A DNA stretch of 34,130 nucleotides from Muribaculaceae bacterium. Its GTDB lineage: Bacteria; Bacteroidota; Bacteroidia; Bacteroidales; Muribaculaceae. Below are positions 1 to 34,130 of this stretch, in pieces. The stretch lies in assembly GCA_017619935.1 (NCBI GenBank), contig JAFZRJ010000033.1, positions 1 through 34,130 of the forward strand. The letters are read 5' to 3'. The notes under the pieces are model-generated. The model did no database searches. It worked only from the letters and a program-made list of their open reading frames with translations, and was not told where the DNA came from. The first letter of the stretch is position 1. Every line of letters starts with the position of its first letter. Position numbers and translations under genes: made by a program.

Positions 1-1732
1 GACGCGAGAGGGCGAACTCGGAGAGTTTGAGCGGGTTGCTGCGGTAACTCGAAGTCTCGCCCGAAGGAATCAACTCGTCGGTGGTGGTCACGGGGTCGTG
101 GATGACAGCGGCCAGCTCAACGAGCATGTTGTCCTGCATGGGGTACATCTTGGGCCAGTCCTTGATGTTGGGACCATACTTGAGGTCTTGGCTGAGGTCG
201 GCGTTGCCGTAGCCGTTGTAAACGCGACGCTCGTAGATGCGCTCGTCGAAGTCGTAGGGCTTGTGGGTGTCGTTGTAGTCAACGTCGGTAGCGGCGGTGA
301 TGACACCTCCGTTAGCGGCAGTTGCAGCGATGGAGCGAGCGTCCATCAGCGCCACGAGCGAAATCTGTCCCTGACCGGGCTTTGAGCCTTCGCGGTTGGG
401 GAAGTTGCGGGTGGTGTGACGGATACTCAGACCGTTGTTCGAAGGCACGTCGCCAGCGCCGAAGCAAGGACCGCAGAACGCGGGCTTGATGACGCAGCCG
501 GTCTCGAGCAATTCCTCGGTAATGCCCGAGCGAGTGGCAGCCATATAGACGGGCACCGACTGTGGGTAGGCCGACATGGTGAAGTAGTCGTTGCCGATGC
601 TCTTGTCTTTCATGATGGCGGCAGCGGCGCTCAGGTTGTCGTAAGTACCTCCCGAGCAGCCGGCAATGATACCTTGGTCGGCCATCACCTTGCCATTGAC
701 CACCTTGTCGACGAGGTCGACCTGCACTTTGTCGCCAAAGCGTTTGCGGGTGTCTTCCTCGACAGCCTTGAGAATCTCAACGGGGTTGGCTTGCAACTCG
801 TGGATGGTGAAGGCGTTGCTGGGGTGGAAGGGCAGAGCGATCATGGACTCTTGCGTGCTGAGGTCGATGCGAATCATGGCGTCATAGTAAGCGATGTCGC
901 CGGGCTTGAGTTCCTTGTAGTCCTGTGGACGTTTGTGGATGTCGTAGTGGTGTTTCACCTCTTCGTCGGTCACCCAGATGGAGCTCAGACAGGTGGTCTC
1001 GGTGGTCATGATGTCGATGCCGTTACGGAAGTCGATGGGCAGGTTCTTCACGCCAGGTCCAGCGAACTCGAGCACTTTGTTTTTCACGAAGCCTGACTCG
1101 AAAGTGGCTTTCACCAGTGAGATGGCCACGTCGTGCGGGCCGACACCCTTGCGGGGAGCGCCTTCGAGCCAAACGAGCACCACTTCGGGAGCGTTGATGT
1201 CCCAAGTGTTTTTGAGCAACTGCTTGACAAGTTCGCCACCGCCTTCGCCCACGCCCATGTTGCCGAGCGAGCCGTAGCGGGTGTGGCTGTCACTGCCCAA
1301 AATCATATTACCGCACTTCACCATTGCTTCGCGTGCATACTGGTGGATGACGGCCTGGTTGGCGGGCACATAGATGCCACCATATTTCTTGGCGGCCGAG
1401 AGACCGAACACGTGGTCGTCCTCATTGATTGTTCCACCGACGGCGCACAGCGAGTTGTGGCAGTTGGTCATGGCGTAGGGCAGGGGGAACTTGTCCAGTC
1501 CGCTGGCGCGAGCCGTCTGGATGATGCCCACGTAAGTGATGTCGTGCGACATCATGGCATCGAAACGGATGCGCATTTTCTTACCCTTGCTGCCGTCCAC
1601 GTCGTGGCTGCGCAGAATGCCGTAAGTGATAGTGTTTTCACGTGCATCGTCGGGAGCGGGCATGCCGGCTCCGTCGGTGCGAATCTCAGTACCGTTCAGT
1701 AGATAAACTCCTTGTTTGATAAGTTCTACCAT
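1..1732 (-). CDS. Aconitase-superfamily hydratase (3' end beyond window)
   Basis: The frame opens at ATG 1732 (MVELIKQGVYLLNGTEIRTD) and stays open for 577 codons to the left edge, so the C-terminal part is missing. It resembles the AcnA/YbhJ-like branch of the aconitase superfamily, about 750 residues long. Three cluster cysteines expected for a 4Fe-4S centre are visible: one in AGCSGGTYDN near residue 357 and two in KPAFCGPCFG near residue 417; the substrate-loop GSDSHTRYGSLGNMG is also present. It lies 56 bases after the citC/citG fusion gene and reads the same way, so it is probably the last known gene of the citrate lyase operon. Family knowledge suggests citrate/isocitrate isomerisation or a related hydration. 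The exact substrate is an inference; YbhJ-type proteins are poorly characterised. Confidence 0.85.
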   Translation of the reverse strand, partial: MVELIKQGVYLLNGTEIRTDGAGMPAPDDARENTITYGILRSHDVDGSKGKKMRIRFDAMMSHDITYVGIIQTARASGLDKFPLPYAMTNCHNSLCAVGGTINEDDHVFGLSAAKKYGGIYVPANQAVIHQYAREAMVKCGNMILGSDSHTRYGSLGNMGVGEGGGELVKQLLKNTWDINAPEVVLVWLEGAPRKGVGPHDVAISLVKATFESGFVKNKVLEFAGPGVKNLPIDFRNGIDIMTTETTCLSSIWVTDEEVKHHYDIHKRPQDYKELKPGDIAYYDAMIRIDLSTQESMIALPFHPSNAFTIHELQANPVEILKAVEEDTRKRFGDKVQVDLVDKVVNGKVMADQGIIAGCSGGTYDNLSAAAAIMKDKSIGNDYFTMSAYPQSVPVYMAATRSGITEELLETGCVIKPAFCGPCFGAGDVPSNNGLSIRHTTRNFPNREGSKPGQGQISLVALMDARSIAATAANGGVITAATDVDYNDTHKPYDFDERIYERRVYNGYGNADLSQDLKYGPNIKDWPKMYPMQDNMLVELAAVIHDPVTTTDELIPSGETSSYRSNPLKLSEFALSR

Positions 1733-1788
1733 AATGAAAGTTTGTTTAAATAAGAAGATTAATTATTGATTTTTAGTTGTTTAATGAT

Positions 1789-3579
1789 TCAGTATGATGT
1801 TGAGTCGTTAGTGTTTTGAAAGATGAGCGCATCGGCATAGATGGTGAGCGACAGCATGTCGGCCGCTCCGCCCGGCGAGATGTTGTCGGCAATGAACTGG
1901 CGGTTCATGTCTTCCAACTTTTCGGGGCTGAACTGATGGAGCAACGCTTGAGCTTCTGCTTTCACTTGTTGCGCTCGATCGAATCCCACGCGGTAAATGA
2001 TGTTGGTATCGTCGAGCGATGCCATGATGTGAAGCAGCGTCTTGTGCAGTTGCCAAGTGTCGCCGTCCAGCGAACGGTAGAATGGCAACCACTCGCCGAA
2101 CAACTGTTGGTATCCGTTTTGCGCCATGGCCAGTGCACCCTTGACGTGGTGTTTGCCGACGGCTTCGCTGCCGTGCGTGTGCTCGGGAGAGCATAAGGGC
2201 TGCGACAGCGCTTTGATGTCGGCTTGGAGCGACAGGGCGGTGATGCCTCCATGTTCATGCAGGGCGTGAGCCGCAGCGATACAAAACTGCCCCAGGGCGA
2301 ATATAGCGCCCTTATGCGTGTTCACGCCTTGCGTGGCATTGAGCATCATTTCTTCGCCTTGCAGCCCTAGCGCCTTGACGCTGGCACTGGATGGCAACTC
2401 GGCATTGAATCCCGCTTCGGCCAGTCGGTCAAAGTAGGGCATCAAAGCATTGATGCTTTGTTGCATCGTGCCATAGTCCATATCGGTGTGGGCGCCGTTG
2501 TCGTTCCTGTCCACCAGCCCTGGCTTGGGCGTAGTGTCAAGTTCCATCTGCAATGCGCGTCCGGCAAGGTGGGCAATCAGCAGGGGTGCTGTGGTGGCCG
2601 GAACCAGTTGGGCAGCCGGTTGCAGTAGACCCTCTTCCAAGTGTTTTCGCACGCGAGACGCGCTCATGGGGCCAACGCCGTCGGTGACGCGGTCCATCAC
2701 GCGCACCTCGATGCCGTGAGCCGGCAACTGCTGGCGCATCAGTTCCACGTAACGTGCCGTCAGTTCGTCGATGGGTTCGCTGCCCACGAAACGCACGTTG
2801 ACTCCAAGCGCGGGCGCAATGTGCTGTGCAAACAAGTCAAGGTCAAGCGTGATTTGCGTGTCGGTGGCATCGTCAAGTCGCTTGAGAAAGTAGGTGGGGA
2901 AGGTAGCCGCTGAAATGGCGTAATCGCTGCCTTCGCACACCATCACGTTGTTCAACGGTTCACAAGCGGCTTGAATCATGTGCAGCCTTTCGCGATAACT
3001 GAAAGTGGAGCAATCTTCACGCACTGCTATGACAAAAAGGAAATCCACCTGCGTTGAGGCCCATTCGACGAGCGCTTGGTGACCCAGCGTGAACGGGTTG
3101 GCGTTCATCACGATGGCCCCACAAGTGGCATTCGACTCCTGGCGCACCGCTTGAAGCCTTTGTTGGCGCAAATAGTCGCAATAGACATTGATGCCCGCCA
3201 TGCCATGCTCCATGAAAATGGCTTGAGGAGCCGACGCCAGCAACTTGAATCCAAGGCTCTCGAAGATGTCCTGATTGTCGGGTTTGGTGAATACTTTGAC
3301 ATTGTCGTGCCCACTGGCATGCGCCTCGCTGAGCAAGTGCGACAGCAGCCGTTGCATCAAGCCCGTGCCACGTTGCTCGTCGCTCACCGCCACGCACTTG
3401 ATGACATTGCCTTTCAGGCCGCCTCCAGCCAGGATGGTGTCGTCGTCGATGCGCGAAACCACTGCATAGGTGTCCACGTCATCAAGCCGCAGATTGTATG
3501 AAGCGAGAAATCGCTCCACTTGGTTGCGTGTTGCTTTCAGCGACAGGGGCAATGTGCGTATTTCGTATTCACTGTACAT
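1789..3579 (-). CDS. citC/citG: Fused citrate lyase ligase (CitC) and triphosphoribosyl-dephospho-CoA synthase (CitG)
   Basis: This 596-residue protein joins two citrate lyase maturation enzymes. The first about 320 residues are CitC: a GNAT-like N-terminal part (VAVSDEQRGTGLMQRLL) and a nucleotidyltransferase part with NPFTLGH near residue 161 and SASRVRKHLEEG near 306. CitC acetylates the lyase prosthetic group using acetate and ATP. Residues from about 335 are CitG, with TPKPGLVDRNDNGAHTDMD and GGAADMLSL; CitG makes the triphosphoribosyl-dephospho-CoA precursor from ATP and dephospho-CoA. I chose ATG 3579 over the in-frame TTG at 3588; either start lies inside the end of citX, an 11-base overlap that implies translational coupling. 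There is no frameshift or stop between the halves, so the fusion looks genuine. Confidence 0.9.
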   Translation of the reverse strand: MYSEYEIRTLPLSLKATRNQVERFLASYNLRLDDVDTYAVVSRIDDDTILAGGGLKGNVIKCVAVSDEQRGTGLMQRLLSHLLSEAHASGHDNVKVFTKPDNQDIFESLGFKLLASAPQAIFMEHGMAGINVYCDYLRQQRLQAVRQESNATCGAIVMNANPFTLGHQALVEWASTQVDFLFVIAVREDCSTFSYRERLHMIQAACEPLNNVMVCEGSDYAISAATFPTYFLKRLDDATDTQITLDLDLFAQHIAPALGVNVRFVGSEPIDELTARYVELMRQQLPAHGIEVRVMDRVTDGVGPMSASRVRKHLEEGLLQPAAQLVPATTAPLLIAHLAGRALQMELDTTPKPGLVDRNDNGAHTDMDYGTMQQSINALMPYFDRLAEAGFNAELPSSASVKALGLQGEEMMLNATQGVNTHKGAIFALGQFCIAAAHALHEHGGITALSLQADIKALSQPLCSPEHTHGSEAVGKHHVKGALAMAQNGYQQLFGEWLPFYRSLDGDTWQLHKTLLHIMASLDDTNIIYRVGFDRAQQVKAEAQALLHQFSPEKLEDMNRQFIADNISPGGAADMLSLTIYADALIFQNTNDSTSY

Positions 3580-4072
3580 ATTGCTCAATCATCATGTCGA
3601 TGGCTTGTTGAATTTCGGCTTGCGTGTGCGAGTGATTGCGCATGCAGAATCGCGCTTCGTTGTCACAAAGTAAGCACTTTCGTGGCGAGAGGCCTATGCT
3701 GGTGCGTGCCAGTGGCTCACCGCTGGCGGTGATGATATCAAGGTCGAATAAACGACCCAACGGATGCTCATCTTCGATTTTGCACGCAAGTCGCTTGGCG
3801 TCGTTGTTGCTGAGCGACGTCAGCACGTAGGCTTCATATCCTGTGGCAAGGTCACGAACCTCGACATCGACCAGTGTGGTCCTAAAACACTCTAACACTG
3901 CCGTCAGGGCAGCGTTAGCGACAATCAACGAATGGGAATTACGCTTGACCGCCCCAGGCATAATCACGGTCAGGCACACGAGTGTGAGGCTTGGATGGTC
4001 GCTGAGAAGCGCCATCTGCTTTTCGTGTCGATTTTCGCGGCTAGCCAGTAACTGGTCAAGCGTAATTTCCAT
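3569..4072 (-). CDS. citX: Apo-citrate lyase phosphoribosyl-dephospho-CoA transferase
   Basis: This 167-residue protein has the length and motifs of CitX, the transferase that attaches the phosphoribosyl-dephospho-CoA group to the acyl carrier subunit CitD. The conserved segment GLSPRKCLLCDNEARFCMR followed by NHSHTQAE near the C-terminus is typical, as is the PGAVKRN segment near residues 40-46. The gene starts with ATG at 4072, 73 bases after the end of citF; a strong hairpin sits in this gap. Its last codons overlap the start of the citC/citG gene. It supplies the last step of prosthetic-group synthesis whose first step is done by the CitG half of the next gene. Confidence 0.9.
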   Translation of the reverse strand: MEITLDQLLASRENRHEKQMALLSDHPSLTLVCLTVIMPGAVKRNSHSLIVANAALTAVLECFRTTLVDVEVRDLATGYEAYVLTSLSNNDAKRLACKIEDEHPLGRLFDLDIITASGEPLARTSIGLSPRKCLLCDNEARFCMRNHSHTQAEIQQAIDMMIEQYVQ

Positions 4073-4091
4073 AAAGATGATTTGTATAAAG

Positions 4092-4135
4092 GGGAGGGCG
4101 ACGGTGGCGAGAGTTCGTCATCATGTCACCCTCCC
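4092..4135 (-). promoter_or_regulatory. Intercistronic hairpin between citF and citX
   Basis: Bases 4092-4102 and 4125-4135 form an 11-base-pair stem, GC-rich with one G-U pair, around a 22-base loop. Read on the minus strand it begins 10 bases after the citF stop codon. It is followed by only a short U-poor stretch (CTTTAT), so it is a weak terminator at best. I infer a transcript-stabilising or partial-termination element that keeps expression of the subunits CitDEF above that of the maturation enzymes. Confidence 0.6.
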
Positions 4136-4145
4136 GTTAGTCTTG

Positions 4146-5684
4146 TTAATCGGTGATATTCATTATCACGTCTTGAACCGACCCGTCGCGGTTAAGCACT
4201 ACGCCGACAACCTTGTCGCCAAAGGGCAGGGGAGCAGGATTGCCGATGATTTTGCGTGCTTTCTCGGCCAAATCGCGGATGTCGACGATGTTCAGTCCGG
4301 CAGCCACTAGGCGTTCCTTGATTTCGGGGCGGTTGGGATTAACAGCGATACCATACTCGGTAACGACAACATCGACATTGCTGCCCGGAGTGATGAGGGT
4401 GGTAACTTCGTCAACCACACATGGGATGCGGCCACGAAGCAACGGGCAGACGATGACCGACAATGCCGAGTCGGCAGCGGTGTCGGGGTGTCCACCGATG
4501 GCACCGCGGATGATACCGTCGCTACCCACGAGCACGTTCACATTGAAGTTAACGTCCACCTCAAGAGCCGACAGGATGACGACATCCAGGAAATGGGTGG
4601 CGGAACCCGGCTCGAGCATAGCGGCATATTCGTTGGCGGAAACGCTCTTGTGTTTCGGGTCATTCATGAGTGACTCGGCTGCGACCTTGTCGAATGACTG
4701 GACGTCAATCAGGCGGTCGATGAGACCTTCCTGGTGCAGTTTCACCATGTGGCTAGTGATGCCACCCAGTGCGAAACGGGCCTTGATGCCCTTGTCAATC
4801 ATTCCTTGACGCAGGTATTTGGTCACTGCGAGCGAAGCACCGCCAGAGCCAGTCTGCAAAGAAAAACCGTTCTCAAAGTAACCGCTGTTCATCACCACCT
4901 TGGCAGCCTGCTTGGCAAGCAGGATGTCGCGTGGGTTCTTGGTGTCGCGGATGGCACCCGAAGAGATTTTGCTGGAGTCACCCACCGAGTCGACAACAAC
5001 TACATAGTCAACATCGGCCTCGCTGATAGCGTTGTGCTGGTTGGGATAGTCCACCAGGTCATCGGTCAGGATAACGGTGTGGTCGGCATACTTCGCGTCG
5101 GGAAGTGCATATCCCAGAGAACCACAGATGCTCTTGGCATTCTCGCTGGTCGAGAATCCGGCAGCGTTGCCCAGAGGGTCGCTTGACGATGCTCCGAGGA
5201 ATGCTACATCGATGTGCAATTCGTTACTCTTGATGGCATAGCCACGCGAACCGTGCGAACGGAAAACGACGGGCTCCTTCATCAGACCGTGCGAAATCTC
5301 GTTGGCCAGTTTGCCACGAAGTCCTGAGGTGGAAATCTTGGTAATAACACCATTGCGGATGTGCTCAATGAGAGGCTCGTGAACGTCGATCAGGCTGGAA
5401 GAAGCCAGATGCAAGTCCTTGTAGCCCATTTCGGCCAATTTATCCACGACAAGGTTGATGACTTTGTCACCACCGCGGAAGTGATGGTGGAACGAGATGG
5501 TCATGCCGTCCTTGAGACCGGTTTTGCGGATAGCGTCCTCAAGGGTGACAACCTTGCTGCTTTGACGTTGCAACTCGTGGCGAGGCGTGATGATTTTCTT
5601 TACATGAGAGTCGTTATAGACTTCCTTATTCATCTTTTGTGCAGCCTGGGCAATGAGGTCTGCTCTATCTTTGATGTTATTCAT
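4146..5684 (-). CDS. citF: Citrate lyase alpha subunit (citrate CoA-transferase)
   Basis: This 512-residue protein matches the alpha subunit of citrate lyase in length and throughout its sequence. It exchanges the acetyl group on the CitD-bound prosthetic group for citrate, giving citryl-ACP and acetate. Recognisable stretches are DGMTISFHHHFRGGDKVINL near residue 60, QTGSGGASLAVTKYLRQGM in the middle and VDVVVTEYGIAVNPNRPEI near the C-terminus, the last typical of family I CoA-transferases. The ATG at 5684 is two bases after the citE stop codon, so the two are translated as a unit. The enzyme works in the cytoplasm in complex with CitD and CitE. Confidence 0.96.
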   Translation of the reverse strand: MNNIKDRADLIAQAAQKMNKEVYNDSHVKKIITPRHELQRQSSKVVTLEDAIRKTGLKDGMTISFHHHFRGGDKVINLVVDKLAEMGYKDLHLASSSLIDVHEPLIEHIRNGVITKISTSGLRGKLANEISHGLMKEPVVFRSHGSRGYAIKSNELHIDVAFLGASSSDPLGNAAGFSTSENAKSICGSLGYALPDAKYADHTVILTDDLVDYPNQHNAISEADVDYVVVVDSVGDSSKISSGAIRDTKNPRDILLAKQAAKVVMNSGYFENGFSLQTGSGGASLAVTKYLRQGMIDKGIKARFALGGITSHMVKLHQEGLIDRLIDVQSFDKVAAESLMNDPKHKSVSANEYAAMLEPGSATHFLDVVILSALEVDVNFNVNVLVGSDGIIRGAIGGHPDTAADSALSVIVCPLLRGRIPCVVDEVTTLITPGSNVDVVVTEYGIAVNPNRPEIKERLVAAGLNIVDIRDLAEKARKIIGNPAPLPFGDKVVGVVLNRDGSVQDVIMNITD

Positions 5685-5686
5685 GA

Positions 5687-6574
5687 TTAAATGTCCTCCT
5701 TATTAATAATGCCTGACGCGATAGCCAAGTCGATGGTACGTTGTGCTCTAATCACTACTGGGCGGTCAACCATCTTACCGTTGACTGCAATCACACCACT
5801 GCCACGCTCCTCGGCTTCCTTGATGGCGGCGAGGATGGTAAGGGCTTTCTGGATATCTTTCTCCTTGGGAGCGAAGACTTCGTTGACAACTTCGATCTGA
5901 CGGGGGTTGATAATCGACTTGCCGTCAAAACCGAGTTGCTTGATGAGTTCAACCTCTTTGCGGAAGGTTTCCATATCGTTCAGGTTGCTATAGACGGTGT
6001 CCAGCGCATCGATGCCGGCAGCGCGTGCAGCGACCACGATGGTCTGGCGTGCAAGCAGCAACTCAATACCTTCGGGTGAGCGCTGGGTCTTCAAGTTGGC
6101 ACTATAATCTTCAGCGCCTAGTGCGATACCCATCATGCGCTTCGAGGCGACGGCGATGTCGTAAGCGTTGATGACACCGAGTGTGCTCTCAATAGCGGCC
6201 ATGATTTGGGTGCGTCCCAGACAGCCAATTTCCTTCTCTACGCGTTCTATTTCGGCTTCCACCTCACGCACCTCGTCGGCCGTTTCGGTTTTGGGCATAC
6301 GAATCACGTGAACACCTGCTTTCACCACGGCTTCAATGTCTTTCTTGCCGTAGGGGGTGTTCAGGGGATTGATACGCACCACCATTTCGGTGTTGCCGTA
6401 ATCTATTGTTTTCAGGGCATTGTGAACCAGCAGTCGCGCAGTGTCCTTCTCGGCCATTGTTACGGAGTCTTCCAGGTCGAGCATGATTGAGTCAGGACCA
6501 TAGATGAATGCGTCCTGCATCATTCCTGGGTTGTTGCCAGGAACGAACATCATCGTTCTTCTTAAACGTTGCAT
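5687..6574 (-). CDS. citE: Citrate lyase beta subunit (citryl-ACP lyase)
   Basis: This 295-residue protein is CitE, which cleaves citryl-ACP to oxaloacetate and acetyl-ACP. The N-terminus MFVPGNNPGMMQDAFIYGPD is a hallmark, and the metal and substrate residues of the CitE/HpcH fold appear in LDLEDSV, MVVRINPLNTPYG, MAAIESTLGV and GIALGAEDY. Length agrees with the family. It starts at ATG 6574, 51 bases after citD, and is closely followed by citF. No unusual features were seen. Confidence 0.96.
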   Translation of the reverse strand: MQRLRRTMMFVPGNNPGMMQDAFIYGPDSIMLDLEDSVTMAEKDTARLLVHNALKTIDYGNTEMVVRINPLNTPYGKKDIEAVVKAGVHVIRMPKTETADEVREVEAEIERVEKEIGCLGRTQIMAAIESTLGVINAYDIAVASKRMMGIALGAEDYSANLKTQRSPEGIELLLARQTIVVAARAAGIDALDTVYSNLNDMETFRKEVELIKQLGFDGKSIINPRQIEVVNEVFAPKEKDIQKALTILAAIKEAEERGSGVIAVNGKMVDRPVVIRAQRTIDLAIASGIINKEDI

Positions 6575-6625
6575 AGTGTAAAATGTGATTGAGAAGTTAA
6601 ATGTTCAAGTTAGCATTAACGGGCA

Positions 6626-6907
6626 TCAGTCGGCCCACACGTCTTTACCGGTGGCACGCACAAAAGCAGCCGTGACTCGAGCGCGGATGGTGCAGTCGAG
6701 GGCTCCCTTGTCGGTAGCCTTCACGTCGGCATTGTCCATCCCGAGGCCTGTGAGTGTTTCCGTAATGACTTTCTTGATTTGAGCACCGAATTGATAGGCC
6801 ACGGTGCTGTCGAGGTCGATGTGCAGTCCCGCCTGAGTGGCAGGTGCAATCTGAATCAGAATATCGCCGGATTCTAACGTACCGGCAGCAGCATTCTTGA
6901 TTTCCAT
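6626..6907 (-). CDS. citD: Citrate lyase gamma subunit (acyl carrier protein)
   Basis: This 93-residue protein is the acyl carrier subunit that carries the phosphoribosyl-dephospho-CoA arm. The N-terminal AAGTLESGDILIQIAPA aligns with the known attachment site of CitD, placing the modified serine at residue 13; GALDCTIRARVTAA near the C-terminus is also typical. It is the first gene of the operon, with about 90 bases of untranslated leader after the predicted promoter. The start ATG 6907 is the only one compatible with the conserved N-terminus. Confidence 0.95.
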   Translation of the reverse strand: MEIKNAAAGTLESGDILIQIAPATQAGLHIDLDSTVAYQFGAQIKKVITETLTGLGMDNADVKATDKGALDCTIRARVTAAFVRATGKDVWAD

Positions 6908-7004
6908 AGAAAAAATGAGTGTTAAAAATTAGTGATACGTTTCTATGTTAATGGGTTCTCATTGCTCTAATTCTTGCCATAAAAAGCACTGCTTTAAATA
7001 GCGT

Positions 7005-7036
7005 TCAAAAGTAGTTATTATTTTGCAGCCAGCAAA
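7005..7036 (-). promoter_or_regulatory. Predicted promoter of the citrate lyase operon
   Basis: Read on the minus strand, TTTG (7036-7033) is followed after 19 bases by TACTTTTGA (7013-7005), close to the Bacteroidota -33/-7 consensus TTTG and TAnnTTTG. Transcription should begin near 6998, about 90 bases before citD. Confidence 0.65.
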
Positions 7037-7038
7037 AT
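7020..7038. promoter_or_regulatory. Operator-like inverted repeat at the cit promoter
   Basis: ATTTTGC (7020-7026) and GCAAAAT (7032-7038) form a perfect 7-base inverted repeat around a 5-base centre. It covers the -33 element of the citrate lyase promoter, the position expected for a repressor or activator site. The regulator is unknown; no regulatory gene is in the window. Confidence 0.4.
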
Positions 7039-7142
7039 ATTTACGTGAAAAATTACCTAAATGTTAATAAACCGTGCTAAAACTCAGATTTCAGTCCTCG
7101 GGTTATGCTTTAAAACACACATTACAAGGCATATTTAACTAT

Positions 7143-7179
7143 AAAAAAAGTCGGGCGAAAAAGTTGTCCGTCCGACTTT
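7143..7179 (-). terminator. Rho-independent terminator after ackA
   Basis: Arms 7169-7179 and 7147-7157 pair over 11 bases with one G-U, loop of 11 bases, followed on the minus strand by a run of T. It lies about 50 bases past the ackA stop codon and separates pta-ackA from the citrate lyase operon. The rest of 6908-7228 holds the cit promoter and no gene. Confidence 0.85.
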
Positions 7180-7228
7180 CATAGTATGTTAGCCCGCTGT
7201 AATAACTGGGCTCTTGCTTAGTTTGTTG

Positions 7229-8446
7229 TCAATCGATGATTTCGCGTCCTTCAACGATAGCTTCGGTATCGCGCGCAATCATGTATTCCTCGTCGGTGGG
7301 TACGACCACCACTTTAACACGGCTGTCGGGCGTGCTGATGAGTCCTTCGCGTCCACGCACGGTTTTTTCGTTGGCTTCACGATCAAATTTAACTCCGATG
7401 AATTCCAGACTCTTGCATACGGCTTCGCGAGTGTCGGTTTGGTTTTCACCAACACCGCCAGTGAATGCGATGATGTCCACACCGTTCATCTCAGCAGCGT
7501 AAGCACCAATCGTCTTGATGATGCGGTGTTCATACATCTCAAGAGCCAACTTGGCGCGCTCATTGCCAGCTTCGATAGCAGCCATCACTTCGCGCATGTC
7601 GCTCGATACACCAGTAATGCCGAGTACACCGCTCTGCTTGTTGATGATGTTGCTCATCTGCTGTGCAGTCAAGTTGTGTTTCTCCATGAGGAAGAAGATG
7701 GCACCGGGATCGACGTCTCCAGCACGTGTTCCCATCATCAGTCCTTCCACTGGGGTGAGTCCCATGGTGGTGTCGATGCTCTTGCCGTCCTGAATGGCCG
7801 TGATGCTGGCTCCGTTACCGATGTGGCAGCAAATGATTTTCTGATCCTTGAAAGGCACGCCCAGCACGTCACACACGCGACGAGATACGTAGCGGTGGCT
7901 GGTGCCGTGGAAACCATAGCGCCGCACATGGTCTTCGTAATAATACTTCATGGGCAGGGGGTACATATAGGCCTTTGGAGGCATCGTCTGATGGAAGGCG
8001 GTGTCGAACACTGCCACTTGGGGCACATTGGGCAGAATGTGGTCGATGGCTTCTATGCCCATCATGTTCACTGGATTATGGAGTGGCGCAATCGCATAGC
8101 ATTCCTTTATCATGTTTTTGACCTCTGGAGTGATGAGCATGCTCTTGCTGAATTTCTCGCCACCATGTACTACACGATGTCCAACGGCATCAATTTCATC
8201 AAAACTCTTGATGCAACCATGCTCAGCATTGGTAAGAGCGTCAAGGATGGCTTTAATGGCCCCAATGTGGTCGGTGATGTTCAGTGGAATCTCTTTTTTC
8301 GAACCATCGTTCAGCTTCAGTTTGATGAATGCATCGGGCAGACCGATTTTTTCCACGCCACCTTCGGCAAGCGTGTGGTTCTGCTTGATTTCAATCAGTT
8401 TGTATTTGGCGGAGCTACTGCCGCAGTTTAATACTAGGATATTCAT
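7229..8446 (-). CDS. ackA: Acetate kinase
   Basis: This 405-residue protein is acetate kinase, which converts acetyl phosphate and ADP to acetate and ATP. Family signatures are MNILVLNCGSSSAKYKLIEI at the N-terminus, HRVVHGGEKFS near residue 90, FHGTSHRYVSRRV near 180, HIGNGASITAIQDGKSIDTT near 210 and GLMMGTRAGDVDPG near 240. Length is normal. It follows pta by 34 bases and is ended by a strong terminator. The pair is the acetate-forming energy branch; its position next to citrate lyase, which also yields acetate, is suggestive but the two units have separate promoters. Confidence 0.97.
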   Translation of the reverse strand: MNILVLNCGSSSAKYKLIEIKQNHTLAEGGVEKIGLPDAFIKLKLNDGSKKEIPLNITDHIGAIKAILDALTNAEHGCIKSFDEIDAVGHRVVHGGEKFSKSMLITPEVKNMIKECYAIAPLHNPVNMMGIEAIDHILPNVPQVAVFDTAFHQTMPPKAYMYPLPMKYYYEDHVRRYGFHGTSHRYVSRRVCDVLGVPFKDQKIICCHIGNGASITAIQDGKSIDTTMGLTPVEGLMMGTRAGDVDPGAIFFLMEKHNLTAQQMSNIINKQSGVLGITGVSSDMREVMAAIEAGNERAKLALEMYEHRIIKTIGAYAAEMNGVDIIAFTGGVGENQTDTREAVCKSLEFIGVKFDREANEKTVRGREGLISTPDSRVKVVVVPTDEEYMIARDTEAIVEGREIID

Positions 8447-8480
8447 AGCTATAAGTCTTATTTGTTGTCAAATCATGTGA

Positions 8481-9491
8481 TTATTTACGGGCAATGGCTT
8501 GGTTACATGTGAGGATAACTGTCTTGTAGATGTCTTCTTCGTTGCAACCGCGCGAGAGGTCGTTGACGGGGGCGGCAAGACCTTGAAGCACAGGACCTAC
8601 GGCAGTCGCGCCACCAATGCGTTGTACAAGTTTATAAGCAATATTGCCAACACCCAAATCGGGGAATACCAGCACGTTGGCTTTGCCGGCGATTTCACTG
8701 CCTGGTGCCTTGCTGGCTCCCACACTCGGAACGAGGGCGGCATCGGCTTGCAATTCACCGTCAATCTTCATGTTGGGATTCATTTCGCGTGCTAGTTGGG
8801 TGGCAATGACCACCTTGTCGACGTTTTCATGTTTGGCGCTTCCCTTAGTGGAGAAACTGAGCATAGCCACCTTGGGGTCGATGCCGGCGATATCGCGGGC
8901 GGTCTTTTCGGCCGATACGGCGATTTGGGCAAGCTCTTCGGCCGTCGGGTTGGGCAGGACGGCGCAGTCGGCAAAAACCATGATGCCACGTTCTCCATAA
9001 GGCGATCCTTCGGGCAACATCATGATGAAAGCACCGCTCACCACCTTGATGCCGGGAGCGGTTTTCAGCACTTGGAAGGCGGCTCGAAGCACGTTGCCGG
9101 TGGTGTTCATGGCGCCCGCCACTTGACCGTCGGCTTCACCATTCTTGATGATGAGGCATCCCAAGTAGAGAGGGTCCTGCGCTTTCTTGCGGGCCTCTTC
9201 GATAGTGATGCCTTTGTTTTTGCGAAGTTCGTAGAAAAGTTGGGCATACTTTTCAATGGCTTTACCGTCGGCAGGGTTGATGATGGTCGCTTTGTTGATG
9301 TTGTTGAGTCCCAGCTCGGCTGCTTTGGCTATAATCTCGTTGCTGTCGCCAATGAGGATGATGTCGGCTACAGCATCGGCCAGCAAGCGGTCGGCTGCGC
9401 GCATGGTGCGTGGTTCTGTACTTTCGGGAAGGATGATGCGTTGGCGGTTTGCTACCGCTTTCGCGCGAAGTTCTTCAAACAATGGTTCCAT
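8481..9491 (-). CDS. pta: Phosphate acetyltransferase
   Basis: This 336-residue short-form phosphotransacetylase converts acetyl-CoA and phosphate to acetyl phosphate. Signatures include RIILPESTEPRTMRAADRLL near the N-terminus, MLSFSTKGSAKHENVDKV near residue 210 and LVFPDLGVGNIAYKLVQRIG near 275. It lacks the N-terminal DRTGG-type regulatory domains of long Pta, as is usual for about 335 residues. The start at ATG 9491 is about 65 bases below the predicted transcription start. It is co-transcribed with ackA. Confidence 0.96.
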   Translation of the reverse strand: MEPLFEELRAKAVANRQRIILPESTEPRTMRAADRLLADAVADIILIGDSNEIIAKAAELGLNNINKATIINPADGKAIEKYAQLFYELRKNKGITIEEARKKAQDPLYLGCLIIKNGEADGQVAGAMNTTGNVLRAAFQVLKTAPGIKVVSGAFIMMLPEGSPYGERGIMVFADCAVLPNPTAEELAQIAVSAEKTARDIAGIDPKVAMLSFSTKGSAKHENVDKVVIATQLAREMNPNMKIDGELQADAALVPSVGASKAPGSEIAGKANVLVFPDLGVGNIAYKLVQRIGGATAVGPVLQGLAAPVNDLSRGCNEEDIYKTVILTCNQAIARK

Positions 9492-9562
9492 GTTTTTGAT
9501 TTACGTTTGATGCTAGAGTTAATGATGTTTATATTCAAGTTTTGATATTCGTAATTGAATGA

Positions 9563-9594
9563 GCAAAATTACAAAATAAAGAAAACAAAGTCAA
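9563..9594 (-). promoter_or_regulatory. Predicted promoter of pta-ackA
   Basis: On the minus strand TTG (9594-9592) is followed after 20 bases by TAATTTTGC (9571-9563), an exact TAnnTTTG -7 element. It lies directly after purL, in a gap with no clear terminator. Confidence 0.65.
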
Positions 9595-9613
9595 TCTTTA
9601 TTGTGCAGAAATT

Positions 9614-12600
9614 TTATTTATGCTTTTCAATCCATTGATGAGCATTCACAAAAGCTTGCATCCAAGGCGTGATTTCATCACTTTGGCGACGGTGTGGATA
9701 CCAAGCGCATTGCCATGGGAAGATGGCGCGCTCCAAGTGTGGCATCATGGCCAAGTGGCGGCCATCTTTTGAAACAATGCCTGCGATGCCTCGTGGCGAG
9801 CCGTTGGGGTTTCCTGGATAGGCGCGGTAATTATATTGTGCCACGATATTATAGGCATCGGTGCCTTCGGGCAGATAGAATTTGCCTTCACCGTGTGCTA
9901 CCCAGATACCCAGTTTGCTTCCTGCCAGAGAGCCAAGCATGACGGAGTCGTTTTGGGGTATGTATACTGAGAGATACTGTGACTCAAACTTGTGTGAGTC
10001 GTTATGCTCCATGCGTGGCTGACTTTTATATTCGGGATTGATGAGGTTTAATTCAATCATCACCTGGCAACCGTTGCAGATGCCCAAGCTGAGTGTGTCT
10101 TTGCGGTCGTAGAAACGCTTGAGAACCTTGTGTGCCTTTTCGTTCCACACAAATCCGCTTGCCCATCCTTTGGCCGAACCCAGCACGTCGCTGTTGGAAA
10201 ATCCGCCGCAGAACACAATCATATTGACATCATCAAGTGTCTCACGGCCGGTCATCAAGTCGGTCATGTGCACATCTTTCACATCAAACCCCGCATAATA
10301 AAGTGAATAGGCCATCTCACGGTCGCCATTCACACCCTTGTCGCGAATAATGGCGGCTTTGATGCCACTGGGCTTATGTTTTGTGCCGGTAATGCCCAGG
10401 TCGGCTGCCCGTCCGGTGAATCCTTTAGGCAGCGTAATGCGTACGGGCTGACGGCGATAATTCTCAAATCGGGCTTTTGCCAACTTGTTGCCTGATTGTT
10501 TGCAGTCGAGCAGGTAGGACGATTGGTACCACACGTCGCGCAGGTGGTCAATCATCAACAGGTACTCGGCTCCACGATGCCAAAGGCTGATGGCGCGCTC
10601 AGTTGTGGTTTCTCCCAAATGCAGGAATTTTGCTCCGTTTTGTGCCAAAATGCGTTCCACCTTGCCGCATTGGTTGTTGGCCACTTGTATGATGAGCGCA
10701 GGATTCTCGGCAAAGAGAATCTTAATAAGGTCTTTATTGCCGAAGGCGTCCACGTCAATGGTCATACCTCCCTTCACATTGGCAAACGTCATTTCAAGTA
10801 GGGTGGTGACCATTCCACCAGCCGAAACGTCGTGGGCGGCAAGCAACAACTGTTGCTCCACGAGACACTGAACGGCGTTGAATGTGCGTGCGAAGAACTC
10901 GGCGCTTTGGATGCACGGCGTTTTTGTGCCAATCTTACCTAATGACTGGGCGAAAGCCGAGCCACCAAGTTCAAGTTCGCATCCGCTGAAATCGATATAG
11001 TAGAGTTGGCTTTTCTTGTTTTGAAGCACCGGACCAATCGTTTTTTTCACGTCTTTGACCTCTCCAGCAGCCGAAATGATGACGGTGCCCGGTGCGATGA
11101 TTTTTTTCTTGCCATACTTTTGGGTCATGGACAAACTGTCCTTGCCCGTCGGGATGTTGATGCCTAACGCGCAGGCAAAGTCGCTGCAAGCCTTTACGGC
11201 GTGATACAAGCGCGCGTCCTCACCTTCGTTGCGGCATGGCCACATCCAGTTGGCGCTCAACGAAACGGCTTTAAGACCACCATTGAGGTTGCTGCCCACG
11301 ATGTTGGTGAGCGCTTCGGCTATCGACAGGATTGAGCCACTGGAGGCATCGATAAGGCCCGCTTGTGGAGCATGGCCGATAGAAGTGGCAATGCCTGTTG
11401 TCCCGGTATAGTCAAGCGCCACAACGCCGCAATCGCTCAACGGCAGTTGTATTTCACCTTGGCATTGCTGACGGGCAATGCGTCCTGTAACCGAACGGTC
11501 CACTTTGTTGGTGAGCCAGTCCTTGCAAGCCACGGCTTCCATTTGGAGCACGGATTCGAGGTATTCGTCAAGTTTTGAGGCCTGATAGCGCACGAGCTTG
11601 TGCTGATGGTCAACAGTGTGGTCGGTCATCACCGTTTTGGGCGAACTGCCGAACATGTCGGCCATATTCAAGTCCATGGGTTTGACTCCATCCTCTTGCT
11701 CAAACACGAAACGATGGTCGCCAGTCGTTTCGCCCACCACATAGAAGGGTGCGCGTTCGCGTTGAGCAATTTTCTCAATGTGGCCGACATCTTTCTTTTC
11801 CACGACAAGACCCATGCGCTCTTGCGATTCATTGCCGATGATTTCCTTAGATGACAATGTGGGGTCTCCAACAGGGAGAGCGGCCATATAGATGTGTCCA
11901 CCAGTCTCTTCAACCAGTTCGCTCAAGGCGTTGAGATGCCCGCCGGCGCCGTGGTCATGGATCGATACGATGGGGTTTGTTTTGGCTTCAGCCAGGGCAC
12001 GGATGACGTTGGACACACGTTTTTGCATCTCAGGGTTGGCGCGTTGGACGGCATTCAGTTCGATGGCTCCGGCATATTGCCCGGTGTTGACACTTGATAC
12101 AGCGCCACCTCCCATACCGATGCGATAATTGTCACCTCCCATAACGACCACGCTTTCGCCGGCCTCTGGGGTGCCTTTAATGGCATCACGGGCATTGGCG
12201 AATCCGACGCCGCCCGCCAGCATGATTACCTTGTCGTAGGCTTTCTCGTCTTGCCCCTCTTTGCTCTCAAAGGTAAGCACTGAACCGCAAATGAGCGGTT
12301 GCCCGAACTTGTTTCCGAAGTCGCTGGCGCCATTTGAGGCTTTGATGAGTATTTCTTCGGGCGTTTGGTAAAGCCACGGTCGCGGTGGCATGGAGGTCAT
12401 TTCCCACGTGCGCTCTTCTTCGGTGCGGGGGTAGGAGGTCATGTAAACGGCTGTTCCTGCCAGGGGCAAACTGGCCCGTCCTCCGCCCAAGCGGTCGCGT
12501 ATTTCACCGCCGCTACCCGTAGAGGCTCCATTGAACGGCTCAACGGTAGTGGGGAAGTTGTGGGTTTCGGCTTTCAACGAGATGACAGATTCAATGTCTC

Positions 12601-13303
12601 TTATTTCAAACTCACTCGGCTTGTCGGCTTGTTTGGGGGCAAACTGCTGAATGGTGGGTCCTTGCACAAAAGCCACATTATCTTTGTAGGCAGAAATGAG
12701 CCGATTGGGATTTTCTTTGGATGTCTTCTTGATGAGTGCGAAAAGCGAGGTGGGCATGGTCTTGTCGTCAATGATGAAAGTGCCGTTGAAAATTTTGTGG
12801 CGGCAATGCTCGCTGTTGACCTGTGAGAAGCCGAACACTTCGCTGTCGGTCAGCGGTCGTCCCAGTCGCTGACTTAATTGTTGCAGATAATCGATTTCTT
12901 CTTCGCTCAACGCCAGACCCTCCTGCTCATTATAGGCTTTGAGGTTTTGGATGTAAATGATGTCTTCGGGCTGACGGTCAACGGTGAAAATGTGATTGTC
13001 CAGCGTGTGATAGACATTTTGCAGCATAGGGTCAAAGACCGGTTTTTTCTCTTTCGATATCGTGAATTCTTCAATGCGGTCAATTCCTGTTAGTGACATG
13101 TTTTGTGTAATTTCCACGGCATTGGTGCTCCATGGAGTTATCATTTCGCGTCGTGGCCCTACAAAAGTCCCTTGGACGGTCTCACATCGAAGACACTTTC
13201 CGGATAATAACCACTCTAATTTTTTAATGTCGGTTGCTGAGAGTTTTTGATTACTGCTGACGGCATAGACAGTAGAAGCTCCTTTCTTGAAGAATGTAAT
13301 CAT
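9614..13303 (-). CDS. purL: Phosphoribosylformylglycinamidine synthase, single-chain form
   Basis: This 1229-residue protein performs the fourth step of purine synthesis: FGAR, glutamine and ATP to FGAM. It is the large form, with an N-terminal domain ([20 protein letters not shown] near residue 55), AIRS-like synthetase halves ([49 protein letters not shown]) and a C-terminal glutamine amidotransferase with nucleophile cysteine in [15 protein letters not shown] and the His/Glu pair in [15 protein letters not shown] chose ATG 13303 ([15 protein letters not shown]). The longer frame from TTG 13339 overlaps the predicted -7 promoter element, so it cannot be translated from that promoter. Monocistronic as far as can be seen. 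Confidence 0.97.
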
Positions 13304-13335
13304 AACTGCAAATTGTGTTTTGACGTTTTCGACAT

Positions 13336-13344
13336 GCAAATTTA
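13336..13344 (-). promoter_or_regulatory. Predicted -7 promoter element of purL
   Basis: TAAATTTGC on the minus strand matches TAnnTTTG followed by a pyrimidine. No good TTTG was found 19-21 bases upstream. Transcription would start about 25 bases before ATG 13303, leaving a short leader. Confidence 0.55.
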
Positions 13345-13421
13345 CAACAAATTTTTGGTGTTATTATCATAGACTTGTTTCAAAGAAAGACCCTGTTAAT
13401 AACTTTGGCGCATATAAAGAA

Positions 13422-13452
13422 ACTGACGCATGGCGATTTGCCACGCGTCAGT
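13422..13452 (-). terminator. Terminator after the amidase gene
   Basis: Arms 13422-13429 and 13445-13452 pair perfectly over 8 bases, and inside them 13431-13434 pairs with 13440-13443 around a 5-base loop. On the minus strand TTTCTTTATA follows. It lies about 100 bases below the stop codon of the amidase gene, after the 9-base repeat. Confidence 0.7.
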
Positions 13453-13466
13453 CTATTGTTGTTTCT

Positions 13467-13529
13467 GACTCTTTGGACGATTCGGACTTCTCAGATTTTT
13501 CCGAAATCTCCGAAATGTCAGATTCTCAG
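13467..13529. repeat. Seven imperfect tandem units of 9 bases
   Basis: Seven consecutive 9-base units begin at 13467, 13476, 13485, 13494, 13503, 13512 and 13521. Most have GA at positions 1-2 and TC at positions 7-8, for example GACTTCTCA, GATTTTTCC and GAAATCTCC. The tract lies between the amidase stop codon and its terminator, so it would form part of the 3' untranslated region on the minus strand. On the plus strand the units read as Asp/Glu-X-Ser triplets, but no plausible gene start or end supports translation. Confidence 0.65.
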
Positions 13530-13555
13530 TTCATTGCGCTACTGCGCGATGAGTT

Positions 13556-16096
13556 TTACTGGGCGAGGATGATGTTGATGATAGCATTCACATCACTCAC
13601 GTCCACCTTGCCGTCGTTGCCGACAATGTCGCCCTTGCCTGGATAGTCACTCGGAGTTTTGAGCTCAAGGATGATGTTGATGGCAGCATTTACGTCGGCC
13701 ACATCCACCTTTCCGTCGCCAGTGATGTCACCAACGGGATACTCATCGGTGGAAATGTCGTCCAGCGAAGCGGTTTGTTCCTCATCGTTGAAAATGACTT
13801 TATAAACTGGGCCTAAGAAGATGTCTCCCTCCCAGTAGCTGGCAGGATAGTCGAGCAAGTCGGGATTCTCATCCAACAAATCGGGGATAAGGCCTTTCCA
13901 GAACCAGAAAGCGTCATATTTCCATTGTGCGTCGGTGACCCAAGTCTGTGTACCGCTTACAATAGTGCTTTCCTCGTTGTTTACGTCCCAAGCGACCATT
14001 TCCCAACCACGTACCATGGGTTGGACAGTCCTGCGCTTTACTGAACCTTCATCGTTACGCCAACGAACACTATGTCCCACAGTTTGTTCCGAACCGTCGC
14101 CGAATACCATGGCCATGATTACTGAATTCATTAGCTTGGTCTTACTCGAAGGATATGAGGAACCGTCGGTTCTACGGTTATAGCAGCGGCCGCCCCACCA
14201 CGGTTCATTGCTGAATGGGTCATACTGGTAGTGAATTTGCATCGTCGAGGGAACGGTGTCGTTATATACCATACTGGTTGATTTGGCGTAGAACTGATTC
14301 TCTGCATCGGTAAAGCCTTTAGAAGAACCAGAGCCGGCAACTGAAGCAAACCAGTCATTTGCAACGAATTCACCAATCAATTCTTCATGGTAACGTTGAG
14401 TGCGGTATTCGCTCAAGAACTTGAACACTTTGCCGTCGGGATTGACATTGCCTGACAAGTCGGCAAAGCCGCCCTTAACAGTGACCTTGAAGCACTTGTC
14501 AAGCGGCAAATCCTGGTTGAGGAAGAGTTGGAGCACCGAGGCTTCACGCACGACCATGTGGGTGAGTCTTCCCTCGTATTTGTTGCCGTCCTTGTCTTCG
14601 ACAACAATGGCGTCGACAGCCAGGTCTTCATTCCAGTCAAGTTCTTCATTATACTCAATGCGAATGACAGGACGTTGATTATATTTGTGGGTCTCATTCT
14701 CGCGCGGGGTTGTCGAGACGATGTAAGGCGCCTCGGTGTCGGCTGGAATGGTGATGAAATCAAACACATAGTCGCCACCTTCCACGCCGTCGCCATCGCC
14801 ATCGAGGAATTGGCCGGTTTCACTGTTCTTGGCCACATCGCCCTTGATGGTGATGGTGTAGAACATATCGTTCATCAACTCGCTTAATTTCACGCGCAGG
14901 GTATAGTCGTTGTCCCACGAGAGGGTGACATGACCGTTGTTGTTGATGCGGAAAGCTTGTTCCACGCTTGCGCGGTCCATGTTGCGGGAGAAGGTGATTT
15001 CCATGTCGTAGCGCGGGTTGACGGCATCGGGATTGGTCACCGTGTTTCCGCTCACCACTGCCGGGGCAGTGTTGGTCAGCTGGATATTGCCCCAAGTGAC
15101 ATTGTCGCCCGATAATCCTTGAGGATCAGAATTCATGGTGACCGTCTTCGTTGCGCTGGAATAACCGGGGCAAGAGTAGGTGATTTCGTAGGTCTCACCA
15201 GGCGTGAGGTCTTCAAACAGGAAGAAGCCATTGTGCACGATGTTGTCAAAGCGTACATATTGGCTAAAGGTGGATTCAAACGTGTCGGTGATGTAGGTTT
15301 CACCGTTGACCGTCACCGTTACTCCGTCGATGCCTTGGCCGTTTTCGCTATTGGTGACTACACCAGCCAGCATAACCTGGTCGGGACGTTCAAGTCCGCG
15401 GTATTCCATAATGGAGCGGAAAGTGCCGAATGCCTCAAGATGTTTGTAATCGTCGTTAATGTTCAAGGCTTGCTGGACAGGGTGGGTGTGGAAACCGCCT
15501 TCACTCAGCAGTGAAGCCATGTTGGTACGGCGGTTCACTGAAAGATAGGGATACTGGTTCTCATGCGTGTCCACATCTCCGTTGTAGAAGACACGGTCGT
15601 AATAGTTGCCACGAGTTCCAGTATTGTACATCACACCGGTGAGGTTGGGGCACAGGATGTCGCCGTAGGCTTTTCCACCATGCGGGGTCTTCTCTATATA
15701 CTGCCCATTGAGTTTCCAACCGCCGAAGAGGAACAACGTGGTGTTCGGCCCACCACCGGCATCACTGTGGATGCTGTAGAAAAAGTCGGCACCCCACGCA
15801 TTGGCCATATCGGAACGCTCGTCAAGGCTGACGTTGTCTTGGTCGTCATCACGCGTCATGTGGATGGTGCTTTCATCGGCTGTGGTGTACTGATATAGGA
15901 AGTCACGTGTGGCCAAACCAACTCGAAGAACTTTCTGGGCCTCTGAATAGTTGTACAGACCAGTGTTCTCACGTCCCGAATGTCCAGGGTCAATCCACAA
16001 TTTGAAATCACCCCAATTCTGCTTGAGTTGTGCGCTTGCACCGATGGCCATGCAACCTAGTGCAACAACCATCATATATTTGCTTAGAGTCTTCAT
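13556..16096 (-). CDS. Exported N-acetylmuramoyl-L-alanine amidase with Ig-like and dockerin-like domains
   Basis: This 846-residue protein begins with a signal peptide (cleavage likely after GASAQ, residue 23). Residues 30-215 are an Amidase_3-type peptidoglycan amidase: zinc ligands H39 in DPGHSG, E52 in SEAQKVL and H110 in FYSIHSDA, and catalytic glutamate E199 in LLSEGGFHTH. A carboxypeptidase-regulatory-like domain follows near 240-320 (ENGQGIDGVTVTVNGETY), then two Ig-like (Big_5-type) domains, about 330-450 and 455-560. A region I do not recognise covers about 565-775. The last 60 residues hold two dockerin-like calcium-loop repeats (GDITGDGKVDVADVNAAIN and GNDGKVDVSDVNAIIN). It follows the propeller gene by 7 bases, so they form an operon. 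It probably acts on the cell wall outside the inner membrane. Confidence 0.85.
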   Translation of the reverse strand: MKTLSKYMMVVALGCMAIGASAQLKQNWGDFKLWIDPGHSGRENTGLYNYSEAQKVLRVGLATRDFLYQYTTADESTIHMTRDDDQDNVSLDERSDMANAWGADFFYSIHSDAGGGPNTTLFLFGGWKLNGQYIEKTPHGGKAYGDILCPNLTGVMYNTGTRGNYYDRVFYNGDVDTHENQYPYLSVNRRTNMASLLSEGGFHTHPVQQALNINDDYKHLEAFGTFRSIMEYRGLERPDQVMLAGVVTNSENGQGIDGVTVTVNGETYITDTFESTFSQYVRFDNIVHNGFFLFEDLTPGETYEITYSCPGYSSATKTVTMNSDPQGLSGDNVTWGNIQLTNTAPAVVSGNTVTNPDAVNPRYDMEITFSRNMDRASVEQAFRINNNGHVTLSWDNDYTLRVKLSELMNDMFYTITIKGDVAKNSETGQFLDGDGDGVEGGDYVFDFITIPADTEAPYIVSTTPRENETHKYNQRPVIRIEYNEELDWNEDLAVDAIVVEDKDGNKYEGRLTHMVVREASVLQLFLNQDLPLDKCFKVTVKGGFADLSGNVNPDGKVFKFLSEYRTQRYHEELIGEFVANDWFASVAGSGSSKGFTDAENQFYAKSTSMVYNDTVPSTMQIHYQYDPFSNEPWWGGRCYNRRTDGSSYPSSKTKLMNSVIMAMVFGDGSEQTVGHSVRWRNDEGSVKRRTVQPMVRGWEMVAWDVNNEESTIVSGTQTWVTDAQWKYDAFWFWKGLIPDLLDENPDLLDYPASYWEGDIFLGPVYKVIFNDEEQTASLDDISTDEYPVGDITGDGKVDVADVNAAINIILELKTPSDYPGKGDIVGNDGKVDVSDVNAIINIILAQ

Positions 16097-16103
16097 GATT
16101 TCA

Positions 16104-16952
16104 TCAATAATTTAGGTCAATAACATAAATGGCGCCGTCGGTGTCGTTGTCGAAGGCGACAGTTTTTCCGTCGGGAGAAACAGCAAGAGTTACGGGAATG
16201 ACTTCGCTATTCGGTGTGATGTTCATCGTTTCGCCATTGACGGTGTCAATGCAAAAGATGTCGCTGTGGGTAAACATATGGCCGTCATCGGTGATGCGTG
16301 CAGCCATCACATGGCGACTGTCGGGCATCCACGATGCATGGGCGCCTTTGCCCAGCGATTTGAGGTCGCTGCCGTCGGTGTTGCACACCATCAAGCCTTT
16401 GCCCACAATTTGGAAAACGATTTTCTTCCCGTCGGGCGAAAGGGCGGGGTTGAGCACCATTTTGCCTTCGAAAGCATTGAGTGTAGAAATGCGCCTAGTT
16501 GCATTGTCTGGTTCATCAACCATGATTTGCAACAAATTGGTGCTGTTTTTCAACACGCGCGAAGGTTTGAATTGACGTTCGGCTGCTTCTACAACAGTGG
16601 ATGTGCCTGTAACGACATTCACGTTTTCGACACGTGTCATGCGTTTGTTGTCAACCATTGTCCAGGGTGTTGAAGTGATTTCGTTGCTGTTGGCCCAAGT
16701 CATCTTGTAACCTGCGCCAGTCGCTTCCGAAACTTGTTTCATTGCCGAGCCATCGGCATTGGCTACATAAATACCGGTGTAATTGTCACCGGTAACAGCG
16801 ATTTGGGAGCCATCGGGCGACCACACGGGCGCGATCAGTCCTGTCTCGGCCTTGAGCAGCACTCGCGGCTCACTGAATGAGCTTGGGCGCTGTGCCATCA
16901 TGCTCCCCATACCTAACAGCAGTGCTGTTGTCAGTAGTAACTTACGGTTCAT
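16104..16952 (-). CDS. Exported TolB/PD40-type beta-propeller protein
   Basis: This 282-residue protein starts with a signal peptide (cleavage likely after GSMMAQ). It has at least four PD40/WD40-like blades: APVWSPDGSQIAVTGDN, NPALSPDGKKIVFQIVG, ASWMPDSRHVMAA and LAVSPDGKTVAFDNDTDG. Such repeats form TolB-like propellers that usually bind protein or peptide partners. No catalytic motif is seen. It is the first gene of a two-gene operon with the amidase, suggesting a shared task at the envelope, for example regulating or tethering the amidase (inference). Length of mature protein, about 260 residues, would suit a five- or six-bladed propeller. Confidence 0.75.
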   Translation of the reverse strand: MNRKLLLTTALLLGMGSMMAQRPSSFSEPRVLLKAETGLIAPVWSPDGSQIAVTGDNYTGIYVANADGSAMKQVSEATGAGYKMTWANSNEITSTPWTMVDNKRMTRVENVNVVTGTSTVVEAAERQFKPSRVLKNSTNLLQIMVDEPDNATRRISTLNAFEGKMVLNPALSPDGKKIVFQIVGKGLMVCNTDGSDLKSLGKGAHASWMPDSRHVMAARITDDGHMFTHSDIFCIDTVNGETMNITPNSEVIPVTLAVSPDGKTVAFDNDTDGAIYVIDLNY

Positions 16953-17011
16953 AAAGGAAGAATGTTAGTGATTAAAAATATTAAAAATAAATGTCAAATT
17001 CATAATGAGTG

Positions 17012-17042
17012 TAAAGTTATGAAGTATTTCTGACATACGCAA
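17012..17042 (-). promoter_or_regulatory. Candidate promoter of the propeller-amidase operon
   Basis: On the minus strand TTG (17042-17040), 20 bases, then TAACTTTA (17019-17012). The last base departs from the TAnnTTTG consensus, so this is a weaker match. The leader would be about 55 bases. Confidence 0.4.
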
Positions 17043-17125
17043 GATTTTTGTCTTATTTTTTACAAAAAAGCTAATTTTTGAGGTATTTTTGAGGTGTTGG
17101 ATGGCCTTCAATCGTGTTTAGTGTC

Positions 17126-17147
17126 GCTCTTTCAGAGCTAGTTTTTT
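17126..17147 (+). terminator. Terminator-like hairpin in the divergent spacer
   Basis: GCTCT (17126-17130) pairs with AGAGC (17134-17138) over a 3-base loop and is followed by TAGTTTTTT on the plus strand. No plus-strand gene upstream needs it. The rest of 16953-17345 holds two promoters and no recognisable gene. Confidence 0.3.
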
Positions 17148-17285
17148 GGGGGTATATATCAATACCTGTGTTGTATCGTGGCTTCAGCAATCATCACGAA
17201 GTTCGGTGTAATGGCGGGTGAGGTCGTTCATCGCTTTGTGCGACGGCTGGAAGGGGCGGCATGAACTTGGGATGTGGCTTTGGCA

Positions 17286-17316
17286 TTGTCATTCCTCAAT
17301 TTTTTATTAATTTTGC
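17286..17316 (+). promoter_or_regulatory. Predicted promoter of the exported zeta-like gene
   Basis: TTG (17286-17288), 19 bases, then TAATTTTGC (17308-17316), an exact -7 element. The start codon at 17346 is about 20-25 bases below the expected transcription start. Confidence 0.6.
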
Positions 17317-17345
17317 AACGAAAAACCCATTAAAAATCATACGAA

Positions 17346-18278
17346 ATGAAAAAGAAACTATTTTTGTTGCTGGCCATCTTCTCTATCAGTGTGACAGGAC
17401 TGCAGGCACAGCATCAGTGCGGAAATGAAAAGGGATGTGGCTATTGCGACAAACATCAACAGTTGGTGCTGACGGGAGACAAAGCCACTGAGTGGGCGCG
17501 TGAGCACGCCGGCGAACTGATCGCCAATTATCTGTCAACCTCAGGCAACAAACTTGACCCGGATGAATTGCGGAAGCAGTTGGCGCCCATCGGGTACGAC
17601 GGATTGGATGTGCCGTCGTATCGCCAGGCTGAGAAATACCTCGTGGATACGGTTTACACATTGATGCTTGCCGATGCCATCAGGCAAGGCAAAAATAGCA
17701 TCGTTTTCCTAACCGGTCCTGGCGGTAGTGGTAAGAGCACAAGTACCAAGGGGATGGATTTCACGCCCTATGGCATGATTTATGACAGTGCTTTCAACAG
17801 TTATCCTTCGCTGAAAAAGGTTGTAGACAAAGCCATCAAGGCCGGAATGAAGGACGTGAAGGTCATAGCCATCTATAACGATATCCTGACGTGTTACAAG
17901 AATTCGGTGAAGCGTGGCAAAGCCACCAACCGTTTCTTGGGACTGGGCTATTTGGTAGGCGCTTTCCGCAGCAATGCGGGTAAAGTGGCCATGATGCAGC
18001 AAGAATATCCACAGGTCAACATTGTGCCTGTGGACAACAACCACAACAATGGCGGCCTTCAAGTGGATGTCGAGGAGGCCAAGAACTGGGATTTCAATGT
18101 GTCTCCCGAGATGCTTAACCATCTGTTGACTTACACCCTTTATGAGATTTATGAGGGTGAATTGAAAGGCCAGCAGGTGGTGTCGGTCGCCAGCGATGTC
18201 CAAAGCATTGAAGGGCTTGACGACACAGGTAAAGCGCTTGTCGAGGAGTTGCTCAAGCAAGTGGAGAAGAACCGATAA
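17346..18278 (+). CDS. Exported P-loop protein resembling zeta-toxin kinases
   Basis: This 310-residue protein has a textbook signal peptide (MKKKLFLLLAIFSISVTGLQAQ, cleavage near residue 22), then a cysteine-containing segment QCGNEKGCGYC. A helical region leads to a Walker A motif TGPGGSGKST at about 123-132. It is followed by MIYDSAFN (possible acidic catalytic residue D147), KKVVDKAIKAGMKDVKVIAIYND and an arginine-containing helix near 186-208. This layout is that of zeta-toxin/P-loop kinases, which phosphorylate UDP-N-acetylglucosamine or other substrates. No antitoxin-like gene is adjacent. A nucleotide kinase-type fold with a signal peptide is odd, because the periplasm is not expected to contain ATP. 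The domain assignment is by motif only; substrate and even kinase activity are unproven. Confidence 0.65.
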   Translation: MKKKLFLLLAIFSISVTGLQAQHQCGNEKGCGYCDKHQQLVLTGDKATEWAREHAGELIANYLSTSGNKLDPDELRKQLAPIGYDGLDVPSYRQAEKYLVDTVYTLMLADAIRQGKNSIVFLTGPGGSGKSTSTKGMDFTPYGMIYDSAFNSYPSLKKVVDKAIKAGMKDVKVIAIYNDILTCYKNSVKRGKATNRFLGLGYLVGAFRSNAGKVAMMQQEYPQVNIVPVDNNHNNGGLQVDVEEAKNWDFNVSPEMLNHLLTYTLYEIYEGELKGQQVVSVASDVQSIEGLDDTGKALVEELLKQVEKNR

Positions 18279-18302
18279 GTCCTGCTTGGCAACGGCATAA
18301 AT

Positions 18303-18330
18303 AATGGAGCTCTGATTTCAGGGCTCCATT
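18303..18330. terminator. Shared hairpin between convergent genes
   Basis: AATGGAGC (18303-18310) pairs with GCTCCATT (18323-18330), and inside them CTGA pairs with TCAG, giving a nearly continuous 13-pair stem. It sits between the stop codons of the zeta-like gene and the aminotransferase gene. T-runs are poor on both sides, so efficiency is uncertain. Confidence 0.6.
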
Positions 18331-18356
18331 GTCGTTATGGGGTGTGATGAGTATCG

Positions 18357-19484
18357 TTATTCAAACCGGTAGATGATGCCGGCGATTTTTTCGGCGTCGC
18401 TTTCGGTGATGGGATGGGCTATGGGCAGACTCACTACCTCGCGGGCCAGGGTCTCGGTCATGGGCAGTGGTTCGGATGCCAATGCTGGATAGCAGGGTTG
18501 GAGGTGCGCGGGTGTTTCGTAGTGGATGTCGGTGCCCACGCCATTGTCGGCCATGTACTGCATGAACCGGCTACGGTCGCTTACCCTGACGACGTATTGG
18601 TGCCACACTTGAGTCATGTTTTCGAAGAAGACGGGCGTGGTCACGCGGGGATTGCAAATGTGCTGGTTGTAGGTGAGGGCGATGCGGTTGCGTCGGGTGG
18701 TCTCATCGGCCAGATGACGGAGTTTGACCCTGAGCATGGCCGCTTGCAACTCATCGATTCGGCAGTTGAGCCCCTGCATGATGTTGTGGTATCGTCGGTC
18801 GCATCCGTAATTGGCGAGGGCGCGCACCGTGGAAGCCAGCGCTTCATCGTTGGTGGTGACGGCTCCGGCATCGCCGAGGGCTCCAAGGTTTTTGGTGGGG
18901 TAAAAGCTAATGCCCGCGGCATGGCCCAGCCCTCCGGTCATGGCGGTTCCATTAAGTCCGCAAACGGAGGCTTTTGCCCCGATGGCTTGCGCGTTGTCCT
19001 CGATGATGAGCACGTTGCGCTCCCGTGCCAGTTCCATTAATTGCTCATCCCAACATGGTGTTCCGTAGAGATGAACCGGCATGATGGCTTTGGCGTCGTA
19101 GCGTTCCATCAGACGCAAGGCTTTGTCGCTGTCGAGGTTCATGGTGTCGGCTCTAGGGTCACACATCACAGGCTTGAGCGCGTTGTCGCTGACTGCCAGC
19201 ACTGAAGCCACAAACGTGTTGCCCGGAACGATGACAGCATCGCCGTCACGCAGGAGGCCAAGTTCTTTGTAGGCTCGCAGAATGAGTCGAAGGGCGTCAA
19301 GGCCGTTGCTAACCGCCACGCAAAAACGTGTGTCACAAAGTTGGGCAATTTCTTGTTCCAGTAATTGGGTCTCCTCACCACGTAGGTATCGCCCCGAAGA
19401 GATGACTTTTAAGGCTGCGTCCTTGAGTTCTTGCTCAATAGGAGCGTTGGCAAGTTTGAGATCTAGAAAAGGAAATTGTTTCAT
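18357..19484 (-). CDS. DegT/DnrJ/EryC1-type sugar-nucleotide aminotransferase
   Basis: This 375-residue PLP enzyme belongs to the DegT/DnrJ/EryC1/StrS family. The Schiff-base lysine is K198 in SFYPTKNLGALGDAGAV, and the cofactor aspartate lies in IEDNAQAIGA near residue 163; SNGLDALRLILRA near 60 is the phosphate-binding segment. The EDNAQAIGA variant and the neighbouring ketoisomerases point to an FdtB/QdtB-like 3-transaminase acting on a dTDP-3-keto-6-deoxyhexose. It is the last gene of the operon, 15 bases after the fdtA-type gene. The sugar configuration cannot be told from sequence by eye. Confidence 0.88.
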   Translation of the reverse strand: MKQFPFLDLKLANAPIEQELKDAALKVISSGRYLRGEETQLLEQEIAQLCDTRFCVAVSNGLDALRLILRAYKELGLLRDGDAVIVPGNTFVASVLAVSDNALKPVMCDPRADTMNLDSDKALRLMERYDAKAIMPVHLYGTPCWDEQLMELARERNVLIIEDNAQAIGAKASVCGLNGTAMTGGLGHAAGISFYPTKNLGALGDAGAVTTNDEALASTVRALANYGCDRRYHNIMQGLNCRIDELQAAMLRVKLRHLADETTRRNRIALTYNQHICNPRVTTPVFFENMTQVWHQYVVRVSDRSRFMQYMADNGVGTDIHYETPAHLQPCYPALASEPLPMTETLAREVVSLPIAHPITESDAEKIAGIIYRFE

Positions 19485-19499
19485 GATGATGGTCCAATA

Positions 19500-19925
19500 C
19501 TATTTGCGTGAATCGAGGAATGACTGATAGTCACGGATGTAGTCGTCTTCGTCATAGTGGTCGGAGGCGATGCACAAGCACACGGCGCCCGACGAGAAGT
19601 TGTCCAGCACACGCCAGATGCCGGGAACGATGAGCAACCCTTGATAGGGACGGTTGAGTGTGACCCGTCGCTGGTTAGTCCCATCGTCAAGAACGACGTC
19701 GAAACTGCCGCTGATGGCCACCAATAACTGCTGCAATGAGCGATGTGCATGTCCTCCGCGAGATTCTCCACCGGGAATGTCGTAGAGATAATATATGCGT
19801 TTGATGTCAAAGGGGATGGGGGACTGATTCTCGACCACCGTGAGATTTCCGTTGGCATGATGGTGCTTGTCCAGTTCAATCACTTTGCAAAAGTCAACCG
19901 ATGAATTACCAATCACTTCTTTCAT
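19500..19925 (-). CDS. fdtA: dTDP-4-keto-6-deoxyhexose 3,4-ketoisomerase, FdtA/QdtA type
   Basis: This 141-residue cupin (WxcM-like family) moves the keto group of dTDP-4-keto-6-deoxyglucose from C4 to C3. The core reads KRIYYLYDIPGGESRGGHAH, in which the two catalytic histidines expected from FdtA are H59 and H61. The C-terminal SDHYDEDDYIRDYQSFL is also typical. ATG 19925 overlaps the stop of the upstream paralog as ATGA, so the two are translationally coupled. The product feeds the aminotransferase encoded next. Confidence 0.88.
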   Translation of the reverse strand: MKEVIGNSSVDFCKVIELDKHHHANGNLTVVENQSPIPFDIKRIYYLYDIPGGESRGGHAHRSLQQLLVAISGSFDVVLDDGTNQRRVTLNRPYQGLLIVPGIWRVLDNFSSGAVCLCIASDHYDEDDYIRDYQSFLDSRK

Positions 19926-20329
19926 AACTTTTTAAGTTTAAGAAATTCAAGGAAATCTTCAATATAATCCTGAGGGTCATACAGCTCACTCGAAAGCACA
20001 AGGACCACAGAGTTGGTCGAGAAATTGTCAATCTTTCTCCATGTCATGGGAGGCACGTAAAGGCCATAGTAGGAGCGTGCCATGTGATGACACGTCTCTT
20101 TGTCTCCGTCATGGAGTGTGATGTCAAAACTTCCGCTCAATGCGATGATGACTTCATGCTGCAAGCGGAAGGCGTGTCCGTCGCGATGCATGCCTCCGGG
20201 AACATCGTAAATCCAATAAGCTCTCTTGACCGTAAAGGGAATGTGCCCGTCGCTTTCGACAAACGACAGGTTGCCTCGAGGGTCGCTAATCTTAGGCAAT
20301 TCTATGATATGAGGCTTGTTAGATTCCAT
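19922..20329 (-). CDS. Second FdtA-type cupin with altered active site
   Basis: This 135-residue paralog of the next gene shares the frame [20 protein letters not shown] and the ending [18 protein letters not shown]. At the place of the second catalytic histidine it has phenylalanine (H52-A53-F54 instead of HAH). It may be a partner subunit, a differently acting isomerase, or an inactive copy. I chose ATG 20329 ([20 protein letters not shown]); a longer open frame to 20566 merely runs over rmlA in another frame. It overlaps the end of rmlA by 11 bases and the start of fdtA by 4. Tandem WxcM-like pairs are not unusual in Bacteroidota. Confidence 0.82.
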
Positions 20330-21200
20330 TTTTGGCGAGATTGATGAGGTATTGTCCGTAGTGGTTCTTGGCCAAAGGCTGCGCCAGGTCAATGAGCTGC
20401 TGGGCGGTAATCCAACCTTTACGAAAAGAAATCTCCTCGAGGGCGGCAACTTGGACACCTTGCATGGTCTCGATGGTCTGAATGAAATTGGATGCGTCAA
20501 GCATGCTTTCGGCCGTTCCTGTATCGAGCCAAGCGAAACCACGTCCCAGCGTTTGAACACGTACACGACCCTGTGCCAAATAAACCTGGTTCACGGTGGT
20601 GATTTCCAGCTCACCACGGGGTGACGGCTTAATTTCTTTGGCAATTTTCACCACGTCGTTAGGGTAGAAATACAGTCCGGTTACCGCATAGTTGGAGCGA
20701 GGAGACTCGGGCTTTTCTTCTATGCTGATGGCTTGCTGGTTTTCGTCAAACTCCACTACGCCAAACCGATTGGGGTCTTTCACGGCATATGCCCATAACG
20801 TGGCGCATTGCTCACGGCTAGTAACCTCAACAGTGTGTTTCAGCATGCCGGTGAACCCCTGTCCGTAGAAGATGTTGTCGCCCAGCACAAGGCACACGTC
20901 ATCATTGCCAATGAATTGTTCGCCAATGATGAAAGCCTGGGCCAGCCCTTCGGGGCGTGGTTGCTCGGCATAGGAGAACGACACACCAATCTCTTCACCA
21001 CTGCCCAGCAGTCGCTTGAACATGGGCAGGTCATGCGGGGTGGAAATGATGAGAATCTCACGGATTCCGGCCAGCATGAGCACAGATATGGGGTAGAACA
21101 CCATCGGTTTGTCGTAGATGGGAATCAACTGCTTGGAGATGCCCTTGGTGACGGGGTAGAGTCGTGTGCCGGAGCCGCCGGCCAAAACTATTCCTTTCAT
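20319..21200 (-). CDS. rmlA: Glucose-1-phosphate thymidylyltransferase
   Basis: This 293-residue enzyme makes dTDP-glucose from dTTP and glucose-1-phosphate. Signatures are [20 protein letters not shown] at the N-terminus, [33 protein letters not shown] and [20 protein letters not shown]. The start is ATG 21200; the frame stays open upstream to 21248, but the family begins at MKGIVLAGG. The gene is 50 bases after rmlB and overlaps the following cupin gene. Confidence 0.97.
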
Positions 21201-21250
21201 GTTATTCTGTTTTCTTCTGCAAATATCGTATTTCTGTTTGATGGTCACTG

Positions 21251-22447
21251 TTACCTGTTTCCATACATCTGGTCATAGTAATTCTGGTAATCGCCGCTGG
21301 TGACGCTCTTGATCCAGTCCTGATGTTCGAGGTTCCAGCGAATGGTTTTCTCGATGCCAATGGTGAACGGTGTTTCGGGGTACCACCCTAGTTCGCGCGC
21401 AATCTTTGACGGGTCGATGGCGTAACGCATGTCGTGTCCGGGCCTGTCGGTGACGAACTCAATGAGATTGTCGTTGATGACATCAAGCGGACACGACAGT
21501 AATTGCTGATACTTCGGTTCTTCTCGCATGATGCGTGCAATGATGGCAATCACGGTTCTAACGATGTTGATGTTGCTTTCTTCGTTGAAGCCTCCGATGT
21601 TATATACTTCACCAATCCGCCCGTTGAGCAGCACCATATCGATGCCTTTGCAATGGTCTTCCACGTAGAGCCAGTCGCGCACATTCTCGCCACGGCCATA
21701 AACGGGCAGTTTCTTACCCTGAAGGATGTTGTTGATGATAAGCGGGATGAGTTTCTCGGGGAAGTGGTAGGGACCATAGTTGTTGCTGCAACGCGTGATA
21801 TTGACGGGCATGCCGTAGGTCTCGTGATAGGCCATCACGATGAGGTCGGCACTGGTCTTTGAAGCCGAATAAGGCGAACGCGGAGCGAGTGGGGTGGTTT
21901 CGGTGAAAAACCGGTCGCCGTAGGTCTTCATGTCGCGCCGGTTGCCGATGACGTTCTTAATATCGTCGGTAACTTGAAGCGGATGAGGTTCATTCCATGT
22001 CTTTTCGAGTGAGCCATAGACCTCGTCGGTTGAAATCTGCAAGAATTTTTTGTCCTCTTTGTAAGTGGGGCGTCCTTGCGCGTCTTTCCCGGTGCTCCAA
22101 GCCGCACGAGCGCAGTCGAGCATGTTCTGCGTGCCCAGAATGTTGGTCTCTAGGAATAAACGCGGATTGGTTATACTGCGGTCAACATGGCTTTCGGCGG
22201 CGAAATTAACGATGTAATCAATGTCGTTCTCACTCAGGAGCCGTGAAACAAGTTCGCGGTCACCCACATCACCGCGAATAAAGGTCACTCTGCCAGATTC
22301 CAGTTCATCTTTGAGAGAATTGATATTGCCGGCGTAAGTGAGGGCGTCAAGCACAATCACATGAATATCGTCGTGCTTGTCGAGGATGTATTTCACGAAA
22401 TTACAGCCTATGAAACCGGCGGCACCTGTTACTAGATATGTTTTCAT
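21251..22447 (-). CDS. rmlB: dTDP-glucose 4,6-dehydratase
   Basis: This 398-residue short-chain dehydrogenase/reductase family enzyme makes dTDP-4-keto-6-deoxyglucose. It has the NAD-binding [16 protein letters not shown] at the N-terminus, STDEVYGSL, the catalytic YSASK in [15 protein letters not shown], and [15 protein letters not shown]. It is longer than the common 350-360 residues because of an insertion near residues 150-200 (around [20 protein letters not shown]), which is also found in other Bacteroidales RmlB as I remember them. ATG 22447 ([14 protein letters not shown]) was chosen over a longer frame from 22486. First gene of the sugar-nucleotide operon. Confidence 0.96.
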
Positions 22448-22463
22448 CGGTTTTTTATTACCT

Positions 22464-22472
22464 ACAAATTTA
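22464..22472 (-). promoter_or_regulatory. Predicted -7 element of the rmlBA-fdtA operon
   Basis: TAAATTTGT on the minus strand matches the -7 consensus and lies in the 40-base gap between the upstream gene and rmlB. No matching -33 TTTG was found, so read-through from upstream may contribute. Confidence 0.45.
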
Positions 22473-22487
22473 GCACAAAACGACATT

Positions 22488-23516
22488 TTATTTGGATGTG
22501 GCGATGTTGTTGTTCTTCATCCATTTCTGCCACCATTTGCGGGTTTTTTTGTTTTTGAGCGCTTTGACGCGCTGTTGAAGCCACTGCGCCTCGCCCATAC
22601 CGCTTTGGTTGATGGTGTTCAGGATGAACGGGGTGATTTTTTCAATGTCGGCGTTTTGTGAGATCCACACAAGGAACTCGTTACCGTTACGAAGTCCGGC
22701 ATTGGTCAACCATTTGCTGCAGAATTGAGCCTTGAAGGTCTCGCGTTTGTCGGTCTCCTTTTGAAGGATTTCTGACGCCATGGCAGCGAGGTTGTTCCAC
22801 TCCTCCATAGGTATTGCAGAGCTGACAGGAATCTGTGAAATCCTGATCATGTTCATGCCGTAGCCGTTGAATTCGCCTTCGGTATTATGAGTGACAGGCT
22901 GTTTGTGGTCTTTGCTCAGATAATTGGCGTCGCCGATTGTTTCGCGTGCTTCGGTCTGAGCCGGGAGCATGACCAGTTTCCCGTCCTGACGGATGAGCAA
23001 GTTGTTGTAAATTGTGCCACGCTTGTTAATGGTGCGGCCTCCTCTCAAAGTGGAATAATACTCGTAGGTGCGTTGTGTCTTAATGGTATCGCCCCGCAGA
23101 ATATATCCCAAATCAATGTTGGGCTGATAAACCATTTCATCGTGTGGCGTGACTATTGTCAGCGCCTGGGTGTCGCCTTCCACACCCAGCATGGCGCCGT
23201 CGATGACGTTCCACTTAGTGTCGAAAATGAGGGCGTAGATTTCGGTGTTGAAGAAGTCTTCCAGTCTTCCTACGTACACAAAAGCGATGTTCATGTTGTC
23301 TCGTTTCTGCATGCGCGAGACCTCCACCGAAACGGTGTTGAGTTGGTCAATGTTGTGCATGAACACGTTGGCGAGAATTTCTTTTGCAGCCGAGGTGGGG
23401 ATTGTGCCGTCACCGCCCATGTAGCTTTCTAGATTGACAGCTGCACGACCATTGGCGGGCATATAGAATGAAACCACCAAAAAAGCCAGAGCCAGGTAAT
23501 TAACTAAGCGTTTCAT
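22488..23516 (-). CDS. Exported protein of unknown function
   Basis: I do not recognise this 342-residue protein. It starts at ATG 23516 with a signal peptide (MKRLVNYLALAFLVVSFYMP, cleavage near NGRA). The mature part has no membrane segment and no catalytic motif that I can name; it is mixed alpha/beta in composition, with a basic end (NKKTRKWWQKWMKNNN). An upstream extension to 23597 is open but crosses the predicted promoter. It has its own promoter and stands alone between tsf and the sugar-nucleotide operon. It may be a Bacteroidales-restricted exported protein. Confidence 0.8.
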   Translation of the reverse strand: MKRLVNYLALAFLVVSFYMPANGRAAVNLESYMGGDGTIPTSAAKEILANVFMHNIDQLNTVSVEVSRMQKRDNMNIAFVYVGRLEDFFNTEIYALIFDTKWNVIDGAMLGVEGDTQALTIVTPHDEMVYQPNIDLGYILRGDTIKTQRTYEYYSTLRGGRTINKRGTIYNNLLIRQDGKLVMLPAQTEARETIGDANYLSKDHKQPVTHNTEGEFNGYGMNMIRISQIPVSSAIPMEEWNNLAAMASEILQKETDKRETFKAQFCSKWLTNAGLRNGNEFLVWISQNADIEKITPFILNTINQSGMGEAQWLQQRVKALKNKKTRKWWQKWMKNNNIATSK

Positions 23517-23537
23517 TGAATTTGAATTTATGTTTTT

Positions 23538-23570
23538 GCAAAAGTATAATGAAATGATGAGAATAGCAAA
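23538..23570 (-). promoter_or_regulatory. Predicted promoter of the exported unknown gene
   Basis: TTTG (23570-23567), 20 bases, TACTTTTGC (23546-23538) on the minus strand: a full match to the -33/-7 consensus. The leader is about 15-20 bases. It fixes the start at 23516 instead of 23597. Confidence 0.75.
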
Positions 23571-23601
23571 TTTTTGGATTTGTTTCGGCTTGGGCAAATG
23601 T

Positions 23602-23638
23602 CAAAAAAGAAAGAGAGCAGACACGAGGTCCAGCTCTC
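23602..23638 (-). terminator. Terminator of the rplM-rpsI-rpsB-tsf operon
   Basis: GAGAGC (23633-23638 on the minus strand) pairs with GCTCTC (23618-23613), with a short inner stem in the 14-base loop, followed by TTTCTTTTTT on the minus strand. It begins about 30 bases after the tsf stop codon. Confidence 0.8.
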
Positions 23639-23666
23639 CTTCAAAAATATTACTAACTCCTAAATA

Positions 23667-24662
23667 TTAGTCTACGTTCAGATTCACGCGCTTGAGGTCG
23701 ATGGCCTTCAGGTCTTTGTTGCTCTTGGCAAGGAATTGTGCAACGGTTTCCTTATTCTCGCCAGCCTCGTAAACTTGCTCCATGAGGACATTCTCTTGAT
23801 AGAACTTGTTGAGACGACCTTGAGCAATGTTTTGAATCATCTGCTCGGGCATGTTAGCTTCTTTGGCGGCAGCGGTCTCGGCCATGAGTTTCTTGGCCTC
23901 GGCGAGTTGCTCTTCGGTCATGTAGCCCTTGCGAACAGCTTCTTCCTGATGCTCTTCGGTAGCGCAATAATAGGGGTTGAAACCTGCTTTCTTGAGCGCG
24001 ACTTCAACAGCTTTCTGAATTTGCTCGGCTTTGGTCTTGTCGATAGCCAGACGCAACTCACTGTCGATGGTTTCCTGTGGAATCTGCTCGCGAGTGGCCT
24101 TGATGGGGTTCATCGAAGCAACTTGCATGGCGATGCCCTTGGCAACCTCGGTGTCAACGTCGGGTTGGTTGAAAGCAACGATAGAAGCAAGCATTCCGTT
24201 GAAGTGGTTGTAGCAAACGGTAGAGGGAGCTTCGAGGCACTCATAAGCACCAAGTTCCATCTTTTCGCCAGTGATACCGCTCAGAGCGGTGATTGCATCG
24301 GGAACCAATTTGCCATCAATGTTGAGGGCGTTAACCTCGTCCAGGCTCTTGGCCTTAGCGGCAACAGCGGCATCAAGGATGTTCTTTGCCAAAGTGACAA
24401 ACTTCTCATTCTTGGCAACGAAGTCGGTTTCACACTTCAAAGCAACGATAGCAGCAAAGTTGCCGACCGATTTGCCGATAGAGATACCTTGAGCGGCGGT
24501 GCGGTCCTCACGCTTTGCAGCAATAGCTTGACCACGCTTGCGGATTAGCTCAAGAGCTTTGTCCATATCATTCTCAGCCTCGATAAGGGCCTTCTTACAG
24601 TCGCTCAGACCAGCGCCGGTCATGTCGCGCAGTTTCTTGATATCATTAATTGTTACAGCCAT
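23667..24662 (-). CDS. tsf: Translation elongation factor Ts
   Basis: This 331-residue protein is EF-Ts, the nucleotide exchange factor of EF-Tu. The N-terminal UBA-like segment IKKLRDMTGAGLSDCKKAL and the signature KCETDFVAKNEKF are clear, as are GKLVPDA and VASMNPIKATREQIPQE. It is longer than the E. coli protein (283), consistent with Bacteroidota forms of about 330. It follows rpsB by 98 bases, the usual rpsB-tsf pairing, and ends at a strong terminator. Confidence 0.97.
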   Translation of the reverse strand: MAVTINDIKKLRDMTGAGLSDCKKALIEAENDMDKALELIRKRGQAIAAKREDRTAAQGISIGKSVGNFAAIVALKCETDFVAKNEKFVTLAKNILDAAVAAKAKSLDEVNALNIDGKLVPDAITALSGITGEKMELGAYECLEAPSTVCYNHFNGMLASIVAFNQPDVDTEVAKGIAMQVASMNPIKATREQIPQETIDSELRLAIDKTKAEQIQKAVEVALKKAGFNPYYCATEEHQEEAVRKGYMTEEQLAEAKKLMAETAAAKEANMPEQMIQNIAQGRLNKFYQENVLMEQVYEAGENKETVAQFLAKSNKDLKAIDLKRVNLNVD

Positions 24663-24700
24663 TGTATTGCAGTATTTTGATTGGTTGTTTTGATATGGTC

Positions 24701-24737
24701 CGACTGGCCTGACGTTTATGACCTGTCCGACCAGTCG
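24701..24737 (-). promoter_or_regulatory. Inverted repeat in the rpsB-tsf spacer
   Basis: CGACTGG (24701-24707) and CCAGTCG (24731-24737) pair perfectly over 7 bases with a 23-base interior that contains shorter matches. There is no T-run, so it is not a typical terminator. It could tune the S2:EF-Ts ratio (inference). Confidence 0.4.
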
Positions 24738-24760
24738 AATCTGTTTTTATTTCACTTGAA

Positions 24761-25693
24761 TTACTCAGCTGCGGGAGCTTCCTCGGCGGGAGCAGCGGGC
24801 TCCTCGGCAACAGGTGCTTCCTCGGCAGGAGCAGCGGGCTCTTCGGCGGGTGCCTCCTCAACGGGAGCGGCGGGCTCTTCGGCTGCGGGAGTTTCCTCAG
24901 CTACAGGGGCAGCTTCCTCGGTGGTGCGACGGCGAACACGTGTGCGGCGAGGTTTCTCTTCAACCTCAGCAACTTGGTCTTCTTCCTTGTTGTCAATCTT
25001 CTCAATCTTGCGCTCTTCTATGCCTTCATTGATGGCCTCGCATACGGTGGCAAGAATCAGGTCGATAGACTTTGAAGCGTCGTCGTTGGCGGGAATCACA
25101 AAGTCAATGTTGGTGGGATCGCTGTTGGTATCAACAATACCAAACACGGGGATACCCAAGCGATTGGCCTCGGCAACAGCGATGTGCTCCTTCATGACGT
25201 CAACCACGAACAATGCGCTTGGCAGACGGTTCAAATCTGCGATAGAACCAAGGTTCTTTTCAAGCTTTGCGCGTTGGCGAGTGATTTGGAGTTTCTCGCG
25301 CTTAGACATGTTGTCAAATGTGCCGTCTTTTTCCATCTTGTCGATGGTGGCCATTTTCTTGACTGCTTTACGGATGGTGGGGAAGTTGGTGAGCATACCA
25401 CCGGGCCAGCGCTCAATTACATAAGGCATTCCGACTGAAATTGCACGGTCGGCTACAACCTGCTTGGCTTGCTTTTTAGTGGCAACGAAAAGCACTTTCT
25501 TACCGCTCTTGACGATGTTCTTCAGTGCGTTTGCAGCCTCTTCAAGTTTGGCCTGAGTCTTATATAAATCAATAATGTGGATACCGTTACGCTCCATGAA
25601 GATGTAAGGAGCCATTGCAGGATTCCATTTGCGCTTGAGGTGACCGAAGTGGCATGTAGCCTCCAGCATCTGATCAAAATTAGGTGTTTGCAT
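24761..25693 (-). CDS. rpsB: 30S ribosomal protein S2 with long acidic tail
   Basis: The first about 240 residues are a normal S2: MLEATCHFGHLKRKWNPAM, FVATKKQAKQVV, YVIERWPGGMLTNFPTIRKA and IPVFGIVDTNSDPTNIDFVI. After a basic stretch PRRTRVRRRTT the remaining about 55 residues consist almost entirely of Ala, Pro, Glu and Val. The total is 310 residues against about 240 for the core family. Alanine/glutamate-rich tails on S2 occur in other Bacteroidales. The gene is preceded by a structured 191-base spacer after rpsI and no promoter was seen there, so it is probably co-transcribed with rplM-rpsI. Confidence 0.97.
   Translation of the reverse strand: MQTPNFDQMLEATCHFGHLKRKWNPAMAPYIFMERNGIHIIDLYKTQAKLEEAANALKNIVKSGKKVLFVATKKQAKQVVADRAISVGMPYVIERWPGGMLTNFPTIRKAVKKMATIDKMEKDGTFDNMSKREKLQITRQRAKLEKNLGSIADLNRLPSALFVVDVMKEHIAVAEANRLGIPVFGIVDTNSDPTNIDFVIPANDDASKSIDLILATVCEAINEGIEERKIEKIDNKEEDQVAEVEEKPRRTRVRRRTTEEAAPVAEETPAAEEPAAPVEEAPAEEPAAPAEEAPVAEEPAAPAEEAPAAE
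24764..24925. repeat. Repetitive coding tract of the S2 tail
   Basis: This tract encodes near-repeats such as EEPAAPVEEAPA, EEPAAPAEEAPVA and EEPAAPAEEAPAA, a period of 12-13 codons. At DNA level the unit recurs with few changes, so length variation by slippage or recombination between strains is likely. Confidence 0.75.
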
Positions 25694-25729
25694 TTTAATT
25701 TTTGTTTTAGTTTACATTCAACTTAAATC

Positions 25730-25775
25730 AATCACATAGTAGCCACCGCAGTTCTCAGTGTGAGTCTATGTGATT
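25730..25775 (-). promoter_or_regulatory. Hairpin in the rpsB leader
   Basis: AATCACATAG (25730-25739) and CTATGTGATT (25766-25775) form a perfect 10-pair stem about 40-80 bases before the rpsB start codon. The spacer 25694-25884 also has a direct repeat TAGCCGC (25798-25804, 25820-25826). No gene or T-run is present. The position suits an autoregulatory site for S2, but no match to a known leader family can be claimed. Confidence 0.5.
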
Positions 25776-25884
25776 TGGATACTAAACTCATTGTCGCTAG
25801 CCGCTTAAAACGATTTGTGTAGCCGCGTTGCGACTCTTTGAGCAAGGCGTCGTTGAATACCGTAATATAATAAGGTATATAATA

Positions 25885-26271
25885 TTAACGCTTGCTGAAC
25901 TGGAAACGCTTGCGAGCCTTGGGCTGACCGGGTTTCTTGCGCTCTACGGCACGTGGGTCGCGAGTCATGAAACCTTCCTTGCGCAATGCGCTCTTGTCTT
26001 CGGGGTTGATTTTCACCAGTGCACGAGCAATTGCAAGACGCAATGCCTCGGCCTGTCCCTTGTAACCACCACCCACCAAATTCACCTTGATGTCGTATTT
26101 CTCAACAGCTTCTACAGTGTTAAGAGGTTGTTTGACGATGAATTGCAGAATTGGATTGGGGAAATACTCATCCAGTGTTCGCTTGTTGATCGTGATTTGG
26201 CCGTTACCTTCTGTGAAGTAAACGCGAGCTACGGCAGCTTTGCGACGGCCTACTGCATTAATTCTTTCCAT
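25885..26271 (-). CDS. rpsI: 30S ribosomal protein S9
   Basis: This 128-residue protein is S9: INAVGRRKAAVARVYFTEG at the N-terminus, GGGYKGQAEALRLAIARALV in the middle and the basic C-terminus RKKPGQPKARKRFQFSKR, whose last residues reach the P-site in known ribosomes. It follows rplM by 8 bases, the near-universal L13-S9 pair. Confidence 0.98.
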   Translation of the reverse strand: MERINAVGRRKAAVARVYFTEGNGQITINKRTLDEYFPNPILQFIVKQPLNTVEAVEKYDIKVNLVGGGYKGQAEALRLAIARALVKINPEDKSALRKEGFMTRDPRAVERKKPGQPKARKRFQFSKR

Positions 26272-26279
26272 ACTTCCAA

Positions 26280-26759
26280 TTATTTGAGGGTGTTGATGTC
26301 AATAACTTTAGGATTCTGAGCCTCGTGGGGATGTTCGCTGCCATTATAGATGCGAACGTTCTTGAGCAACTGAGCGCCAAGACGATTCTTGGGAAGCATA
26401 CCCTTGATGACTTGGATGAACAGTGGGTGCATGCCTTGCTTGAGGTCCTTCTTCAGCGATTTTTGCTTCAGCATCAGAGGAGTGGCAAAACGCTGCCCAC
26501 CAGGATAGCCAGTGTAACGCACATACTGCTTGTCGGTCCACTTCTTGCCAGTGAGAACGATCTTGTCAGCGTTGATGATAATCACATTGTCGCCACAATC
26601 CACATGGGGAGTGTAGCAGGGCTTGTACTTGCCGCGCAGAATCTTGGCGACCTTCGAGCACAAACGACCCAGAACTTGATCGGTGGCATCAACTACCACC
26701 CATTCTTTCTGTACGGTTTCGGCCTTGGCCGAAATAGTTTTGTAACTTAAAGTATCCAC
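26280..26759 (-). CDS. rplM: 50S ribosomal protein L13
   Basis: This 159-residue protein is L13: WVVVDATDQVLGRLCSKVAK, YTPHVDCGDNVIIINADKI, YTGYPGGQRFATP and GMLPKNRLGAQLLKNVRIY. The start is GTG at 26759, giving DTLSYKTISAK, the N-terminus normal for Bacteroidales L13; no nearby ATG gives the same frame. AGGA about 10 bases upstream may serve as a ribosome binding site. First gene of the rplM-rpsI-rpsB-tsf operon. Confidence 0.97.
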   Translation of the reverse strand: MDTLSYKTISAKAETVQKEWVVVDATDQVLGRLCSKVAKILRGKYKPCYTPHVDCGDNVIIINADKIVLTGKKWTDKQYVRYTGYPGGQRFATPLMLKQKSLKKDLKQGMHPLFIQVIKGMLPKNRLGAQLLKNVRIYNGSEHPHEAQNPKVIDINTLK

Positions 26760-26870
26760 TTTTTAATTTCCTGATTAATAATTAACTAAATGACTCTATA
26801 ACACAAAAAATAAGCACGGCCAAATGCTTGTTTTGTGCCGTTTGAGCCGCTGTTTGGTAATAATCGGCGC
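26760..26870 (-). promoter_or_regulatory. Long leader of the rplM operon
   Basis: About 105 bases separate the predicted transcription start from the rplM start codon. On the minus strand AAGCA and TGCTT flank TTTGGCCG and are followed by ATTTTTT, a small terminator-like element near 26810-26832; CCAAA and TTTGG further enclose the upstream part. This is the layout expected of a ribosomal-protein leader, but the stems are short. The remaining gap to 27053 holds only the promoter; no gene seen. Confidence 0.4.
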
Positions 26871-26903
26871 GCAAAGGTACTGCTTTAATTTGACCTGACC
26901 AAA
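26871..26903 (-). promoter_or_regulatory. Predicted promoter of the rplM operon
   Basis: TTTG (26903-26900), 20 bases, TACCTTTGC (26879-26871) on the minus strand: a full match to the Bacteroidota consensus. Confidence 0.8.
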
Positions 26904-27053
26904 CTTTTATTCTTCTATATCAAAGAAATAGGGTAAATGGAAAGTTTTTTAGCAAACTTTAACAAGCCATATTCTTCTAATGTGCCTTATCTGGCGATTT
27001 TCCGTGCAAGAAATGCGTGGGTTTGGCTATGTTTGGGTTGTGTCCGTCCACTC

Positions 27054-27839
27054 TTAGTTGTCCTTTGTGAAAACAAGTGTGACTATAACAGGAAGGTGGT
27101 CGCTGATGACGGTTTTAATCACTTGGGAACTCACCACTTTCCATTTGCCATTGTCGGGCCGAACAAATATGTAGTCGATTTTTTCGGTTGGATTGTCGGA
27201 ACTGAATGTGGGGGTGCTGTCGGTGCAATCGAGCCATGATTGCGACAAATTGTGAATGACTGGGTCGTTGGGCTCCGCATTGAAATCACCGGCCAGGACG
27301 ACGGGATTGGGGCAACGGGAATAATGCGACAGGATATAGGCGCCCTGTTCGGCGCGACTGAGGCTATCGAACGCTTCGAGGTGGGTGCAAGCCATCACGA
27401 TAGTGTCGCCACAGGGCATAACAAAAGTGCCTTCGAGCAGTCCCCGTTGTTCCATGTCTTGGTTGGGGTGGGGAAGATTGATGTTGTCCATACTTACGAG
27501 CCAGTGCCGTGAAAGCATTCCGATGCCGTATCGCCCGCCACTGAAATTGATGGTTGGCCCAAAGAAACCGTTCATCCCGCTATGATAGGCCAGCTCATTA
27601 ATGAAATTACGTCCATTTTGGTGGCGGGCATAAGAGCGATGGGTGTTTTCATCAACCTCTTGAAGGGCGACAAAGTCGGGGGTGTATTGCTTGATGAATA
27701 ACCCGATTTGCTGCAGGCTGCTGTCGTGACCTGCGTGCAGGTTGAGGGTCATGACTCGGATGGTGTCGCCGGTAGTTTGTGCATGGCAAGTGATGCATGC
27801 AATAATGGTGATTAAAATAAATGTGAACCTGAGTTTCAT
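27054..27839 (-). CDS. Exported endonuclease/exonuclease/phosphatase-family protein
   Basis: This 261-residue protein has a signal peptide (MKLRFTFILITIIACITCHA) and the complete set of EEP motifs: VMTLNLHAG, VALQEVDENT, ACTHLEAF, VVLAGDFNAEPND, EKIDYIFV and VISDHLPVIV. These are the metal and catalytic residues of the DNase I/sphingomyelinase/inositol-phosphatase fold. The substrate outside the cytoplasm is unknown; DNA, phospholipid head groups or phosphate esters are possible. It has its own promoter and ends about 150 bases before the rplM promoter, without a convincing terminator. Confidence 0.88.
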   Translation of the reverse strand: MKLRFTFILITIIACITCHAQTTGDTIRVMTLNLHAGHDSSLQQIGLFIKQYTPDFVALQEVDENTHRSYARHQNGRNFINELAYHSGMNGFFGPTINFSGGRYGIGMLSRHWLVSMDNINLPHPNQDMEQRGLLEGTFVMPCGDTIVMACTHLEAFDSLSRAEQGAYILSHYSRCPNPVVLAGDFNAEPNDPVIHNLSQSWLDCTDSTPTFSSDNPTEKIDYIFVRPDNGKWKVVSSQVIKTVISDHLPVIVTLVFTKDN

Positions 27840-27872
27840 ATTATTAATTTATGGTGATGTTCTCTTTGTCTT

Positions 27873-27903
27873 CAAAATTACAACCCTTTTGCGACATGTG
27901 CAA
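27873..27903 (-). promoter_or_regulatory. Predicted promoter of the EEP gene
   Basis: TTG (27903-27901), 20 bases, TAATTTTG (27880-27873) on the minus strand. The leader is about 28 bases. Confidence 0.6.
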
Positions 27904-28091
27904 TGATTCATAATGATTAATTGTTTTCATGATGGCGATAAGGCTCGTTGATAAGGGTTTATGATGCTTGACAGCGGGGCAAGTTTATTACCGTGTTCGG
28001 CTGATATTTGCTGGAATACGATGTCATTTCTTTCGATTGATACAAAATCGCATGAAAAATGAAGAAAAACGCTGAAAAACTTAGCGAGAAA

Positions 28092-28124
28092 TTTGGGATA
28101 TTCTCTAATTTGATGTAACTTTGC
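28092..28124 (+). promoter_or_regulatory. Strong predicted promoter of a short transcript
   Basis: TTTG (28092-28095), 20 bases, TAACTTTGC (28116-28124): a full consensus match. With the terminator at 28365-28400 it defines a transcript of about 270 bases. Nothing recognisable lies between 27904 and 28091. Confidence 0.7.
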
Positions 28125-28243
28125 AATGCAAAAGTTGTTTGACGGCTTTTGTAATTTGTAGTTCCAACACATTTTGCCACATTAAAGAAGATCGCGATAC
28201 TCTTCAATTTTTACTAGAAATGCCGAGATAAGCTTTCACACTA

Positions 28244-28378
28244 ATGGCGGGCCTCAACCGCAAGGTGTTCAGTAATGAGCCGGAGGATTACAAAGGTGTG
28301 AAGCCCTCAAATCCTTACTATTTCGGAGTTTCATCACATCCCTTTGATGTGGCATTCCCATCACAAGAGCTGGCGTGA
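28244..28378 (+). CDS. Possible 44-residue protein, or remnant
   Basis: The frame from ATG 28244 encodes 44 residues (begins MAGLNRKVFSNEPEDYKG, ends FPSQELA) and stops inside the left arm region of a strong terminator. It has a rich, non-repetitive composition (NPYYFGVSSHPFD) that looks like real protein and not chance translation. I do not recognise it. It has no signal peptide or membrane segment. It may be a small protein, or the 3' end of a decayed larger gene; upstream codons in the same frame hit a stop (TAA) within seven codons. No clear ribosome binding site, as is common in this phylum. Confidence 0.4.
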   Translation: MAGLNRKVFSNEPEDYKGVKPSNPYYFGVSSHPFDVAFPSQELA

Positions 28379-28400
28379 AAGGTCAGCTCTTGATTTTTTT
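28365..28400 (+). terminator. Rho-independent terminator
   Basis: AAGAGCTG (28365-28372) pairs perfectly with CAGCTCTT (28384-28391) over an 11-base loop, followed by GA and seven T. It ends the short transcript that starts near 28130. Confidence 0.85.
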
Positions 28401-28445
28401 CATTAATTATTCTCAATTTTCAGCGCTCAGTTGATGAATAATTAC

Positions 28446-28454
28446 TAAATTTGC
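28446..28454 (+). promoter_or_regulatory. Predicted -7 element before the DUF1599 gene
   Basis: TAAATTTGC is an exact -7 match. No TTTG lies 19-21 bases upstream. The expected transcription start leaves only about 10-15 bases before ATG 28476. Confidence 0.5.
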
Positions 28455-28475
28455 AGTTCATAAACAGATGTGGAA

Positions 28476-29024
28476 ATGAAAAATACAAGTAGTCAATATG
28501 ATGCCGTGGTGGCTCGATGCCGAGAACTGTATATCAAGAAAATGAGCGATTATGGTCCGGCATGGCGCATATTACGTCCTCAGTCGGTGACCGACCAAAT
28601 CTTCATCAAAGCTAAACGAATTCGCACATTGGAGATTAATGGCGAGACGAAAGTGGGGGAGGATATTTGGCCCGAATTTGTAGGCATTGTTAATTATGGA
28701 GTGATGGGGCTCATTCAGCTTGAACTGGGTTACAGTGACAAGATAGACATTACTCGTGAAGAGGCTTTGGCTCTATATGACAAACACATTGCCGCCACCA
28801 AAAAACTGATGATGGATAAAAACACTGACTACGGCGAGGCTTGGCGCGATATGCGAGTTTCGAGCTATACCGACTTGATTTTGTCAAAAATACAACGAAC
28901 AAAGGAAATAGAGAACCATGATGGCGCCACTTTGGTCAGTGAAGGTGTGGACGCCAACTATCAAGATATGATTAACTACGCAGTGTTTGCGCTCATCAAG
29001 CATGACGAAGGAGAAGGAAAATAA
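28476..29024 (+). CDS. DUF1599 (nucleotide-modification-associated) protein
   Basis: This protein of 182 residues (from ATG 28476; GTG 28470 would add two) contains two copies of one motif, KKMSDYGPAWRILRPQSVTD near residue 22 and DKNTDYGEAWRDMRVSSYTD near 115, each followed by a helix with K-hydrophobic-R (IFIKAKRIRTLE; LILSKIQRTKEIE). This is the DUF1599 repeat. The internal duplication suggests a pseudo-dimer. Its biochemical role is unknown. The gene overlaps the next by 23 bases, and the order DUF1599, DoxX-type protein, tpiA is shared with Bacteroides as I recall it. Confidence 0.85.
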   Translation: MKNTSSQYDAVVARCRELYIKKMSDYGPAWRILRPQSVTDQIFIKAKRIRTLEINGETKVGEDIWPEFVGIVNYGVMGLIQLELGYSDKIDITREEALALYDKHIAATKKLMMDKNTDYGEAWRDMRVSSYTDLILSKIQRTKEIENHDGATLVSEGVDANYQDMINYAVFALIKHDEGEGK

Positions 29025-30324
29025 ATATGCCTGGGTGGTACCTACGATGGTGTGGCTAATGCGCATCGTGGTGGGTGCCGTGTTTGCTTTTTCCGGACTG
29101 GCCAAAGCCATTGATCCATGGGGTAGTTTCTATAAGTTTAATGAATATGTGCTCACCTTGGGCTGGGACAGCCTGCAAGGTGTGACATTGGTTGCGGCTT
29201 TTGTCGTGCCAGCTGTTGAGTTCACTTTGGGCGTGCTCACGATGGTGGGGGCTTATCGGCGCGTGATTCCCGCGTTGCTGTTGCTGATGATGTTGGTGAT
29301 GCTCCCGCTTACCCTTTGGCTCGCAGTGTCGGATGCGGTCCCCGATTGCGGTTGCTTCGGCGATGCCTTGGTTTTGAGCAATTGGGCGACATTCGGAAAA
29401 AATGTCGCGCTCACGTTGGGCATTGTTTTTTTGCTGATACTTAATCGTCAAACGCCGGGCTTGTATGGTCCTATTGTTCAGTGGTTGGTCGCCGCTTTGT
29501 CGTGCGCTTTGGCCTTGGTGATTGCCTATCATGGCTATTTCACACAGCCTCTGGTTGATTTCCGTCCCTATAAAGTGGGGACAAGGTTAACTGCTGCCGC
29601 ATCACGGCCTGGCCAAGATAGTGACTACTTGTTTATCTATGCCAAGGATGGAGAGGAGCGCGAGTTCACGATTGACAGTATACCTGATGAAGAAGATGGA
29701 TGGACATTTGTTGACCGCAGGCCTGTCAAGCGAGACAAGTCTCAAGAGAGCAGTGTCGTTGCCTTTGATAATGTGATTGCTCATCAGTTGCCCATCTTTA
29801 ATGAGGGAGTTGACGTGAGCGATGAAGTGCTGATGTCGAAGAATCAATTGCTGTTGCTATTCCCCGATGTGCAGGATGTGAGCATTGCACACACATTCAT
29901 GATTAATGAACTCACCGAGTATGCCCAAAAGCAAGGTGTGGATGTCTATGGCATTTGTTCGGCCTCGGAAAAACAGATAGCGGAATGGAAAGACATCACC
30001 ATGGCCGAATACCCGATTTTCTCGGCCGATGACAGCGAACTGAAAATGTTGGCTCGTGGAAACCCTGCAGTCGTGTATGTAAGCGACGGGGTGGTCCGAT
30101 GGAAACGGACTCTTGGCTCGATTGAGGATGACAGGCTGCACGATACGAATGTTACAGTGGCCACATTAAACGACGATTACGATGCCGGCGCGATATTGGG
30201 TCGACTGTTTTCAGTGTATGGATTGTTGATGTTGGCATTATTGTTGGTTAACCGCACTCATGTGGTGATTGGACATCTGCTTCCTAAAAAGAAACCTGTC
30301 GATGAAGACGGCTATATAGACTAA
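29002..30324 (+). CDS. DoxX/MauE-type membrane protein with thioredoxin-like domain (BT_3928 family)
   Basis: This 440-residue protein starts at ATG 29002, inside the end of the DUF1599 gene. The N-terminus carries about four membrane helices (IVVGAVFAFSGLAKAIDPWG; LVAAFVVPAVEFTLGVLTMV; LLLLMMLVMLPLTLWLAV; ALTLGIVFLLIL) and the MauE/DoxX signature PDCGCFGDAL with two cysteines. A fifth helix near 165-185 leads to a soluble domain of about 220 residues that looks thioredoxin-like (GICSASEKQIAEW, YPIFSADDSELKML, NPAVVYVSDG); a last helix is near 400-420. It probably handles thiol redox at the inner membrane, partner unknown. Start at 28987 is open but less likely. Confidence 0.85.
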   Translation: MTKEKENKYAWVVPTMVWLMRIVVGAVFAFSGLAKAIDPWGSFYKFNEYVLTLGWDSLQGVTLVAAFVVPAVEFTLGVLTMVGAYRRVIPALLLLMMLVMLPLTLWLAVSDAVPDCGCFGDALVLSNWATFGKNVALTLGIVFLLILNRQTPGLYGPIVQWLVAALSCALALVIAYHGYFTQPLVDFRPYKVGTRLTAAASRPGQDSDYLFIYAKDGEEREFTIDSIPDEEDGWTFVDRRPVKRDKSQESSVVAFDNVIAHQLPIFNEGVDVSDEVLMSKNQLLLLFPDVQDVSIAHTFMINELTEYAQKQGVDVYGICSASEKQIAEWKDITMAEYPIFSADDSELKMLARGNPAVVYVSDGVVRWKRTLGSIEDDRLHDTNVTVATLNDDYDAGAILGRLFSVYGLLMLALLLVNRTHVVIGHLLPKKKPVDEDGYID

Positions 30325-30374
30325 ATGAAAAGTTGCGAAGTAATAGGCGCTTATCAACAGTAGTTTGCAATAAA

Positions 30375-30407
30375 TTTGGTGTTGCGGTCGTTTTACATTA
30401 ACTTTGC
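30375..30407 (+). promoter_or_regulatory. Predicted promoter of tpiA
   Basis: TTTG (30375-30378), 20 bases, TAACTTTGC (30399-30407): a full consensus match. The leader to ATG 30458 is about 45 bases and A-rich, typical of well-expressed Bacteroidota genes. Confidence 0.8.
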
Positions 30408-30457
30408 AAATCTTTTGAAAACAATAAAAAGGAATAAACACTTAAAATAATAAAATT

Positions 30458-31216
30458 ATGAGAAAGAATATTGTTGCTGGAAACTGGAAAATGAACACAA
30501 CTGTTCCTGAGGGTGTTCAACTGGCAAAGGAAGTGGTCGAAGGCGTTGCAGCCGCGGCTGACCTTAAATGTGATGTGGTTGTAGGCGTTCCGTTTACTCA
30601 TCTCACCGCCGTGAAGGCTGTGCTTGATGGAGGCAAGGTATGGTTGGCTGCTGAAAACTGCGCTGATCATGACAAGGGCGCTTATACTGGTGAAGTGTCG
30701 GCGCCAATGGTTGCTTCGACTGGAGCCGATTATGTCATTCTTGGGCACAGTGAGCGTCGTGGGTATTATGCCGAGACAATAGAAATGCTCAAGACCAAAG
30801 TTGATTTGGCTCTTGCGGCTGGCTTGAAGGTGATTTTCTGTTGTGGTGAGAGTCTTGACGAGCGTAAGGCTGGAACACATTTCCAGGTGATTAAAGATGA
30901 GCTGGTGGGCTCTTTGTTCCACCTCGAAGAGCAAGCATTTGCTAATATTGTCATTGCTTACGAGCCTATTTGGGCTATCGGAACAGGCGAAACTGCAACA
31001 GCCGAGCAGGCTGAGGAGATTCATGCATTCATTCGCCAGTTGGTGGCTGAAAAGTATGGCGCTCAGGTAGCTGACGACACCACCATTCTGTATGGCGGAA
31101 GCTGCAAGCCCAGCAATGCGCAGGAACTTTTTGCAAAGCCTGATATTGATGGCGGCCTCATTGGAGGCGCATCGTTGAAAGCTGCCGACTTCATGGGCAT
31201 TGTCACCGCTTTCTGA
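30458..31216 (+). CDS. tpiA: Triosephosphate isomerase
   Basis: This 252-residue enzyme interconverts dihydroxyacetone phosphate and glyceraldehyde-3-phosphate. Catalytic motifs are complete: AGNWKMN at residues 6-12, the histidine in VILGHSERR near 95, the glutamate in [16 protein letters not shown] near 170, and [11 protein letters not shown] for phosphate binding. Length is standard. It has its own promoter. No clear terminator follows in the 178 bases before the next gene. Confidence 0.98.
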
Positions 31217-31306
31217 GCATAGCTGGCATTTGCTTGTGAAAAAGGTCGCTGCATGCATGTTCACCTATTGCTTTCGTCATCTTTTCTGAGAATTGTCAAG
31301 AAAAAT

Positions 31307-31352
31307 TTTGCAATATGTGAAATGCTTTATAAATTTGTTGTCTTAAATTTGT
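31307..31352 (+). promoter_or_regulatory. Candidate tandem promoters of the DUF349 gene
   Basis: TTTG (31307-31310), 19 bases, TAAATTTGT (31330-31338) is a good match. A second identical -7 element TAAATTTGT lies at 31344-31352 without a proper -33. Confidence 0.55.
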
Positions 31353-31394
31353 CGTTTTGCTTTTTTGGGGCATGACGAGTAAAAAATAATTATT

Positions 31395-33263
31395 ATGGAA
31401 TCGCGTGAACTGTCTGAATCGATGAACCCTGTCGAGAAGGATTTGAACCTGAACGAAGAACCCGTTGCCGAAGCTGCGGGTGCCGTTGCTGAGAATGAAA
31501 ACATTAGTGATGCTAATGAAGGTGTTGAACAAGTTGAAACTCCCGCAAAGCAAGAACCGGTGAAGTATGCCGATTTGTCTAAGTCCGAATTGGTTGCCAA
31601 GTTGGAAGAGATGCTTAAGGAAGACATCGGTGCTATTAAAGACGATGTGCCTCTTCTCAAGGCCGCTTTCTATGCTATTCGTAAAGATGAAATAGCTAAG
31701 GAGAAGGCCGAATTCTTAGAGAAAGGCAACGAGGAGGCTGCTTTTGTGGCAAAAGATGACGCCGATGAGATTCGATTGAAAGAAATTCTTGCCGAGCTCA
31801 GAGACAAGCGGGCTGAATTTAACGCAGCACTGGAAACTGAAAAGCAACAGAATCTGGAAAAAAAGCGTGAGATCATTCAACAGATTTGTGAAATAACCAG
31901 CGATCCCGATAATATTAATCGGCAATATAATAAGGTGCAGCAGCTCCAACAGGAGTTCAAGGCTATAGGACCTGTTCCTGCTACCGACGACACCGATGTG
32001 TGGAAATCCTATCAGCAGGCGATGGAGAAGTTCTATGATTTGCTGAAGATTAACAAGGAACTCCGCGACTATGATTTTAAGAAGAACCTTGAGATCAAGC
32101 AGCAGTTATGTCTTGATGCTGAATCGCTCGATGATGAAAAAGATGTGATTGTAGCTTTCAAGAAATTGCAGGATCTGCACAATACTTGGCGCGAAACGGG
32201 CCCGGTGGCCAAAGAATTGCGTGAGGACTTGTGGGTGCGCTTCAAGAATGCTTCGGCTGTCGTCAACAAGAAGTATCAGGCTTTCTTTGAGGAACGCAAG
32301 GCACGTGAACAGGAAGCTGCCGAAACTAAGAATGCGTTGTGCGCTGAATTGGAGTCCATCGTTTCGGGTGAATTTAAGACCAATGCAGCATGGGACGAGG
32401 CAACGAAGAAGATTATTGAGTTGCAACAGAAGTGGAAAGAGGCCGGTTTTGCTTCAAGGAAGTTGAACAATGAGCTCTTTGCTCGTTTCCGTAAAATGTG
32501 TGATGAGTTCTTTGCCAACAAGTTGGCTTACTATAAGGGCATCCGTGAGACCATGGCCACTAATCTGGCCAAGAAGATTGAGTTGTGCGAGAAGGCCGAG
32601 GCGCTTAAAGATTCAACCGACTGGAAGGCTACTTCCGACGCTCTGATTGCGTTGCAGAAAGAGTGGAAAACAATAGGTCCCGTCAATAAACGCCAGAGCG
32701 ACCAGGTGTGGAATCGCTTCATCTCTGCCTGTGACTATTTCTTCGAGCAGCGCAAGCAGAAGAGTGTCAATGTTCATGCGGTGGAACACGAAAACCTGAA
32801 GGCTAAAAAGGCGGTGGTTGCCCAATTGAAAGAACTGCTTAATGCCGAGAATAACGAAGAAACAGTTCAGGCTGTGCGTGAACAGATGGCGAAATGGCAA
32901 GAGATTGGCCATGTTCCTTACAAGGAAAAAGACAAGATTTATAAAGAATATCGTGAGGCCATCGATTTGGCATACGAGAAGTTCGATTTGAAGGGTTCTA
33001 AGGCCCATCTTGCTAATTTCGAAAGCAGCCTGAGCAAGTTGGATGATAATGACAAGGTCTATCATGAGCGTGAACGCCTGGTTAGGGCTTATGAGCAGAA
33101 GTGCAATGAATTGAAGACCTATGAAAACAACTTGGGCTTCTTTAATGCACAGTCCAAGACGGGAAGTTCTATCGTTAAGGAGATGGAGCGCAAGATTTCC
33201 CGTTTGAAAGAAGACATTGCCATGCTGGAGCAGAAAATCAAATTGGTGGATGATAAAATTTGA
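31395..33263 (+). CDS. DUF349 repeat protein
   Basis: This 622-residue, highly charged, mostly helical protein has an acidic Ala/Glu-rich start (residues 1-55) and then about five DUF349 repeats. They are marked by VWKSYQQAMEKFYD, LWVRFKNASAVVNKKYQAFF, LFARFRKMCDEFFANKL, VWNRFISACDYFFEQR and IYKEYREAIDLAYEKFD, each preceded by a KWKEAG/EWKTIGPV-type turn. The C-terminus (SSIVKEMERKISRLKEDIAM) is a coiled coil. The family is common in Bacteroidota and its function is not established. It is cytoplasmic, followed by a strong terminator. Confidence 0.9.
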   Translation: MESRELSESMNPVEKDLNLNEEPVAEAAGAVAENENISDANEGVEQVETPAKQEPVKYADLSKSELVAKLEEMLKEDIGAIKDDVPLLKAAFYAIRKDEIAKEKAEFLEKGNEEAAFVAKDDADEIRLKEILAELRDKRAEFNAALETEKQQNLEKKREIIQQICEITSDPDNINRQYNKVQQLQQEFKAIGPVPATDDTDVWKSYQQAMEKFYDLLKINKELRDYDFKKNLEIKQQLCLDAESLDDEKDVIVAFKKLQDLHNTWRETGPVAKELREDLWVRFKNASAVVNKKYQAFFEERKAREQEAAETKNALCAELESIVSGEFKTNAAWDEATKKIIELQQKWKEAGFASRKLNNELFARFRKMCDEFFANKLAYYKGIRETMATNLAKKIELCEKAEALKDSTDWKATSDALIALQKEWKTIGPVNKRQSDQVWNRFISACDYFFEQRKQKSVNVHAVEHENLKAKKAVVAQLKELLNAENNEETVQAVREQMAKWQEIGHVPYKEKDKIYKEYREAIDLAYEKFDLKGSKAHLANFESSLSKLDDNDKVYHERERLVRAYEQKCNELKTYENNLGFFNAQSKTGSSIVKEMERKISRLKEDIAMLEQKIKLVDDKI

Positions 33264-33290
33264 TAATTGATTATCTTCTGTGAAGTATAG

Positions 33291-33318
33291 AACTGGCGGC
33301 TCAAAGCTGCCAGTTTTT
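33291..33318 (+). terminator. Terminator of the DUF349 gene
   Basis: ACTGGCGGC pairs with GCTGCCAGT (one G-U) over loop TCAAA, followed by a run of five T. It lies 28 bases after the stop codon. Confidence 0.88.
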
Positions 33319-33328
33319 GTATATGTGC

Positions 33329-33361
33329 AAAAAAAAATCCTCGACATCAACGTCGGGGATT
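33329..33361 (-). terminator. Terminator of a minus-strand small gene
   Basis: AATCCTCGAC (33336-33345) pairs with GTCGGGGATT (33352-33361) with one G-U over a 6-base loop. On the minus strand the stem is followed by nine T, so it is oriented for minus-strand transcription. It begins three bases after the stop codon of the 36-codon frame. Confidence 0.85.
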
Positions 33362-33363
33362 GC

Positions 33364-33474
33364 TTAACTAATTAACCTTCTAATACCATTAACATAAACC
33401 TTAACAAATTCTTGAATTAGCGCAGTTGTCATCACGACAACATGGAAATTCATTTTCTTAAAAACTAATACCAT
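33364..33474 (-). CDS. Small protein of 29-36 residues with own promoter and terminator
   Basis: The frame from ATG 33474 encodes 36 residues; a second ATG at 33453 would give 29 (begins MNFHVVVMTTALIQEF) and is preceded by AAGAAA. The sequence is a hydrophobic stretch HVVVMTTALIQEFVKVYV followed by a basic end NGIRRLIS, which could be a membrane-active or amphipathic helix. A consensus promoter lies just upstream and a strong terminator follows the stop codon by two bases, so the unit is exactly framed by transcription signals. An inverted repeat GTTGTC/GACAAC (33425-33441) lies inside. I cannot name the family; a non-coding RNA is the alternative. Confidence 0.55.
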   Translation of the reverse strand: MVLVFKKMNFHVVVMTTALIQEFVKVYVNGIRRLIS

Positions 33475-33484
33475 GAAAACCAAT

Positions 33485-33518
33485 GCAAATTTATATTAGA
33501 ATTTATACTGGAATCAAA
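33485..33518 (-). promoter_or_regulatory. Predicted promoter of the minus-strand small gene
   Basis: TTTG (33518-33515), 21 bases, TAAATTTGC (33493-33485) on the minus strand. Transcription should begin near 33478, giving an RNA of about 150 bases. Between 33519 and 33881 I see no gene; the stretch is AT-rich with only weak inverted repeats. Confidence 0.65.
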
Positions 33519-33881
33519 TATTTTCTCTATAAAAACTGAATAATTAACTTTTTTTAATCTAAATGGGGCATTTTTGCATAAATCTGTCGTATTTTGTGCG
33601 CTAAAATATTGAATTTGAAACCGTCCAATGTATAAATTTGGCATATTATTTTATGGGGGCGGATGTATATATGTAAGTCTATATATTAAATAGGTGTGCG
33701 TACCATGTGCTGACACTTCGACCCGAACCATCCGTATGGCCTCTTGCAGTCCTTAAGTCTCTTTTTCGCCTTAGAGCACCACCTTCTCTTTGTTTCACAT
33801 TATTTAACCTTAAGCATAGCGCTGTGCAACAGTATCTTGCGCTTTTCGTGCTGATTTTTTTGTAAAAAAACGATTTTTGTG

Positions 33882-33914
33882 TTTGGTGGATCCGTGCGTT
33901 TGTTGTAATTTTGC
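33882..33914 (+). promoter_or_regulatory. Strong predicted promoter at the right edge
   Basis: TTTG (33882-33885), 20 bases, TAATTTTGC (33906-33914): a full consensus match. It drives transcription towards the right edge into the inverted-repeat-rich segment. Confidence 0.75.
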
Positions 33915-33919
33915 ACCGC

Positions 33920-34130
33920 TTTTCGCCCCAAATCTGGGGCGTCGGGCCTATGAGAGATCATTGAAATGATGCAGCAGGACAAGTAGTACTGAACAAGAAC
34001 AAGGGACATAAGATGTCCCTGTCGATTCTGAAGACTACCGATAGACGGACACCCTCGAGGCCCGGATCTCACGCGCCACGTTACCTTCATCAATCTTTGG
34101 AAAAAGAAAAGACAGATAACTGACAACGAA
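33920..34130 (+). ncRNA. Candidate structured RNA or long mRNA leader (runs off the edge)
   Basis: Exact inverted repeats cluster here: CGCCCC/GGGGCG (33924-33929/33936-33941), ATCAT/ATGAT over TGAA (33957-33970), AGGGACAT/ATGTCCCT over AAG (34002-34020), and a long-range pair CGGGCCT/AGGCCCG (33943-33949/34058-34064). TGAGA (33951-33955) can pair with TCTCA (34067-34071), crossing the long-range pair as a pseudoknot. TGTCC (34014-34018) can instead pair with GGACA (34047-34051), which would compete with the AGGGACAT hairpin. Frames inside are short (6 codons at 33966; 36 codons from 34013). I could not match it to tmRNA, SRP RNA, RNase P or a known riboswitch by eye. Confidence 0.5.

Follow-up and report, generated by a model that had tools for sequence, protein, structure and literature searches.

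The minus strand of positions 33329-33482 of the window, by which we mean the whole analysed stretch of 34,130 nucleotides, almost certainly encodes a non-coding small RNA (sRNA) of ~155 nt, whose 5' end was placed from the -7 promoter box and whose 3' end from a run of T. The best overall explanation of the locus, with a probability of roughly 0.75, is a two-seed, longer FopS-like sRNA. FopS and GibS are already known, and we judge the two-seed long form to be a new variant; among the literature matches listed, a scope that left out most subscription papers, no paper dealt with the two-seed form or with FopS in Muribaculaceae. The window corresponds to the whole of contig C2 (34130 bases), which belongs to a genome of 1.86 Mb and 66% completeness.

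Read directly on the minus strand, with coordinates checked by script, the promoter consists of a -33 element TTTG (33515-33518) and a -7 element TAAATTTG (33486-33493; TAnnTTTG, sigma-ABfr type) separated by a 21-nt spacer, so that the window copy has the canonical sigma-ABfr promoter expected of a FopS gene. It is followed by a frame of 36 codons plus stop (33364-33474, ATG at 33474), or of 29 codons from a second ATG at 33453, and by an intrinsic terminator with nine pairs and nine T (33329-33361), which was recognized by a terminator scan, by its fold (-10.6 kcal/mol, z -3.07 against shuffles) and by covariation of its stem. The terminator scan of 32600-34130 returned three terminators, that of the sRNA included, where 1.2 were expected; a generic sigma-70 scan of the same region did not list the sRNA promoter. 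An earlier note on this DNA had described this promoter, frame and nine-T terminator at 33518-33329 on the strand opposite a DUF349 gene, and all of its coordinates were borne out: the neighbour is indeed a DUF349 gene (PF03993, E 2.3e-92; 31395-33263, plus strand). A plus-strand hairpin with a T run, read from the sequence at ~33291-33319, follows that gene, and the DUF349 unit and the sRNA unit meet tail to tail. Conservation among relatives shows that the unit is not due to chance. The ATG of the frame likely lies only ~6-8 nt downstream of the start site expected from the -7 box, and the frame looks exactly framed because the RNA itself is short. Elsewhere in the window, a 6S-type RNA (Bacteroidales-1, RF01693) was found at 28175-28360 on the plus strand (111.5 bits). 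A G+C-rich, structured-looking stretch at 33900-34130, the contig end, matched nothing in Rfam at the gathering cut-off and holds a terminator-like hairpin at 34020-34002 (minus strand); it may be the leader of a gene lying past the end of the contig.

The earlier note had offered three readings of the transcript, namely a small membrane-associated peptide encoded by the frame of 36 or 29 codons, a dual-function RNA and a non-coding RNA. The window copy does have an open frame with hydrophobic residues, and 6 of 89 distinct copies are open for at least 35 codons, a share to be compared with 7.5% after shuffling of the linkers. At least 29 codons are open in 13 of the 89 (15%), against 20.9% expected from shuffled linkers, with kinship between copies uncorrected in both counts; in a smaller set of 30 copies, with the window counted and L032, the 31st, left out, the frame reached 29 codons in six and 35 codons in three. 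Linker lengths are spread over the three reading phases as 32/25/32 in the 89 copies, in the same-genome paralogue the frame is closed by a stop after 13 codons, and there is nearly no leader ahead of the ATG. These frame statistics, over 30 and 89 copies, led us to reject a peptide gene, and the dual-function reading fails on them too; we consider translation of either kind very improbable. The non-coding option alone survives: in relatives the frame drifts while the seeds, two covarying stems and the -7 box are conserved, which is the pattern that the earlier note had said would speak against a peptide. The neat succession of promoter, frame and terminator resembled a peptide gene, and comparison alone showed otherwise, which calls for caution with similar loci. 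Even less credible is a role in cis, as the leader or attenuator of a gene lying downstream. A hairpin followed by a terminator is the architecture of such elements, and a 245-codon minus-strand frame with a TTG start (32613-33350) begins within the terminator; that frame, however, is antisense to the DUF349 gene and matched no Pfam family, and the neighbours downstream of other copies occur on either strand.

Four zones were apparent in the alignment of 30 copies: a 5' seed, a variable linker, an almost unchanged block and the terminator. Seed 1 (UUUUCAUGGUAUUAGUUUUUAAG, 33457-33479, minus strand), delimited by the Rfam FopS alignment, resembles the R1' seed of FopS and is nearly invariant among the aligned copies. 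It is predicted to be single-stranded, the region 33482-33454 on its own folding at 0 kcal/mol, so that the sRNA has the conserved R1 seed in a 5' end of predicted single-stranded character that marks FopS. The FopS seed UUUUCAUGGUAUUAG is present in the window RNA, and seed 1 includes CAUGGUAUUAG, the complement of CUAAUACCAUG. The linker, 50-121 nt long over 89 copies, holds a short hairpin with a GUGA-type loop (GUUGUC-GUGAU-GACAAC, 33425-33441, minus strand), which was named by hand and is supported by covariation over 83 rows. Downstream lies an almost invariant block of 43 nt (UUAAGGUUUAUGUUAAUGGUAUUAGAAGGUUAAUUAGUUAAGC, 33362-33404, minus strand), recognized in the alignment of copies, which contains the FopS-type core AUGGUAUUAGA..AGGUUAAU and holds a FopS-like seed 2 (UUAAUGGUAUUAGAAGGUUAAUUAG, 33392-33368), placed by a weak FopS alignment of 33327-33399 (24.4 bits). 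The block is unchanged in L120, L122, L125, L128 and L092, in which the terminator sequence differs or the linker is longer. In two of these, L122 and L092, matched over 219 and 218 nt, the linker is far longer and both seeds are intact. In alignment A2, the loci were chosen by an exact 33-mer, so that the lack of change within it follows from the selection; one of the 84 rows is a weak match (L079, 33.7 bits) that is probably just a terminator. A stem predicted inside the seed-2 block is not claimed, all of its pairs being invariant and its energy equal to that of shuffles (z 0.21).

The fold of the whole unit was no better than that of shuffled sequences (z -0.73), and the structural claim therefore rests on two local stems, those of the linker hairpin and the terminator. 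Over 30 copies, 91.5% of the cells of these stems were paired, against 26-61% when the partner was slid, and 6 of 15 pairs changed on both sides, against 3.2 in shuffles; further pair types showed no excess in this set (13 against 13.7). Over 83 distinct rows, 90.6% of cells were paired, against 29.9-50.3% with the partner slid. Both-side changes then affected 11 of the 15 pairs, against 8.5 in shuffles (6 of 500 shuffles as high), and 128 cells, against 41.7 (0 of 500 as high), in an alignment that was fitted to the model and whose cells count sequences, not events. The four inner pairs of the linker hairpin were formed in nearly all 83 rows, with both-side changes in 28, 3, 12 and 6 rows, and the two outer pairs were often unpaired (31 and 54 of the 83 rows); the terminator stem showed both-side changes in five of its nine pairs. 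On alignment A1, whose copies were selected by similarity to the window, RNAalifold missed the linker hairpin.

The window copy matched our model R1 over 33330-33483 with 165.6 bits, and a second copy lies in the same genome (C25:37452-37615, 87% over 164 nt), making the sRNA paralogous and multi-copy as FopS is. Every one of the 101 genus genomes had relatives, the 48 of good quality included, with one to eight matches per genome, some of which span the 3' part alone; these numbers are lower bounds, the best eight candidates having been scored in the genus and the best seven in the family and order. At least 118 stretches of named genomes contain an exact 33-mer from the 3' part, and the long-form model matches all 118 loci (80/80 and 38/38), a few of which are interrupted at an end or by N. 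Their titles mostly name metagenome-assembled genomes of Muribaculaceae, Prevotellaceae, Porphyromonadaceae or Bacteroidales, many from the rumen; one says Clostridium and one just 'bacterium'. Dropping copies with an incomplete 5' part or upstream region, or with an identical core, left 89 of 118 core matches (88 for the palindrome described below), and the 89-copy frame and promoter counts, the palindrome and synteny counts and the 83-row covariation drew on 80 of the 118 loci. In the family, 370 of 397 genomes (30 genera) were matched by the model at E 0.001. Among the matches listed, a list to which seven non-matching genomes do not belong, those at E 1e-11 or better came from the window's genus and from genera g21, g23, g27 and g28; no listed match from any other genus was better than 5.7e-6, and matches there are probably single FopS seeds. 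In the order, the window's own genome alone, out of 393, was matched at E 1e-7; both scans used strict filters.

Many copies have neighbouring genes in common across species, the largest clusters comprising 17, 15, 13, 12 and 12 of 99 distinct copies. None of the 110 other loci searched, with flanks of 1.5 kb in many, had a DUF349 neighbour, and the position of the window copy beside DUF349 may be lineage-specific. Tandem arrays with a spacing of ~344 nt were seen twice, with three copies in L302 (G043:C57) and two in L303 (G040:C28). No match was found in the phage and plasmid records searched. On three contigs labelled viral (L278, L279 and L280), seed 1, nearly complete in L280 and altered in the other two, runs straight into seed 2 without a linker. 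FopS seeds also lie on 14 contigs labelled viral (L281-L294), five of which are identical around the seed; the seed of L282 starts 7 nt past the 3' end of a tRNA-Arg gene, and in L284 a tRNA-Leu follows the seed. A putative phage FopS linked to a tRNA would merit attention.

The -7 box is conserved with the RNA. Of 89 distinct copies, 88 have TAnnTTTG within 22 nt upstream of the seed, 86 of them at a distance of 14 or 15 nt, and just 24 have TTG near -33. Over the -33 region, 36 of 88 copies, for example L002 and L005, carry an operator-like palindrome such as TATGTTGTATAACATA (TATGTT-N4-AACATA), which was first seen and then tested on the same, related copies; the background is 15 occurrences in 400 kb of a relative, both strands counted. 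The window copy lacks the palindrome and has TTTG there instead. A similar motif was noticed by eye in 4 of the 21 short FopS promoters listed.

How the sRNA acts can be proposed from its kin. FopS-10 of Bacteroides thetaiotaomicron is described as blocking the translation start of susC with its 5' seed (PMC11697453), and we lean slightly towards start-codon antisense repression by the window sRNA. It would be transcribed by the housekeeping sigma factor and act in trans as an antisense RNA: seed 1, which contains CAUGGUAUUAG, would block initiation by masking the start codons of target mRNAs together with bases of their leaders, and seed 2 would add a further contact, be it with that mRNA or with a different one. 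Seed 1, seed 2 and the seed of a short FopS on contig C15 of the window's genome showed no excess of complementarity over dinucleotide-shuffled seeds at 301 translation starts, namely 277 genes from 400 kb of one relative and 24 susC genes of three genomes, where starts were set by a simple rule, some of them wrongly, and where the seeds came from the window's genome and most genes from a relative's. Duplex energies were compared with 20 shuffles, and gapless pairing with 30 shuffles at starts and 15 inside genes; the sole gapless-pairing count above every shuffle was a control inside genes (seed 1, score of at least 12: 7 against at most 6). The complement of seed 2 (23-mer, up to three mismatches) occurs at 19 sites in eight genomes, all of them within matches of the long-form sRNA. 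Since starts show no excess and the seed-2 sites all lie in sRNAs, the proposed mechanism rests on family resemblance. Long complementarity to seed 1 was found at four sites in the window's own genome, three of them in sRNAs; the fourth (C21) has three mismatches, lies near the start of a long frame and may be due to chance.

In B. thetaiotaomicron, FopS is reported to be antagonized by RbpB, an RRM protein (PMC11697453). A search for RRM_1 proteins was negative in all 101 genomes of the window's genus (0 of the 48 of good quality), where a diverged RRM below the cut-off may exist, and positive in 257 of 393 genomes of the order; none appeared in the six rows listed from the window's own family, and a Bacteroides genome, the control for this search, was matched. 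The sRNA family seems to live without RbpB, and the window sRNA would work without it because no RRM protein was found in the genus. The near-total invariance of seed 2 exceeds what pairing with several targets would require, and the 43-nt block may bind a protein instead, be it a chaperone replacing RbpB or another RNA-binding protein, seed 1 alone pairing with targets. The persistence of the block while linker and terminator vary, the distribution of RRM_1 and the failure to find a seed-2 target agree with this alternative, for which the protein search covered RRM_1; descent from a seed, however, explains the block too, a FopS-type core lying within it, and we regard protein binding as unlikely. 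Far less probable still is a mobile repeat that lacks any regulatory role and carries its promoter and terminator along as it spreads. Multiple matches per genome, tandem copies and related sequences on viral contigs would suit such a repeat, whereas the neighbours that many copies have in common across species point to vertical inheritance, the seeds are conserved far better than the linker, and the covariation points to selection on the RNA.

Within the preferred reading of a two-seed FopS-like sRNA, we put forward tentatively, as a possibility that falls short of even odds, that the RNA is a bivalent antisense regulator. A start-codon seed (CAUGGUAUUAG) and a seed frozen in the 43-nt block (UUAAUGGUAUUAGAAGGUUAAUUAG) would be joined by a freely varying hairpin linker, and such RNAs may run a paralogous regulon without RbpB and partly under a common operator. 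From the linkerless forms on contigs labelled viral, it would seem that both seeds can function as a single unit and be carried by phages. In Bacteroidota, in-depth work exists for just a few trans-acting sRNAs, FopS among them, and the published model of FopS gives control by RbpB a central place; a long FopS relative in every genus genome searched, where no RRM was found, offers a natural test of FopS seeds without RbpB. The almost invariant seed 2 points to a strongly constrained partner.

GibS (RF04182) is similar to the window sRNA in length (142-position model) and in its order of 5' seed, hairpin, stretch and terminator, and it aligns end to end, with 20.4 bits against a gathering cut-off of 115. 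The seeds R1 and R2 of GibS are both described as lying in the 5' portion (PMC7366714), whereas seed 2 of the window sRNA lies in the 3' half (33392-33368), and no second GGUAUUAG seed was found in the GibS consensus, of which all but 18 positions were covered. The GibS promoter is described as non-canonical (PMC11697453).

Kinship with FopS (RF04319) is very probable. The Rfam FopS model matches each half of the window sRNA separately, the 5' half at 33411-33483 with 31.5 bits and the 3' half with the 24.4 bits given above; these are the two best Rfam matches on the minus strand, and both lie below the gathering cut-off of 56 bits. With FopS and GibS scores below their cut-offs, the sRNA is a variant and not a filed Rfam member. 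The 5' half alone of another copy (G009:C11) reached 53.3 bits with the FopS model, and the window's own genome has a near-canonical short FopS (C15:12506-12573) at 53.2 bits, just under the cut-off. FopS matches at E 1e-4 or better occur in 92 of the 101 genus genomes, some of those below the cut-off being 5' halves of the long form, and 46 of the 101 have matches above it; long-form paralogues occur beside short FopS genes. The two have in common the 5' seed UUUUCAUGGUAUUAG, the Bacteroides -7 promoter and a hairpin with a GUGA-type loop, and FopS is paralogous and intergenic like the window sRNA, 9 of the 14 FopS of B. thetaiotaomicron being described as intergenic (PMC11697453). FopS of that species is bound and antagonized by RbpB, whereas the window's genus has no RRM protein that our search found. 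FopS is 65-70 nt long and consists of a seed and a terminator hairpin; the window sRNA, at ~155 nt, has a second FopS-like seed and, unlike FopS, no T run after hairpin 1 in the window copy, the T run following the second hairpin alone. Some other copies have a U-rich stretch after hairpin 1, so that a short form is possible there. The FopS consensus starts with GUGUUUUUCAUgGUAUUAGAUUUAAGGUUAAuAAA, and seed 2 is AUGGUAUUAGAAGGUUAAUUAG, the same minus about four bases. Since the FopS model matches each half and seed 2 resembles the FopS consensus, the long form has the look of a fusion of two FopS units.
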